A DNA stretch of 64,000 nucleotides from Sulfuriroseicoccus oceanibius (lineage in GTDB: Bacteria > Verrucomicrobiota > Verrucomicrobiia > Verrucomicrobiales > SLCJ01), in assembly GCF_010681825.2 (NCBI RefSeq), contig NZ_CP066776.1, positions 3,410,001-3,474,000 of the forward strand. The letters are read 5' to 3'. The notes under the pieces are model-generated. The model saw only the letters and a program-made list of their open reading frames with translations, had not been told where the DNA came from and did not search any database. Numbering within the stretch: position 1 is the first letter of the stretch; every line of letters starts with the position of its first letter. Of the stretch, positions 1 to 64,000 are shown piece after piece. Both the position numbers and the translations under genes were made by a program.

Positions 1-1081
1 GTTTGCGCCGCAAATGAAGCTTCAGTCCCTGATAACGGACTGTCGAAGAACCGGTTCCCATGGAGGCGCGCGCGCCCGACGAACCACGAAGGCGCATCGC
101 CAAATCAAAGCGATCCTCGTAAATCGGCTCTCCCTTGTCGAACAAGACGCCATTCAAACGGGAAGTCTCCTCGCCCAGACCCACCCGGACAGCGACATCA
201 CCACCGCCCGAATTGGCAAAACTCAGCACATAAACACGTCCCTGCCGCAGCCTTACACCGCTCGGAAACTCAAAACGGGTCACCACCCCGTCACCCAATG
301 CCAAATCCTTCACCGTGCTCTCTGCAATCTCAGCTCCGAGCCCCCAGGTCGAGGCATCACCATCCGCATCCTCGCTCAGCACCAGCTTCACTGATTTGTT
401 ATCAATATCATCCTGATGTCCCATCAATTTAGCGCCCCCCACCTCAATGGCATCCACCTCCATGCTCTGCGCCATGGTGAAGGTCTGACCACACGACTCT
501 TCGAAATTCGCACTATCAACCGCGGGCAACGACGAAACATCTCCATCTGCAGTGGCCTCAAGCCTCATCGCCAGGTCGAACCGCCCCTCGAAAGCAGGCT
601 TTTTGTCGGAAAACAAACACCAGCCGGGACGCGCCCCGGCTGGACTGAGCCCTACACGCCGGGTTGCCACACGTCCTCGCCCATCCAGCACTACCAACGC
701 ATAGACCCGCCCCCCTCTAAGGCGCACAGGCTGCGCCAAGTTCGCGGTGACATCAGACCCCTGACCAAGTAACTCCACGGCTTCAGACCGCGCCAATACT
801 TCACCAGGATCCCAAGTTTCCGGGTTGCCATCGAGATCCTCACGCAACTCCACCGAAACCGCCCCTAGCCAGCCATTCTCTTTGTCCTCTTTATAGAAAT
901 GGGCCGCACGCCCCAACGTCACCGCATCCACATTCAATCCGCCACCCACAGGGAGCGCAAACGTCTGCCCAATCGGGCCCAAAAGATTTGCCTGATCCTC
1001 CGCAGGCAAACTGGAAACCGAGTTCCCCACCGCCGACACCACGGCACACCCAAAAACCGTCAAAAACAACCACTTACGCAT
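1..1081 (-). CDS. Exported protein with two tandem GQTF/TWDPG domains (partial, C-terminus off the left edge)
   Basis: The frame is open from the ATG cluster at 1081-1096 to the window edge, so the C-terminus is missing. Four to five ATGs lie in a row. A GGAG at about 1091-1094 favours the last ones (1081 or 1084) as the start. The N-terminus (MRKWLFLTVFGCAVVSAVG) is a signal peptide; an FGC could even be a lipobox. The mature part holds two copies of one domain, roughly residues 25-180 and 185-340. Each copy contains a GQTF motif, then a DxDGxxxTW motif (TWDPGEVLARS in the first, TWGLGAEIAES in the second), a GRVYxL strand and an RFDLAMRL ending. The same landmarks occur once in each of the PEP-CTERM proteins at 2266-2877 and 3308-3913, so these three genes are related. 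No enzyme motif is visible. The role is unknown but extracellular or surface-located. A PEP-CTERM tail may lie beyond the edge. Confidence 0.8.
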   Translation of the reverse strand, partial: MRKWLFLTVFGCAVVSAVGNSVSSLPAEDQANLLGPIGQTFALPVGGGLNVDAVTLGRAAHFYKEDKENGWLGAVSVELREDLDGNPETWDPGEVLARSEAVELLGQGSDVTANLAQPVRLRGGRVYALVVLDGRGRVATRRVGLSPAGARPGWCLFSDKKPAFEGRFDLAMRLEATADGDVSSLPAVDSANFEESCGQTFTMAQSMEVDAIEVGGAKLMGHQDDIDNKSVKLVLSEDADGDASTWGLGAEIAESTVKDLALGDGVVTRFEFPSGVRLRQGRVYVLSFANSGGGDVAVRVGLGEETSRLNGVLFDKGEPIYEDRFDLAMRLRGSSGARASMGTGSSTVRYQGLKLHLRRK

Positions 1082-1276
1082 CATCATCATCTCCATTCAG
1101 ACCAGCAGATAAAAAGGATATTCCGCGCCAAAACTCAAGTACGAATCGATCGCCGCCACCCTCACCCAAAACCAGACACATTTAAGCGTTAGAACCCATC
1201 AAAAAATAAAAATCCTCTCCCGTAATCAGCAGAGAGCAGCACGCCCCCATCCGCCTACCACTCTACCAAAACCTTC

Positions 1277-2121
1277 CTCACGCAAAGCACCCAAAGACCC
1301 AAAGGAGAAGTAGCGATCCAATTGCCACAAGAACTTCGACCTCTTCGCGCCCTTCGCCGCCCTCCCCCCAACTCATAAATCCCGTGAATCATGTCCATCG
1401 TGTCCAAAAATGCACCGGCACCGCTCCGTCCGACGGGCGACGATGGACCAACCTCACTCCTGAGGTTGAACGAGCGGCTCCGCTCCACCCTAACCACCCC
1501 CGAACATCCCCTTTGTCGACGAGGACGTCGAACCTCCATACACCCTCCGCATCACGCAGCGCCCCCTCGGACCGCCGTTCTCCAGTACGGCCATCAATCC
1601 CCACGGAGCGCAGCGACCACTCTTCCTCACCAGACCTCACGCAAAGCACCCTAAGCCCCAAAGAAGAAGCACCGATCCGCCCCCCAATACAACTTCGTGC
1701 TCTTCGTCCCTTCGAGGTTCCCCTCCAATTCACAAATCCCGTAAATCATGTCCATCCTGTCCAAAAATGCACCGGCACCGCTCCGTCCGACGGGCGACGA
1801 TGGACCAACCTCACTCCTGAGGTTGAACGAGCGGCTCCGCTCCACCCTAACCCACCGCAATGCCTGCCACGCCCATCCCAGTTGTCGACGAGGACGTCGA
1901 ACCTCCATGGCCCCTCCGCATCACGCAGCGCCCACTCGGACCGCCGTTCTCCAGTACGGCCCCCAATCCCCACGGAGCGCAGCGACCACTCTTCCCTCAA
2001 CAAGCCTCACGCAAAGCACCCTAAGCCCCAAAGAAGAAGCACCGATCCGATCGCCACTACAACTTCGTGCTCTTCGTCCCTTCGTGGTTCTCCTCCCACT
2101 CAAAAATCCCGTCCATCATGT
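1277..2121. repeat. Tandem array of ~360-bp repeat units (2 full + 1 truncated)
   Basis: Three consecutive units begin with the same phrase, CTCACGCAAAGCACC: 1277-1635 (359 bp), 1636-2005 (370 bp) and a truncated third unit from 2006 to about 2121. The best conserved core runs from about 1404 to 1500 and recurs almost unchanged at about 1764 to 1850. It holds small palindromes such as CCTCACTCCTGAGG. Each full unit ends with the phrase GGAGCGCAGCGACCACTC, and a near copy of that phrase lies alone at 30763-30780. Long open frames cross the array on both strands, but they have no recognisable domain and their repetition follows the DNA unit, so they are not called genes. The stretch 1097-1276 before the array shows nothing else. 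Confidence 0.85.
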
Positions 2122-2191
2122 CAGAAGAAACACCAGAACCTCACAGTTCCATGCAGGTCTAGCCTCTACCGTCTAGCTTCTTGCTTCTCCC

Positions 2192-2229
2192 CAAAAAACA
2201 ACCCGCACCCTGAATCAGGATGCGGGTTG
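2192..2229 (-). terminator. Rho-independent terminator of the PEP-CTERM gene at 2266-2877
   Basis: A 14-bp stem with a 1-base loop (arms 2200-2213 and 2215-2228, with a G-T wobble) is followed in the minus direction by six T. It lies 37 bp past the stop codon. Confidence 0.85.
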
Positions 2230-2265
2230 GAAAATTAGTCTAGGAATTCCTTCCCTGAAAGCAGC

Positions 2266-2877
2266 CTACTTGCGACGACGCAAAATCAGTGCCAAACCAC
2301 CGAGGCCAAGAAGCGCAGCCGATGATGGTTCGGGAACCTTGGTAGCATCGATCTGGAACGACGCGTCGTAAGCTCCCCCAAAGGGTTGAGTTCCTCCAGA
2401 GAACAAAGCTCCGTCAGTCAAGCGAATGCCGTCCACATTCGTCAGGCCCGGTCGGAATGCCTGATGATCACCCGAACCAGTCGTAAAGCTGAATGCGTAC
2501 ACCTCACCTTGCTGAAGGACCTCTTGAGAGAAGTTAAAGGTGCCGGTTCCATTTTGTGCAATGGTGCTGGTATTGGTAGACTCGGCTACCAACTGCCCTG
2601 GATCCCATGTAGAGAAGTTCCCGTCGAGATCCGTCCAGACCTTGAGGGTGTATTCTACCGTGGTAAGTCCTGCGTTGCCTGCATCTGAAGGCCCGAAGAC
2701 CACAATCGAGTTCAATGCTTGGTCAAGTCCGTCACCGGTGGTGAGGGTAAAGGTCTGACCAGCCTGTGTAGAAAGATCGGCACGGTCATTGGCCGGAGAT
2801 GTATCCAGGATAATCGCTGCATTCGCAACGCTCACTGTCAGTCCAATGGCCGCGGCTGAACTAATTAATGCTTTCAT
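2266..2877 (-). CDS. PEP-CTERM sorted exported protein with one GQTF/TWDPG domain
   Basis: 203 residues from the ATG at 2877, which gives a clean signal peptide (MKALISSAAAIGLTVSVANA). The longer open frame upstream has no signal sequence and was not used. The mature protein carries AGQTFTLT near residue 40, DLDGNFSTWDPGQLVAES near the middle, a GEVYAFSFT strand, and RLTDGALFSGGTQPFGGAYD before the tail. The C-terminus is VPEPSSAALLGLGG followed by a short hydrophobic stretch and RRRK, a typical PEP-CTERM signal. In known systems this is recognised by an exosortase at the inner membrane, and the protein then goes to the surface or exopolysaccharide matrix. It is the single-domain relative of the two-domain protein at 1-1081 and closely resembles the next gene upstream (3308-3913). 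It has its own terminator. Confidence 0.9.
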   Translation of the reverse strand: MKALISSAAAIGLTVSVANAAIILDTSPANDRADLSTQAGQTFTLTTGDGLDQALNSIVVFGPSDAGNAGLTTVEYTLKVWTDLDGNFSTWDPGQLVAESTNTSTIAQNGTGTFNFSQEVLQQGEVYAFSFTTGSGDHQAFRPGLTNVDGIRLTDGALFSGGTQPFGGAYDASFQIDATKVPEPSSAALLGLGGLALILRRRK

Positions 2878-3033
2878 TGTTTTTGTCGTGTTTGGGAGAT
2901 TGGTACCCACGCAATACGCCCTCCAGCGTAGGATGGATACCAATTTAATGTGAAAGTTACCCAAATCAAACCACTCCACACAACCCACCCTTAAAGGTAT
3001 CACAACCACACCAACAAGCAGCACGAGAAACAA

Positions 3034-3180
3034 TCACTGCCGGCGCCGGTGAATCAAGAGCCCGGCTCCAGCCAATCCTAGCAAGGCCCCGATGACGGTT
3101 CCGGAATGTTCGTCGTGCTGGTCGTGTTGATGGGCTACCCCGCCCCATCTTACGCAACCACCCACTTGTTTGAATGCGGC
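3034..3180 (-). pseudogene. Possible remnant of a PEP-CTERM-like C-terminal anchor
   Basis: In this frame the minus strand reads a short His/Asp-rich stretch, then HSGTVIGALLGLAGAGLLIH, then RRRQ and a stop at 3034-3036. This looks like the glycine-rich membrane anchor and basic tail of a sorted protein, although the PEP triplet itself is absent. The frame is closed by a stop at 3229-3231 and has no ATG or signal peptide, so it cannot be an intact gene. It sits between two PEP-CTERM genes, which fits decay of a former neighbour. It could also be chance in GC-rich DNA. Confidence 0.35.
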
Positions 3181-3230
3181 CCACCAACCGATTTCCAATC
3201 TCAGATTTCTACTTTCAGCTTTCCCATGTC

Positions 3231-3266
3231 AAAAAAAATGACCCGCACCCCAATGCGGGATGCGGG
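3231..3266 (-). terminator. Rho-independent terminator of the PEP-CTERM gene at 3308-3913
   Basis: The inverted repeat CCCGCA/TGCGGG (3242-3247 and 3260-3265), with further pairing inside, is followed in the minus direction by eight T (3231-3238). It is about 40 bp past the stop codon. Confidence 0.8.
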
Positions 3267-3307
3267 CCACCGGTTTTTTGGTTTCTCCTCAGACGCGGTG
3301 TTTTCAA

Positions 3308-3913
3308 TTACTTGCGGCGACGCAAGATGAGTGCCAATCCACCAAGACCAAGAAGGGCAGCGGAAGATGGTTCTGGAACAGCTTGGGTGGTAGTAACTAC
3401 CTTAATCGACGCATCATAAGCTCCGCCAAAAGGCTGCGCGCCCGAAGAGAACAACGCACCGTCAGCCAGCGAACCGCCACCACTGGTAAGGTCGGAGCGG
3501 AATGCTACGTGATTGTTGGTTCCATCTGTGAAACTAAGCACGTAGACCGTGTTATCGGACAGTGCCTCGCCACTGAAGGTGAAAGTAAACAACTGGTCTG
3601 CTGCCGCAATCGCCTGCGAATTGGTCGACGTGGCAACCAATGCACCTGGATCCCAAGTACCGAAGTCTTGGTCGGTATCGATCCAGAGCTGGGCAGTAAC
3701 CACGGAGCTGCTCGCTGTACCATTGGAATCACCGAAGATCCCGATTTCCGAGAGGAACGACTCTGCGCCAAGAACACCTGTGGTGAACGTTTGACCAGCG
3801 TCTTGAGACATATTGGCTCTGTTATCTCCAGGAGTGATGTCGATAATCGTCGCCGCATTTGCAGCGCCTGCCGTCAGCGCGATGGCTGCGGCTGTCTTAA
3901 GAAGTGTTTTCAT
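3308..3913 (-). CDS. PEP-CTERM sorted exported protein with one GQTF/TWDPG domain
   Basis: 201 residues, starting at the ATG at 3913 with a standard signal peptide (MKTLLKTAAAIALTAGAANA). The mature part shows AGQTFTTG, a DTDQDFGTWDPGALVATS motif, an NTVYVLSFTDG strand and LADGALFSSGAQPFGGAYD. It ends with VPEPSSAALLGLGG, a hydrophobic run and RRRK. It is the nearest paralogue of the protein at 2266-2877, sharing almost the whole tail, and matches each domain of the protein at 1-1081. The predicted fold is an all-beta, perhaps carbohydrate-binding, domain; that is inference from the strand-rich pattern only. It is a monocistronic unit with its own terminator, and the 200 bp upstream carry no other gene. 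Confidence 0.9.
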   Translation of the reverse strand: MKTLLKTAAAIALTAGAANAATIIDITPGDNRANMSQDAGQTFTTGVLGAESFLSEIGIFGDSNGTASSSVVTAQLWIDTDQDFGTWDPGALVATSTNSQAIAAADQLFTFTFSGEALSDNTVYVLSFTDGTNNHVAFRSDLTSGGGSLADGALFSSGAQPFGGAYDASIKVVTTTQAVPEPSSAALLGLGGLALILRRRK

Positions 3914-4134
3914 AATAATATGTATCTGTTTGTTTGAAGGATTGCGTCTGAGCGATTGAACGCGGCAGCTGACTAACGAACCAGCCGGTCCGATAGCAGG
4001 CGCACTGCGATCAATCGGGCATTTTATGCGGGATCTTCGGAAAAATCACAACGATACATAAAAGGTCTCACAACCAGACCACATGCGTTCCACCCGCCTC
4101 GATGTCACCGAGTACCGAATCGCCCCAACAGACA

Positions 4135-4172
4135 CAAAAACACCCAGCCCTCCTTGCTGGAGAACTGGGTGT
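4135..4172 (-). terminator. Rho-independent terminator of the PEP-CTERM gene at 4226-5005
   Basis: The inverted repeat CACCCAG/CTGGGTG (4141-4147 and 4165-4171) is followed in the minus direction by five T. It is about 55 bp past the stop codon. Confidence 0.8.
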
Positions 4173-4225
4173 CCATTTTTCCCTTCTCTTATCCCAAAAC
4201 TTGAATCGTGAACCAGACCGCCGGA

Positions 4226-5005
4226 TCAACTACGCCGGCGCAGGATCATGGCAAGTCCCCCGAGACCCAAAAGCACCGCCGCCGACGGCTCTGGAACAGC
4301 GGCCAATGCCTCGGTGTCAACCCGTACATAGTCGATCTGCCATTCGCCGCTCAGCGACCCGGAAAAGTCACCGATGAACGTGTTGTTATCGAAGCTTCCT
4401 CCATTGGTTCCGGCGATGGGAGTCGAAAGATCCGTGTTAAGCAGCACGTCGTTCACCCAGTAGTAGTAGGCATTGTCCACCGCATCGTGGGCGACCCGCA
4501 CGGTGTGGAACCCGGTACTGAAGTCAGTCCCCACCAGATAATCGGCACCGCCATTCAAGCGGATCCGGTCATCGAGGACATACACCGCGCTGGAATTGCT
4601 CTCACTGAGGTTGGCCGTTGCGATCCCGAACCAACCATTCGAACCCTGGGTGCCGGAAACCTTGGCAAAGCGCACCTCCATCGTCCACGTGGACGCGGCC
4701 CCACCCGATACCAATTCACGCCACATGCTCCCCGCACCACCGGCATTAAAGTCTCCTCTCAAGAGCGTGGCGCTGGTTGCTTGGTTTGAGAACGCAAAAC
4801 CACCCGACACGGCAGGGCTGGTAAAGCCTCCGGAAGTTCCATTGAACCAATCCTCAGCCCCCAGTCCGTCAAGGTTTTGGGTGGTAGGATCGACGTCCAT
4901 TTCATACTTGTAATCGAAGGTCGAGGAATCAGCGATTGCAGTGATCGCCGCATCGGCACCAGCAGAGGTCGCAACCATGGCTACGACGAGGGATTTCCAT
5001 TTCAT
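4226..5005 (-). CDS. PEP-CTERM exported protein, LamG/concanavalin-like
   Basis: 259 residues. The ATG at 5005 has AGAAG about 8 bases upstream and starts a signal peptide (MKWKSLVVAMVATSAGADA). The mature part begins with a FDYKYEMDVDPTTQNLD segment. In the middle, GWFGIA, DDRIRLNGGADY, FHTVRVAHD and YYYWVNDVLLNTDLSTPI follow the order of a LamG/concanavalin-type jelly roll (inference). The tail is VPEPSAAVLLGLGGLAMIL and RRRS. It is a clear paralogue of the protein at 6448-7239, sharing the ADSSxFDYxYEMD start, the GFHTxRVA strand and the DDVLLN-type hairpin. The likely role is as a surface or matrix protein, perhaps binding glycans. The final residue is S where the others have K. Confidence 0.9.
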   Translation of the reverse strand: MKWKSLVVAMVATSAGADAAITAIADSSTFDYKYEMDVDPTTQNLDGLGAEDWFNGTSGGFTSPAVSGGFAFSNQATSATLLRGDFNAGGAGSMWRELVSGGAASTWTMEVRFAKVSGTQGSNGWFGIATANLSESNSSAVYVLDDRIRLNGGADYLVGTDFSTGFHTVRVAHDAVDNAYYYWVNDVLLNTDLSTPIAGTNGGSFDNNTFIGDFSGSLSGEWQIDYVRVDTEALAAVPEPSAAVLLGLGGLAMILRRRS

Positions 5006-5144
5006 ATGACTTCTTTTGTTTGTTCAGGTGAGTCGTTACAGATCTCCGCAACCGCTAACAGCAGCAGCCGGAAAGTCCTCACGTGCAGGAATTTACGGCA
5101 ACCCCAGTCCGATCGGACGCCGCAAACAAACCAAGAAATCGGCA

Positions 5145-5183
5145 CAAAAAAACGCCCCACCTCCCGGAAGGAAGGCAGGGCGT
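5145..5183 (-). terminator. Rho-independent terminator of the PEP-CTERM gene at 5207-6001
   Basis: The stem ACGCCC/GGGCGT (5152-5157 and 5178-5183), with partial inner pairing, is followed in the minus direction by seven T. It is about 24 bp past the stop codon. Confidence 0.8.
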
Positions 5184-5206
5184 AAATCAAAGAACGCTCG
5201 ATGCGG

Positions 5207-6001
5207 CTACTTACGGCGGCGCAAGATCAGCGCCAGACCACCAAGACCGGTGAGCAGTGCGGACGACGGCTCGGGCACCGAGTCCAAGGTTACCGAGTTC
5301 CACGTAGTCGATCCAAGGCTTCCACTGGAAGTGGTACCAAAGATCAAGCGATCCGAAGAACCCGTGCCAGCGGACGCGATCGCGTTGTTTCCTCCCTCGC
5401 TGTCAGTTAGCGTGGCGGTGCCGGTACCGGCATCATAGGTTAAGGTGAAATCGATGAAGTTCATCGCAGGCGCCCCATCGCCCACTTGTTGGCTGACCAG
5501 ATCCGTCCCAACGAGGAATGTATTGGTGCCATCACCAATGGACACGGATCCATCCGCGGGGTCATGAGTGATCGTAAGCAAGTAGAAGTAACCTGCGGTA
5601 GAGTTCTCGATCCAGACATTCGCTTGCTGCCGGCTGCTGGTCACCCAGTTATCGAGGGATCCTCCGCCGGTGTCAAAAAGGTCATTATCGGATGCCACGG
5701 TAAAGTCGAGCGTCCAGCCGTTGGCCATTTCGGTAGTCGCCGCGGCGTCGAGGCTATGTTCGTAATAAACCACACCAGAGTTGGTTCCATCCGAAAGGTT
5801 CCATCCACCATTTCCCGTGTCTTGCCCCACAAGATAGGTATTGGTTCCAATCACTGCGGACCACCCCTGGGAGGTTGGATCTGCCGCTCCAGCAGCTCCG
5901 GCTTGGGCGGCCACCCCGGAATCGTACGAAGCTAACGTTACTGCATTGGCGGTCAAAGCGCCTAATGCTAACGCCGACATCGTTGTAAGAAGTGTTTTCA
6001 T
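5207..6001 (-). CDS. PEP-CTERM exported protein, lectin-like beta-sandwich
   Basis: 264 residues from the ATG at 6001, which begins the signal peptide (MKTLLTTMSALALGALTANA). The longer frame upstream adds a non-signal stretch and was rejected. The mature protein is rich in G, T, S and N, with alternating strands. It includes a YYEHSLDAAATTEMANGWTL segment and a FIDFTLTYDAGTGTATL segment, a pattern seen in LamG-like sheets (inference). The tail is VPEPSSALLTGLGGLALIL followed by RRRK. It is less related to its neighbours than they are to one another, but it shares their layout: signal peptide, one beta domain, sorting tail, own terminator. No catalytic motif is seen. Confidence 0.88.
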   Translation of the reverse strand: MKTLLTTMSALALGALTANAVTLASYDSGVAAQAGAAGAADPTSQGWSAVIGTNTYLVGQDTGNGGWNLSDGTNSGVVYYEHSLDAAATTEMANGWTLDFTVASDNDLFDTGGGSLDNWVTSSRQQANVWIENSTAGYFYLLTITHDPADGSVSIGDGTNTFLVGTDLVSQQVGDGAPAMNFIDFTLTYDAGTGTATLTDSEGGNNAIASAGTGSSDRLIFGTTSSGSLGSTTWNSVTLDSVPEPSSALLTGLGGLALILRRRK

Positions 6002-6162
6002 AGCGTGTTCATGTCGTGGTTCCGGCACCTCGGGTACCGAGCCCCTCACCCGCCAGGCAACATAGCCCTGCAAGAGTGTGTGACCGACTAGCATATGGCC
6101 TAAATCGGCATCCTGAACAACCCACGCCCAAAGGATCCAGAAGTAAACCTTTGCTCTTAAAG

Positions 6163-6200
6163 TCAAACACCCCGCCCTCCAACATCGGAGAACGGGGTGC
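6163..6200 (-). terminator. Hairpin terminator, probably of the PEP-CTERM gene at 6448-7239, displaced by an insertion
   Basis: The inverted repeat CACCCCG/CGGGGTG (6168-6174 and 6193-6199) is followed in the minus direction by a short T run. It lies 248 bp past the stop at 6448. Without the 203 bp formed by the inserted element and one TTA copy, the distance would be about 45 bp, as for the neighbouring genes. Confidence 0.65.
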
Positions 6201-6247
6201 CACTTCTTACTTCGCTCAGACGCAATTCATGAACGGCAGTAATCTTA

Positions 6248-6447
6248 TACCATTTAAACGGTCACCTTGTCGTAACCGATGGGGTTGAGTAACTAGGATC
6301 AGAGATAAAGACAGTGATCTTGGCGGGATATTTTTGAGTGATGCTGTGTTGCTCACAGCTCAGGTAGCCCGCTGGCATCGCGGTTCGCGCCTTGCCTCAC
6401 TCGAAAAAGCTCTCCGCCATTCCGCCAATTTGACCTTTCAAATGGCA
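6248..6447. mobile_element. Small inverted-repeat element, copy 1 (200 bp), abutting a stop codon
   Basis: The ends are imperfect inverted repeats: TACCATTTAAACGGTCA at 6248-6264, and the complement of TGACCTTTCAAATGGCA at 6431-6447. TTA flanks both sides (6245-6247 and 6448-6450), and the right TTA is the TAA stop codon of the PEP-CTERM gene. The interior matches copy 3 (25834-26034) in inverted orientation over nearly the whole length, with scattered substitutions. It contains no open frame of note and no transposase, so it would have to be moved by an enzyme encoded elsewhere. The layout is that of a MITE. Confidence 0.85.
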
Positions 6448-7239
6448 TTATTTACGGCGGCGCAAGATCAGCGCAGCACCACCAAGTCCGAGAAGCACAG
6501 CGGATGACGGCTCGGGAACCGCCACCGGAGCGAATGCGCCATCTGCTTCCATCCGAATGTAGTCCACCCCCCAGTCGGCGCTGCCGAAGCCTCCGCTGCT
6601 GTAGTCACCAATGAACCACGACCCACCCGAGTTGAAGTTTCCGTTACCTCCACCGATCGGCGTGCTCAGATCCGCATTCAGCAGCACATCGTCGATCCAG
6701 ATGTAGTAGTTATCGCCGCCTTCCTTCGCCACGCGCATCGTGTGGAAGCCTGAAGTAAAGTCCGTACCATTCAGGTACTCTGAATAACCGCCGCCGGTCT
6801 CACGCACCTTGACGTGGTCGTCTGCAAACGCGACCACGATCGAGTTACTCGCTCCCGGCATCTGCAACGCAGCCCCGAACCAGCCCAGAGTACCCTGGCT
6901 GCCACCTTGCTTGGAGACACTGAGCTCCATAGTCATAGGATTGGCATCGGAGAAGTTGTTGCGCAGGATACTCCCCCCGAAGTCGACGCGGAACAGATTC
7001 TCGCCTGCGGAGTCATTGGAGTACGCCACCCCACCGGTATAGGTCTGGGGAATCGTGGCGCCACTGACGGTGCCCCCAAACCAGTCGTTGGTAGAATTGG
7101 AGTCCAAATCCAGGGTCGCTGGATTCGTGTCCATTTCGTACAGATAATCGAAACCCGACGAGTCGGCTTCGGCGACAATCGCAGCATGAGCTCCGAGAGT
7201 CGAAGCTGCGAGCACTGCCAATGTATGCATGTGTTTCAT
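6448..7239 (-). CDS. PEP-CTERM exported protein, LamG/concanavalin-like
   Basis: 263 residues from the ATG at 7239 (MKHMHTLAVLAASTLGAHA signal peptide). An in-frame extension upstream lacks a signal sequence. The mature part has ADSSGFDYLYEMDTNPATLD, GWFGAALQMPG, GFHTMRVAKEG, YYIWIDDVLLNADLSTPIGG and a WGVDYIRMEAD strand. The tail is VAVPEPSSAVLLGLGG, a hydrophobic run and RRRK. It is a paralogue of the protein at 4226-5005 with the same order of landmarks. Its TAA stop is also the flanking TTA of the inserted element at 6248-6447, so transcripts must cross the element before reaching the hairpin at 6163-6200. There is no strong ribosome-binding site. Confidence 0.9.
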   Translation of the reverse strand: MKHMHTLAVLAASTLGAHAAIVAEADSSGFDYLYEMDTNPATLDLDSNSTNDWFGGTVSGATIPQTYTGGVAYSNDSAGENLFRVDFGGSILRNNFSDANPMTMELSVSKQGGSQGTLGWFGAALQMPGASNSIVVAFADDHVKVRETGGGYSEYLNGTDFTSGFHTMRVAKEGGDNYYIWIDDVLLNADLSTPIGGGNGNFNSGGSWFIGDYSSGGFGSADWGVDYIRMEADGAFAPVAVPEPSSAVLLGLGGAALILRRRK

Positions 7240-7394
7240 ATTGATTTTGTTTCTTTGGTTAATCACGCCAACCCAGTTGCGGTTCATCCATTACAAACCG
7301 GACCGAATCGGCAGCGATGAACCTACCCAACCAGCACTCGGTCTTTCCACGCCCTTGAAGCGGCTCTATTTAGAACCAGTCGCACCACGTCAAA

Positions 7395-8492
7395 TCACCA
7401 GGAGCATGCCACGAGGCTGCCCCCGGCCACATAATCCGGCATGATCAACGCCCTCCCGTGCGTCGCGGTCGACGGATGGGTCAGCATGCGGACCGCCAAC
7501 TGAAAAAGTCCGCGGGCTAACGAGCCCTCGGGAATTTGATACCCGGCTATCGTCGGACGCGCGTACTCAAACATCCGGTCGTGAACCAAACACAACAACG
7601 ACACGTCCTGGGGAACCCGCAAACCGAGCGAAGGCAGCACTGTAAGCGCAGACAGCAAATAGGGCATGCGCGGCAAAATCAGCGCACTCGGCCGATCCTT
7701 CGCCTCAAAGAGCTCCGGCAACACTCTGACAATCGAATCGGCCGAATCATTCTGCCGACCGAGCACCACGTCCATACGTGTGTGGGACTGGGTCATTCCC
7801 TCATGGAATCGGCGCATTCCCTGATGCTCGGCCTCCGGATACAGCAATGCCACTCGCCGGTGCCCAAGCCGTTCCAACATAGACGCCGCATGCACACCGA
7901 GTGCCCGTTGATCCACATCCACAAAGGGCAAGTCAACCGAGGGATGAGGGGTACCAGCTACCATCGCGGGGATGCGTTCCGCTTGAAACCACAACTGGGG
8001 CTGGCTCGTGGTCAACTGCAGGATATAAAGGTCTGCCGGGTTTTGCCGGACAAACTCCTGCAACCGGTGGTGCGGGCGCTTGTAATGAGCGAGCTCCAAT
8101 GCCCGGTGCCTCAGTCTGATTCCCGCATCAGAACACAGAGAACCTAACCGATTATGGTTCAGCCGCTCATAGGCTGAGAGTTCGCTCAGAGCTAACGAAC
8201 AAAGCACCACCACCGTCTTGCGCCTCGTTCCGGCTGGCAGCTCGACCTTGGCTCCCCCTAACTCGCCCCCCTTCAAGACCCGCCTCCTGCGTCCGGGTTC
8301 GGATGGGGCGATCACCCCCTCCTGCTCCAACATCTGAAGGGCACTCCCCACCGTAACACGCCCGACACCAAGTCGGCGCGAAAGCTCCCGCTCACCAGGC
8401 AGCACGCCAGCCACGCTGCCCGACAAAATCAACCCTTTGAGGGCGTCGGCAGCTTGCAGGACTCGGTTCTCTCTTGGCGGCAGGGCGCTCAT
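7395..8492 (-). CDS. GntR-type HTH regulator with LacI-like ligand-binding domain
   Basis: 365 residues from the ATG at 8492; a TTG five codons upstream is possible. Residues ~10-75 form a winged HTH of GntR type: LPGERELSRRLGVGRVTVGS, then LQMLEQEGVI and a basic wing. From ~90 the protein follows the LacI/periplasmic-binding layout, with VDLPFVDVDQRALGVHAASM, LERLGHRRVALLYPEA and a typical late VSLLCLVHD segment. In this combination the sensor half binds a small molecule, often a sugar, and controls DNA binding. The ligand and targets cannot be read from the sequence. It stands alone, downstream of a 155-bp gap after the PEP-CTERM gene and divergent from pgsA. Confidence 0.88.
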   Translation of the reverse strand: MSALPPRENRVLQAADALKGLILSGSVAGVLPGERELSRRLGVGRVTVGSALQMLEQEGVIAPSEPGRRRRVLKGGELGGAKVELPAGTRRKTVVVLCSLALSELSAYERLNHNRLGSLCSDAGIRLRHRALELAHYKRPHHRLQEFVRQNPADLYILQLTTSQPQLWFQAERIPAMVAGTPHPSVDLPFVDVDQRALGVHAASMLERLGHRRVALLYPEAEHQGMRRFHEGMTQSHTRMDVVLGRQNDSADSIVRVLPELFEAKDRPSALILPRMPYLLSALTVLPSLGLRVPQDVSLLCLVHDRMFEYARPTIAGYQIPEGSLARGLFQLAVRMLTHPSTATHGRALIMPDYVAGGSLVACSW

Positions 8493-8636
8493 GTCGCGGC
8501 TATCCAACCAGATCCAGAGCCCAAGCCAAGCTCAATTCATGGTTGAAACCACTCCTGATCCCAAGTCCCCACATCCGACACGAAATTTCGTTGCGTATAG
8601 CGCATCGCACCGTGATCGTGGTGCCACAGGCTCACC

Positions 8637-9224
8637 ATGAACATTCCCAACCAACTCACCCTGCTGCGCATCGTCCTGAGTGTTATTTTCGTGATCGTCC
8701 TGTCCGTGGACATGGCAAATGCCTACCTGTGGGCACTGATCATCTTTGCCATCGCATCAATCACCGACTTCCTCGACGGACACCTCGCTCGCAAGTGGAA
8801 CCTGGTCACCGACTTCGGCAAACTAATGGATCCGCTGGCCGACAAGATCCTCGTCGCCGCCGCGCTGGTTCTCATGGTGCAACATCAAGACGCCAGTGGA
8901 GCTCCGCTGCTGCCCGCTTGGTTTGTGATCGTCATTCTCTTCCGCGAATTCCTCGTCACCGGCGTGCGCATGCTGGCGCTCTCCAGCAAAACCGTGATCG
9001 CCGCCGACGGCTGGGGGAAACTCAAGACCATCTTCCAGATCGTGCTGATCTGCGTGATCCTCGCAGAGCGCGCCACAGTCGTCGATCTTGGCATCGACCT
9101 GAGCATCGCCGAGCCATTCCTCGGCTACGCCATCGACGGATTGTTCTGGGTCGTGCTGGCTCTCACCGTCTACTCCGGCGCCGGATACTTCAAAGGCTTC
9201 CTCAAGACCGCTGAGTTTAAGTAG
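8637..9224 (+). CDS. pgsA: CDP-diacylglycerol--glycerol-3-phosphate 3-phosphatidyltransferase
   Basis: 195 residues, a normal length for the family. It makes phosphatidylglycerol phosphate from CDP-diacylglycerol and glycerol-3-phosphate at the inner membrane, the committed step to phosphatidylglycerol and cardiolipin. The CDP-alcohol phosphotransferase signature DG-x2-AR-x8-G-x3-D-x3-D is complete (DGHLAR near residue 48, then GKLMDPLAD). Several membrane helices follow, and FREFLVTGVRMLAL matches the family. The start NIPNQLTLLRI is typical of PgsA. A single gene, divergent from the regulator at 7395-8492. Confidence 0.93.
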   Translation: MNIPNQLTLLRIVLSVIFVIVLSVDMANAYLWALIIFAIASITDFLDGHLARKWNLVTDFGKLMDPLADKILVAAALVLMVQHQDASGAPLLPAWFVIVILFREFLVTGVRMLALSSKTVIAADGWGKLKTIFQIVLICVILAERATVVDLGIDLSIAEPFLGYAIDGLFWVVLALTVYSGAGYFKGFLKTAEFK

Positions 9225-9309
9225 GCGCGTTCCTCGCCGGAGGCTCGGAACGCAGCTGCGAGACGGGGAGAAGAAAGAGGCTAGTGAGCCCTGAACTGCC
9301 AAAGTTCAC

Positions 9310-9412
9310 AAAATAGGCCCTATCGGACTCATAGGACCTATTTCGCGCGGAGCACCGCAAACGCGCCAGCGCCCCCCTTCCTACTCCCTACTAGCTACCC
9401 GCTACTTCCCTA
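9310..9412. repeat. Dispersed short intergenic repeats
   Basis: Two motifs recur elsewhere in the window. The first is a CCTAT-rich piece with both orientations of CCTAT at 9315-9344, similar to 37153-37185. The second is a run of CTACTCCCTAC-type words at 9378-9412, similar to 40827-40859 between the two tRNA genes. The second run reaches the stop codon of the sugar kinase gene. Confidence 0.6.
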
Positions 9413-10333
9413 ATACTCGCCGATCTGACGGAAGAAGTTCATCCGCTCGTCGATATCGGCCTGGCTCAGGTTCTGCAATCGGCGGGTCGAGAACTCTTCG
9501 CAGGTGAACGATGCCATGATCGTTCCGGCGACGACCGCCTTCTTCAGCTCGTCGAACGCCACCTCGCCGCCCGGCTTCACCGCACCAGCTTTCACCAAGG
9601 CACCCGCAAGTCCTCCGAGGAAGGTATCGCCGGCACCGGTTGGGTCGGTCACCACCCGCAGCGGGTGTGCACCCACGCGGAAGAAACGGCCACCAGGGCC
9701 AAAGAGCATCGCCCCATATTCACCGAGTTTGATCACCACCGCCTTCGGTCCCATCGCCAACAACGCCTCACCGGCAACCACCAGGTTCGACTCACCGGTG
9801 AGCTCGCGGGCTTCGCCGTCGTTGATCACGAACAAATCCAGGCGCTTCAGCACGTCTTTGAGTCGATCGCGGGCGATCTCGATCCACAAGTCCATCGAGT
9901 CGGCCACCACAAAGTCGGCATCCTGACACTGGTCGAGCGTCTGCAACTGGTTGTCCGGCGACATATTCGCCAGCACGCAGACCTTGGCACCTGAGATCGA
10001 CGCCGGCACTTTCGGTTCCCAGTTCTCCAACACGTTCAACGCGACGCTGTGCGTCTGGCGGTCGTTCATGTTTTGGAAATACTCACCTGTCCAGGTGAAC
10101 GAGTCCGCCTCCGAGCGTTCCACGCCGTCGAGGTTGACCTGATGCGAGGCAAGCATGTCCAAATGAGCCTGCGGATAGTCCTTGCCGATGATCCCGACCA
10201 AGCGCACATCGTCGGTGAAATATGACGCCGAGAGGGCCGCATAGGCAGCCGATCCACCGAGCAACTGGGTAGCTTCGGCATTCGGGGTTTTGATGTTATC
10301 AATGGCGATGGTTCCGGCGACAAGAATGGACAT
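9410..10333 (-). CDS. PfkB-family sugar/nucleoside kinase
   Basis: 307 residues from the ATG at 10333 (MSILVAGTIAID); the longer frame upstream lacks family features. This is the ribokinase/adenosine kinase fold: LLGGSAAYAALSASYF near residue 27 matches the first PfkB signature, and DPTGAGDTFLGG near residue 235 is the second, with the catalytic Asp of GAGD and the anion hole. The substrate cannot be fixed. The short, simple N-terminus and the FVINDGEAREL segment resemble carbohydrate kinases of the ribokinase group, and adenosine is also possible. It is divergent from the small gene at 10449. Confidence 0.88.
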   Translation of the reverse strand: MSILVAGTIAIDNIKTPNAEATQLLGGSAAYAALSASYFTDDVRLVGIIGKDYPQAHLDMLASHQVNLDGVERSEADSFTWTGEYFQNMNDRQTHSVALNVLENWEPKVPASISGAKVCVLANMSPDNQLQTLDQCQDADFVVADSMDLWIEIARDRLKDVLKRLDLFVINDGEARELTGESNLVVAGEALLAMGPKAVVIKLGEYGAMLFGPGGRFFRVGAHPLRVVTDPTGAGDTFLGGLAGALVKAGAVKPGGEVAFDELKKAVVAGTIMASFTCEEFSTRRLQNLSQADIDERMNFFRQIGEY

Positions 10334-10448
10334 AGCGATCTTGGTGAAGTTCTTAGGCTGAGAGTTCTGCGCCCGAACAAGCGACAGAATCATTGGCGAT
10401 GCAAGCAATTGGGAATACATTCGCAGCGAAACACATCCCACCGACGTT

Positions 10449-10541
10449 ATGCTGAAACAATTCCTCATGTTCGCCCTCTTTGTTGGGGGCTACTTGGTTC
10501 TGATGAAATGGGTTCTGCCCAAAATGGGAGTCTCCACATGA
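10449..10541 (+). CDS. Small hydrophobic protein (30 aa)
   Basis: This short frame encodes MLKQFLMFALFVGGYLVLMK followed by WVLPKMGVST. It has one predicted membrane helix, a positive N-terminus and a short periplasmic tail. Its TGA is followed directly by the ATG of the next small frame, and that one overlaps bcp, which suggests a coupled three-gene unit. No family is recognised. Confidence 0.45.
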   Translation: MLKQFLMFALFVGGYLVLMKWVLPKMGVST

Positions 10542-10712
10542 ATGAGCGGAGCCTGCTCGGTCGAGCAGCCAGCTGATTCGCAGCCCCCCCCTGCCAAAAC
10601 CCCGGTCACCATCGACGAGCCCGCCTCGGTCGACAAATCCGACAACGATGACAGCGCGCCAAAAGCAATCGAAGACGCGCCATCCGAGACCCCGAAACCA
10701 CCGCAACCATGA
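10542..10712 (+). CDS. Small acidic, proline-rich protein (56 aa) overlapping bcp
   Basis: The frame starts at the base after the TGA of the preceding small gene, and its stop overlaps the start of bcp as ATGA (10709-10712). The product is low-complexity, rich in P, D, E, S and A, with no predicted structure. The tight contacts on both sides argue for translation and coupling to bcp. The composition argues for caution: it could be a leader, or the end of a decayed lipoprotein (SGACSVEQ near the start). Confidence 0.35.
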   Translation: MSGACSVEQPADSQPPPAKTPVTIDEPASVDKSDNDDSAPKAIEDAPSETPKPPQP

Positions 10713-11191
10713 GCGACACACCGTCTCCAGCCGTCGGCGATACGGCCCCGGATTTTAATCTACCGGACCAGACCGACACCCCACACAAGCTGAGCGACTA
10801 TCGCGGCAAGTGGGTTGTGCTCTTTTTCTACCCGAAAGACAGCACACCAGGCTGCACCACGGAGGCCTGCAGCTTCCGCGACGCCAAGGACGAACTCACC
10901 GACCTTGGCGCGGTCGTTCTCGGCATGAGCATCGGCGACGTCAAAGGCAAGGCCAAGTTCGCTAACAAACACGAGCTCAACTTCCCACTACTCGCCGACG
11001 AAGACCACTCGGTCGCCGAAAGCTACGGGGTGTGGGGCCCGAAGAAATTCATGGGCCGCGAGTTCCTCGGCATCAAGCGTGTCTCCTTCCTCATCGCCCC
11101 CGATGGGAAAATCGCCCGCCGCTGGGACAAGGTGAAGGTGAAAACCCACGACGCAGAGGTGCTCGAAGCCCTGCGTGAGGTGCAGTCTTAA
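10709..11191 (+). CDS. bcp: Thioredoxin-dependent peroxiredoxin, BCP/PrxQ type
   Basis: 160 residues, the normal length. It reduces hydrogen and organic peroxides in the cytoplasm with electrons from thioredoxin. The peroxidatic Cys 49 in TPGCTTEAC and the resolving Cys 54, five residues later, are both present, which is the atypical two-Cys PrxQ arrangement. GDTAPDFNLPD and WVVLFFYPKDSTPGC are family landmarks, and VSFLIAPDGKI closes the core. It is probably the last gene of a small unit starting at 10449. The next 850 bp are repeats. Confidence 0.95.
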   Translation: MSDTPSPAVGDTAPDFNLPDQTDTPHKLSDYRGKWVVLFFYPKDSTPGCTTEACSFRDAKDELTDLGAVVLGMSIGDVKGKAKFANKHELNFPLLADEDHSVAESYGVWGPKKFMGREFLGIKRVSFLIAPDGKIARRWDKVKVKTHDAEVLEALREVQS

Positions 11192-11598
11192 ACTGCTAGT
11201 AGACCGGCAGTTCGTTGGAGCTGCCGGCCTACCAAGGCAACCGCGCGCCTAGGTGGTAAACCGTCCCTTCGGGACGACTGATGTGTCACTCGTTGAACCT
11301 GCGGTTGAAACCGCAGGCTAGCCGGTAACGCGTCGCTCCGCGACGAAATGCACCGAATATCGCCCCTGGTGATTAGACGATACCGGCTACAGACGCCGCC
11401 CTCCCGGAGCGCGCACTATCACTCAAGAGTCCCACACGGCCACAGCCGATCGCTCGCCGAGCGAGGAGGAAGGTCAGCCTCTCCCCGAAGCCAGCACCTC
11501 CCCCCGCCTGGAGAGCTTTCCCAGTCGCGAGGCTTTACCCCGCGACGCGAGGCTCTACCCACCGCGAGGCTCCACCCACCGCGAAGCCATCATCCATC

Positions 11599-11684
11599 GC
11601 GGAGCGATCGCTTGCCGGCTAGCCTGCGGTTTCAACCGCAGGTTCCTAGCCTCGGGAAAATCCCGCGCCGTAGGTGCGGTTTAC
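11599..11684. repeat. 86-bp dispersed repeat, copy 1
   Basis: Begins GCGGAGCGATCGCTTGCCGG and ends GGTGCGGTTTAC. It contains the 20-bp palindrome at 11623-11642. The second copy is at 11931-12016. Confidence 0.8.
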
Positions 11685-11930
11685 CGCGAACATCCTTCAC
11701 ACCCAAGCCATCGATTGGGATCGCGATATCGATGAGGAGGTTGCGCCCCCCCACACTGGCTTCGCTCCAATAGCGATAGCTTCGCATCCCCCAATGCCTT
11801 CGTGAACTTAGAGCCCTTCGTGGTTTCGCACCCACACAGCCCTCCGCCGCCGATGCCACGGCTTGAAGCGCTGGGCGGACGACAGTCCTGCCGTCGGCGC
11901 GAATCCATCACACCGAATCTCGCCCCCATC

Positions 11931-12016
11931 GCGGAGCGATGACTTACCGGCTAGCCTGCGGTTTCAACCGCAGGTTCCTAGCCTCGGAAAAACCCCGCGC
12001 CGCAGGTGCGGTTTAC
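11931..12016. repeat. 86-bp dispersed repeat, copy 2
   Basis: Begins GCGGAGCGATGACTTACCGG and ends GGTGCGGTTTAC, in the same orientation as copy 1. It contains the palindrome at 11955-11974. It lies just downstream of the deoC stop codon. Confidence 0.8.
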
Positions 12017-12048
12017 TCCACACGGCTCCTGCTGATATGACCGAGAGC

Positions 12049-12819
12049 TCAGCTCCCCGCCAACTGCGCCAACACATCGTCCAGTAGCGAGCTCGCGCCG
12101 ATCCGGAAGTTTACCGGCGACACCGGACCATGCAGCGAATTGGCCAGCTCCACGTAGTCGAGCGCATCGTACGCCGACTTGATACCACCGGCCGCCTTCA
12201 CGCCGACCGCACGCCCAGTGGCAGCCTCCCACGCCACGGCTTCCTCGAGCAGCACACCGACATCAGCCATCGTCGCACCGGCGCGTCCCATGCCGGTTGA
12301 CGTTTTGAGAAAGTCCGCACCCGCCTGCAGCGCAATCTGAGCCGCCTGACGCACCGCGTCCTCATGCGGCAGGTCACAGGTTTCCAAAATCACCTTCAGA
12401 TGGGCACCGGAGCACGCGTCCTTCATCGCCGCGATCTCATCGTGTACCTCTTCCAACTCGCCGGCAAGAAACGCACCACGGTTGATCGCCACGTCAATTT
12501 CACTGGCCCCTTCATCCACCGCGTAATGGATCTCAGAAATCTTTGATGTCAGCGGCGTCTGCGCGAAAGGAAAGCCGCCGGCAACACACGCCACCCCGAC
12601 CGACGTCCCCTCCGTGATGTCCGCAGCAAGCCCGGCAAACACAGGCCACACGCACACCGCCGCACAGGAGGGTGGGTTCTCCAGCCCATGATCGTACCCC
12701 AAAGGCTCGACCGCTCGCTGGCACAGCATCGCTACATCGTCCTCGTTATCCACCGCGGTCAGCGTGGTCAAATCAAGCAGCGTGATCAACTGCAGCAGTT
12801 TCGTGTGATCAGTCTTCAT
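12049..12819 (-). CDS. deoC: Deoxyribose-phosphate aldolase
   Basis: 256 residues from the ATG at 12819; the longer frame upstream is not needed. It cleaves 2-deoxyribose-5-phosphate to glyceraldehyde-3-phosphate and acetaldehyde in deoxynucleoside catabolism. The Schiff-base Lys 172 is in FLKTSTG and the second catalytic Lys 208 in VKAAGGIK. Asp 109 in EIDVAINRGAF matches the conserved acid. The length is near the long (E. coli-like) DeoC form. No deoA or deoD is nearby, so it is an isolated deo gene. The 109 bp between it and the next upstream gene hold no other gene. Confidence 0.93.
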   Translation of the reverse strand: MKTDHTKLLQLITLLDLTTLTAVDNEDDVAMLCQRAVEPLGYDHGLENPPSCAAVCVWPVFAGLAADITEGTSVGVACVAGGFPFAQTPLTSKISEIHYAVDEGASEIDVAINRGAFLAGELEEVHDEIAAMKDACSGAHLKVILETCDLPHEDAVRQAAQIALQAGADFLKTSTGMGRAGATMADVGVLLEEAVAWEAATGRAVGVKAAGGIKSAYDALDYVELANSLHGPVSPVNFRIGASSLLDDVLAQLAGS

Positions 12820-12928
12820 CGTCAGACGATAAAACGACGACACGCCCGGAAGCAACCCCACCTTGCTCCCGGACGCGCCGATTTCCCGCGGTTACCCGAC
12901 AATTACCCGACAATTACCCGCGAAGGCC

Positions 12929-14620
12929 CTAGCCCCGCACCAGCCAGACTTCCACCCGGCGGTTGTTGGCTCGTCCCGCTGCGGAGGCGTTGTCCGCCAC
13001 CGGCATGGCTTCGCCAAACCCATGCACCTCGATATTGCGTACCCCTTTGGCGCGTAGCACGTCAGCCACCGCCTCGGCGCGCCGCTGCGAAATCCGCAGG
13101 TTGTTCTCACTCGCCCCCACGTTGTCGGCAAACCCAATCAGCACCACCGACACATTCTCGTTCCCTGCCGATGCGAGTAATCCGGCCAGACGCTCCAGGT
13201 TATTCAACGAGTTGATATCCGGCTGGTCCGAGCCACTGCTGAAGCGGATGTTGGCCTGCGTATCACGACGGTCGGCACGACGGATCGCCTCCCGATAGCC
13301 ATACGGCACGTCCTCACTTGCCAACAGTTGCTGCTTGAGACTATCCGCATTCTCGCGGTCGGTCTTGGTCGACAATCCCTGACCCACCAATCCGGTACCA
13401 TCCACGACTTCCTGCCCATCGTTGGACATGGTGAACTTCACAAAATCCAACGCCATCGGCGACGCATTCACCGGCACATAGAAATACAACAACCTCGCCA
13501 ACGGATAGTCCTGCGTCTTCACCGTCAAGCGGGTCGCCTCCAGCGGGAGCGCTTGCTCACCCGCCTGCACCCGAAGTGCCTTCACGCTCGCCCCCACATA
13601 CGCCAGCCCCACAAACCCGATCCCATTGGGATGAGTCGCCACGTTGCGCACCAGCTTTTCGCTGTCCTCAAAACGATCGACATTGGACGTGGTGAGCTTC
13701 CGTTTGAACGGCTTCAACACGCGCGCCTTGAATGTATCCCATGTTCCTGACTGCTCATCGCGGGCATACACAAATACCGGCTGGTCCGGTCCACCGAGTT
13801 CTTTCCAGTTGGCAATCTCACCCGAGAACAACTTCGAAATCTGATCCACGGTCAGCGACGACACCGGGTTGTTCCGGTTCACCACAACCGCCACCCCGTC
13901 GAGAGCGATCGGAAACTCACAGGCAGGATTGCGCAAATCTCCAATCCCCAGCTGGGCCAGATTGATTGCCTCTTTCTCTTTGATCGGACGCGATGCCATC
14001 CCGATGTCGCAGAAGCCCCCGGCCAGCCCCACACTCTTGGAGCTTGATGTCTCGCCAAACGCAGTACTCGATCCGTGCGCTTTGATCTCCACCTCTCCCA
14101 GCTCGCGTTCGCCCGGCAATGAGAAGCGAATCGTCGCCTCCACGCCGTCGCGCTGAAGCGAGATATTCTGGTATCCGCGGGAGGTGAGGAACTGCCGCAC
14201 CAATTCTGGCGCCAGACTTGCTCCCACTGTGTTGGATCCATGAATGCGCAACAAAGTCCGCACCTCGGGAGCGTCCACATCCACACCCATACGCATGGCA
14301 AACTGCTTGGCCACTTCCGCCACCGGTTCGCCATTGATGCGGGCAATTATCTCGAACTGACGCAAACGATCACGGTTCTCTTCCTCCACGGCCGCGCGGG
14401 CATGGGAATCTCCATCGCCGGACAGCTTCAAAGTTCCGTCAGCGGTCTCCTCCACCACCGAAGCCTTCTTCAAATAGTCCACCAACACCGCCCGCTTATC
14501 GCGCTCGGCATTCAAGAGTTTGAACTCATCCCGCAATGCGGAATCTGAGACCGCCAGAACACTTGGCACACACACCAAGGCCACCACGGCCAACATCAGG
14601 ATTTTGATTGTCGTTTTCAT
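12929..14620 (-). CDS. PstS-like phosphate-binding protein fused to OmpA domain
   Basis: 563 residues. A signal peptide (MKTTIKILMLAVVALVCVPS) is followed by a ~85-residue N-terminal part. Its spacing (LVDYLKKASVV, then a second helix ending in RINGEPVAEVAKQFAMRMG) recalls YdbL/DUF1318 proteins. Residues ~120-400 resemble PstS substrate-binding domains: RIHGSNTVG at the start, GLAGGFCDIGMASRPIKEKE, DGVAVVVNRNNPVSSLT and SGTWDTFKARVL. The last ~110 residues are an OmpA peptidoglycan-binding domain (SVVLIGFADNVGASENNLRI, then SQRRAEAVADVL). The product should be periplasmic or outer-membrane-associated and tied to peptidoglycan, binding phosphate or a similar anion. It starts 4 bp after the stop of the membrane protein at 14625-15788, so the two form an operon. 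No pstCAB genes are visible. Confidence 0.85.
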   Translation of the reverse strand: MKTTIKILMLAVVALVCVPSVLAVSDSALRDEFKLLNAERDKRAVLVDYLKKASVVEETADGTLKLSGDGDSHARAAVEEENRDRLRQFEIIARINGEPVAEVAKQFAMRMGVDVDAPEVRTLLRIHGSNTVGASLAPELVRQFLTSRGYQNISLQRDGVEATIRFSLPGERELGEVEIKAHGSSTAFGETSSSKSVGLAGGFCDIGMASRPIKEKEAINLAQLGIGDLRNPACEFPIALDGVAVVVNRNNPVSSLTVDQISKLFSGEIANWKELGGPDQPVFVYARDEQSGTWDTFKARVLKPFKRKLTTSNVDRFEDSEKLVRNVATHPNGIGFVGLAYVGASVKALRVQAGEQALPLEATRLTVKTQDYPLARLLYFYVPVNASPMALDFVKFTMSNDGQEVVDGTGLVGQGLSTKTDRENADSLKQQLLASEDVPYGYREAIRRADRRDTQANIRFSSGSDQPDINSLNNLERLAGLLASAGNENVSVVLIGFADNVGASENNLRISQRRAEAVADVLRAKGVRNIEVHGFGEAMPVADNASAAGRANNRRVEVWLVRG

Positions 14621-14624
14621 TAGT

Positions 14625-15788
14625 TTACGAATTGATGATCATATTGAGTTCTTCGCTGTCGACGTCTCGGGACGGAGCCGCGGGTGCTGATGTCATCTGA
14701 TCCAGCAAGCCGTCGCCCTCATCACTTCGATCACTGCCGTCCTCACCTGCCGCCCCGGCCATTGCGCCAAGATCCAGCCCCTCATCACCCGGGTGCTCGG
14801 CTCCTCCCCCCGTCATTTCCAGCGGCTCGGGCTCTTCAGCGGGCGGGGTCACAACAGCCACCAGCTCCTCCTGAGGCGTCGCCCCTGCCACCTGTGGATC
14901 AACCACCACGTGTTGATCCTGCGAGCCTATCATTGGATCCTTGAATGCGTTCGCCTGACGGAGGTCACGGTAATCCTTCACATCCTGCTCCAGATTGCGC
15001 TCGCGGCGCACTTCATCGCGACCTTTGATCTCCACCACCTCCCCGTCTCCCGAATTTAAAATCCCCGGCAGCAACATCCCACAACCCACCAAAATCACTC
15101 CGACCAACCCGGCAATCACGTATGTCGATGTGCGAGACTCCGCAGGGCGCGCGGCATTGAGCTGCTGCTGCGCCAATGAGGCAATCGCTGCGGTATCCAA
15201 GTTCACACTCACCGGCACCGTCGATGTAGACTCTCCCGGCGTCGGCATCGATGCCGACAAAATGCTGTGCATGTGGCTCTCGGGCACGCCGAGCAAGATC
15301 GACAATGCCTTCTCCACCGATACCGAGCCCGCACTATTCGCCTCAAATCCCCACAACACATGAAGTCGCGTCCGCTCGCCATCCTGGTAGATGCGATAGG
15401 ACTCCAAGCTCCGGCGAGGGTTCGGCACCTTGAAGTTGAGCAAAATCGACTCAATCCGATTCGGAAAGTCCTGCAGTTGAAGTAGGCGGCGGCATTTGAT
15501 CCAGCCCTCCATCACTCGCAACAACTCCCCCTTGGGAATATCCGAAATGTTGCGCACCGGCTCACTCAACGTGCAGGTCTCTCTCCCGCGGTCGTCGCGC
15601 GACTCATATAAATACTGCCCATCTTTCTGCAGCACCTTGGGGAAGATCGGACCGTACGAAAGCTCCAGCACCTCCTGCACCTTGGGGTCATGGTATCCCA
15701 CACCGCCCTTTGGGGAACTAAACCCAGGAGCCCGAAGCGGCTGCAATTTCTCTAAATCAACGGATAGTAACGATGGCGTGGTAGACAT
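14625..15788 (-). CDS. Unassigned single-pass membrane protein, operon partner of the PstS-OmpA fusion
   Basis: 387 residues. Residues 1-~175 are a soluble domain of mixed alpha/beta character without a recognised family. A segment around 176-215 is rich in A, Q and S. A single membrane helix follows at about 222-246 (YVIAGLVGVILVGCGMLLPG). The remaining ~140 residues are acidic and P/E/G-rich, with low complexity, and would be periplasmic if the N-terminus is cytoplasmic. No signal peptide is present. The gene directly precedes the PstS-OmpA fusion, and co-translation suggests a shared job at the envelope. Function unknown. Confidence 0.75.
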   Translation of the reverse strand: MSTTPSLLSVDLEKLQPLRAPGFSSPKGGVGYHDPKVQEVLELSYGPIFPKVLQKDGQYLYESRDDRGRETCTLSEPVRNISDIPKGELLRVMEGWIKCRRLLQLQDFPNRIESILLNFKVPNPRRSLESYRIYQDGERTRLHVLWGFEANSAGSVSVEKALSILLGVPESHMHSILSASMPTPGESTSTVPVSVNLDTAAIASLAQQQLNAARPAESRTSTYVIAGLVGVILVGCGMLLPGILNSGDGEVVEIKGRDEVRRERNLEQDVKDYRDLRQANAFKDPMIGSQDQHVVVDPQVAGATPQEELVAVVTPPAEEPEPLEMTGGGAEHPGDEGLDLGAMAGAAGEDGSDRSDEGDGLLDQMTSAPAAPSRDVDSEELNMIINS

Positions 15789-16026
15789 GAGTGGCTGATG
15801 GCGGACGGTTGGATCCGACCCCAGCCACTAAGGAGAATTCACGCCACCCCGCACCCACTTCCGTGTGACGTTTTCCACCCAGTTCTAGCACGCACTTGCA
15901 ACCAATTCGTCACAACGACTCACGTCCCCACCGCACACTAATCCGCTCCTCGGTCGACAGAGGCCACACTCCCCTCATCGACTAACGGCCCCACGCTCAA
16001 ACATCTGAACGGGGGCCGCTCTCTGA

Positions 16027-16134
16027 TACCATTTGAACGGTCAAATTGGTGGAATGGCGGCGAGCTCCTTCTTCCCCACATCTCCCACTGATCCCATCCT
16101 CATCGGATAGGCCAAGGTGACCGTTTAAAGGGTG
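16027..16134. mobile_element. Small inverted-repeat element, copy 2 (108 bp, internally deleted)
   Basis: The left end TACCATTTGAACGGTCA (16027-16043) and right end GGTGACCGTTTAAAGGGTG (to 16134) match the termini of the other copies. The interior keeps about 25 bp of the left part and about 45 bp of the right part of copy 3 and lacks about 90 bp between. A TTA at 16135-16137 follows the right end, then CTA, the complement of the TAG stop of the ArsC/Spx-like gene. The left flank is TGA rather than TTA. The rest of the 15789-16137 gap shows no gene. Confidence 0.8.
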
Positions 16135-16137
16135 TTA

Positions 16138-16494
16138 CTAAAACAATTCCGCCCAAACCGCTTCCTTGAAACCGGCCAAAGCAATTCCCCGCTCGCGATC
16201 CAAGAGCAACGGTCGCTTCACCAGGTTGCCGTGCTGGGACAACAGCTCAATCGCCTCCTCCTCAGTCATCTGCGGCAACTTGTCCTTCATCCCCATTTCC
16301 CGATAATCCTTGCCCGCTGTGTTGAACAACTTGCGCAGACCACCGTCCACAGCAGTTGCAGCAAACTCTAATTCTTCAACCGAAGGCGGCGTTTCTCTCA
16401 CTGGAAGTTGTTCGAACTCCACCCCGCGCTGGCCCAGCCAATTCACCGCCTTGCGGCAGCCGTCACAATTTTTGTATGCGTAAACCCGGATCAT
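16138..16494 (-). CDS. ArsC/Spx-family thioredoxin-fold protein
   Basis: 118 residues, the standard length. The N-terminus VYAYKNCDGCRKAVNWL gives the CxxC pair Cys 10 and Cys 13 at the usual place, and LVKRPLLLDRE holds the Arg typical of the arsenate-reductase fold. Family members act as arsenate reductases or as redox-sensing Spx/MgsR-like regulators, and the sequence alone does not decide. The CxxC form is common in the Spx/YffB-like branch. The reading frame ends TTT TAG with TAA as the next triplet, and the inserted element begins directly after that TAA. Confidence 0.88.
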   Translation of the reverse strand: MIRVYAYKNCDGCRKAVNWLGQRGVEFEQLPVRETPPSVEELEFAATAVDGGLRKLFNTAGKDYREMGMKDKLPQMTEEEAIELLSQHGNLVKRPLLLDRERGIALAGFKEAVWAELF

Positions 16495-16617
16495 AAGTCG
16501 TTGCCATCAAAGCGCGACCTCCCGACACGGTCAACCAGCGATCCCCGACGCCCGTCTGCCCCATCCGCAAACCCAGACTTGCACCCGGCACCCTGCGCTA
16601 CCAACCTAACCAAACAA

Positions 16618-17319
16618 ATGACCGCCAATACCGCAGCCTTCCACACATTCTCCGCCAGCCACTGGGCGGTGCTGGCGCTGACGGCTGCCGCCGCCACGTG
16701 GATGGTGCGTTGCGGCAGGACCGATCCAAACTCCCACATCCTGCGGCGGACGGAAATCCTCCTCGCCATCGCTCTGCTCGCCCACTGGCCGCTCGACGTG
16801 CTGGCCAAGCTCGCGACCGGCACATTCGGATCATGGCAGGAAGTCCTCCCGATGTACTTGTGCAACTGGGCCTGCGTTGCCTGTGGCATCGCCTTGCTCA
16901 CCCACCGACGAATCGCGTGCGAGCTCGCCTGGTTCTGGGGCATTGCCGCCACCCTTCAGGGCCTGCTCACTCCCGCACTCCTGCTCGACTTCCCACATCC
17001 AGCGTGGTTCACCTTTTTCCTGCAACACAGCGGTGTCGTCATCGCTGCAGTAGCCCTGGTCTTCGGCCGTCAAATCAAACCAACTCGCGGTTCATGGTGG
17101 CTCGCAATTCTGGGCACCGAAGCCTACTTTTTCGCAGCACTGGGAACCAATTCCCTCCTTGGCACAAATTACGGGTTCCTCAACGAGACGCCCTCGCAAC
17201 CGTCTCTACTCGACTGGATGGGCACCGGCTGGACCTACCTCCTCGCCATCCAAGCCGCAGGCTTCATCGCCATGACCCTTCTCTGGCTCCCGTTCCAAAA
17301 ACGCGCCGCCAACCAATAA
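16618..17319 (+). CDS. YwaF/TIGR02206-type integral membrane protein
   Basis: 233 residues from the ATG at 16618; the frame upstream is non-coding in character. Six to seven membrane segments are predicted. HWPLDVLAKLATG, LPMYLCNWACVACGIAL, an FWGIAATLQGLLTP stretch and FFLQHSGVVIAAVALV, with their H, Y, C, N and Q residues in membrane helices, follow the pattern of the YwaF family (TIGR02206). Its function is unknown. The N-terminus is free of a signal peptide. The stop codon region overlaps the T-tract of the terminator of the convergent gene. Confidence 0.82.
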   Translation: MTANTAAFHTFSASHWAVLALTAAAATWMVRCGRTDPNSHILRRTEILLAIALLAHWPLDVLAKLATGTFGSWQEVLPMYLCNWACVACGIALLTHRRIACELAWFWGIAATLQGLLTPALLLDFPHPAWFTFFLQHSGVVIAAVALVFGRQIKPTRGSWWLAILGTEAYFFAALGTNSLLGTNYGFLNETPSQPSLLDWMGTGWTYLLAIQAAGFIAMTLLWLPFQKRAANQ

Positions 17320-17354
17320 AAAATCAGGACAGCCGGAAAACCGACTGCCCTGAA
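17320..17354 (-). terminator. Rho-independent terminator between convergent genes
   Basis: In the minus direction the hairpin reads CAGGGCAGTCGG, loop TTTT, CCGGCTGTCCTG (17327-17354 with one mismatch and one wobble), then six T (17320-17325). It serves the membrane protein at 17576-19348, about 220 bp past its stop. Confidence 0.7.
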
Positions 17355-17575
17355 GTGCACGAAACGAATATCTGTCTCTTACTTGCTGTAGACCTAACGT
17401 CATTTGGGTTAATCCCCCGAAAAACCAAATGCCGCTCGCGGCCTACAAACGTGATCTAATCGGATTGCGCCGTTTCAGTCAATACGCATTTTTAAAAAAA
17501 GAACCCTCGAACAGAAAATAGGCGATACGCTTCGCAAATTTTCTCAATTACGCGATTATCCGCGCAGATATGACA

Positions 17576-19348
17576 TTACTGCCGCCGGTCCGCATGAGGC
17601 CCGAGTGGCCGCTTCGCCCACAACGTCATCTCGCGTAGGATTGGGTTTGGCACACGGTAGGGGAAGTTTTTCAACTGAATCTGAGTTGGGTTGGGCTCAG
17701 CGATCCGGCGCAACTGAGGCGCTGCCACCAGTTCACGCCAGTCTTTGTACAAACGATCCATGCCATCGATCAATGGCAGGTTGGCGGAAATCGGGGAAAT
17801 GTGCACTGCAGCGATCTCCAGTCCGTCGTTCTTCACCACCGACTCGAGTTGCGCAAACTCACCCGACGTCACCGGCAGCGCGATGGCGGTGCGATCACCG
17901 TACCACGCAACCCCCTCCGGCATGTCGGACACGATGATCTCGTCGTCTTCCATCCAGTCGTGCACCTCTTGCATCAGGGCCGGGATATATGGGTAGTTCG
18001 GACGGTACTCACCCCAGGCGTAGCCTTTCATCGTCTGAACCACCGCGGAGAGCATCGGCAGCGCGGACAGCGCGACCACAATGAACATATAACCGTGCGT
18101 GACCACGGCGCCGTGCCCTTGGAACTTCATCCGCCCCCAAAGCACGGCGAGCAATGCCACGCCATAAGCCGCCATTAACGGAGCAAACAGAATGTGCATT
18201 TGGTTGGTGCTCATCTCGTCGCCTTCCAATCCGAAAAGCGTCATCCCGAACACAGCAAACACCCACATCGAAAACAACGCCCAGCGGAAATCCCCGATCT
18301 CCCCCCGCTTGAACCGATGCAGCAAGGTCAGGAAAAACAGCGGTGCTGCGAACATCGCCCCCATGTAAGAGGTCAGGTTGCTCATCTGGTCGATCGAGGT
18401 CACGAGCGCCCGCGTTGGAAGCCCTTCGATACTCCCCCGCTCGACCTTGGTCTGGCGCATCAGATCGGACGATCCTCCGGCACCAATCAGGCCCTCGCTC
18501 ACCGCCCACCGGGCATCCCCCGCCACATGGCCGGTAACCTCGTAGTTACGGATCAATGCGGGTGCAATCACCACCGCGAAAACGCTCAGCATCACCACAG
18601 CAAACAACGCACGCGGACGGAAAGCCACCATCACATAGACCAATGCCCCCAGGAAAACCCACACCGTGATCCAATGGATCAATGCCAGCGCGCCAAACAA
18701 AGCCGAGGCCAAAACGATCCACCGCACCACAGGCTCGCCCCGCTCTTGATTCTCCACCGCCCGGAACAAGGCGAAACTCGACGCCAGGAAGAAGAACAAC
18801 ATTTGCGTCTGCGGTAACCCGGAGCGGGAAAAGTCCCAAAGCAGGTCACACAGCACCATTACCAGCGCCACTACCACCCCGATCTTATGATCGAAAATCC
18901 GCGCCACCAACAGATACGCCAATACCACCGAACCGATCAGAAAGCCCATAGATAAGGCAATCAGCATCCGGTCCGGCGCGTAGGGCGCCAACAGATCCGT
19001 CGAAGTCTCGAGCGCCCAGTTGTCCGCACCGAGCTTCAACACAGCAGCATCAATCCAAAGCCCGAGAGGCGAATGGTAGGTGTCCTCAAAATGAGCCAAA
19101 TCCACCGCCTCGCCGGATGCCGCCGCGTGTCTGGCACGCTCGCCAACCAACAACGGTTTCAGGTTCTGGGTCACCGCTCCGTTACCGCGCGCAATCTCAC
19201 GCGAAATCTGGGCGCGGTCCATCCCCTCTGGGGTGGTCAATCCGCGGTGGTCCGCATAAAGGTGGAAAACAGTTAGCACGATGACGAAAACCATCACCAA
19301 TGCCCATCCTACCAACGATCGTGAATCCGTACTGCTCGAGGCTGCCAT
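17576..19348 (-). CDS. Polytopic membrane protein, glycosyltransferase-39/ArnT-like
   Basis: 590 residues from the ATG at 19348 (MAASSSTDSRSL), which places a membrane helix (residues ~12-32) near the N-terminus. About ten to twelve helices are predicted. The first periplasmic loop contains HFEDTYHSPLGLWIDAAVL, where the acidic-His pattern before a Pro resembles the ED-containing first loop of GT39/GT83 lipid-linked sugar transferases. The last ~110 residues are a soluble region (WMEDDEIIVSDMPEGVAWYG). A role in moving a sugar from a lipid carrier is inference; no sequence search was possible. It is monocistronic. Confidence 0.7.
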   Translation of the reverse strand: MAASSSTDSRSLVGWALVMVFVIVLTVFHLYADHRGLTTPEGMDRAQISREIARGNGAVTQNLKPLLVGERARHAAASGEAVDLAHFEDTYHSPLGLWIDAAVLKLGADNWALETSTDLLAPYAPDRMLIALSMGFLIGSVVLAYLLVARIFDHKIGVVVALVMVLCDLLWDFSRSGLPQTQMLFFFLASSFALFRAVENQERGEPVVRWIVLASALFGALALIHWITVWVFLGALVYVMVAFRPRALFAVVMLSVFAVVIAPALIRNYEVTGHVAGDARWAVSEGLIGAGGSSDLMRQTKVERGSIEGLPTRALVTSIDQMSNLTSYMGAMFAAPLFFLTLLHRFKRGEIGDFRWALFSMWVFAVFGMTLFGLEGDEMSTNQMHILFAPLMAAYGVALLAVLWGRMKFQGHGAVVTHGYMFIVVALSALPMLSAVVQTMKGYAWGEYRPNYPYIPALMQEVHDWMEDDEIIVSDMPEGVAWYGDRTAIALPVTSGEFAQLESVVKNDGLEIAAVHISPISANLPLIDGMDRLYKDWRELVAAPQLRRIAEPNPTQIQLKNFPYRVPNPILREMTLWAKRPLGPHADRRQ

Positions 19349-19546
19349 GCTTTGTGGAAAGAAATGATCACCCGCCTCTGATCCCGGGCGGAAATTTCCA
19401 CGCACGATGCACGCATCCGCGGCGATCAGTCCACACTAATCTTAACGAAGCGCGGGGAATCCTGAATTTCCCCGCCAGCCCCCAGCGACACCAACTGATC
19501 GGTCCCCCCCCCGGAGGACGCGCCAAGGCGACCGAATAAATCGGTA

Positions 19547-20146
19547 TCAGATCCCGAGCACCGCACGCACCGCTTGAGCACGCTCGGCGTGAGTGGCGTC
19601 GTCCACCACCGGGGTCATGCCCTCGAGCAATCCAGAGGGAGCGCCCTCGAGCTCAAGCCACGAGCGGCAACCACCAAACTTGCGCTGGTACGGCACCGTC
19701 CACGGTTCAGCCAACCGGAAAACGCGGACAAACGCCACGCTGATGCAGTCCGCCTCCAACTTCTCGCTGTAGCTATAACGGTCATCGACCACATTCTGCG
19801 GCCAGCAATGGAATGGTGCCAACTGGTCTACCAATGCCTTGTCCCGCACCCGCACGGCGAACTCAGCTTCGGCCCAGGCTTTGAAGACCACCTCGTTGCC
19901 TTCTTCAACCGGAGTGTGAATCTTGGAATCCGGCGATTGAATCAAGTGCTCGGACGCCGCATCCACCAGCCCAGTCTCCTTCTGATGAAACCCGGTCGAG
20001 AACAGCAGGAACTTCTCGTGCTTGAACGAGAACCCCTCACGCCCTTCGTGGATCCCGCCTTTGCGCAGGATCATGCTGTAACTCCCGTCGGCCAACAGAT
20101 CGCACACGTCTGCCCATTCTTTGAATGCAATGATCGAATCGCTCAT
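19547..20146 (-). CDS. DUF1802 family protein
   Basis: 199 residues from the ATG at 20146 (MSDSIIAFKEWADVCDLLAD). The run MILRKGGIHE, then FSFKHEKFLLFSTGFHQ, is the recognisable core of DUF1802, and ALKEW-like AFKEW at the start matches the family opening. WTVPYQRKFGGCRSWLELE closes the conserved part. Biochemical function is unknown. No membrane segment or signal is seen. It is divergent from recJ with about 180 bp between. Confidence 0.8.
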   Translation of the reverse strand: MSDSIIAFKEWADVCDLLADGSYSMILRKGGIHEGREGFSFKHEKFLLFSTGFHQKETGLVDAASEHLIQSPDSKIHTPVEEGNEVVFKAWAEAEFAVRVRDKALVDQLAPFHCWPQNVVDDRYSYSEKLEADCISVAFVRVFRLAEPWTVPYQRKFGGCRSWLELEGAPSGLLEGMTPVVDDATHAERAQAVRAVLGI

Positions 20147-20326
20147 GATCGCCCACTCAAGCACCTGCGCACGCGCGCTGCAAGAGCACGCTGCAGCGAC
20201 CCGACCTCTCACTGGGGATCGTGGCAATTCTCACTTCGAGTGCTTGCGAAGGGGCTGCATCCTCCCTAGTTTCGCCCTCTCTCCACGACTTCGTTTTCTC
20301 GATCACCCAGCCAGCTCACTACCACT

Positions 20327-22051
20327 TTGTCAGTCACGTCCTCACCCGCTCCCCCTGTTCGCCGCTGGTCGGCGGCCAAGATCAACGCCCATCAAGGTAG
20401 CGCACCGGCCATCACCGGAGACCCCGTCGTGGATGCCTTGCTCAAATTGCGCGGCATTGGACCAGACATCGCGGAACCGTTCCTCAACCCAAACCTGGGC
20501 AACCTGACCGACCCGCTGAGCCTGCCGCAAATGGAACCCGCAGCTAAGCGCGTGCTGGCCGCCATTGCTGCTGGCGAATCGATCGCCCTCTACGGCGACT
20601 ACGACGTCGATGGCGTGACCTCACTCAGCATTCTCAAGTTCGGGATAGAAGCGCTCGGCGGCCGCGTGCATTGCTTTCTCCCCCACCGAATGGACGAAGG
20701 CTACGGCCTCTCAGACGACGGCATCGAGCGCTTGCTCAATGAATGCCAGCCGGATCTGGTGCTCGCCGTCGACTGCGGCACCACCTCAAAGGCCGAAGGC
20801 GAAATCCTGGCCGCCCAAGGGATCGACCTGATTGTCATCGACCACCACCAGGGCGCGGAAGAAACCTTTCCGCCGGCCATTGCCATCGTCAATCCCCAGC
20901 TCGGCCCAGACCAACACTACCTCTGCTCGGCCGGACTCGCGTTCAAGTTCCTCCACGCACTGCAAAAGATCGACCCGTCGCACCGAAAAGCATTCGACCT
21001 GCGCTCGGTACTCGATCTCGCTGCCGTCGGCACCGTCGCCGACCTGGTCCCCCTCGAAGACGACAACCGCCTTCTGGTCACAGCCGGCTTAAAACGTCTC
21101 GCCAACACGCAACACCCCGGACTGCGGGCGTTGATCCAAGTCGCTGCCGTAGGTGAGCGCCCAATCGCCAGCGATATCGGCTTCCGTATTGGCCCACGCC
21201 TCAATGCCGCCGGCCGCCTCGACTCCGCGCTCGACGCTCTCCACCTTCTCACCGCGGGTGACGACGCCGAAGCGCTCGCCATCGCCAGCGCTCTGGATGC
21301 CCAGAACCGCGAACGCCAAACCATCGAAGCGGAAGTCCTCAAATCCGCGCTCGCTCAAATCGAAGCGCTTCATGGTTCCGACCTTCCCGCCGCGCTCGTA
21401 CTCGCCGAACCCGAATGGCACCCCGGTGTGGTCGGCATCGTCGCGTCGCGCATCATGCGCAGATTCCACCGCCCCACGTTCATCATTGGCTTTGACGAGT
21501 CCGGGATGGGCAAAGGCTCCGGTCGCTCGATCCAAGGCATCAACCTCGTCGAACACATCGACAAAGCCCGCCATCTGCTGGTCAAAGGAGGAGGCCACGC
21601 CGCAGCCGCGGGCATCTCGGTCCAGCGCGATCAGATCGACTCCTTCCGCGCCGCTCTCACCGCGTCCATCGCCGCCACGACTCCGGCTGAGGTCTTCATT
21701 CCCGAGATCTCACCAGACATCGAAACATCGGTCGACCAACTCAATCTCGACCTCCTCAACCGCTTGGATCAAGTCGCTCCATTCGGGATGGGGAATCCCG
21801 AGCCGCTCATGATCGTGCGCCACGCGGGCTGTGTCGGCGAACCCCGTAAGCTCAAAGACAAGCATTGGAAGTTCCGCATTACCGATGAATCAGGCGGCAC
21901 GCCAATTGACGCCATCTGGTTCTCCGGATGCGAAACCCACCCCGAGCTGCCCGCCGGGCCATGGGACATCGCGTTCATGCTCCAACGCAATGTCTGGCGC
22001 GGCCGCGAATCGGTTCAATTGTTGATCCGCGACCTGCGCACTTCGGAGTGA
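20327..22051 (+). CDS. recJ: Single-stranded-DNA-specific 5'-3' exonuclease RecJ
   Basis: 574 residues, normal for RecJ. It degrades 5'-ended single strands in recombination and mismatch repair. Motif I (YGDYDVDGVTS, residues 89-99), the DHH triad at 172-174 (VIDHHQ), AVGTVADLVPL and the DHHA1 motif KGGGHAAAAGISV are all present, so both catalytic halves and the C-terminal OB-like region are intact. The start is uncertain: the frame opens with TTG at 20327, no ATG suits, and no ribosome-binding site is evident. It is likely a single gene. Confidence 0.94.
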   Translation: MSVTSSPAPPVRRWSAAKINAHQGSAPAITGDPVVDALLKLRGIGPDIAEPFLNPNLGNLTDPLSLPQMEPAAKRVLAAIAAGESIALYGDYDVDGVTSLSILKFGIEALGGRVHCFLPHRMDEGYGLSDDGIERLLNECQPDLVLAVDCGTTSKAEGEILAAQGIDLIVIDHHQGAEETFPPAIAIVNPQLGPDQHYLCSAGLAFKFLHALQKIDPSHRKAFDLRSVLDLAAVGTVADLVPLEDDNRLLVTAGLKRLANTQHPGLRALIQVAAVGERPIASDIGFRIGPRLNAAGRLDSALDALHLLTAGDDAEALAIASALDAQNRERQTIEAEVLKSALAQIEALHGSDLPAALVLAEPEWHPGVVGIVASRIMRRFHRPTFIIGFDESGMGKGSGRSIQGINLVEHIDKARHLLVKGGGHAAAAGISVQRDQIDSFRAALTASIAATTPAEVFIPEISPDIETSVDQLNLDLLNRLDQVAPFGMGNPEPLMIVRHAGCVGEPRKLKDKHWKFRITDESGGTPIDAIWFSGCETHPELPAGPWDIAFMLQRNVWRGRESVQLLIRDLRTSE

Positions 22052-22093
22052 AAATGTGGCACCGGACAGCCCGGCTCCCGAGGCATTGAAAGA

Positions 22094-22732
22094 CTACCCC
22101 TTCAACTTCGCAACCACCTCTGCCGTGGTCGCTGCAATGTCGTCCGCCTGAAGCAAGGCGGAAACCACCACCACGCGGCGGGCACCCGCGGCGATCACTT
22201 GATCCAGGTTCTCCGGCTTGATCCCGCCGATACAAAACATCGGAATCTCCACGCCGACCTTCTCGTGCACCGATTGGATGTTTTCCATCCCGATTCCAGG
22301 GCGCCCCGCTTTGGTAGGAGTTGGAAACACAGGACCAAACCCGATGTAATCGAACCCGTCTTCCAGCGCCGCCTCGGCCTGGGCTGGAGTGTGGGTGGAG
22401 CGGCCAATCAACATATCCTCCCCCACCAAGTAACGGATCTCATCAATGGTTCCGTCGTCCTGGCCGACATGCACGCCATCAGCCCCCACTTCAACCGCCA
22501 CTTCCGGGTAGTCGTTGATGATCAGCGGCACACCCGCGTCACGGGTGATCGGGAGCACGCGCTCGGCCATCGCCGCGATCCGCTCACGTCCCCAGCGCTT
22601 GGCTCGGATTTGTAGCGCACCAGCACCACCGGCAATCAACTGACGGGTCACTTCGGTGGCTTTTTGCTCGTCGACATATCCCATGTCGAGAATGCCGTAG
22701 AGGAGGACGTTGGAGAGAGTTTGTTTGCTCAT
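22094..22732 (-). CDS. thiE: Thiamine-phosphate synthase
   Basis: 212 residues, a normal length. It joins HMP-pyrophosphate and the thiazole phosphate to thiamine phosphate. Landmarks in order: GAGALQIRAKRWG, IINDYPEVA, GADGVHVGQDDGT, GRSTHTPAQA, DYIGFGPVFPTPTKAG and FCIGGIKPENLDQVIAAGAR, the last binding phosphate. ALQIRAK replaces the more common VQLREK-type start, but the barrel is complete. No other thi gene is near. It is convergent with recJ, with about 40 bp between. Confidence 0.92.
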   Translation of the reverse strand: MSKQTLSNVLLYGILDMGYVDEQKATEVTRQLIAGGAGALQIRAKRWGRERIAAMAERVLPITRDAGVPLIINDYPEVAVEVGADGVHVGQDDGTIDEIRYLVGEDMLIGRSTHTPAQAEAALEDGFDYIGFGPVFPTPTKAGRPGIGMENIQSVHEKVGVEIPMFCIGGIKPENLDQVIAAGARRVVVVSALLQADDIAATTAEVVAKLKG

Positions 22733-23208
22733 GATCCTGGGATCTGGGGGGAATAATTTTGGGGACGCACCTTCTGCAACAAAAGCGACGCATGCAAGGG
22801 ATCATGTGAGGAATCTTCCGCCCGCCACAGGACACGCTTTACCCTTCCCCGGCCGCTCCAGACAACGCCGCAGCCGGACCGCCCTTGCAGGGCTCTGTCA
22901 TTCCGCCCAGCTATCCCCACGGCTTCGTGTGGGCTACGTTGCACCGCACCTCCGGTGCTCATTCACTTCATCCGGCACCTAAAAGGAAGCGTTCCTCAGC
23001 ACAGGGCTTCAGCCCTGTGACCACATGGCCAACCATCAACGCATCCAACAGGAATGCACTAACAGGATCGATGCTCGATTCAGACTTCCGCTTCGCAGCA
23101 CGGCCGCGCCGGAGGCGCACCCCATCGTAGCCCATGGCAACGCCATGGGAACAACACGCCCCTACGCATGAGCCCTGTAAGGACGGTCCAAATCCCCGTC
23201 CCCGCCGA
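22733..23208. other. Intergenic region with palindromic repeats, no gene seen
   Basis: Short palindromes such as CAGGGCTTCAGCCCTG (23003-23018) and CCCATGGCAACGCCATGGG (23133-23151) and GGGCTCTGTC/GAGCCCTGTAAGGAC-type words stand here. They resemble the palindromic intergenic repeats common in this kind of genome. Open frames cross it without coding character. The promoter of thiE should lie at its left end. Confidence 0.5.
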
Positions 23209-23250
23209 CAAAAAAAATCCGCCGCGGATCCGAGAGGAACCACGGCGGAT
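23209..23250 (-). terminator. Rho-independent terminator of the acc operon
   Basis: The stem TCCGCCG/CGGCGGA (23218-23224 and 23243-23249) is followed in the minus direction by a run of T (23210-23217). It is 28 bp past the accC stop. Confidence 0.85.
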
Positions 23251-23278
23251 AGAAATCTAGTCGTTACCGACGCTGGAA

Positions 23279-24661
23279 CTAGCTCACTTCGTGATCTTCA
23301 CGCAACTCGAGGTGCTCGCCTCGCTTGATGAACTCACCCACCCAACCAATGTCGTAATTCCCTTCACGGAAATCCTTGTGGTCGATGATCGAAAGCTGGA
23401 ATGGAATCGTTGTCTTGATTCCGTGGATCATGAACTCCTTCAACGCACGACGCATGCGAGCAATCGCGGACTCACGGGTCGCACCGTGAACGATCAACTT
23501 CGCGATCATTGAATCATAGTACGGTGGCACCGAATATCCGGAGTACACGTGGGTATCCACACGCACACCGCGTCCGCCCGGAGCGTACCACAGTTCGATC
23601 TGACCTGGCGACGGCATGAAGCCTGCGTAGGCGTCTTCCGCATTGATCCGGCATTCAATCGAGTGCCCGCGTGGAGTGCAGGACTTGAGGTGATCGGAAA
23701 GCTCGAGGCCAGCTGCAATTCGGATCTGCTCCTTGATCAGGTCGCAGCCATACACCTCTTCGGTGATCGGGTGCTCCACCTGGATCCGGGTGTTCATCTC
23801 CATGAAGTAGAAGTTCCCGTCATTATCAACGAGGTACTCAATGGTTCCGGCGTTCTCGTAACCGATCGCCTTCACGATGTTCACCGAGGCCTCGCCCATG
23901 CGCTTGCGCAGGTCTTCGCCGAGAATTGGCGATGGCGCTTCCTCGATGATCTTCTGGTTACGGCGCTGCATCGAGCAGTCGCGCTCACCGAGATGCACCG
24001 CGTTGCCGTGGCTGTCCGCGATGATCTGGAACTCGATGTGGTGCGGGTTCAACACCAGCTTCTCGATGTAGCAGTCTCCGTTTCCGAAGCAGGCCATTGC
24101 CTCGCTGCTCGCTGCGTCAAACTGGGAAATGAACTCGCTCTCCTCGAACACAGGACGCATCCCGCGGCCACCGCCACCGGCGGTCGCCTTGATCATCACA
24201 GGGAAACCAATTTCCTTCGCCACCTTGAGGCCGTCCTGCGCATCTTCCACGCAGCCATCCGAACCCGGAGTCGCTGGCACACCATTGGCGAATGCCGTGG
24301 CGCGAGCGGTGTTCTTGTCACCCATCATGCGGATGACTTCGGCGCTTGGTCCGATGAACTTGATGTTGCAAGACTCGCAGATCTCAGCGAATCGAGCGTT
24401 CTCGGAAAGGAACCCGTAACCAGGGTGAATCGCATCCGCACCGGTGATCTCAGCCGCCGCAATGATGCGGTCGGACTTCAAATAACTTTGATTGCTTGGC
24501 CCGGAACCAATGCACACCGCTTCATCAGCAAGCTGAACGTGCATCGAATCCACATCGGCTTCGGAATAAACCGCGACCGTTTCAATATTGAGCTCGCGGC
24601 AGGCGCGGATCACACGCAGCGCGATTTCACCTCGGTTGGCGACGAGAACTTTGGAGAACAT
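23279..24661 (-). CDS. accC: Acetyl-CoA carboxylase, biotin carboxylase subunit
   Basis: 460 residues, slightly longer than the usual ~450 because of a C-terminal tail. It carboxylates the biotin on AccB with bicarbonate and ATP, the first half reaction of fatty acid synthesis. [20 protein letters not shown] at the start, the ATP-grasp loop [11 protein letters not shown], the HHIEFQI segment, [13 protein letters not shown], and [18 protein letters not shown] with the catalytic Arg are complete. It is encoded downstream of accB across a gap of about 100 bp that holds a hairpin. Confidence 0.96.
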
Positions 24662-24724
24662 GAACTGTTGATCAATACGAGGACCGCGGCGCTAGCACAC
24701 CACAGTCCCGATAGGTTGTCAGAA

Positions 24725-24758
24725 TAAAGGCACCGACGGCATACAACCCATCGGTGCC
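24725..24758 (-). terminator. Hairpin between accB and accC (terminator or attenuator)
   Basis: Arms GGCACCGA (24729-24736) and TCGGTGCC (24751-24758) are followed in the minus direction by TTTATT. It sits 10 bp after the accB stop and 64 bp before the accC start. It could lower accC expression relative to accB, since cells usually need more AccB than AccC; that is inference. Confidence 0.65.
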
Positions 24759-24767
24759 GGAATGAGA

Positions 24768-25247
24768 TTACTGGATCTTGAAGAGAGCCTCGCCGAACTG
24801 AACCGGAGTGCCATCTTCAACGAGCACCGCAGTGATCGTGCCGGACTTCTCGGCCTTGATCTCGTTCATCACCTTCATCGCTTCGATGATGCAAAGAGTC
24901 TGACCTTCGGCAATCGCTGTGCCCACTTCCACGAAGTTCGCTGCATCCGGGGATGGCTTGCGGTAGAAGGTACCCACCATTGGCGAGGTGATTTCTTCAC
25001 CTGCTGCGCCATCGGCTGCAGGTGCTGCGTCTGCTGCGGCCGGAGCCGCTGCTGCCACAGGTGCAGGGGCGGCCGCTGCCGCTGGTGCCGCCGCTGGAGC
25101 AGGCAATGCGCTCAGCACGGATTTGATATCGTCGAGCTCGCTGCCTCGCTTGAGCTTGATCTTGAATTCGTCCTTCTCGAGATGGAAGAGCGACAGGTCG
25201 TTCTCCTTCATCATCTCGACGATCTTGCGGATATCTTTAGTGTCCAA
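24768..25247 (-). CDS. accB: Acetyl-CoA carboxylase, biotin carboxyl carrier protein
   Basis: About 159 residues. It carries the biotin of acetyl-CoA carboxylase. The N-terminal helix [20 protein letters not shown] is family-typical. An Ala/Pro-rich swinging linker follows (about residues 48-83), then the biotinyl domain with [12 protein letters not shown], where the Lys (residue 125) is biotinylated; [15 protein letters not shown] holds the thumb region. No ATG fits. A TTG at 25247 gives the usual family N-terminus, and a GTG at 25304 would add 19 residues. It lies in order 25366-25740, accB, accC on the minus strand. Confidence 0.93.
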
Positions 25248-25365
25248 AACAGTCTTGGTTGGGTTGAGGTGGATGGTTGGGATTCGAAATCGTTCGTGAC
25301 GCACAGACTACGGCGGCGTTTCACCGGTCGTCAAGCAAGGTTAATCCGTGATCTGCGCTGCCAAT

Positions 25366-25740
25366 TTACACACGGCGGGCATTCACGCCCTCGGCAATCA
25401 GCTTCCAAAAGTGTTTGTTCTTGGCGAGCTCTTCATCTTCATCAATGTCGCCAAGGTTGGTGCGGAACAAGAAGTCCGTGAATGTGTTACGATGCAGCAC
25501 ACGGTGCACGATCACCGACTCACCACAGACCTCGAAGTAAATCCTGGAATCGCTCGCACGATAACGGAACAACATTTTCCCGTCTCGCTCGATGCGGCCA
25601 AACTTCGGATGTTCGCCGGCAGCGATCTTCTCCACATCTTCAGCCGTCACCTTGAACTCGGACAGCAATTCAAGCTGTTCCAAGGTATCAAGCTGGCTGA
25701 TCTCGGAGGCGCTGATCTCGTTGAATACAATCTGTAGCAC
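25366..25740 (-). CDS. RelE-like small protein upstream of accBC
   Basis: About 124 residues from a GTG at 25740, or 138 from a TTG at 25782; there is no ATG. The stretch PKFGRIERDGKMLFRYRASD and then RIYFEVCGESVIVHRVLHRN resembles the central strands of RelE/ParE-type proteins. The N-terminal helices (EISQLDTLEQLELLSEF) and a C-terminal KHFWKLIAEGVNARRV are extra. No antitoxin gene is beside it, and it is tied to accB by a gap of about 120 bp in the same direction. A housekeeping role, perhaps regulatory, is more likely than a toxin; this is inference. Confidence 0.65.
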   Translation of the reverse strand: MLQIVFNEISASEISQLDTLEQLELLSEFKVTAEDVEKIAAGEHPKFGRIERDGKMLFRYRASDSRIYFEVCGESVIVHRVLHRNTFTDFLFRTNLGDIDEDEELAKNKHFWKLIAEGVNARRV

Positions 25741-25833
25741 ACTCCGAACATGGAACCGGACATTTGAAGATTCAAGAGCCAAGAATCAAGAATGCGGACT
25801 CGCCGAGTTCGCCTCAACTCAGGCTCGCACTTA

Positions 25834-26034
25834 TACCATTTGAACGGTCAAATTGGCGGAATGGCGAAGAGCTTTTTCGAGTGAGGCAAGACGCGAACCG
25901 CGATGCTAGCGGGCTACCTGAGCGGTGAGCAACACAGCATCACTCAAAAAGATCCCGCCAAGATCACTTTCGCAATCTCTGATCCTACTCACTCGATCCC
26001 CATCGGTTCCGACAAGGTGACCGTTTAAATGGTA
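25834..26034. mobile_element. Small inverted-repeat element, copy 3 (201 bp), abutting the alr stop codon
   Basis: The left end TACCATTTGAACGGTCA (25834-25850) and the right end TGACCGTTTAAATGGTA (26018-26034) are inverted repeats with one mismatch. TTA lies directly on both sides (25831-25833 and 26035-26037), and the right TTA is the TAA stop of alr. The interior is the inverse of copy 1 with scattered changes and contains no gene. Since the RelE-like/acc operon starts about 50-95 bp from the left end, the element may also carry or displace its promoter. Confidence 0.88.
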
Positions 26035-27189
26035 TTACACCACAATCCGGCCCAGACGAGGCGACCCGAAGCGACACAGAATCTCCCACGAAATCGTCCC
26101 GGCCCGCTCTGCCAACTCGGAGGCGGTGATCTCGTCACCTCCCGCACCGCCACCCAGCACAATAGCCACATCCCCGCGCTGCGGCCGCTCGGGCAGCTCA
26201 CTCACATCCACCATGATCTGGTCCATCGTCACCCGCCCCAACAACGGACAACGCCGACCATTCACCAAAACCTCCGCCCCGCTCTCGGACAAATGGCGGA
26301 AATACCCGTCGCCATATCCGATCGCAATCGTAGCCACCGTCGTCACCGGCTCGCGCTCGGTCACAAACCGCCGCCCATAACTCACCCCGCTCCCAGGCGC
26401 CAAATCACGGACCAAGGTCACCCGCGCTTTCACATGTAGAGCCGGGCGCAAAGTCACGTCAGCATCCACAGGAGCCACCCCGTACAACAACAAACCCGCA
26501 CGCACTGTAGTCGCATGGCGGCTCGCACAGGTCAACAAGCCCGCACTATTGGCCAAATGCACCATCGGAGGCAATCCATGCTCATCCGCCAGAGCATCCA
26601 AAAACGCATCAAAGCGCGCGGTCTGGTCACGGGTAAAATCATCGTCGTCGTCAGCGGACGGGTAATGCGTCATCAGTCCATCCAGCCGCAGCCCGGCACA
26701 TTCCTCGCGGACGAACCGGATCAATTCACCCGCCACGTCAAGCACCGCCCCTTCGCGTCCCATTCCGGTATCGACCGCAACATGCACGCCCATTTCCTCA
26801 CCGGGGCGCTGGCATTCCATCTGCTCTTGATAATCCCGCGCCTCACTGACACACGAGATCACGGGAATCCAACCATTGGCAACCACCTCCGGAATATCGC
26901 CCACCGGCACCGGCCCGAGCATCAACACATCAGACGTCGCGCCCACCTCGCGGATACGCGTGGCTTCGGAAACACAAGCCACTCCAAACAAATCCACCTC
27001 AGGGTCCAGCGCCGCCGCCACCGCGCCGAGCCCGTGCCCATACGCATCCGCTTTCACCACCGCCATCAACTGCATCGGCCGTCCTGCCACCGCTGATGAC
27101 AATCCCCGCACGGCGCGGGCATTCTCCACCACGGCGGACGGATCGGTCTCGACCCAGGCGCGGTTCATCGAAAGTGGGTGGTCAGGCAT
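26035..27189 (-). CDS. alr: Alanine racemase
   Basis: 384 residues from the ATG at 27189; a start at 27168 (MNRAWVETD) is equally plausible. It interconverts L- and D-alanine for peptidoglycan. The PLP-binding Lys 46 is in AVVKADAYGHG, and the second catalytic residue, Tyr, is in GSGVSYGRRFV. MTHYPSADDDDDF, LANSAGLL, VRAGLLLYGVAP and RVTMDQIMVDV follow the family order, and the C-terminal beta domain is complete. The stop codon is shared with the flanking TTA of the inserted element. Confidence 0.95.
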   Translation of the reverse strand: MPDHPLSMNRAWVETDPSAVVENARAVRGLSSAVAGRPMQLMAVVKADAYGHGLGAVAAALDPEVDLFGVACVSEATRIREVGATSDVLMLGPVPVGDIPEVVANGWIPVISCVSEARDYQEQMECQRPGEEMGVHVAVDTGMGREGAVLDVAGELIRFVREECAGLRLDGLMTHYPSADDDDDFTRDQTARFDAFLDALADEHGLPPMVHLANSAGLLTCASRHATTVRAGLLLYGVAPVDADVTLRPALHVKARVTLVRDLAPGSGVSYGRRFVTEREPVTTVATIAIGYGDGYFRHLSESGAEVLVNGRRCPLLGRVTMDQIMVDVSELPERPQRGDVAIVLGGGAGGDEITASELAERAGTISWEILCRFGSPRLGRIVV

Positions 27190-27341
27190 CGGCGTGAAAT
27201 TCTGGCGGCTCGCGAAGTTCCACATTCGTTGCCACAGCCCCACCGGAGCAAGCAAGATCTATCCTTAAATCGTCTCTTGTTCCCAGTTCACGGTGAGTTC
27301 CGGCTTGCTCACCCCACCCCAGCTCGTCATAACAACGCACC

Positions 27342-27836
27342 ATGCTCACCAAACACATTCTCACCACCGCCGCGGCACTGACGATACTCGTCCCATCAGC
27401 CCTCGCCAACGATGCCCCGACTTCATCGCCAATCACTCCAGTCACCACGATCGAAGTCAGCGACGGCACCACGTTGATCGAAGTCACCAACAACGAGGCC
27501 CGCGTGGAAAACAACATCATCCGCGAGTTCGCTATCGGAAAGAACATCACCGTCGCCTACAAAAACACCACCGAGAAGACCGTCTTCCCCAAGTACACGC
27601 TCAAAGCCTACAACCGCTACGGCCTGCTCCTCGGTGAGAAATCCGTTGGCGGCGGCTTGATCTTCAGTTCCGGCCCCTCTTTGGATCCCGGCGCACTCGG
27701 CGGCGATACCATTTATTTTGACTGGATCGATCTTGAGGCCATCTTTTCCAACTCCAGTCTCGAACTGCCCGCGGACTTCTCACAGATCAAATGGCTCGCC
27801 ATTTCCGACAGCAACACCGCCATTCCCGCGAAATGA
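27342..27836 (+). CDS. Exported protein of unknown function, first gene of the HerA-like operon
   Basis: 164 residues. A signal peptide (MLTKHILTTAAALTILVPSA, cleaved near ALA-ND) is followed by a strand-rich domain: TTLIEVTNNEARVENNIIRE, ITVAYKNTTEKTVFPKYTLK, YGLLLGEKSVGGG and a final ITWLAISD-like strand. This could be an immunoglobulin-like or FxLYD-type domain, for which KNTTEKTVFPKYTLKAYNRY is a fair match; this is inference. The stop overlaps the start of the lipoprotein gene as ATGA. Confidence 0.75.
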   Translation: MLTKHILTTAAALTILVPSALANDAPTSSPITPVTTIEVSDGTTLIEVTNNEARVENNIIREFAIGKNITVAYKNTTEKTVFPKYTLKAYNRYGLLLGEKSVGGGLIFSSGPSLDPGALGGDTIYFDWIDLEAIFSNSSLELPADFSQIKWLAISDSNTAIPAK

Positions 27837-28249
27837 AGCGCATCTGGAAGGCCGCACTCGGGCTTCTCGCCATCACCACGTTTTGCGCATGCCAGACGTC
27901 CGGCACCACATCCCGTGGTCCGGGCATGCTGATGGATTATTACCCGCAGGTCGCGTTCGTGGGGGGAACCGATAGCTTCTCAACCAAAGCCGAGCCGCTG
28001 AAACTCGGCCTCATCTACGAGGTCGACCGTGGGTTCGTCGATCGCATCGATATCAAGATCGATGAAGAATATTTCGCCCGCTCATACATCGTCGAGCGTA
28101 CGAACAAAGGGAAGTTTTTGCTAACAGTGGACATCAGCCACCTTGAGGCAGGCGAGCATTCGTTACGGGTAATCGCCCACCAAGGCGCACGACTACCACG
28201 TCCGGTGTCCGGCCGCACTGCAAAGCTCCCCTTTGTAGTGATCCGCTAA
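27833..28249 (+). CDS. Putative lipoprotein, second gene of the HerA-like operon
   Basis: 138 residues from the ATG at 27833, which overlaps the previous stop by 4 bases. The N-terminus KRIWKAALGLLAITTFCACQ is a lipoprotein-type signal, with the modified Cys probably that of FCAC. The mature part is a single domain of beta character (LKLGLIYEVDRGFVDRIDIK, FARSYIVERTNKGKFLLTVD, SHLEAGEHSLRVIAHQGA). Its ending recalls an Ig-like domain. No family is named with confidence. The next gene starts 12 bp downstream. Confidence 0.72.
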   Translation: MKRIWKAALGLLAITTFCACQTSGTTSRGPGMLMDYYPQVAFVGGTDSFSTKAEPLKLGLIYEVDRGFVDRIDIKIDEEYFARSYIVERTNKGKFLLTVDISHLEAGEHSLRVIAHQGARLPRPVSGRTAKLPFVVIR

Positions 28250-28261
28250 CACCCCCACCCC

Positions 28262-30634
28262 ATGGAATACGAAAAGCTCGGCTCGTTCTACCTCGGACGC
28301 GAAATCGATCCGGAAACCAAATCCCAGACCGACGACCTCGTTCTCTACGATTCGCGCGACCTCGTAACCCACGGCGTGGTTCTGGGCATGACCGGATCGG
28401 GCAAAACCGGCCTCTGCATCAGCTTGCTGGAAGAGGCCGCGATGGACGGCATCCCCGCCATCGTCATCGACCCCAAAGGCGACATCGCCAACCTGATGCT
28501 CACCTTTCCTGAACTCAGCGCCGATGAGTTCAAACCATGGGTCAACCCAGACACCGCCCGCCGCAAGGGCGTCAGCGTGGACCAGTTCGCCGCCGACCAG
28601 GCCGAGCTGTGGAAGTCCGGCCTCGCCCAGTGGGGGCAGACCGGCGAGCGCATCCGCAAAATGCGTGACCAGGTGGAGACCACCATCTTCACCCCCGGTA
28701 GCACGGCGGGCATTCCGGTTTCCATCCTCGGCTCACTCGCCGCCCCGGACGCCGCGCTCATCGACGACCGAGAAGCTTTCGCTGATCTGATCGAATCCGC
28801 AGTCACCGGCATCCTGACCATGGCAGGAGTCGACGCCGACCCGGTGCAGAGCCGCGAACACATCCTGCTCGCGTCCATTCTCCAACACTACTGGACCCAG
28901 GGAGAAAACCTCGACCTGCCACGGTTCATCCAGGCCATCCAATCTCCGCCGATCCAGCGCATCGGCGCTCTCGACCTCGATCAGTTCTTCCCCGAAGACA
29001 AACGATTCGACCTCGGCATCCGCATCAACAACCTGATCGCATCCCCCGGATTCAGCCAATGGCTCAATGGCTTCCCCCTCGATATCGACCGATTGCTCTA
29101 TAGTCCGGAAGGCAAACCGCGCATCTCTATCATCTCGATCGCCCACCTCAGCGACTCGGAGCGCATGTTCGTCGTCTCGATGGTGCTCAACCGCATGGTC
29201 GAATGGATGCGCCGCCAGTCCGGCACCACCAGCCTGCGCGCGCTGGTCTACATGGATGAAATTTTCGGCTTCCTGCCACCGACCGCCAACCCACCGTCGA
29301 AAAAGCCGCTGATGACGCTGCTCAAACAAGCACGTGCCTACGGTGTCGGCACCTTGCTCGCCACGCAGAACCCAGTCGATCTCGACTACAAGGCATTGTC
29401 GAATATTGGCACATGGTTCCTGGGAAGGCTCCAAACCGAGCGCGACCAGGCCCGCGTCATGAGCGGACTCGAAGGCGCTGCCTCCAGTCAGGGAGGACAA
29501 TTCGACCGCAAGGAAATCGAGCAAATGCTCGCATCTCTCAATGGTCGCGAGTTCCTTCTCCACAATGTCCACGCGGGCAGTGACCGGGTCTTCCACACCC
29601 GCTGGGCCATGTCCTACTTGGCAGGCCCGCTTTCCCGCCCGCAGATCGAAACGCTCACCGATCCGATACGCGACCGCTTCCGATTCGCCCACCAAGCCCC
29701 TCAGCACAGCAACGCACCGGGCAAAACGAAGTCATCGGCGGTGAAACCGCGCACCAACGCCAAAATCGATGAGTATTTCCTCCCCCCTCTCGTCGATGGT
29801 GCGGACGACCTTAGCTTCCACCCTTACCTGCTGCGCCAGGCCACCGTGCGCTTTATCGATCCGTCCTCCAGCGAGCCAGTGGAACGCTCGTTCAGTGAGT
29901 TGATTCCGCTGGTGAAATCCATCGCAGTCACCGACGAAGATCACCTTGAACCCTTCGACGCCAACGACCGGTTAACCTCCGTCCCTACCGAGGGCATTCC
30001 TTTCGAACCTCTGCCCACCGTCGCCTCCGAGAGCCCATTCTTCACCAGCGGTGCCCGCAAATGGAAGGACACGCTCTACCGGAATGAGAGGCTCGATGTG
30101 CCCCATTGCCCGGCGCTCGACCTCGAGGCCACCATCGGAGAGTCCCCTGCCCAGTTCCAAATGCGCATCGCCCAAAAGGCGCGGGAGCTTCGCGATGAAA
30201 CCAAAGACGACCTGCGCCGGAAGTACTCCCGCAAGCTGGAAACATTGGAAGACCGGCTGCGCCGCGCGGAACAAGCCGTCGAACGCGAAGCAGAACAGGC
30301 CGCAGAAGCCAAGCGCTCGACCTTGATCGAAGTCGGTATGTCTGTACTTGGTGCCCTTTTCGGCGGGCGTCGGATCACCACGTCACGCCTCGGCACCGCA
30401 GGCCGCAAGGTCTCCCGTTCCTACCAACAACACACCGACATCGCCCGCGCCGAGGAAAACCTCGAGGACGCCCAACAAGACCTCGAAGCCATGGAGCGGG
30501 AACTCGAGGACGAACTCGCCGCCATCGACGATCGTCTCTCACCAGCCAACCTCGCCATCGAAACCCAACAGGTGAAGCCGCTGAAAAAGAACATCGATGT
30601 CACTAGCTACGCCCTCGTCTGGCGCGCTGAGTGA
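28262..30634 (+). CDS. HerA/DUF87-type AAA ATPase with C-terminal coiled coil
   Basis: 790 residues. The Walker A motif GMTGSGKTG (residues 42-50) is near the N-terminus, IVIDPKGDIANL follows, and Walker B is LVYMDEIFGFLPP. LKQARAYGVGTLLATQNPVD is the sensor/Q motif, so the FtsK/HerA-like ATPase core is complete. The region beyond ~500 is unassigned, and residues ~640-760 contain long charged coiled-coil helices (ETLEDRLRRAEQAVEREAEQ and a later DLEAMERELEDELAAID). HerA-like enzymes pump DNA or process ends in complexes, often with NurA, or act in antiphage systems. Here no nuclease is adjacent; the partners are an exported protein and a lipoprotein, which is unusual. No membrane helix is evident. 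Confidence 0.85.
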   Translation: MEYEKLGSFYLGREIDPETKSQTDDLVLYDSRDLVTHGVVLGMTGSGKTGLCISLLEEAAMDGIPAIVIDPKGDIANLMLTFPELSADEFKPWVNPDTARRKGVSVDQFAADQAELWKSGLAQWGQTGERIRKMRDQVETTIFTPGSTAGIPVSILGSLAAPDAALIDDREAFADLIESAVTGILTMAGVDADPVQSREHILLASILQHYWTQGENLDLPRFIQAIQSPPIQRIGALDLDQFFPEDKRFDLGIRINNLIASPGFSQWLNGFPLDIDRLLYSPEGKPRISIISIAHLSDSERMFVVSMVLNRMVEWMRRQSGTTSLRALVYMDEIFGFLPPTANPPSKKPLMTLLKQARAYGVGTLLATQNPVDLDYKALSNIGTWFLGRLQTERDQARVMSGLEGAASSQGGQFDRKEIEQMLASLNGREFLLHNVHAGSDRVFHTRWAMSYLAGPLSRPQIETLTDPIRDRFRFAHQAPQHSNAPGKTKSSAVKPRTNAKIDEYFLPPLVDGADDLSFHPYLLRQATVRFIDPSSSEPVERSFSELIPLVKSIAVTDEDHLEPFDANDRLTSVPTEGIPFEPLPTVASESPFFTSGARKWKDTLYRNERLDVPHCPALDLEATIGESPAQFQMRIAQKARELRDETKDDLRRKYSRKLETLEDRLRRAEQAVEREAEQAAEAKRSTLIEVGMSVLGALFGGRRITTSRLGTAGRKVSRSYQQHTDIARAEENLEDAQQDLEAMERELEDELAAIDDRLSPANLAIETQQVKPLKKNIDVTSYALVWRAE

Positions 30635-30762
30635 AGATGGGTGCCATTTGAGCCAGCTGTTTTTGTTTTCCACCGAAGACAAGAACGGCGTCCCTTCCTC
30701 GCTTCGCCCCCAATAACGGAGGGCGCTGGTGGATCGACATTCCTGTCGACATCCAAAAAACC

Positions 30763-30780
30763 GGAGCGCAGGGACCACTC
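30763..30780. repeat. Isolated copy of the tandem-array end phrase
   Basis: GGAGCGCAGGGACCACTC differs by one base from the phrase that closes each full unit of the array at 1277-2121. It lies directly beside the stop codon of the permease gene. Confidence 0.55.
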
Positions 30781-30781
30781 G

Positions 30782-31993
30782 TCACGCCCCCAGCGTATTC
30801 ATGGCGTACGCGATTAACAACACCTGAGGCACCGTCAGCAAGGGCAGGAACAACGAGATCTTCCACGACTTGGTGGTCTCACGCAGCACCATGATTTCGG
30901 TGTAATCGGTTGCGGCCCCTGCCATCAAAAACGTAAACGCGTTACCCGGCGCTCCCGCGCGGTTGAACAAATCCGCGGCAATCGGAGTAGAGCCCTCGGA
31001 GCACACCTCGATCACCGTCGCCGCCACCAGCGTCAGCGCCAACCCGACCACACTCGGACCAAAGTACTGGCCGAAAAACTCCTGCGGCACGAACACACGG
31101 ATCAATGCGGCGAGGATGGTCCCGAACAACAACCAGCGCACGATCATCCCCGATTGTTTCACTCCTTGCACCAACACACGGCCAAGGCGCCCCGGCGTCC
31201 ACTTGGTTCGCTTGATCGCGGCCTTCGCCTCCGGCCAGAACTTGAACCCAGCCGGCAGATCGATCCGGTTCGGGTTCTCCGGCAATACGCCTTTGCCCAC
31301 CAGTCGCTCAAACATCCACCCCGCCGACAGCGCAATCACTCCCGAACACACGATAAAAACCAAGGTCCAAGGCAACCCGATCAGCGCGATCAAAATCAAC
31401 GTCAGCGACAACGAGTTCCACGGGCTCGCGATCAAAAACGCCATCGTCTGCCCAAGTGTCGCACCCCGACGGTAAAGCGTCATCCCCACCAGCAGGATCC
31501 CGTGGTTACAGAGATCCAGCAACAATCCAGCGAACGTGGCGCGCAACAATCCGCGGAACCCATTTCCTTTCCCCAGCAAGCTGATGATGAACTCACGCGG
31601 CACGTCATGCAACACACCCACCGCGACCATCCCCAGTGCCAGCCCCCACCACATCTCCTTCAACAGCATCGCAATACTGTGACTGAACTGCGCCAGCTTC
31701 GTCCCGGCTTCCGCCAATCCGAAAACCGTAACTACCACCGCCGCCAGACAAACCAGCAGCGATCCCCACATCAACCAATCGAACTTCTTCTTTCCGCCAC
31801 CACCACAGCACGACGCCTCACGCTTACCCGGTTGATCAGCCTTCGCAGGCGTCCCGCCGACCGAGAAATCAACCTCCTTGCCCCCTCCTCCACAACACGA
31901 ACCACCAGCCGCCTTCTTCTTCGGCGTGGACGGCTTCGGCGCGAGATCAAAGTTCAGATCGTCGCTAAACACAGGGCGGTTTTTCTTTTCCAT
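30782..31993 (-). CDS. SO_0444-type permease with two N-terminal SCCGGGGK motifs
   Basis: 403 residues. Residues 1-~72 are cytoplasmic, with two SCCGGGGK motifs (Cys pairs at 33-34 and 62-63), likely metal-binding. About eight to ten helices follow. MWWGLALGMVAVGVLHDVPRE, LDLCNHGILLVGMTLYRRGA, ASPWNSLSLTLIL and a late STPIAADLFNRAGAPGNAF with FLMAGAATDYTEIMVLRE are the family pattern of the DUF318/permease group, which includes arsenic and copper/zinc exporters. Metal efflux is the likely job; the metal is unknown. It is monocistronic, convergent with the HerA-like gene. Confidence 0.82.
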   Translation of the reverse strand: MEKKNRPVFSDDLNFDLAPKPSTPKKKAAGGSCCGGGGKEVDFSVGGTPAKADQPGKREASCCGGGGKKKFDWLMWGSLLVCLAAVVVTVFGLAEAGTKLAQFSHSIAMLLKEMWWGLALGMVAVGVLHDVPREFIISLLGKGNGFRGLLRATFAGLLLDLCNHGILLVGMTLYRRGATLGQTMAFLIASPWNSLSLTLILIALIGLPWTLVFIVCSGVIALSAGWMFERLVGKGVLPENPNRIDLPAGFKFWPEAKAAIKRTKWTPGRLGRVLVQGVKQSGMIVRWLLFGTILAALIRVFVPQEFFGQYFGPSVVGLALTLVAATVIEVCSEGSTPIAADLFNRAGAPGNAFTFLMAGAATDYTEIMVLRETTKSWKISLFLPLLTVPQVLLIAYAMNTLGA

Positions 31994-32163
31994 AACTCAG
32001 GCAACTCGGGGAATCCTTCCACCATAGCAGACAGCGCAACTCCAGCGGCACCGGCAGGTCCCTGTGTTGGAGTTTTCCACATAGGACTGAGAGTCCACTA
32101 AGACTTATGGCGCCACCAGCTCTCCTTCGCACACTGAGGAGCTAAAAACTGAACACTAGCAAA

Positions 32164-32478
32164 CTAGCACTCTTCTTTGAGATAGACCCACGTAGCGCCC
32201 CAGCCTCCGGAGCCTCCGCCCGCCAGGTGAAACTCCCGCACCTCCGGCAGCTTCTCGAGCAAGCGGTGCACACCCTCGCGCAACGTCCCAGTCCCCTTGC
32301 CGTGGATCACGCGGACCGTTAAGATCCCACGCGCGCGGCACTCATCAAAGTAGGCCGGCAACAACTCCCCGATCTCAGACGGGCGGAACGTGTGCAAATC
32401 CAGCTCGTTGGTGATCGGAATCTCCACCTCATCGGGAATCTCCTGCCCGTCGTCTGTGCCATTTGTGTCGCAATCCAT
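32164..32478 (-). CDS. Small Smr-domain protein
   Basis: 104 residues, consisting almost only of an Smr domain. ELDLHTFRPSEI is motif LDLH, VRVIHGKGTGTLREGVHRLL is the HGxGxG core, and GGWGATWVYL closes it. Smr domains bind or nick nucleic acids, as in the C-terminus of MutS2 and in small stand-alone proteins. The leading ~25 residues are acidic. It is divergent from chrA with 44 bp between the starts. Confidence 0.9.
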   Translation of the reverse strand: MDCDTNGTDDGQEIPDEVEIPITNELDLHTFRPSEIGELLPAYFDECRARGILTVRVIHGKGTGTLREGVHRLLEKLPEVREFHLAGGGSGGWGATWVYLKEEC

Positions 32479-32522
32479 GGATTTTTACCGTAAGCAATCC
32501 CGCCGATGGTCGGCAAGCTGAC

Positions 32523-33839
32523 ATGAGCCAATCCGCCCCAACTCCTGACGCTCCCAAATTCTCCGACGCCCTGAAATTCTGGTGGAAACTCGGATGGATC
32601 AGCTTCGGCGGCCCCGCCGGACAAATCGCCATCATGCATCAGGAGATCGTCGACAAACGACGCTGGATGGATGACGACCACTTCCTCCACGCCCTCAACT
32701 TCTGCATGCTGCTGCCCGGCCCGGAAGCCATGCAGCTCGCCACCTACCTTGGATGGCGCCTTCACGGCGTGCGTGGAGGCATCGCTGCCGGAGCCCTTTT
32801 CGTCCTGCCATCCGCACTCCTTTTGCTCGGACTCTCGTGGCTCTACATGGCCGCAGGCGACGTCACCTGGGTGAAGGGCATCTTCGACGGACTCGAACCT
32901 GCCGTGATCGCCATCGTCCTGAGCGCGATGCTCAAGATCGGAGGCAAAACCCTGCGCACCCCGGCACTCTGGGCCATCGCCGCGCTCTCGTTTATCGGCA
33001 TCTTCTTCCTCAACATCTCGTTTGTTCTGATCATCGCCGGAGCTGCCGCCACAGGACTCATCGGCGCACGCTGGCTGCCTTCTCAGTTCCCCGCCAAACA
33101 AACACCACCCACAGATACCAGCGGCCAGTCTCTCTCAGCACACGCCCCGTTGCCCGACGTTCCAAAACCAACCCTCGGGCGCAATTTACGGGTCCTCACC
33201 AGCGGACTCTGCATCTGGCTCGTCCCATTGATCGCGATCGGCGCATGGCTCGGCTGGAACGGCACGCATTTCCAGGAGGGAATTTTCTTCAGTAAAGCCG
33301 CCCTGATCACATTCGGCGGTGCCTACGCGGTGCTGCCCTACGTTGCCCAACAAGCCGTCGACATTCACGGCTGGCTCGATCACGGCCAGATGATGGCGGG
33401 GCTCGGATTGGCGGAAACCACTCCCGGCCCGTTGATTATGGTGCTCCAGTTCGTCGGGTTCGCCGGAGGATGGCAACACCCGCCGGTGGGCATGTCGCCA
33501 TTGACATCCGGCACACTGGCGGCAGCGGTCACCAGTTGGACCACATTCCTCCCCTGCTTCATGTTCATCTTCCTCGGCGGACCCTACGTCGAATCGATGC
33601 GTAACAAACCTGCCATCGCTGCGGCACTGACCGCCATCACTGCAGCGGTCGTTGGCGTGATTCTCAATCTCGCCATCTGGTTCGCCCTCCATGCGCTGGA
33701 TCTAGCCAACGGAGGCATCAACGGGTTCGTCGCTATCGCCGCAACCCTCTCGTTCGCCGCCATGAAATGGCTCAAGCTCGACCTGCTCTGGGTCTTGGCC
33801 GCCTGCGCTCTGGCCGGGCTGGGTCTGCAACTGATCTGA
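32523..33839 (+). CDS. chrA: Chromate transporter, two-domain ChrA
   Basis: 438 residues from the ATG at 32523; an upstream extension has no family match. It is the long form with two homologous halves. The first half has WWKLGWISFGGPAGQIAIMH, FCMLLPGPEAMQLATYLGW and RLHGVRGGIAAG. The second half starts near residue 255 with FSKAALITFGGAYAVLPYVA and has GLAETTPGPLIMVLQFVGF. About ten helices are predicted. ChrA exports chromate from the cytoplasm, driven by the membrane potential. A linker (~190-225) between halves is polar. It is the first of a plus-strand series. Confidence 0.93.
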   Translation: MSQSAPTPDAPKFSDALKFWWKLGWISFGGPAGQIAIMHQEIVDKRRWMDDDHFLHALNFCMLLPGPEAMQLATYLGWRLHGVRGGIAAGALFVLPSALLLLGLSWLYMAAGDVTWVKGIFDGLEPAVIAIVLSAMLKIGGKTLRTPALWAIAALSFIGIFFLNISFVLIIAGAAATGLIGARWLPSQFPAKQTPPTDTSGQSLSAHAPLPDVPKPTLGRNLRVLTSGLCIWLVPLIAIGAWLGWNGTHFQEGIFFSKAALITFGGAYAVLPYVAQQAVDIHGWLDHGQMMAGLGLAETTPGPLIMVLQFVGFAGGWQHPPVGMSPLTSGTLAAAVTSWTTFLPCFMFIFLGGPYVESMRNKPAIAAALTAITAAVVGVILNLAIWFALHALDLANGGINGFVAIAATLSFAAMKWLKLDLLWVLAACALAGLGLQLI

Positions 33840-33954
33840 TGCCTGTTCTATTGTTCCTATGGGCCCCATGGGAGCAACTAGGTGCGCTCCGATACTTTCA
33901 TGGGACCTCCGAATTCCACTGGCATGATTTCACATGCTGGGGCACCCTTTCTCC

Positions 33955-34821
33955 ATGTTCGTCTGGAGTAAATTATCATCGCACCAATGGCGCGACGCCT
34001 GGGAGGAACGCTTCCACGGCGACGGCCAAACCAACGCCGTCATCACCGACATCAAAGGCAACAAATCCATCCGTGTCGAGGTTTACACCGAGACCAAGGA
34101 ACAGGCCGAAGCAATCCAAGAACAGTTCGGGGGATCTGTACGGGAACTCAAAATGGAGAACTGGGCAGCGATGACCCCGCCTCCGGGCAAACCGTTGTTC
34201 ATCCGCGACCAGTTCATCATCTCCAACGCGAGCGATGAAGCCAAAGTCGCGGAGCTCAAAGCAGCCAACCCGAAGAAGCACTTCATCCACATCCCACCAG
34301 AGCTCGCATTCGGCACCGGTGATCACCCGACCACCGCCACCTGCATGCGCCTGCTTTGCGACATCTCGAAAGAGTTCAAGCGCTCGGAGAATCCGGAATG
34401 GTCGATGCTCGATCTGGGAACCGGCACGGGATTGCTCGCCATCGCCGCCACCAAACTCGGTGCCCAGCCCGACCAGGTACTCGCCACAGACTTCGACCCT
34501 CTCGCACTCAAAGTCGCCAAGTCGAATGCCGAGCGCAATGAGACGCCGACGATCACATTCGAAGAAAGCGATGTCACCCAGTGGGAGCCACCCCGTCAGT
34601 TCCGAGTCGTGGCCGCCAACCTTTTCGCCAACGTGCTCATTGCCGGCATGCCCGCCATCCATAAGGCCATCGAACCTGACGGGCACCTGATCGTCTCGGG
34701 CATCCTCCACAGCAGCTGGCCAGACGTGGAAGAAGCGCTGCTCAAAGAGGGGCTCCTCATCAACGAACCGATCCGCCGCGGGAAATGGGTAACCGCCCAC
34801 TGCCGCAAGGCATCCGCCTGA
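33955..34821 (+). CDS. prmA: Ribosomal protein L11 methyltransferase-like protein
   Basis: 288 residues from the ATG at 33955 (MFVWSKLSSHQWRDAW). The SAM-binding motif I is LDLGTGTGLLAIAATKLGA, preceded by the PrmA signature IPPELAFGTGDHPTTATCMR. Motif II and later strands are VLATDFDPLALKVAKSNAE and RVVAANLFANVLIAGMP, where NLFANVL replaces the usual NILANPL. The small N-terminal domain would bind L11. It methylates L11 at several sites in the classical case. It is followed 10 bp downstream by the SprT-like gene. Confidence 0.9.
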   Translation: MFVWSKLSSHQWRDAWEERFHGDGQTNAVITDIKGNKSIRVEVYTETKEQAEAIQEQFGGSVRELKMENWAAMTPPPGKPLFIRDQFIISNASDEAKVAELKAANPKKHFIHIPPELAFGTGDHPTTATCMRLLCDISKEFKRSENPEWSMLDLGTGTGLLAIAATKLGAQPDQVLATDFDPLALKVAKSNAERNETPTITFEESDVTQWEPPRQFRVVAANLFANVLIAGMPAIHKAIEPDGHLIVSGILHSSWPDVEEALLKEGLLINEPIRRGKWVTAHCRKASA

Positions 34822-34831
34822 TTATCGCTCC

Positions 34832-35380
34832 ATGACTTCGAGCGACAATCAGCAACCAATCGACTGGCAACAACTCACCGAGTCACTTCAATCCCAAGTC
34901 AGGGACAAACTCGGTGGGTTGGCCTCTCCCCGCTGGGCAACCACCGTCCGGGTCGTCTTCAACCCACGACTCAAGTCCACCGCAGGCCGCGCCCTGCCGG
35001 GGGCTGCGTTGATCGAGTTGAACCCACGGCTGGTCCCAATCGGCGACGAGCATTTGCTCGAAACCTTGTGGCACGAAGCCGCTCATCTCCTCGCACGAAA
35101 GCGCCACCCGATCCGCCGCATCCAGCCCCACGGCGCCGAGTGGCAACAAGCCTGCACGGACCTGGGGATACCAGGCGCCGCCGCAACCCATCGGCTGCCA
35201 TTGCCCCGCACCCGCCAGCGCCCGAAGTTCCTCTACCGCTGCCCGGAGTGCGGATACGAAATCCAACGGGTGCGTAGAATCCGGGCCGAGGCCGCCTGCC
35301 ACCGCTGCTGCACTACCCACAACAGCGGCCGCTTCGACTCGCGCTTTCAGCTCACCGAGTTCGCGCTCAATTATCCGTAA
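34832..35380 (+). CDS. SprT-like zinc metalloprotease-type protein
   Basis: 182 residues. The HEAAH motif (LETLWHEAAHLLARKRH, near residue 77) gives the two zinc His and the catalytic Glu. A later His in PHGAEWQQACTDLGI can be the third ligand, as in SprT/Spartan domains. The C-terminal part has four Cys in two pairs (YRCPECGYE and ACHRCC), a zinc ribbon. Members cleave DNA-protein crosslinks in eukaryotes; bacterial roles are unclear. It follows prmA with 10 bp spacing, suggesting a common transcript. Confidence 0.87.
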   Translation: MTSSDNQQPIDWQQLTESLQSQVRDKLGGLASPRWATTVRVVFNPRLKSTAGRALPGAALIELNPRLVPIGDEHLLETLWHEAAHLLARKRHPIRRIQPHGAEWQQACTDLGIPGAAATHRLPLPRTRQRPKFLYRCPECGYEIQRVRRIRAEAACHRCCTTHNSGRFDSRFQLTEFALNYP

Positions 35381-35464
35381 TCTCCAACGCGCGAAACTTG
35401 ACCCAACCGCCCGCCGTAACGACACTCCCATCCGACTTCATCACGACTCTATTCCCCTCTGCTC

Positions 35465-36004
35465 ATGGCTAAAGACATCGTCTACTTCGACCTCGAAACC
35501 CAGCGCTCCGCCAACGATGTCGGCGGATGGAACTTCAAAGACCGCATGGGCATGTCAGTCGGCGTTACCTACAGCACCGCCAGCGGCGAATATAAAATGT
35601 ACGCCGAGAGTGAAGCAAACGAGTTGATTCAACAACTCCTCAACGCCGATCTCGTCGTCGGCTACAACCACCTCTATTTCGACTACGCCGTGCTCCAAGG
35701 CTATTACGCCTTCGACATCCTCAGCCAAACCAACAACCTCGACATGATGGTCAGCATTGAAAAACAATGCGGCATCAGACCGAAACTCGACTCCGTGGCT
35801 GAAGCATCCCTCGGTGCAGGAAAAACCGCAGAAGGCCTCCAGGCAATCAAATGGTGGCGCGAAGGCAAGTTGAAGGAAATCGCAGAGTACTGCGCCTACG
35901 ACGTCAAAGTCACCCGCTACGTCCACGAGTACGGTGTGGAGAATGGCTTTATCAAGTTCAAGGACAAGGCCGGACACGATGTAAAAGTCGACGTCCCTTG
36001 GTAA
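35465..36004 (+). CDS. Ribonuclease H-like (YprB-type DEDD) 3'-5' exonuclease
   Basis: 179 residues. YFDLETQRSA holds the first Asp-Glu pair, VVGYNHLYFDYAVLQG has the second Asp, and EYCAYDVKVTRYVHEYG the last Asp, giving the DEDDy arrangement of a ribonuclease H-like exonuclease. This form, close to the YprB domain found next to helicases, is stand-alone here. Metal-dependent nuclease activity on DNA or RNA is predicted. The ATG at 35465 is preceded by an 84-bp gap. Confidence 0.85.
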   Translation: MAKDIVYFDLETQRSANDVGGWNFKDRMGMSVGVTYSTASGEYKMYAESEANELIQQLLNADLVVGYNHLYFDYAVLQGYYAFDILSQTNNLDMMVSIEKQCGIRPKLDSVAEASLGAGKTAEGLQAIKWWREGKLKEIAEYCAYDVKVTRYVHEYGVENGFIKFKDKAGHDVKVDVPW

Positions 36005-36040
36005 TCCGGGTCGTTCAGATCGATTTGAGCCAACACCTCC

Positions 36041-36604
36041 ATGCCTCCGCACCCCGCCGTTAACCGCCTGCCAATCATCGGCGTCATGGGCTCAGGATCG
36101 TTCTCCTACGATCACCTCGCTCATGATGTGGGCACCGTCTTGGCTGGCGAGGGCGTGCACCTCCTCACCGGCGGAGGGGAGGGCATCATGGAAGCCGTCT
36201 CACGCTCATTCGTGAAAGCCCGTTTCCAAGGACAGGGCCGCGTCCTCGGGGTCATCCCTGGCAACAGCAACGGTACCCTCCACCCGTCTCACGAAAACTA
36301 TCCTAACCCATGGGTGGAAATCCCCATCTACACCCATCTGCCTCTCACAGGCATCACGGGAACATCGACGATGTCCCGCAACCATATCAATATCCTGACG
36401 AGTCAGGTTTTGATCTTCCTTCCGGGCAGCGCAGGCACCGCCTCTGAGCACACATTGGCCCAACAATATAATAAGCCAATGATCGGCTACTTCCCCGAAG
36501 GCCTCGTGCCTCCGTTCTGGAATGACGATTACCCCACCGCATCGTCCCCGGAACAACTCACCGTCTGGCTCCGGAAAACGCTTCAATCGTTATGGAAATT
36601 ATAA
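36041..36604 (+). CDS. LOG/TIGR00725-like Rossmann-fold protein
   Basis: 187 residues. IIGVMGSGSFSYDHLAHDVG near the start, LLTGGGEGIMEAVSRSF, VLGVIPGNSN and LIFLPGSAGTASEHTLAQQY are the order of the LOG/MoCo-carrier-like family. The usual PGGxGTxxE is here PGSAGTASE, with the second Gly replaced by Ser. Members include cytokinin-type phosphoribohydrolases and proteins of unknown role, so activity is not assigned. It lies 36 bp after the nuclease gene. Confidence 0.83.
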   Translation: MPPHPAVNRLPIIGVMGSGSFSYDHLAHDVGTVLAGEGVHLLTGGGEGIMEAVSRSFVKARFQGQGRVLGVIPGNSNGTLHPSHENYPNPWVEIPIYTHLPLTGITGTSTMSRNHINILTSQVLIFLPGSAGTASEHTLAQQYNKPMIGYFPEGLVPPFWNDDYPTASSPEQLTVWLRKTLQSLWKL

Positions 36605-36672
36605 CGATTTTAGACTTCCAATTCCTCAAAAGTCACTTGCGCTCAAGCTTATAGCAATCTCATAGTATCGCT

Positions 36673-37077
36673 ATGGCAACCAAGAGTCTGAAAATCACCA
36701 TCACGGTACCTCACGGCATCAAGTCCTCCGACGCGCTCGTTGTACAAGCGACCAAGGCCGCCCAGGACGTCATTGACGAATCCGGCGATCTCCTCGCCCT
36801 CCAAAAAGAACTCGCCGCCAAGGGCCTCGAGTTCACCCTGGACGAACTCGCATCCCGCCGCACCACCGCCAAAAAGGCAAACAACCGCGCCGCCGCACCA
36901 AAACGCGCAAAGAAGAAAGGCAAGCGTAAGAAGCTTACCGCTGCCGACCGCGCAGGAATCATCGAAGATCTGAAAGCAGGCGCTACCGCCAACGCCACGG
37001 CCGACAAATTTGGCTGCTCGCCTGCAAGCGTCAACAACATCAAGCGCGAAGCCGGGCTCACCAAACCCCGCGCCTAG
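36673..37077 (+). CDS. Lys/Ala-rich protein with C-terminal helix-turn-helix
   Basis: 134 residues. Residues 1-60 are a mixed helical domain (SLKITITVPHGIKSSDALVV, QATKAAQDVIDESGDLLAL). Residues ~62-90 are strongly basic (RRTTAKKANNRAAAPKRAKK). Residues ~95-134 read AADRAGIIEDLKAGATANAT and then ADKFGCSPASVNNIKREAGL, a resolvase/homeodomain-like HTH. The combination suggests a DNA-binding protein with a histone-like tail, perhaps nucleoid-associated. It is encoded upstream of the rRNA operon on the opposite strand. No family is recognised with certainty. Confidence 0.75.
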   Translation: MATKSLKITITVPHGIKSSDALVVQATKAAQDVIDESGDLLALQKELAAKGLEFTLDELASRRTTAKKANNRAAAPKRAKKKGKRKKLTAADRAGIIEDLKAGATANATADKFGCSPASVNNIKREAGLTKPRA

Positions 37078-37252
37078 TATTACAAACCAAAGCTTAATTC
37101 CCCATCGTCGGACGGCCACACGCTGCCCGGCGATTTTTTGTATCTAGCCTGGCCCCATAAGTCCTATAGGCCCTATCAGACCTATTTCTCCACGTCTGTC
37201 ACACACGGCCCCGCCCAGCGCATTCCTCCGCCCTCACCTCCCGAATTCAGGG

Positions 37253-37289
37253 CAAAAAAAATCCCCATCTCCTACTCGGAGATGGGGAC
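37253..37289 (-). terminator. Rho-independent terminator of the rRNA operon
   Basis: A strong hairpin (ATCCCCATCTCC at 37261-37272 with its complement at 37278-37289) is followed in the minus direction by a run of seven T. It starts directly after the 5S gene. Confidence 0.9.
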
Positions 37290-37297
37290 CATCAAGT

Positions 37298-37411
37298 TCT
37301 GGCGGCGACCTACTCTCGCATGGCCTATCGCCACACTACCATCGGCGCAACGTCGTTTCACTTCCGGGTTCGGGATGGGACCGGGTGGGACCAACGTGCT
37401 ATAGCCACCAG
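37298..37411 (-). rRNA. rrf: 5S ribosomal RNA
   Basis: About 114 nt. The minus strand begins TCTGGTGGCTATAGC and contains CCCATCCCGAACCCGGAAGT, a hallmark of bacterial 5S. The ends form the closing helix. Position after 23S is standard. Confidence 0.95.
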
Positions 37412-37656
37412 ATGGCAGCCACGATTCCGATTCATTCGTTTCGTGGCTGGTAATCTGATGACCAGTTGCCTGGTTTCAGAACTTGATGAAAAAAGATCAA
37501 CGCGAACAACTCAGTCTGAGCTGACGTGTGAGTGAACCTCCTTGGGGTGATTCACTGATATCTGTATGCAGAAGAGGCAATTAGAAACACAATCTTGTGT
37601 CTTTCGATTCCCGTCATTCCTGACGTTCGTTTAGAGAAATAAAACCAATCTAAACA

Positions 37657-40498
<2,842 letters not shown>

Positions 40499-40705
40499 TT
40501 TAGATCAGTAAGTAACTCACCCCCTCAAGGGAGGATCATTACAAAATTTGCCGTTGTTAGTATTTCTACTAGACGTCAGGATAGAAATCATTGTCACACA
40601 ATGAAATTGTATTTCTATATTACTTTTTATCCTGCATACAGATATCAAAGAACCATCTCTTTTGGATCACCATCGTTCCACTCAAACCAACAACGTCTCA
40701 ATAAA

Positions 40706-40782
40706 TGGTGGGCCAGACAGGACTTGAACCTGTGACCTCACGCTTATCAAGCGCGCGCTCTAACCAACTGAGCTACAGGCCC
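40706..40782 (-). tRNA. tRNA-Ile (GAT)
   Basis: 77 nt including an encoded CCA. Minus strand: acceptor GGGCCTG, D-arm AGCTCAGTTGGTTAGAGC, anticodon loop CTTGATAAG, T-arm with GTTCAAGTC. One T-T mismatch stands in the acceptor stem. Confidence 0.97.
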
Positions 40783-40826
40783 TTCATTTGGCGTAGCCAG
40801 TAGCTGGCAGCTAGTAGCAAGGTTTC

Positions 40827-40859
40827 CCTTCCTACTCCCTACTTCCTACTCGCTACTTG
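40827..40859. repeat. CTACTCCCTAC-type dispersed repeat in the tRNA spacer
   Basis: The run of CTACTCCCTACTTCCTAC-type words in the spacer between the tRNA genes resembles 9378-9412. Confidence 0.6.
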
Positions 40860-40866
40860 AAGACGT

Positions 40867-40942
40867 TGGTGGAGGCATGGGGATTCGAACCCCAGACATC
40901 CAGCTTGCAAAGCTGGCGCTCTACCAACTGAGCTATACCCCC
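40867..40942 (-). tRNA. tRNA-Ala (TGC)
   Basis: 76 nt with encoded CCA. Minus strand: GGGGGTATAGCTCAGTTGG, anticodon loop CTTTGCAAG, T-loop GTTCGAATC. Together with tRNA-Ile it forms the common 16S-23S spacer pair. Confidence 0.97.
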
Positions 40943-41139
40943 GTTGGAAAACGGTTTTTGTGGAAGGAGAAGTAAAGACTAAAATGTGCACTGCGCGATT
41001 CCAAACGCACTCAAGGTTGTGAGTTGTCAGTTCATTTCTTCCCTGACTGCGCCAGCTTGTTTCCAAACTTATGCTGCAAGCAGCACTTAGGCGTCGACCT
41101 ATTTGCCGGATATTTCCGTGAGACGGACCGGTCAAATTA

Positions 41140-42694
<1,555 letters not shown>

Positions 42695-43170
42695 GAAATT
42701 GGTATTGGCGTATTGCCAAAAAGTTTTCAGTCCGATCAAGCAGCTCCACAGCCACTTGCCAGACCCGTGCGATAAACTTGTCACCGCACAGTACACATTT
42801 TAGCCTTTTCTTCTCCAATTCATACTGACACTCTCCGGTCAGCACGAATCCAACTTTTCAAAAGATCTCACACGCTCGGACATAAAAAAACGACCACCTT
42901 CGCTCAACTCTCATTGAAGCAGCAGGCGATCGACTTCGCGTCGTTCGCGTCCGGCTCGTTCCGGCCGGGCTTGAAGTATACGCACGCCCAAAGTCCCCGC
43001 AACTCATTTTGAGGCGGAAGGTGCGAATTATTCGTATATTCACACCCCGAACCCACCCCTCAACCCGCTGAAATCCAGCAATGTACGACGGTCCGAATAT
43101 TCACGTAAAATTCGATTTCCGGCACCCACAGCGTGCTTTAGTCCGCTGAAGCAGCGCCATCCTGACACGA
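42695..43170 (-). other. rRNA operon leader and upstream region
   Basis: No gene is seen here. The region contains the rRNA promoter at 42975-43002 and, downstream of it, about 280 nt of leader with processing potential beside 16S. The part left of 42850 is AT-richer than the surroundings. Confidence 0.6.
42975..43002 (-). promoter_or_regulatory. Sigma-70-like promoter of the rRNA operon
   Basis: On the minus strand, -35 TTGCGG (43002-42997), a 16-bp spacer, and -10 TATACT (42980-42975), followed by a GC-rich discriminator. It lies about 280 bp upstream of 16S in the expected direction. Confidence 0.7.
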
Positions 43171-43197
43171 CAAAGGCCGCCCTCACGGGCGGCCTTG
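43171..43197. terminator. Hairpin terminator after the LysR gene
   Basis: The perfect stem AAGGCCGCCC/GGGCGGCCTT (43173-43182 and 43187-43196) has a 4-base loop. In the minus direction TTTGT follows. It lies about 45 bp past the stop of the LysR gene. Confidence 0.8.
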
Positions 43198-43240
43198 TTG
43201 CTTGGAATCAATCGGCTGAATGCAACAGAGCACGCAGCCA

Positions 43241-44146
43241 TCACTTGTCGCCCGAGGCGTCCACTGGTTCGCCCCGGTCCCTCAACACAGTGATCAACTC
43301 GGCGGCAGCCAGCGACATCTCAGCCCCCTTCTTTCGCACGATCCCAATCGGCAACCAGAAGTCAGCCGAGCTCAACTCAACCACACTCAGCGAGAGCTCC
43401 TGCGCTTCGTCGTGTATAGAGCTCTCAGGCAAGAAGCCCACCACGCCCTCAATCGCGATTGCTCGCTTGGCCGCATCCGGGTTCCGCACTTGAATGACGA
43501 TATCCAAATCGACATTCGCTTTCTTCAAGATCTCCTCCAGCACGACACTTGAGACGCGGTCGGCCGCGTACCAGACGAAGCGCTCGCCCCTCAGGTCACG
43601 GACATTCACTACGCCATGCCGAGCCAAGCGATGAGTCTTCGGGCAAACCAACACCAGCTTCTCGTGCCACACGGTCTCTACCGTGAAGCCTTCACGTTTT
43701 TCCGGATAAGGAACCAAGGCAAAATCCACCTGATCCTCCGCCACCGCTTCGTAGCCGTGTTCCCACGCCAGATAGCTGGTCTTTACCACAAGAGAAGGGT
43801 ACTTCTCAGCGAAACCAGCCCGCACTTCAGCCAAGTCGTAGAGGCCAATATTCGGCACGGTCGCAACACGCACTTCCCCTCGCGGCACACCACTCGCCTT
43901 CAGCAGGCGCTCAGGGATCTCGCCATAAGCGTCTAAAATTCGTTCCGCAGACTTCAAAAACACCCTGCCCTCATCCGTCAACGAAACCGGCTTCCCCCGA
44001 TCAATCAACTGCACGCCAAAATGCTTCTCCAACCCACGCATCTTCTGGCTCACCGCGCTCTGGGTCAGCAAATTGCGCTCGGCTGCAGCAGAAAAGCTTC
44101 CGGTGGCCGCGATATCGCAAAATACTTTTAACGTCTCAATGTGCAT
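43241..44146 (-). CDS. LysR-family transcriptional regulator
   Basis: 301 residues, a typical length. The N-terminal winged HTH (residues 1-60) reads IETLKVFCDIAATGSFSAAA, QSAVSQKMRGLEKHFGVQL and RGKPVSLTDEG. The effector domain follows from ~90 (GEVRVATVPNIGLYDL, DFALVPYPEKREGF, VVGFLPESSIHDE). A CysB- or CbbR-like closeness cannot be decided. The gene has its own terminator. The sulfotransferase-type genes lie 170 bp upstream in the same direction, so a regulatory link is possible but not shown. Confidence 0.92.
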   Translation of the reverse strand: MHIETLKVFCDIAATGSFSAAAERNLLTQSAVSQKMRGLEKHFGVQLIDRGKPVSLTDEGRVFLKSAERILDAYGEIPERLLKASGVPRGEVRVATVPNIGLYDLAEVRAGFAEKYPSLVVKTSYLAWEHGYEAVAEDQVDFALVPYPEKREGFTVETVWHEKLVLVCPKTHRLARHGVVNVRDLRGERFVWYAADRVSSVVLEEILKKANVDLDIVIQVRNPDAAKRAIAIEGVVGFLPESSIHDEAQELSLSVVELSSADFWLPIGIVRKKGAEMSLAAAELITVLRDRGEPVDASGDK

Positions 44147-44315
44147 AACGAGAAAAACTCAGAGACTCAGTCTCGATAGTGATGACCCATAGCCCGAAGA
44201 ACGCCCCTGTTCCACCTTTTGGACTCAACGAAGTTATGAAACCGCCGAATTACCACCCTGAGAGGCACCTATTCATTACCGGCTGCAGAAAAATTGCCCC
44301 TCACCCTCGCCAGCC

Positions 44316-45344
44316 TCAGTAAAAGACACCTGCATTCGCTGCGTGGCAGCGCTCGGCGAGCGACACGGCAAACACCAACAACTCCTCGTAACACAGTCGG
44401 TAGACTTCCGGTATCCCCCCCGGATCCAAAACCCAGGAGAGGTTGCAATCGGAAGCCGATCCCAACACATCATCTTCATTCCACCACGAATCGCCAGTCC
44501 GACGAAGCCCCCCATTCTGAATAAACGCCAGACGTTCACCGGGCGTAAACATAGAAAAACGAATCGCCGCTACATCCGGCCACTGATTCGCTAGCCGTTC
44601 CTGGATAGGGTTGACTACATTCAGGATGAAGAGCCACATCTGACGGACCGCCACCTGCCGATCCTTCAATCGACGCGTAAGCTCCGCTACTACCGCGAGA
44701 GTCATGGCCGAGGGGGAAACATTCGCCTCACGAATCGACCGCGGCATCTCACTCTCCGCGCACGGAGCGTCCACACCCAGCGCCTGCCACCAAGCCGCCC
44801 AAAGAGAGCCCTCCCGCCATCGTTTGCGATCATAAGGAAGAATCCTTACCAGATCCTCTCCCAGCACATCCTGCCACGGCTGCAACATATCGGAAAACAA
44901 CTCTCCCCCGCCAACCCGATTCATCATCGGCTTCCTGGCGTCCCGGGCATCCTTGCCGGATTTCACCAATTGCGAAAAAACCGCTTCCACATATTGATCC
45001 GGTCGTCTCAGCCAAGCGAGCACCTCAAGGTCAATATCGGCTCCGCGGAAAACCGAAAACAAATCCTCCACCTCGGCACGGTTCAATTTCGACATTCCTT
45101 CCGCTGAGACCACCACCAAATCGCTCTCGGAGGCAAGCACCTCACGCCTCATATCAACCGCAGCCGACAAATCGCCGAACATTTGCAATTCCTGAACCAA
45201 ACGATGGTGCGCACTTCCGTCCCTGCCAGCTCGCGCATAATGAACCGGACACCGCCCCTCACGCGCCAGATACTCCATCCATGACTGAATCGCGCTGGTA
45301 CCCGTCTTGTGCACCCCGATATGTAAGATCAGCCGCTTACTCAT
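44316..45344 (-). CDS. Sulfotransferase-like protein
   Basis: 342 residues. The N-terminus LILHIGVHKTGTSAIQSWME is the PAPS 5'-phosphosulfate-binding loop pattern, with the Lys and the following Thr-Ser. LEVLAWLRRPDQYVEAVFSQ fits the 3'-phosphate-binding region (R...S). The rest has no certain assignment. Family members put sulfate on carbohydrates. It follows the gene at 45357 by 12 bp, so both are probably co-transcribed. A kinase role is unlikely because no Walker B is seen. Confidence 0.8.
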   Translation of the reverse strand: MSKRLILHIGVHKTGTSAIQSWMEYLAREGRCPVHYARAGRDGSAHHRLVQELQMFGDLSAAVDMRREVLASESDLVVVSAEGMSKLNRAEVEDLFSVFRGADIDLEVLAWLRRPDQYVEAVFSQLVKSGKDARDARKPMMNRVGGGELFSDMLQPWQDVLGEDLVRILPYDRKRWREGSLWAAWWQALGVDAPCAESEMPRSIREANVSPSAMTLAVVAELTRRLKDRQVAVRQMWLFILNVVNPIQERLANQWPDVAAIRFSMFTPGERLAFIQNGGLRRTGDSWWNEDDVLGSASDCNLSWVLDPGGIPEVYRLCYEELLVFAVSLAERCHAANAGVFY

Positions 45345-45356
45345 AGCCCCGGATAA

Positions 45357-46616
45357 TTATCGCCCAGCCGGAACTTCGGAGTCCACGCTCCACTTCCGCT
45401 TGAACCCATTCAACTGGTCCTCGGAATACAAGTGGCGAAGGATCGGCGCCTCATACAGATCATCCAACAGGCGGCCAGACAATTTGTAATTCTTCACCGC
45501 CTCCCTGTACTCCGCCGCATCGGCACGCGACTCCCCATCATTTGCCTTCACCACATTAAAGGCATCTGGCGTGACATGATAAAACTCAGCCAAGGTTTGA
45601 TCCAACCGCCCAAACGACTCGGTAGTCAGCACCAACAACCGGATGCGGTCGGTTTCAAAAACCCCATACCCCTTGTCATGATCAATGCGCACATCCTCCA
45701 AACTGATCCCATAGAGCAACTCCAGCTCATGATGCGCCCAGTTCTGCATCCACTTCAGATGTTCTTCCGGATGAAATGGATACTCACCCGCTAGCGGAAC
45801 CTGTAGCCCCCTTCCCCTGGCCTGCATCACTTCTGCGGCATCTTTCGGCCCACCGCGCGACTTCACATAGTAACGGAAGCTCAAAGCAGCGGCCACTGGA
45901 TCCCGGAACGCACAAATCACATTCAACTTGTGCTCAGGAACCGGCAAGGCCTCGTAACCGGGCCAATCTTTCAGATATCCCAATCCACCGAGAAACTCGC
46001 GCGTTGCCAGTGCCCGCTGGTACTGATGCTCCGCATCCTTCCTAGCAGCCTCGCTGAAGGCAACCTCACACTTGCGTTTCAAATCCTCCATCGCAGCCAC
46101 AGAGTAGAAATGAGCACTCATCGCGGCGTCCACCACCTCCTTGGAGGCCCACAACGTCGCCAACAGCGAGCTGTTCCCCGTTTTTTGAATGGCGTGGACC
46201 ATATGAAGATTCCGCTCCGGAGCACTCTTCATCCCTTCGCTAGCCAACAACACTTCAGCATCAGGCGCTGGTGGCGCTTCGTCCGCCACTGGCTGGACAA
46301 CCTGCCCCCCCCGCGCGGCCAACTGCGCCTCCAATTCACCAATTCGACGATCCAGATGCTCACCGGCATGGGTGAGCTGGTCCGCCAGAGCCCGGTGCAC
46401 TCCCTGCAAACCGCTCGCCTCATCAGTTCGTTTCCTCTTAGCAACCTTGGCCTCAACACCTTCGATCTGGGAACGCATGCGCTTTTGCCGTTGCATCAGC
46501 TTCTCCAAAACCCTCTCATGTTGACGGATCCGCCCGCGCACACTGAGCACAAGCAAGATCAACGCCCCCAGCATCGCAAATTGGAGCGCCCATAAAATCA
46601 TTTGCACGGTATCCAT
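45357..46616 (-). CDS. Membrane-anchored sulfotransferase/capsular-synthesis-like protein
   Basis: 419 residues from the ATG at 46616; a GTG three codons upstream is an alternative. Residues 5-27 are a membrane anchor (MILWALQFAMLGALILLVLS), and residues ~30-105 are a charged coiled coil. The C-terminal two thirds have HMVHAIQKTGNSSLLATL, resembling a 5'-phosphosulfate loop, and LNVICAFRDPVAAALSFRYY, resembling the 3'-phosphate part. This layout is close to the putative capsular polysaccharide synthesis proteins of PF10364 type. It probably modifies surface sugars, perhaps by sulfation. The GT gene begins 63 bp away on the other strand. Confidence 0.7.
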   Translation of the reverse strand: MDTVQMILWALQFAMLGALILLVLSVRGRIRQHERVLEKLMQRQKRMRSQIEGVEAKVAKRKRTDEASGLQGVHRALADQLTHAGEHLDRRIGELEAQLAARGGQVVQPVADEAPPAPDAEVLLASEGMKSAPERNLHMVHAIQKTGNSSLLATLWASKEVVDAAMSAHFYSVAAMEDLKRKCEVAFSEAARKDAEHQYQRALATREFLGGLGYLKDWPGYEALPVPEHKLNVICAFRDPVAAALSFRYYVKSRGGPKDAAEVMQARGRGLQVPLAGEYPFHPEEHLKWMQNWAHHELELLYGISLEDVRIDHDKGYGVFETDRIRLLVLTTESFGRLDQTLAEFYHVTPDAFNVVKANDGESRADAAEYREAVKNYKLSGRLLDDLYEAPILRHLYSEDQLNGFKRKWSVDSEVPAGR

Positions 46617-46679
46617 TCCGCGCACATCGAACGCCGTTCACCCCCTCCCTGTCAAACACCATCCCCCGACAATCTTCCC

Positions 46680-48770
46680 ATGCGCGTCCTGATCACTGTT
46701 CATCAGTTCTTCCCCGAATTCACACTCGGCACTGAACGCTATACGCTGGCTCTTGCCAAAGGACTTCAAGCCATGGGTGATGACGTCACGGTTCTGACTG
46801 TCGACCTCACTCCGAGCCCGGAATCCATGGGCCACCCCATCAGAGAATATCATTGGGACGGCATCCGGGTGCTCGCCGTGGATTCATCCACATCCCCAAT
46901 CCGCAAACTACAGGACTACCACACCCGCCCGGATCGCCTCGAGTTATACAAGGACGTACTGTTTGATTACCAACCCGATATTGTTCACTGCTGCCACCTG
47001 CTCCACCTCGGGGTGGACTTTCTCACCGCGTGTGACGACTTGAACATCCCGGTCACGGCAACGCTGACCGATCTCTGGGGCATTTGCTGGGCCGGCCAAA
47101 TGGTCAAACCATGTGACAACCAACTGTGCAGCGGCCCCGGCAAGAATGCCATCCACTGCGCCGCCGACTTCCTGCAGGTCAAGAAAGCCACAGGAAATTT
47201 CTCCTCTTCTCTTGAGAAGCACCTCAGCAGCCTTCCCTCCGGCCCGCTTCAGCGATCCGCAATCCGGGCAGCCTCGAGCCTCCCACGCTCGATCCGCGAC
47301 CAGTGGATCCCTGACCTCGCCAGCATCCGAAAACGCAACGGAACCATGGCGGAAGCCTTTTCCAGTTTCCGTGAGGTCTGGTACCCAAGCCGCTTCCTGC
47401 AAGAGTCGTGCGAGGAATTCGGGCTCATCGAACCAGGATTGGGCAAACTCCTCACCTACGGCATCCGCATCCCAAACGCAGAAGAAAAGCAGGCGTTGCA
47501 ATCCCTGCCGAACCGAGAAGGGCCTGCATTTGCCTTCATCGGCCAGATGGCGAGGCACAAAGGTCTCGATTTGCTGATTGATGCTTTTGCGGCAGCCAAG
47601 ATTCCTGGAGCGACCTTGTCGATTCACGGGAAGCCTAACCCAGGCGACCCTCACGCATCGGCAATCCTCGACCAAATCAAGCATACTCCCGGCGTTACAT
47701 ACTGCGGATCCTTCAACGGCGATGACATTTACACCGTCCTACGTGACGTCGATGCGGTGGTCGTGCCGTCGATCTGGCATGAAAATGCACCGCTGGTCAT
47801 GCTTGAAGCGCTGTCGGCAGGTCGGCCGGTGCTCACCTCCCGCGCCAGGGGCATGGTAGACTTCGTCGAGCACGGCCGCACGGGCTTGATCTTCGACATG
47901 AACTCAACCCTGGCCATCCGCGAGGCATTGGTCGAGTTCGCGTCCAATCAGGATAAAATCCAACAACACTGCCTGAAGAACCCAGGCTACCAATTCACAC
48001 CGGCCGATCACGCCGCGGCACTACGCGAAGGCCTGACCCGCCATGCTCTGCCAGCCAACCGAGCCCCGATGCGCCGAGGATGCCCGCCGTTGGCTCGGTT
48101 CCTGACCATGCGCGGGGTGGAGACCCCACTCTTCTCCAAAAGCGTGGCGGAGTTTGCGCTAAAAGCCGGCCAAGCCGGAGCAAAAGGATGCGAGGTCCGC
48201 ATCCCGGCATCGCCCTGCCTGAACCGCGAAAGCTGGGATGCTGCATTTTCCATCCCAAAGCCCCCCTCAGCCAAGTCCACGCCTGCACCGACCAGCAATG
48301 CGCTGGGCTCTACATTCCCCACGTTGGAGCGCAGCAAACTGCTCTTGCGTCCCCAGCAAAAGCCCTACGCCAGCCTTTGGGGGAAAGGCACGGTTACCAT
48401 GCAATGGCACAAGCTTCAGCAGATCGACACGTGCACCACAATCCGCCTCTGCGCCCGCCCGAAGAACGGAACCGCCTCAAAACTTAAAATCACCGGAACC
48501 CAAGAGACTGCCGGAGATGAATCCTCCATCGAACTCGTCCACAACTGGAACTGGTCAAGCAAACACTGGACCGAGATCGAGCTCGATCTGGAGGCACTGC
48601 GCAAGCACCTGACAACGATCTCCCGCATCGAATGGATCCCAATGAACGAAAAAGCCGAATGGAAGTTGGATGTGGCGGGCTTTGATCTACTCCACCCTCC
48701 GCTGCATCCTCGGGCTCACCACGATCCGCCCATTGCGCCTGCGGAAGCCCGATCCAGCGCCGCCAGCTAA
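46680..48770 (+). CDS. Large GT4-type glycosyltransferase with extra C-terminal domain
   Basis: 696 residues from the ATG at 46680 (MRVLITVHQFFPEFTLGTER). The GT-B fold spans ~1-450: an N-terminal Rossmann half with TERYTLALAKGLQAMGDDVT, and a C-terminal half with FAFIGQMARHKGLDLLIDAF and SIWHENAPLVMLEALSAGRP, the nucleotide-sugar E-x7-E site. A Cys-rich stretch (CWAGQMVKPCDNQLCSG) stands between. The last ~170 residues (VTMQWHKLQQIDTCTTIRL, WNWSSKHWTEIELDLEAL) look like a separate beta domain, possibly carbohydrate-binding. It should add sugars to a surface glycan. Confidence 0.83.
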   Translation: MRVLITVHQFFPEFTLGTERYTLALAKGLQAMGDDVTVLTVDLTPSPESMGHPIREYHWDGIRVLAVDSSTSPIRKLQDYHTRPDRLELYKDVLFDYQPDIVHCCHLLHLGVDFLTACDDLNIPVTATLTDLWGICWAGQMVKPCDNQLCSGPGKNAIHCAADFLQVKKATGNFSSSLEKHLSSLPSGPLQRSAIRAASSLPRSIRDQWIPDLASIRKRNGTMAEAFSSFREVWYPSRFLQESCEEFGLIEPGLGKLLTYGIRIPNAEEKQALQSLPNREGPAFAFIGQMARHKGLDLLIDAFAAAKIPGATLSIHGKPNPGDPHASAILDQIKHTPGVTYCGSFNGDDIYTVLRDVDAVVVPSIWHENAPLVMLEALSAGRPVLTSRARGMVDFVEHGRTGLIFDMNSTLAIREALVEFASNQDKIQQHCLKNPGYQFTPADHAAALREGLTRHALPANRAPMRRGCPPLARFLTMRGVETPLFSKSVAEFALKAGQAGAKGCEVRIPASPCLNRESWDAAFSIPKPPSAKSTPAPTSNALGSTFPTLERSKLLLRPQQKPYASLWGKGTVTMQWHKLQQIDTCTTIRLCARPKNGTASKLKITGTQETAGDESSIELVHNWNWSSKHWTEIELDLEALRKHLTTISRIEWIPMNEKAEWKLDVAGFDLLHPPLHPRAHHDPPIAPAEARSSAAS

Positions 48771-49064
48771 CTCACCGCCGCAGCGCACCCAAAGATCCCG
48801 CAATCCTCTCTATTCCAGCCGATTGCACCCGCGGATAATCCACGAAGGTATCCCTTGCAAGATTGACAAATCGCCACGACATATAGAGGCAATCCACCCC
48901 GCAAAACAAGGTGCGCGGCCCCAATGGCCGCTCAGAAATGACCCATCAGGGGAATCGGATTGCAGCCCGGCTTGCCCATTCATCCCGCCACCACCACGGT
49001 AGGCAGATGCGCGGCCATCACGGTTTCCTCCTGAAACCCACACCGGGCAACCCAGATAGTAGGA

Positions 49065-50789
49065 ATGAAAAGCGTAATCAAATTCATCGGCAAAATCCTC
49101 GGCAAAGAGGAAGGCGCATCCGCCCCTGCCGACAAGCAAACCAAACCAGCCGCCCCAGAAACCAAAACGAAAAGCGGCAACCCTGGCGACTGGTCGCCAA
49201 GCGACGGACCGGCACCGAAGAAGCGTCCGGCAAAGAAGAAGCGCAGCGGCAACCGCCCACGCAACGAGTCCGGCGAAGTACGCCGCGAGTCCCAGTCCCG
49301 CAGGCGCAAGCCACAGGGCGAAAAGCCTGCAGATGGAGGATCCAAGGACGACAAGCCTCGCAGCGAGTCGCCTAAGAGCGGATCCGACGAACGCAAACCA
49401 CGCCGCCGCTCCGAAGGTGGCGACCGCCGCCGTGGCGGACGCTCCGGTGGGGGCCGTGGACGCGAGCGCAAGGAAGAGAAGGAACTCACCTTCGCTCCAG
49501 ACGCTCCAAACCCACCACACTGGGAGATCGCCGATGCCTCGGCCGTCGAACTCGGCGAAGACAATCAATTCTCCGCTCTCGGTCTGTCCGACGAAGTCGC
49601 CAAAGCGGTGACCGCCATGGGCTACGTCAGCCCAACCGAGATCCAGGCAAAATCGATTCCAATCGTGCTCGCCGGCAAGGACATCATCGGCGCATCCCAA
49701 ACAGGTACCGGTAAAACGGCTGCCTTCATGTTGCCGATCATCGACAAGCTCAAGTCCCACGGCAAGCTGCGCTGCCTCGTACTCGAGCCGACCCGCGAAC
49801 TCGCTGCCCAGGTCGAAGACGCGATCGTCAATTTCGGTAAATTCACCGACATCCGCGAACTCGTCGTCCACGGTGGCGTCGGTTACGGTAAGCAGAATGA
49901 ATTCCTCAAGCGCGGCGTCGACATCGTCGTCGCCACCCCGGGCCGCCTGCTCGACCACATGAACTCGGGCACCATCTCGCTCGACGAGATCGACTACCTC
50001 GTGCTCGACGAAGTCGACCGCATGCTCGACATGGGCTTCCTTCCGGACGTCCGCCGCATCGTCGAAAAATGCTCGAAGGACCGCCAGACGCTCTTCTTCT
50101 CGGCTACCATGCCGCCGCAGATTGAAAGCCTCGCGTCGTTCGCGCTCAAAGAGCCTGAAAAAGTCGAGGTCGGCCGCCGTTTCTCGCCAGCCGACACCGT
50201 GGCGCACGCCTTCTACCCAGTCGCCGACGAGCAGCGCAACGAGCTGATCCTCGCGATGCTCAAGAAGACGGACTTCCACTCGGTGATGATCTTCACCCGC
50301 ACCAAGGCCGAGGCCGACCGCATCTTCGACATGATCGAACGCGACGGCAACCACAAGGCCACCGTGATGCACTCGGACATCCGCCAGTCCCAGCGCACCC
50401 AGGCACTGCAGGGCTTCCGTGAAGGTAAGTTTGAGATCATCGTCGCCACCGACGTCGCCGCCCGCGGCATCGACGTTTCCGACGTCTCCCACGTGATCAA
50501 CTACCGCGTGCCAGAGAACCCGGAAGACTACGTCCACCGTATCGGACGTACCGGCCGCGCCAACAAGACCGGCGATGCTTTCACCCTCCTCAGCGGTGAC
50601 GAACTCGAGTACGCGGAGGCGGTTGAGCGCTTCATCGGCTCGAAGGTCGAGCGCAAGAAACTCGAAGACTTCAACTACCTCTACACGGCCATGCTCGACG
50701 ACGATGTCCCGAGCGATCCGGACGCGTTGAAGAAAGCACTCGGACGCAACCGCCGCCGCGGTGGTGGTGGCCGCCGTCGCCGTAGATAA
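49065..50789 (+). CDS. DEAD-box RNA helicase with basic N-terminal extension
   Basis: 574 residues. The first ~135 residues are a low-complexity, Lys/Arg/Ser/Gly-rich extension. The core has the Q motif (SALGLSDEVAKAVTAMGYVS), Walker A (SQTGTGKTAAF), PTRELAAQV, ATPGRLLDHM, motif II as DEVD (VLDEVDRMLDMGF), SAT, and the second RecA half with ATDVAARGIDV and HRIGRTGR. The C-terminus ends in a run of R and G. It remodels RNA during ribosome assembly or cold adaptation, as such RhlE/CsdA-like proteins do. The 290-bp upstream region is free of genes and may give a long leader. Confidence 0.94.
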   Translation: MKSVIKFIGKILGKEEGASAPADKQTKPAAPETKTKSGNPGDWSPSDGPAPKKRPAKKKRSGNRPRNESGEVRRESQSRRRKPQGEKPADGGSKDDKPRSESPKSGSDERKPRRRSEGGDRRRGGRSGGGRGRERKEEKELTFAPDAPNPPHWEIADASAVELGEDNQFSALGLSDEVAKAVTAMGYVSPTEIQAKSIPIVLAGKDIIGASQTGTGKTAAFMLPIIDKLKSHGKLRCLVLEPTRELAAQVEDAIVNFGKFTDIRELVVHGGVGYGKQNEFLKRGVDIVVATPGRLLDHMNSGTISLDEIDYLVLDEVDRMLDMGFLPDVRRIVEKCSKDRQTLFFSATMPPQIESLASFALKEPEKVEVGRRFSPADTVAHAFYPVADEQRNELILAMLKKTDFHSVMIFTRTKAEADRIFDMIERDGNHKATVMHSDIRQSQRTQALQGFREGKFEIIVATDVAARGIDVSDVSHVINYRVPENPEDYVHRIGRTGRANKTGDAFTLLSGDELEYAEAVERFIGSKVERKKLEDFNYLYTAMLDDDVPSDPDALKKALGRNRRRGGGGRRRRR

Positions 50790-50933
50790 CCGGATGCTGA
50801 GAAAGTTACAGAATTAGTTCGACTAGCCCATAGCTTTCGTACAGCCTTTCTGTAGCTGAAACGGACACCTGCTTGAGCACACCCCTCGCAGGGTCCCGCA
50901 GCACAAATTGCAACCCCGCCCCGTATTCCTGGC

Positions 50934-51449
50934 ATGAGCCGCCGCATATTAGCGATCGACCCAGCCATCAGGAATACGGGGTTTGCTGTTTTAGAACAGC
51001 GTGACGGGCAGCGCACCCCGACTCCGCTCGCGTACGGGACCATCAAAAACAAGGCGTCGCTACGCCAGTCCGCCTGCCTGCTGGCAATCACCGAACACCT
51101 GCGGGAGGTGATCCGTACACACCAACCCAACGAATGCGCGGTGGAAGGGATTATCTACGTACAATCCCACCGCACCGCCATTACCATGGGGGCCGCGCGC
51201 GCCGCCGCGTTGATCGCCGCCGCCGAAGCCGGCCTGGAAATCCGCGAATATGCCCCAAAAAGGGTCAAACAATCGGTAGTGGGCCGTGGCGCTGCAGACA
51301 AAGATCAGGTCGCATTCATGGTGCGCGCACTCCTCGGCTTGCGCGAAACACCGGACCACGATGCCGCCGACGCCTTGGCCATCGGCCTCACCCACCTCAC
51401 CGAAAGCAGCTCCCCTGCCGCGAAACTCAACCCACCCGCCTCCATTTAA
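50934..51449 (+). CDS. ruvC: Holliday junction resolvase
   Basis: 171 residues. It cleaves Holliday junctions in recombination. The catalytic acids are visible: Asp 9 (RRILAIDPAIRNTGFAVL), Glu 70 (NECAVEGIIYVQSH), and the pair Asp in DHDAADALAIGLTH. MGAARAAALIAAAEAGLEI and YAPKRVKQSVVGRGAADKDQ match the family. No ruvA or ruvB is near. The PAP2 gene starts 4 bp after its stop. Confidence 0.94.
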   Translation: MSRRILAIDPAIRNTGFAVLEQRDGQRTPTPLAYGTIKNKASLRQSACLLAITEHLREVIRTHQPNECAVEGIIYVQSHRTAITMGAARAAALIAAAEAGLEIREYAPKRVKQSVVGRGAADKDQVAFMVRALLGLRETPDHDAADALAIGLTHLTESSSPAAKLNPPASI

Positions 51450-51453
51450 TTTC

Positions 51454-52761
51454 ATGCCGCGCCCCCACTTCGTTGTCCGCGACATCCTGCCCGCTTTGGC
51501 CCTTTTGCTCATCGGCACCATCCTTTTCCGCATTTTCAACTGGGACCTCCCAGTAGCTCTGTGGGCTCAGGACGACCAGGGAGGCTGGTCGCGCGGAGAC
51601 ACCGGAATCTGGCGCGTTCTCTACGTCGTCGGCACCTGGCCCGCCTTGCTTTCCGGCGTCGCCGCGATTTTGATCCTACTCGTCGGATTGCGCCGCCCTG
51701 CCGCCGCGCGCTTCCGCAAGCCCGCAGGCTATCTTTTGCTGGTGCTGCTGGTGGGCCCGCTCATTATCGCCAACGCGATCCTCAAAGATCACTGGGGCCG
51801 CCCACGCCCGAGGGACACAGCCCCGCTCGGAGGTGAGTACGCATTCGAAGAAGTGCTCACCATGGATCTCTCCAGCCCGGGCAAATCCTTCCCCTGCGGC
51901 CATGCCACCATGGGGTTCTTCTTTTTCGCCTTTTACTTTCTCCTGCGCAGCCGACGCCCGAGACTGGCAAAGGGCTTCCTCGTCGCCGGCCTCGGCTATG
52001 GCTCGATCATCGGCATGGCGCGCCTCCTGCAGGGCGGCCACTTTGCCAGTGACACACTGTGGGCAGCCGGAGTGCTTTGGTTCACTTGCGCCTTCCTTGC
52101 GCGCTGGATGAAAATCGACCAACCGCTCCCCGCAGTCGCATCCGAGCAATTCAAGCCCGTCTCGTGGCCTAAGTTGTCGCTTTTCTGCCTCGCGCTCCCC
52201 GCCATCATCTTCTTCGGCTTGCTTGCCTCCCCGATCAGCAGCAACCAAACGTTCGAACTCGAGACAGCAGACCAGTCCGCACCGGTCAAGCTGATGGTCA
52301 AATCTCCCACAGCTACCCTCCACCTGCTTCCGGGCGACACCTTTGCCGCCACCGCCACCAGCCATGGCCACGGCCTCCCTGGCTCGGGCATCAAGTCCGT
52401 CTGGAACGAAGAACAAAAAGACGACGGCCGTATCGTCGCCGAACTCAAACAACGCGAGTCCGGCCTCACCAGCGAACTGCAACAGACCATCCGCGCTACA
52501 TTCGCTCCGCAACGCCTGCAAGAGCTCAGCGTAGAACTCGACACCGGCAAAGCCACGCTCACCATTCCCGAACAAAACGACGATCTGCTCGACCCGCCTG
52601 TCACCGTCCGCTTCGAAGCACCCGCCGACGTGGCAATCGAGATCATCTCTACTTCCGAGGAACTCTTCTTCATCGAAGACACCTCAGGCACGCCAATTCA
52701 CGGCACCAAAGACGCACCATGGCATGTCATCGTGCCGACGGGCGCCTCTGTGAAATACTGA
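51454..52761 (+). CDS. PAP2-family membrane phosphatase with C-terminal soluble domain
   Basis: 435 residues from the ATG at 51454. The N-terminal ~220 residues hold six helices and the PAP2 triad of motifs: KDHWGRPRPRD, FPCGHATM (in place of PSGH), and RLLQGGHFASD. This fits dephosphorylation of lipid phosphates at the outer face of the inner membrane. A seventh helix near 250 anchors a ~180-residue soluble region with beta strands (TATLHLLPGDTFAATATSH, RLQELSVELDTGKATLTIPE). This is longer than usual PAP2 proteins, and the extra domain is unassigned. It is likely co-transcribed with ruvC. Confidence 0.87.
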   Translation: MPRPHFVVRDILPALALLLIGTILFRIFNWDLPVALWAQDDQGGWSRGDTGIWRVLYVVGTWPALLSGVAAILILLVGLRRPAAARFRKPAGYLLLVLLVGPLIIANAILKDHWGRPRPRDTAPLGGEYAFEEVLTMDLSSPGKSFPCGHATMGFFFFAFYFLLRSRRPRLAKGFLVAGLGYGSIIGMARLLQGGHFASDTLWAAGVLWFTCAFLARWMKIDQPLPAVASEQFKPVSWPKLSLFCLALPAIIFFGLLASPISSNQTFELETADQSAPVKLMVKSPTATLHLLPGDTFAATATSHGHGLPGSGIKSVWNEEQKDDGRIVAELKQRESGLTSELQQTIRATFAPQRLQELSVELDTGKATLTIPEQNDDLLDPPVTVRFEAPADVAIEIISTSEELFFIEDTSGTPIHGTKDAPWHVIVPTGASVKY

Positions 52762-52876
52762 GCGCCCCATCCTCTGGCCGTTCGCCTGTCTCCCATCCAA
52801 GAACCCGCGCGGAGCCATCACCTGCACCGTATTTGCGATTGATTCGAAGGCGTGCCGTGTCTAGTGAGTGAGCGTG

Positions 52877-53605
52877 ATGGACGTCCACGAATTGATACGC
52901 AGCTTCGATGATGAATTCTCGCGCATTGGCGCAAAGCGAGAGCAGTACGGGGACGTCTGCGGCTACCCGCTCGTAGCCTATCGGTTGGGCGATGGAGCAC
53001 GCCGGGGCTATGTCTCCGCAGGAATGCACGGCGACGAACCAGCAGGCCCGCTCGCTCTACTGGAGCTCCTGCGAGAAGGTTTCTTCAAGCCCACTGGAAT
53101 CAGCTGGGTGATTTGCCCGGTGCTGAACCCAACCGGCCTGGCTCTGGCACAAAGGGAAAACCATCAGGGAGAAGACCTGAACCGCGACTACCTGAGCCGA
53201 CGCACGGACGAGGTCGCAGGCCACGCTCGCTGGCTGGACGGCGCATCCTACGATTTCGCACTCTCATTGCACGAGGACTGGGAAAGCACCGGCTTTTACT
53301 ACTACGAGATCAATCAAGGCGAAGACTGCCCGGAGCGCTACGCTCTGATTTCGGCTGCGGTTGGAGAGGTCATGCAAATGGAACCCGAGCAGGTGATCGA
53401 TGACCACAACGTACGAAAACCCGGATGGATCTACCACGAATGTGAACCAGACGAGCCGGAGCGATGGCCGGAAGCCATTTTCTTGGCAAAGATTGGCTGC
53501 CCTCTGTCATTCACATTCGAAACACCTAGCAGCGCTCCTCTGGAACTCAGAGTGCAGGCCCACAAGGCCGCGATGCGCTCTGCCTTGGCTGTTTGCTTGC
53601 CGTAG
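52877..53605 (+). CDS. M14/aspartoacylase-type zinc deacylase
   Basis: 242 residues from the ATG at 52877; a GTG three codons upstream is an alternative. The zinc site begins with His 51 and Glu 54 in SAGMHGDEPAG, and the third ligand is His 132 in ALSLHED. NRDY at 102-105 matches the substrate-binding NRxF/Y of carboxypeptidase-like enzymes. FTFETPSSAPLELRVQAHKA supplies the Glu of the late ETP motif. Relatives remove acyl or peptide groups from amino acids or murein peptides. The exact substrate is unknown. It may be followed by the lipoprotein gene in the same unit. Confidence 0.83.
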   Translation: MDVHELIRSFDDEFSRIGAKREQYGDVCGYPLVAYRLGDGARRGYVSAGMHGDEPAGPLALLELLREGFFKPTGISWVICPVLNPTGLALAQRENHQGEDLNRDYLSRRTDEVAGHARWLDGASYDFALSLHEDWESTGFYYYEINQGEDCPERYALISAAVGEVMQMEPEQVIDDHNVRKPGWIYHECEPDEPERWPEAIFLAKIGCPLSFTFETPSSAPLELRVQAHKAAMRSALAVCLP

Positions 53606-53643
53606 AGACCCTGCAAAAAGCAGCACACAGCCAACCTGCCAGC

Positions 53644-53964
53644 ATGAAAATCAAACCACTAGTAGCGACAAGCGCTCTCGCCTTCGCTCTCTCCTCATGC
53701 TCGACGGTAAAGACTCTCTCTCCTGCTGAGTTCGAGAAGCAATACCATATTGCCGAAAGCAGTTACTCAAGCTCCATGAGTGACTACTGCGTGATCGGAC
53801 AACGCCACAACCATGTGTTTCTCCACAGGCAAACCATGCGCATCCTCCCCCTCCTTTGGGGCCGCGAGGTTTACCGAAACCAAATCTACATGTCACGCAC
53901 CGGGCTTCTGAGCGATGACCTCAAAGCAGAGATCAACGCCAAATATCCCGAAGGTGAGTGGTAG
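53644..53964 (+). CDS. Putative lipoprotein (106 aa)
   Basis: The ATG at 53644 gives a lipoprotein signal MKIKPLVATSALAFALSSCS, with lipobox LSSC at residues 16-19. The mature part is 87 residues (KTLSPAEFEKQYHIAESSYS, DYCVIGQRHNHVFLHRQTM). It ends acidic (NAKYPEGEW) and has no recognised domain. It begins 38 bp after the deacylase stop. Confidence 0.75.
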   Translation: MKIKPLVATSALAFALSSCSTVKTLSPAEFEKQYHIAESSYSSSMSDYCVIGQRHNHVFLHRQTMRILPLLWGREVYRNQIYMSRTGLLSDDLKAEINAKYPEGEW

Positions 53965-54084
53965 CCTCTAACGTCGGCCGACGGCCACCGTTCATACGGC
54001 GCCATTTCGCTCTGCCGGGATCCAATCAGTGCTTGCGGTAGCGGGCATATCCCCCCGCCACCGCCAATCACCTAAATGCAAAAC

Positions 54085-55539
54085 CTACGCTCCTGGGGCG
54101 CGGGTGTGCCAATCGGTGGCGCGCTCGTAGGCGGCACCGACTTTGAGCAGAGTCTGCTCGTCGAATGGCTTGGCCATCAGCTGCAAGCCAACTGGAAGCG
54201 GCTTGCCGGCTTCTCGCTCGACAAATCCACATGGCTGGCTCATTGCCGGAATCCCCGCCAGGTTGGCCGAAATGGTGTAAATGTCCGCCAGGTACATCTG
54301 CAACGGATCCGCGGTCAGCGAGCCAGCTTCAAACGCAGGACCAGGCGAGGTCGGCCCGACAATGACGTCGACCTTTTCAAACGCTGCCTCAAAATCGCGG
54401 CGGAAGAGAGTACGCGCCTTCTGCGCCTGAAGGTAATAGGCATCGTAGTAACCGGAGCTGAGAACGTAGGTTCCCAGAAGAATGCGGCGTTTTACTTCCT
54501 CGCCAAACCCGAGCTCGCGGGTGCGGGTGTAGAGCTGGAGCAAGTCCGCCGGATCTTCCGCACGGTTGCCATAACGCACGCCATCGAAGCGTGCCAAGTT
54601 CGCAGACGCCTCAGCCGTAGCGATGATGTAGTAGGTCGCCACCGCGTATTCGGTGTGCGGGAGGGAAACTTCGACAATCTCTGCACCGAGCTCTTCGAGC
54701 TTGGCGATCGCAGCGTCCACCGATGCCTTCACATCGGCATCCAGACCTTCGCCAAAGAACTCCTTCGGCACGCCAACGCGAAGCCCGTTCAGATCACCAT
54801 CGAGTCCTGCGGTGTAATCCGGCACATCGATCTGGGCCGACGTCGAGTCCTGGATGTCCGAGCCGGCCATGACATTGAGCATCAGCGCGGCATCTTCCAC
54901 CGAGCGGGTCATTGGTCCGATCTGGTCGAGCGACGAGGCAAAGGCCACCAATCCGTAGCGCGACACGCGGCCGTAGCTCGGCTTGAGACCGACAATACCA
55001 TTGAACGCAGCCGGCTGACGGATCGAGCCACCCGTATCCGAGCCCAGTGCGGCAACGGCAGTGCGCGCACCAACCGCCGCTCCGGATCCACCGGACGACC
55101 CACCTGGCACGCGGTCGATATCCCACGGGTTGCGGGTCTCGCCGGTTGCGGAGTTTTCAGTAGTCGAGCCCATGGCGAACTCGTCCATGTTTGTGCGGCC
55201 GAGCGGAATGGCACCCGCTGCGCGCAACTTGGCGATCACCGTCGCGTCGTACGGTGAGGTGTAGCCGCCGGTCAAAAGCTTCGATGCACAACCGCAGCCC
55301 TGTCCTTTGACATTGATGTTGTCCTTGATCGCAATCGGGATACCACCGAGAGGCAGCGACAGATCCGCGTTTTCCGCCTCCGCCAGTGCCGCGTCGTAAT
55401 CGAGGGACAAATAGCCTGTCACCCGTGGATCCGCAGCCTCATTGGCTTTGCGGATGTCGTTGATGATATCGGCCGGGGTGATCGTTCCTTCGACCAGCTT
55501 GGCGCGAAGATCGGTGATGGTGGAGGCTGCGAGCGACAT
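54085..55539 (-). CDS. gatA: Glutamyl-tRNA(Gln)/aspartyl-tRNA(Asn) amidotransferase subunit A
   Basis: 484 residues, normal. With GatB and GatC it converts Glu-tRNA(Gln) to Gln-tRNA(Gln) with ammonia from glutamine. The amidase triad is Lys 72 (IAIKDNINV), Ser 148 (PGGSSGGSGAAV) and Ser 172 (SDTGGSIRQPAAF). MTRSVEDAALMLNVMAG and GIPAMSQPCG follow the family. It is directly downstream of gatC (60 bp gap) in the same direction. gatB is not in the window. Confidence 0.96.
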   Translation of the reverse strand: MSLAASTITDLRAKLVEGTITPADIINDIRKANEAADPRVTGYLSLDYDAALAEAENADLSLPLGGIPIAIKDNINVKGQGCGCASKLLTGGYTSPYDATVIAKLRAAGAIPLGRTNMDEFAMGSTTENSATGETRNPWDIDRVPGGSSGGSGAAVGARTAVAALGSDTGGSIRQPAAFNGIVGLKPSYGRVSRYGLVAFASSLDQIGPMTRSVEDAALMLNVMAGSDIQDSTSAQIDVPDYTAGLDGDLNGLRVGVPKEFFGEGLDADVKASVDAAIAKLEELGAEIVEVSLPHTEYAVATYYIIATAEASANLARFDGVRYGNRAEDPADLLQLYTRTRELGFGEEVKRRILLGTYVLSSGYYDAYYLQAQKARTLFRRDFEAAFEKVDVIVGPTSPGPAFEAGSLTADPLQMYLADIYTISANLAGIPAMSQPCGFVEREAGKPLPVGLQLMAKPFDEQTLLKVGAAYERATDWHTRAPGA

Positions 55540-55599
55540 GAGTAGGGAAATCGATAAAAGGTAAGAAAAATCAGTGAGGACCAGTCAGCAGAGGGGGGC

Positions 55600-55887
55600 T
55601 TATTCAATCACGCGTGGCACCACGATCTGATCGCGTGCGCTCTGTGGTGCGTTTTGGACCACCGCCTCAGTACCCATCCCCGGACGAGGCTCATCTTCGC
55701 GCAACGCCGTGTGCACCGTGCCCGCATGATCGGTCGGCGGCACATCGCTGAGATCCAATTCGGAGAGCTTCTCCACATAGCCAACCACCTTTTCCAGCTG
55801 TGACTCAAACAGTTGCACCTCGTCATCAGTCAGCTCCAAACGAGCGAGCTTCGCGGTGTGGTGGATATCAATGCGGTCGTTGGCCAT
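55600..55887 (-). CDS. gatC: Glu-tRNA(Gln) amidotransferase subunit C
   Basis: 95 residues, a typical length. HTAKLARLELTDDEVQLFES near the start, the linker with LSDVPPTDHAGTV, and LREDEPRPG are family landmarks. GatC bridges GatA and GatB. The two genes form the gatCA operon. The next region upstream (55888-56088) is the divergent control region with phoB. Confidence 0.94.
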   Translation of the reverse strand: MANDRIDIHHTAKLARLELTDDEVQLFESQLEKVVGYVEKLSELDLSDVPPTDHAGTVHTALREDEPRPGMGTEAVVQNAPQSARDQIVVPRVIE

Positions 55888-56088
55888 GGCTCTCTGCGGG
55901 AAATTTGAGGTTCACTAAGGGTGAGTAGACAGGTAGAAACGATCGCACTAAAGATCAACCCGCGAATTCACCCGCCGCCGGAAATCGGGTCGCAGCCCTG
56001 ACAAAAGTGTCACTTGGCGATTGGCGTGACATCCCACACCCTGTTCGCGGTGTTCCAGCAGGCGCACCAAAACGAGAAACCTACCGCT

Positions 56089-56772
56089 ATGTCACGCATC
56101 CTCATCGTCGACGACGAACCAGATCTGGTCGATCTCCTGACCTTCAACATCGAAAGTGCGGGCCACACCGTGGCAACCGCCAGCAATGGCCTCGAAGCCC
56201 TCGAAGCCATGGACAAGTCGCGTCCGGATGCTGTGCTGCTCGATATGATGATGCCGCACATGGATGGAATCGCCACCCTCAAGGAGATGCGCAAGCGCCC
56301 TGGGTTTGCCGGCATTCCCGTGATCATGCTCACCGCCCGCTCCGCCGTGGAAGACCGCATCAAAGGCTTCGAGTCCGGTGCCGATGACTACCTGAGCAAA
56401 CCATTCGATTCAAAAGAACTGCAACTCCGTCTGGCCGCCGTACTGCGTCGCACCGAAGGCGATGGCGGCTCACCAGACATCCTCGAAGTCGGCTCGTTCC
56501 GCCTCGACCGCGAAACCCTCCGCCTCGACCTCGACAACCAGGTCGTCGATCTCACCGCCACCGAGTTCAAGCTCGTGCTTTTGTTGATGCAACACGAAGG
56601 CGAAGTGCAGGAGCGCGACCACCTGCTGCGCCAAGTCTGGGGATACCGCGACTCCACGCTCACCCGCACGCTCGACACACACATCAAACGCCTGCGCGAA
56701 AAGATTGGCGAATACGCCGAGCACATCGAAACGGTCCGCGGTGTCGGCTACGTATTCCACGCTGAAGTTTAA
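56089..56772 (+). CDS. phoB: PhoB/OmpR-family response regulator
   Basis: 227 residues from the ATG at 56089; the longer frame begins in the promoter region. The receiver has acid pair 8-9 (LIVDDEPDLVDLL), the phosphorylated Asp 52 in VLLDMMMPHMDG, Thr in MLTARSAVEDRI, and Lys in DYLSKPFDSKE. The C-terminal winged HTH (FRLDRETLRLD, LTATEFKLVLLLMQHEG, VWGYRDSTLTRTLDTHIKRL) is complete. Together with the next gene it forms a two-component pair. The PhoB name is a best guess; phosphate is the usual signal of such pairs, and another OmpR-type target is possible. Confidence 0.88.
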   Translation: MSRILIVDDEPDLVDLLTFNIESAGHTVATASNGLEALEAMDKSRPDAVLLDMMMPHMDGIATLKEMRKRPGFAGIPVIMLTARSAVEDRIKGFESGADDYLSKPFDSKELQLRLAAVLRRTEGDGGSPDILEVGSFRLDRETLRLDLDNQVVDLTATEFKLVLLLMQHEGEVQERDHLLRQVWGYRDSTLTRTLDTHIKRLREKIGEYAEHIETVRGVGYVFHAEV

Positions 56773-56865
56773 TTCCCCCGCAGCTTCAGTCTCCGCCGCC
56801 CGCGCACGATCACGTGACGGCCGGCGGATTTTTGCTACCTTCAGCAAGACTACGCTAATCCCTCC

Positions 56866-58101
56866 ATGATCGCAGGCAGCCCCATCGACTCCGCAACCTT
56901 TGTCATCGGCCTATTGGTCGGCGGCGCCATTGCGGCATTGTTCCGTTGGGCCCGGGAGACCCCGGAGAACAAAAAGGACACGAAGGAAGAACGGCAGCCC
57001 GCCCGCCCGTCGGACCAGGTCAATTTCACCACCCTTTCTGAAACTCTGGACCTCCTGCAAGAGGCGGTGATGCTCGTTGATCCGGACGATCTGGCCGTCG
57101 TCTACGCCAACAAGCGATGCGATCGCTTTTTCCGCACCAGTAATGAAATCACCGGCCGGCCGTTGCTCGACGTCTGCCGGTCCCACCAACTTCTCGAGCT
57201 GACCCAAAAAGCCATCACCTCAGGCAGCTCCGTGAAAGAAAAGCTCGGTGCGGCAGAGGACGACTCCCGCTTTTGGACCGTCTACATCACACTTGGCACG
57301 TCTCCGAAACCGGAGGATCCAAGCGCACCGAAGCCTCTCGTTCGCATCGTCATCCGCGACGATACCGAGCAAATCCGCACCGAGCAGATCCGGCGCGAGT
57401 TCATCGCCAACGCCTCCCACGAACTGCGCACCCCCATCACCATCATCTCCGGCTACATCGACAACCTGCTCGATGGCGCCATCAACCGCCCGGAACTCGC
57501 CACCAAGTTCCTCAAGGTCGCACGCAAACACAGCCACCGCACCAACCGGCTGATCGAAGACATGCTCACCATTTCCAAACTGGAGTCAGGCCAGATTGGA
57601 CAAATCACCTCGGAGCGCTTCTCTCTTGCCCGCTGCGCGGAACACGTCATCGATCAACTCCAACCGATCATCGACGCCCAATCGGCGACCGTCACCATTG
57701 AGACCGACCCCGAGTCCGAATTCATCGTCGGCGACCGCTTCTACTGGGATCAGATCATCTTCAACCTGACGGAGAACGCCCTGAAGAACAACCCCACCCA
57801 GCCAATCGACGTCAAGATCAGCACCCGTATCGAAGACGAACACCACGTGGTTGAGGTGACTGACAACGGCGTCGGCATCCCACTCAGCTCACAGCCTTTC
57901 ATCTTCAAACGCTTCTACCGCGTCCAGAAGGATCACTCACAAACGATCAAAGGCACCGGCCTCGGGCTCTCCATCGTCAAACGCGCCGTGGAAGCGCATG
58001 GCGGCTCCATCGAAGTCGACAGTGTGCCGCACCAGCACACCACATTCCGCGTCCTGCTTCCGCACACACACACTGAAGAGAGCGCCCCCCCGATCTCATA
58101 G
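56866..58101 (+). CDS. phoR: Sensor histidine kinase, PhoR-like
   Basis: 411 residues. One membrane helix (residues ~8-28) is followed by a PAS-like region (~60-165, with EAVMLVDPDDLAVVYANKRC), the HisKA dimerisation part with His 185 in FIANASHELRTPITII, and HATPase_c with N box (NLTENALKNN), G1 (TDNGVGIP), F (FKRFYRV) and G2 (GTGLGLSIV). The short one-helix sensor is typical of PhoR. It lies 93 bp downstream of the regulator gene. Environmental phosphate is the likely signal, transmitted through a Pst system not seen here. Confidence 0.9.
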   Translation: MIAGSPIDSATFVIGLLVGGAIAALFRWARETPENKKDTKEERQPARPSDQVNFTTLSETLDLLQEAVMLVDPDDLAVVYANKRCDRFFRTSNEITGRPLLDVCRSHQLLELTQKAITSGSSVKEKLGAAEDDSRFWTVYITLGTSPKPEDPSAPKPLVRIVIRDDTEQIRTEQIRREFIANASHELRTPITIISGYIDNLLDGAINRPELATKFLKVARKHSHRTNRLIEDMLTISKLESGQIGQITSERFSLARCAEHVIDQLQPIIDAQSATVTIETDPESEFIVGDRFYWDQIIFNLTENALKNNPTQPIDVKISTRIEDEHHVVEVTDNGVGIPLSSQPFIFKRFYRVQKDHSQTIKGTGLGLSIVKRAVEAHGGSIEVDSVPHQHTTFRVLLPHTHTEESAPPIS

Positions 58102-58848
58102 GAATGCGGGATGCCTTCGTCGAGGAATCAGTCGAGGGACTGCATTCGCGACTCAAGGGGCGGAACACGCAATGTTCGCTGCGCTCCGATTCCGATAGCG
58201 TGGCGACAGCGAGGCGCGGACCGCGCTGGGCGTTGCAAGTGTATTGCAGATCAAGAGTCAATCAGCCTTTTCCACGCCCCACTCTTCCCTGAAGGGTAAA
58301 TGCAAACCAGCCCAGGGTGACGGGAGCCTCAGGCGACCACACCCTAGGTAACCCGCCCCATAACCTCGGCCAAGCGTGCGGCGCAGATCCACCAATCCCA
58401 GCCGCCCGCAGGCCCTCGGGCAGCTCCGACAAAACAACCTCATCCCTTTTCCGTGGCTTTTTTTGCCTCTTCGTGGCCATCCCTACCGGCTCCGCCTCCA
58501 ATCAAAAGCAGCGATTCTCGCCGCACTCCCATACCTCCGCAACCTCGCTTTGGGTCTTGAGGTCTTTCCGTGAGCCCGTCCTATCCGCGACTCCGATTGG
58601 GATATCGATATCGATGAGGAGCCCCAAAGCCACTGCACCTCCGACCCAGTCGCCAAGCTCCATCCATAGTGCACAGCCAGACCGCTCCATCTCTTGATAG
58701 GAGATCGCAAACCAGCTCGGGTGACGAGAGCCTCAGGCGCCCCCCTGGGACACGCGCACCAAACCAATCCAGCAGATCGCGCGATTTGACCCGACCTCAA
58801 CACCTGCCCACTAGCCGCCCTCCAAGCGCCGCGACACAATACACCAGG
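58102..58848. repeat. Repeat-filled intergenic region
   Basis: No gene is supported. A phrase GCAAACCAGCCCAGGGTGAC (from 58302) recurs as GCAAACCAGCTCGGGTGACG (from 58707). Between them lies CGATTGGGATATCGATATCG (58594-58613), whose relative is at 11712-11731. A stretch rich in CGTGGCGACAGCGAGGCGCG follows the phoR gene. The region is a repeat sink like those at 11.2 and 1.3 kb. Open frames cross it without coding character. Confidence 0.7.
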
Positions 58849-59409
58849 CTACTCCTCGACAGCCGAGGGCTCGGTCATTTTCAGCAAAGCTTCCAAATGC
58901 TCGAAGTGAATCGGCTTACGCAACATGGTCACCGGACCCGCCTGCATGATCCGCCACAGCACCTCTCCGTCCGGATGACCGCTGATCACAAACAAAGGCA
59001 CATCCGGGTGGCTCTTGCGGATCCTCGTGTATAACTCGTCGCCGGCCAGATCAGGTTGGTTCAAGTCGAGCAGGATCAAGTCCGGCTGGTTCACCGCCAA
59101 CTGCCCGATCGCCTCTTCGGCGTTCTTCACCAGCACCGGTGCGACTCCGGACTTCGTCAAATACTGCCCCACCATCACCCGCATCGCCTCATCCGTGTCA
59201 ATCAACATGACCGAACGCTCGCGAGGTTCCTCTTTCTTCAAAATATCACGGTCGAGGAGCTTGCGCTTGATTCGCCAACGCCCACCGATCTGCACTGCTG
59301 GCAACTGCTGCCTCTGAACCAGGTAATATACCGTCGGTAAGGGAATCCTAAGGTATTGAGACGTCTCCTTGACCGTCATCAAATCGGGCAATTCTTCGTT
59401 TTCAGCCAT
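58849..59409 (-). CDS. Excisionase-like HTH fused to a receiver domain
   Basis: 186 residues from the ATG at 59409; a frame start farther upstream adds no domain. The first ~55 residues are a MerR/excisionase-type HTH: DLMTVKETSQYLRIPLPTVY followed by QIGGRWRIKRKLLD. Residues ~65-180 are a full receiver domain with acids Asp 71 and Asp 73, phospho-acceptor Asp 115 (LILLDLNQPDLAGDE), Ser 143 of VISGHPD and Lys 165 of MLRKPIHF. The order is DNA-binding first, receiver last, the reverse of OmpR-type regulators. No kinase gene is beside it, although phoR is close. Its targets are unknown. Confidence 0.85.
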   Translation of the reverse strand: MAENEELPDLMTVKETSQYLRIPLPTVYYLVQRQQLPAVQIGGRWRIKRKLLDRDILKKEEPRERSVMLIDTDEAMRVMVGQYLTKSGVAPVLVKNAEEAIGQLAVNQPDLILLDLNQPDLAGDELYTRIRKSHPDVPLFVISGHPDGEVLWRIMQAGPVTMLRKPIHFEHLEALLKMTEPSAVEE

Positions 59410-59602
59410 GCGTGTTGTGAGAGTTGAGGATTCCATTCCCCACTTGTTACGCCGGAGAACATTAGCGGGACGCAACACATCTAGAAATTCTTAGAATTCC
59501 CGTAATCCCCACAACAATAATGGCTCACACCATCAGATCAAACAATGTTTACCCCAATCGCAAATCAAGACTCTCCCGCCTGAATAGACCTCCAACTCCG
59601 GC

Positions 59603-61543
59603 TCAGCGGCCAAAGCGGCGCGCCAGCTCGGCAAACCCGATATGCACCAACGTCGGCCGCCCCTGCGGACAACAATAAGGCATCCGGCACCCGAACAAAC
59701 GCTCCGCCAGCTGCGCTGCGCCAGCCGCATCCAGTGCGGTATCGACCGAAGCTCCTCCGCCAAGCTCGAACTCGCGGGCGAGCACCCGCGCGACACCGAC
59801 CTGCAGCTTGCGACGCTCGCCATCCGACGGAGCGCCCACAGCGCCGCGCCTGACATCACCAACGGTTGCAAAAACCTGGCGGATCACATCCGCTGCATTC
59901 ACCTGCTTCACACCGGCCGGCAGAGAACTTACCTTGAACGTACGCGCACCGAACTCCTCAATCTCGAAGCCGACCGCACACAACTCGTCGAGCACCTCGA
60001 CAATCGTCTCGTATTCTTCCTGCTCGGTTTCCAATGTCACCGGCAACAACAGACGCTGAGACGCCGACTCATCAGCTCCCTCCGGTTGCTCGTCGGCCAA
60101 CTGCTCATAGACAATCCGCTCGCGTGCGGCACGCACATGCAGAAGCGCCAGCCCCTCATCGGTTTCATAGAGGACGTAGCCGTCTGCCAGCACAGACAGA
60201 AAGACAAAATCATCCGGGATCCCGGCATTGGAGTCCAAATCATCGTCCGCACCTTCCTCCGGCCCGGCTGCAGCCTGAGCGACGGGTGTGGTTTTTTTGT
60301 TCCGAAGCTCGTTGGCAGCCGCCACGACATCGTCGACCACCGGTTGCATCTCAGGCTGCGTCACACGCGGCTTGATCGACTCCGTACTCAGCTTGAATGC
60401 AGGACGTGCTGGTGCCGGGCGGGCCGTCTTGGGTGCCTCGGCCGAGGGGGGCGCCGGTGTCAGCCGCACTGCAGGAGACGCTGGCTTTTTCGCGGGAGCC
60501 GGTGCCTTGGACGGTGCGACCTCGATCGCATCGGCACCGCTTTCGGCTCCGGACGGATTCTCCAATGAAGCCACCAACGCATCATAAACCGCACGCTCAA
60601 CCGCACCGGTCTTCTGGAAGCGCACCTCTTTCTTCGCCGGGTGCACGTTGATATCGAAGCTTCCTGCAGGAAGTTCTAGAAACAAGAAAGCCAGCGGATG
60701 CCCGTCCCGCTCGACCAGCCCGCGGTACGCCTCTTTGATCGCACGGAACAAGACCGAGTTCTCCACCGGCCGGCCATTCAAAAAGACCCACTGCATGCGT
60801 CGGTTCGGACGGCTCACTCCAGGGCGGCTCATCACACCGGTGACTTTGATCCCGGCGTTTTCAAAAGGCTCCATCTCGAACAACCCGCCTGCAATTTCAT
60901 CGCCGACCAACCCGCGCACACGTTCCCACTGGTCCCCCGTCGCCGGCAGATCCAACGAGACTCTTCCGTCACGCACCAGGCGGAACGCGACTTTTGGGTG
61001 AGCAATCGCGTGCAAGCGCACCTGCTGGTCAATGTGACCAAACTCCGTGTTCTCTGTTTTCAGGAACTTGCGCCGCGCCGGCACATTCACAAAGAGTGAC
61101 CGCACCTCGACCGACGTGCCCGGAGCACATCCGTCGTCGCGCACCTCGACCAGGCGACCTCCGTCCACTTCCACGCACGTGCCATTGAGCGCTCCGTGTT
61201 CGCAGGTGCGCAGCTTGAAGCGCGAGACACTTGCCACACTCGGCAACGCTTCACCACGGAACCCAAGCGTACTCACCGTCACCAGATCCTCTGCAGTTTT
61301 GATCTTACTGGTGGCGTGGCGCTCGATACACATCACCGCGTCGTCGCGGGTCATTCCGGCGCCATTGTCGGTCACCCGGATCAACCCGGCACCACCCTTA
61401 CCAATCTGCACTTCAATGGATGTCGCCCCAGCATCGAGTGCGTTATCGAGCAGTTCGCGCACAACCGAAGCCGGACGCTCAACGACCTCACCGGCAGCCA
61501 CTTGGCTCGCCAATGTATCAGGCATGACGGCAATTTTTCCCAT
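59603..61543 (-). CDS. mutL: DNA mismatch repair protein MutL
   Basis: 646 residues. The GHKL ATPase part is complete: VAAGEVVERPASVVRELLDN, LIRVTDNGAGMTRDDAVMCI, ATSKIKTAEDLVTVSTLGFR and GEALPSVASVSRF. The transducer domain has NVPARRKFLKTENTEF and NRRMQWVFLNGRPVENS. A Pro/Ala-rich linker (~340-420) leads to the dimerisation domain, ending CRMPYCCPQGRPTLVHI. It links MutS to the downstream repair steps. No mutS is near. The long linker is acidic and A-rich but in frame. Confidence 0.95.
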   Translation of the reverse strand: MGKIAVMPDTLASQVAAGEVVERPASVVRELLDNALDAGATSIEVQIGKGGAGLIRVTDNGAGMTRDDAVMCIERHATSKIKTAEDLVTVSTLGFRGEALPSVASVSRFKLRTCEHGALNGTCVEVDGGRLVEVRDDGCAPGTSVEVRSLFVNVPARRKFLKTENTEFGHIDQQVRLHAIAHPKVAFRLVRDGRVSLDLPATGDQWERVRGLVGDEIAGGLFEMEPFENAGIKVTGVMSRPGVSRPNRRMQWVFLNGRPVENSVLFRAIKEAYRGLVERDGHPLAFLFLELPAGSFDINVHPAKKEVRFQKTGAVERAVYDALVASLENPSGAESGADAIEVAPSKAPAPAKKPASPAVRLTPAPPSAEAPKTARPAPARPAFKLSTESIKPRVTQPEMQPVVDDVVAAANELRNKKTTPVAQAAAGPEEGADDDLDSNAGIPDDFVFLSVLADGYVLYETDEGLALLHVRAARERIVYEQLADEQPEGADESASQRLLLPVTLETEQEEYETIVEVLDELCAVGFEIEEFGARTFKVSSLPAGVKQVNAADVIRQVFATVGDVRRGAVGAPSDGERRKLQVGVARVLAREFELGGGASVDTALDAAGAAQLAERLFGCRMPYCCPQGRPTLVHIGFAELARRFGR

Positions 61544-61676
61544 GGATCTCAGACTGGAAGTGATAATGTTCTCGTGGTAGTGAATCGCCGACTACCACGC
61601 GCGAGGCGCATGTTGCCGCCTCACCGATCCCCCCGCAAGCGCGGATCTCATCGAACCGATCCTCCCCCGAACCATT

Positions 61677-62093
61677 ATGATCACCATTTCCCCACGAGCC
61701 GTCGAAGAATTGCAGTCGATCAAAGCCTCGAAAAACGCACCGGACAACCACGGTCTCCGCATTCTCGTCCAAAAGGGCGGATGCGCCGGCATGCAGTACG
61801 GCATGAAGTTCGACGCCCCCGCCACCGATGACGACATCACCGAAGCCGACGGCGTGCGCGTTCTCATCGATCCCCAAAGCCTGCCTTACCTCAAAGGTTG
61901 CGTTCTCGACTTCTCCGACGCCCTCTCCGACAGCGGCTTCAAAATCAACAACCCGAACGCCGAACGCAGCTGCGGATGCGGCTCATCCTTTGAACCAACC
62001 CAAACCACGGCCGAAGCCAACGCCACCCCGCCGACCGACCCCGAAATCGAAGCACTGGAATGCACTCCTGATGAGGAGGATACGCAATCGTGA
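61677..62093 (+). CDS. A-type iron-sulfur cluster carrier (ErpA/IscA-like)
   Basis: 138 residues. The Cys motif is complete: GGCAGMQYGMKF (first Cys) and the CGCG pair in ERSCGCGSSF. The N-terminus ISPRAVEELQSIKA is typical. A ~35-residue acidic tail (EIEALECTPDEEDTQS) is beyond the family length. The protein carries clusters to target apoproteins. Neither isc nor suf genes are adjacent, so it stands alone, divergent from mutL. Confidence 0.9.
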   Translation: MITISPRAVEELQSIKASKNAPDNHGLRILVQKGGCAGMQYGMKFDAPATDDDITEADGVRVLIDPQSLPYLKGCVLDFSDALSDSGFKINNPNAERSCGCGSSFEPTQTTAEANATPPTDPEIEALECTPDEEDTQS

Positions 62094-62298
62094 CGACGCC
62101 AGATCCGCAGCGGGATGCATAATTTTCAAAATATTTTCCGCTGCGTGAAAGAGGGGTTGCCCGACGTGCGAATTGTGATCCATACAAGCGTCTGACAGAT
62201 CTCCGTATTGCCTTGACAATCCAAGCAGTTAGAGAGAAACAATCCTTGGGCGTTCAGCCGCCCGCCACTATGACCCCTCTCCCCGCCTGCCCCGATTC

Positions 62299-63132
62299 AT
62301 GAAGAACCGAGGACTGATTCTCGAACAACAAGTTCTGGATCTCCAGCGCACCCGCTCTGGAGGAGCCAACCGACGCCGCCCGAAGCGCTTCCTGCTCGGC
62401 TGGACGGTCACCATGACGCTCCTCATCACAGCGGCCACATTTTCGTGGATTTTCTGCCTCTATGTCTTCGGCCATCCGGAGCGGCCGTTCAGCTATGACG
62501 TGCTGAGCAAACTCCAGCGCATCGAACCACCGAAGCGCTTCGACCACCTGACCGTCCCAGACGGATCCGCCTACAAACCCAAGGAAATCTTCGCCCGCTA
62601 CCTGCGCTATCCGCAGGCAGGTGAAGAACACCTGCTCGAGCTGAACGCGGAGCTTCACCGCAACTTCGTCACCAACTACTCCAAGGCCGACAGCATCGAC
62701 TACGTCCGCGGCAAGTTCCGGGTCTTTGACATCCAGCCCTTGGATGAATCGCACATCTTCCCGTCCGGTGTCGCCATCTGCGCCCAGGCGGTCGACTGCC
62801 CGGATTTGACCATCGAGTATCTCTTCCCCGGCGAGGCGATCCCACAGGACTTCTTCCGCCCGGGCGATGTGCTCAGCATTGAGGGCACCACCGCATTTGC
62901 CACCGTGCTCAACTGCGCACAGATCGCGGAGAGCAAACTCTGCCTCACGCTCGTGCCACTCGTTTACGGATCGTACGTCGGCCCGAATGGCTCGACCGTC
63001 GCGCTGTCGCCACCGGACAAGATCAACTTGAAGACCAGCTGGCCGGTCGCCGGCGGTCACCTCCCACCAAGCCAGATCGCCGGTGACCAAAGCAAGCGCG
63101 ACGCTCCAGGTGCCGTCGCCGGCCTGCGCTAA
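62299..63132 (+). CDS. Unassigned single-pass membrane protein
   Basis: 277 residues. One helix near the N-terminus (residues ~32-54, LLGWTVTMTLLITAATFSWI) follows a basic segment (RRRPKR). The large C-terminal part is expected outside the cytoplasm. It holds RPFSYDVLSKLQRIEPPKRF, FARYLRYPQAGEEHLLELNA and DIQPLDESHIFPSGVAICAQ. No family is known to me. A 10-codon frame (62270-62302) overlaps its start as ATGA and could couple translation. A sigma-70-like -35 word TTGACA stands at about 62213. Confidence 0.75.
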   Translation: MKNRGLILEQQVLDLQRTRSGGANRRRPKRFLLGWTVTMTLLITAATFSWIFCLYVFGHPERPFSYDVLSKLQRIEPPKRFDHLTVPDGSAYKPKEIFARYLRYPQAGEEHLLELNAELHRNFVTNYSKADSIDYVRGKFRVFDIQPLDESHIFPSGVAICAQAVDCPDLTIEYLFPGEAIPQDFFRPGDVLSIEGTTAFATVLNCAQIAESKLCLTLVPLVYGSYVGPNGSTVALSPPDKINLKTSWPVAGGHLPPSQIAGDQSKRDAPGAVAGLR

Positions 63133-63148
63133 CCCCGTGAAAGATCAA

Positions 63149-63199
63149 AACAAAAAGCGCCCGTGGATCGAAACTTGATCCACGGGCGCTTTCTTTTTG
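63149..63199. terminator. Bidirectional terminator between convergent genes
   Basis: The perfect stem AAAGCGCCCGTGGATC/GATCCACGGGCGCTTT (63154-63169 and 63177-63192) is followed by T-rich ends on both sides (TTCTTTTTG on plus, TTTGTTTTG on minus). It serves the genes at 62299-63132 and 63223-64000. Confidence 0.9.
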
Positions 63200-63222
63200 A
63201 TCTGTGATCACGCACGATCAAC

Positions 63223-64000
63223 CTACTCGTCGTCAGGCAACTCCTGATACAAAGGATCCGGATCACGGGTCGGCAACTCAGGCTCACGCTCGCGGCGCTC
63301 GCGCTCGATCCCCACCAGCCCGGCCGTCACATCGACTTCCGGCAACGGCGGCAGGCCCAACGGAGCATCATCAGGCACCGGATCGATCGGAAACCCATCC
63401 ACCTCGCGCGTCGGCAAACCCTCGCCCGGTTCGACAGGAATCAAGGGACGGCCATCACCCTCCTTCGGGGCCAGCGAGTCGCGCACAAACGGAGCCATTC
63501 CACGGCGCGCCGCGGTCGGCGTCAGCCACACGCGCCGCAACACCTTGCCGCTCTCAGCAGACAAGGTCACCCGGCCGACCACCTGCCTCCGCACGTCGAT
63601 CAGCCGGATCACCCAGATCGGATCGTCCGTGAAGTCGATCGCCCGCAGGGTGTAGGTGACTTCATTGAAGCCGACCTTCTCTTGGCGTGCGAGATCGTCG
63701 ACAATCGCAAACGCGCTTTCACTGTTCACCTTGATCTTGGCGGCGTCGACAAACCCCGACGGCACTCTGCCGGGATAGAATGCGGAGTTCACCCCCCTGG
63801 TGACCACACGCGTCTCATCCGCCCAATAGGAGCGCAGCGTCGTCGGTGATTCGGGATCGAAGACCACCACCACCCATTCCCGTGGGTTCGGCTCGCCACG
63901 TTCAGCGCTCAGACTGACGATGTGATCGAACTTCGCCGCGCCGTACTGCCGCTCAAGCGCATTCACCGCCTGACTCGAGGTCAGATCGGCAAACGCTGGA
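63223..64000 (-). CDS. Protein of unknown function (partial, N-terminus off the right edge)
   Basis: The frame is open to the window edge, so the start lies beyond it; a GTG at 63966 is an unlikely start because coding-like sequence (FADLTSSQAVNALERQYGAA) precedes it. The visible ~258 residues start with a mixed domain (EWVVVVFDPESPTTLRSYWA, VGFNEVTYTLRAIDFTDDPI, WVIRLIDVRRQVVGRVTL, SAESGKVLRRVWL), which resembles PepSY-like strands but is not proven. The last ~80 residues are P/E/D-rich (GLPPLPEVDVTAGLVGIERE) and probably unfolded. No membrane helix is seen in the visible part. Confidence 0.7.
   Translation of the reverse strand, partial: PAFADLTSSQAVNALERQYGAAKFDHIVSLSAERGEPNPREWVVVVFDPESPTTLRSYWADETRVVTRGVNSAFYPGRVPSGFVDAAKIKVNSESAFAIVDDLARQEKVGFNEVTYTLRAIDFTDDPIWVIRLIDVRRQVVGRVTLSAESGKVLRRVWLTPTAARRGMAPFVRDSLAPKEGDGRPLIPVEPGEGLPTREVDGFPIDPVPDDAPLGLPPLPEVDVTAGLVGIERERREREPELPTRDPDPLYQELPDDE

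Follow-up and report, generated by a model that had tools for sequence, protein, structure and literature searches.

A MITE-like element very probably inserted at the stop triplet of a PEP-CTERM gene of Sulfuriroseicoccus oceanibius, keeping the stop codon and displacing the terminator

The window, by which is meant the whole 64,000-nt stretch of DNA analyzed here (Sulfuriroseicoccus oceanibius NZ_CP066776.1, forward strand 3,410,001-3,474,000), carries at positions 6163-7239 a gene for a PEP-CTERM protein, a short repeated element that adjoins its stop codon, and a terminator-like hairpin on the far side of the element. In window coordinates, the features are as follows:

6448..7239, minus strand: PEP-CTERM protein gene, ATG at 7239 (open reading frame; Pfam PF07589 over cut-off; TIGR02595, E 7.8e-7)
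6448..6450, no strand assigned: TTA target-site copy, read as TAA on the minus strand, where it is the stop of the PEP-CTERM gene; a direct repeat of 6245-6247 (from the sequence)
6431..6447, minus strand: terminal inverted repeat, gene end, TGCCATTTGAAAGGTCA on the minus strand (from the sequence)
6248..6447, plus strand: MITE-like element, copy 1, 200 bp (blastn matches in the genome; 25-copy alignment)
6248..6264, plus strand: terminal inverted repeat, far end, TACCATTTAAACGGTCA (from the sequence)
6245..6247, no strand assigned: second TTA target-site copy, a direct repeat (from the sequence)
6167..6200, minus strand: hairpin resembling an intrinsic terminator and assigned to the PEP-CTERM gene; distance from the stop 247 nt, or 44 nt once the element is subtracted

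The gene also has a longer frame with a start at 7287. The stretch 6245-6450 comprises 206 bp, the 200-bp inverted-repeat element being flanked by the direct TTA copies, and the gene-end inverted repeat of this copy shows two differences from the family consensus. Read in the minus-strand sense, the hairpin (6200..6167) is GCACCCCGTTCTCC-GATGTT-GGAGGGCGGGGTGT with the tail TTGACTTTA and a dG of -27 kcal/mol, and it is predicted to function as a terminator. It lies on the strand of the gene, and no gene was found between it and the PEP-CTERM stop (6448).

The spacing between stop codon and terminator was examined for the 46 PEP-CTERM genes of the 3.50-Mb genome that score over the TIGR02595 cut-off, the same rule (a hairpin plus T-tract no more than 420 nt past the stop) being applied to each. 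A terminator-like site was found for 41 of the 46 genes, with no hairpin within 420 nt of the stop in the other five. In 40 of these 41 genes the distance from the stop to the hairpin start is 8-96 nt, and the sole outlier is gene 6448..7239, at 247 nt. The original prediction had given about 248 bp for this gene and 24-55 bp for its four neighbors; for the PEP-CTERM genes ending at 2266, 3308, 4226, and 5207, the measured distances from stop to hairpin were 36, 37, 52, and 23 nt. Removal of the 200-bp element together with one 3-bp TTA (203 bp in all) brings the outlier from 247 to 44 nt, which is inside the family range and agrees with the predicted value of about 45 bp. The prediction had also described the gene as separated from its terminator. 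What is seen is a displacement, 247 vs 44 nt, but the terminator has not been cut off, being still downstream of the gene with no other gene intervening. Another PEP-CTERM gene, with its stop near 3191905 and a copy of the element nearby, was considered as a second case of terminator separation and rejected, its terminator lying at 33 nt, ahead of the element.

No orthologue of the PEP-CTERM protein or gene was found in 56 relatives, where only the PEP-CTERM tail gave matches, nor in genome_contigs. An empty-site comparison was made within the genome, using the neighbor most similar to the gene:

4226..5005, minus strand: closest paralogue (49% amino acid identity), lacking the element; its hairpin, at 4174-4138, begins 52 nt after the stop

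The sequences on either side of the element were joined, and the resulting 3' UTR and terminator were aligned locally and scored against shuffles. The alignment with the paralogue at 4226-5005 had a local score of 54, which none of 1000 shuffles matched, and it included the stem GTTCTCC...GGAGGGC, in which there is one paired change, C-G to A-T; several small gaps are present in the 3' UTR. The other three neighbors showed weak or no alignment in the same comparison (3, 65, and 376 of 1000 shuffles). When the element was kept in, a large gap was placed no more than two bases from the stop codon, but part of the short UTR was scattered. Because the paralogue has a 3' UTR and terminator that can be aligned across the insertion point, the insertion postdates the acquisition of the terminator by the gene, and it also postdates the homologous 3' region of the paralogue. 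The suggestion that the element arrived after the gene family took shape is thus borne out in that the arrangement of gene, UTR, and terminator is older than the insertion and is common to this paralogue. These comparisons support the view that the hairpin at 6167-6200 would be the gene's own terminator and the element a later addition. It could be that the hairpin is not the old terminator at all, the original having been lost or never present and the match in distance being coincidental, especially as the five genes with no hairpin within 420 nt indicate that some family members lack one. Note, however, that the hairpin and the UTR upstream of it are homologous to those of the paralogue, that the strand is correct with no gene before the stop, and that the corrected spacing of 44 nt is within the family range; such a coincidence is extremely improbable.

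The element belongs to a family for which 40 blastn matches were obtained in the genome, with 30 two-ended copies, mostly of 206-208 bp including the triplets. The family ends, TACCATTTRAACGGTCA, form an inverted repeat at both termini, and CCATTTRAACGGTCA with no more than two mismatches was located at 83 places in the genome, compared with 4 for a reversed control. Two further copies are present in the window:

25831..26037, minus strand: element copy 2, flanked by TTA/TTA; the inner TTA (26035-26037) doubles as the stop of a gene for alanine racemase
16024..16137, minus strand: element copy 3, internally deleted, 114 bp, flanking triplets TGA/TTA, no gene stop there

Identical flanking triplets were observed in 17 of 23 copies (TTA/TTA, TAA/TAA, and one CAA/CAA). 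In all 16 copies bounded by T(A/T)A at both ends, the two triplets are identical in direct orientation, for which the probability by chance is about 2^-16; a simple palindromic flank is therefore excluded, and the duplication is of 3 bp. With terminal inverted repeats, a target duplication, a length of about 200 bp, multiple copies, and no transposase gene inside, the family is best described as orphan MITE-like and non-autonomous.

The family was compared with known systems. Bacterial MITEs such as MITEAba12 (PMC6382973) and the Coxiella QMITEs (PMC5896051) are likewise short, non-coding, and multicopy, with inverted ends and target duplications. One QMITE2 copy is reported at the 3' end of enhC, where in one strain a stop codon stands immediately before the element (PMC5896051). 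The duplication made by MITEAba12 is 9 bp (PMC6382973), in contrast to the 3-bp T(A/T)A of the S. oceanibius element, and a 3-bp duplication is described for PIF/Harbinger (PMC2213677). The S. oceanibius element differs from the known MITEs in that no partner IS was found and in its frequent exact coincidence with stop codons. The family is new, while its kind, the MITE, is already known.

Target duplications of 3 bp, TNA or TWA, are also made by the IS5 superfamily (IS1031-like groups) and by PIF/Harbinger. The S. oceanibius element shares this kind of duplication with the IS5 superfamily, but a DDE transposase of that family is missing from the genome, where neither PF13359 (DDE_Tnp_4) nor PF01609 (DDE_Tnp_1) was detected. 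No full-length IS with the same ends was found, and no transposase lies between end pairs in the stretches inspected. The end pair 2000649/2003565 was considered as an autonomous 2.9-kb composite and rejected, as both ends coincide with stops of ordinary host genes and no transposase was seen between them. The parent IS may have been lost, and its absence weakens only the claim of a known parent IS. The family was found in none of the 56 relatives and its ends in none of 383 other genomes of the class; the ends were likewise absent from genome_contigs and viral_contigs, collections in which records of the same or a very near genome may be missing.

The REP/BIME, ERIC, and Correia repeats are small, interspersed sequences with strong foldback, found in intergenic and 3' regions; REPs are without terminal repeats or target duplications, and Correia elements duplicate TA. 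The S. oceanibius element is a small interspersed foldback repeat of similar appearance but differs in its clear 3-bp duplication. Identity with REP/BIME was rejected on account of this target duplication and the long inverted ends, and no link was seen to the several Y1_Tnp (RAYT-type) genes of the genome. A second repeat type, consisting of short-hairpin arrays (TCGCGAAGCGA, CCGGTTAGCCGG, CCGGAGGTTTCAACCTCCGG, CGTCCCGTAGGGACG), is in several places joined to the MITE-like element at one of its ends. Such arrays were observed at loci L081 (from 410053), L082 (from 765671), L084 (from 2969073), L085 (2197533), L086 (2340176), and L041, and the Y1_Tnp genes may be related to them. The window itself contains, at 1257-2122, tandem-like repeats (about 360 bp) in which the motif CACGCAAAGCACCCTAAGCCCCAAAG occurs; at 11577-12016, a direct repeat of 108 nt whose two copies are 87% identical and separated by 332 nt; and a complete rRNA operon (16S, tRNA-Ile, tRNA-Ala, 23S, 5S) on the minus strand at 37297-42694.

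The positions of the copies relative to genes were then considered. In 12 of the 30 complete copies, window copies 1 and 2 among them, one target triplet coincides with a stop codon, that of a called host gene; the two orientations are represented seven and five times among the 12, and the other 18 copies are located away from stop codons. Unpaired element ends were found at three TAA stops (1249043, 2000649, and 2003565). The stops struck by the family are exclusively TAA, or TGA paired with TAA; the copies at 234825 and 975054 have TGA on the gene side and TAA on the far side, pairs that would be compatible with later mutation of the stop. For copy 2, the orthologue of the alanine racemase in a genome of the same genus (G001; 63-64% identity) has the same last residue followed by the stop, with no element. 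Near-stop insertions of two types were observed at L023 (around 2637906) and L024 (around 825414): in one of them the element directly adjoins the TAA of the gene, and in the other the gene extends 13 nt into the element and ends at a TAA inside the terminal repeat. A search of the open-licence literature found no report of a bacterial MITE that targets stop codons.

Enrichment at stop codons was assessed against T(A/T)A sites outside coding sequence in 364 kb of the genome. Stop codons make up 10.4% of these background sites, and the observed 12 of 30 corresponds to P 2.4e-5; a background drawn from the 64-kb window alone had been 6.7%, and the larger sample weakened the P value by raising it. 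With a GC-matched background (14%) the P value was 5e-4. Within 150 nt 3' of genes, stops account for 26% of sites and for 12 of 18 copies (P 3e-4), or for 34% of sites after GC matching (P 0.005); these enrichment figures are limited by gene calls made with a simple hexamer model, and the P values assume no fine-scale selection against insertion into terminators. Much of the pattern follows from a T(A/T)A target in combination with selection against insertions that damage genes, and a residual preference may be real. One interpretation of the residue is an active preference of the transposase for stop codons or their context, over and above the T(A/T)A triplet and such selection, which would add to the insertion reading and is not an alternative to it. 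The excess over each background speaks for such a preference, but what is left after matching is modest and depends on the gene calls, and the restriction to TAA (or TGA paired with TAA) is what the triplet alone predicts; we consider an active preference rather unlikely. Integration directed to TAA stops, whether guided by the sequence context or by a link to the termination of translation or transcription, is a still more doubtful proposal.

A clear terminator is present beyond the element in three of the 12 stop-codon insertions, at 1373025 (26 nt), 2887325 (23 nt), and 3416245 (44 nt), and displacement of a terminator by the family is therefore not unique to the PEP-CTERM gene. For the transcribed element, folding predictions give a single long imperfect hairpin (-75.5 kcal/mol, z -5.0). 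It could be that the element is a functional 3'-UTR module, such as an RNA stabilizer, an RNase III substrate, or a modified terminator, that is selected just after stops, and both this strong foldback and the 12 of 30 complete copies adjoining a stop codon would fit such a role. However, foldback is expected of any element with inverted ends; changes on both sides were seen in only 4 of 47 consensus pairs, mostly inside the terminal repeats, and the covariation term gives no good support to a selected RNA structure. In addition, both orientations occur at stops, 18 of the 30 copies lie elsewhere, and internal terminator-like hairpins of -10 kcal/mol or better were absent from the copies except for one weak match in one copy. 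A functional module of this kind is very unlikely, and the simplest view is that the insertion is near-neutral.

The reading that we hold to be very probable is that a MITE-type element inserted at the stop triplet of the PEP-CTERM gene, that the stop was kept, and that the old terminator was displaced. A non-autonomous 200-bp DNA transposon with the ends TACCATTTRAACGGTCA would have inserted into the TTA complementary to the TAA stop, presumably by cut-and-paste through a DDE transposase that today is either missing or unrecognized. The 3-bp T(A/T)A duplication would have preserved the stop codon, leaving the PEP-CTERM protein unchanged, and the old 3' UTR and terminator would have been shifted downstream by 203 nt, so that the distance from stop to terminator grew from about 44 nt to 247 nt. 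Transcription would then cross the element and end at the old terminator, which would still be in use, so that the 3' UTR would gain a foldback of about 200 nt with little effect on the protein.

The spacing of terminators within a gene family can be used as an insertion detector where no close relative is sequenced. In a GC-rich genome, stop codons can serve as harmless landing sites for a mobile element of small size whose target is TAA/TTA, and insertions there remodel 3' UTRs while sparing proteins and terminators; the PEP-CTERM gene illustrates this clearly, with a comparison available inside the genome. Should the residual preference for stops be real, it would represent an uncommon safe-harbor strategy, and if integration were truly directed to TAA stops, the family would have a built-in way of landing between gene and terminator without damage.
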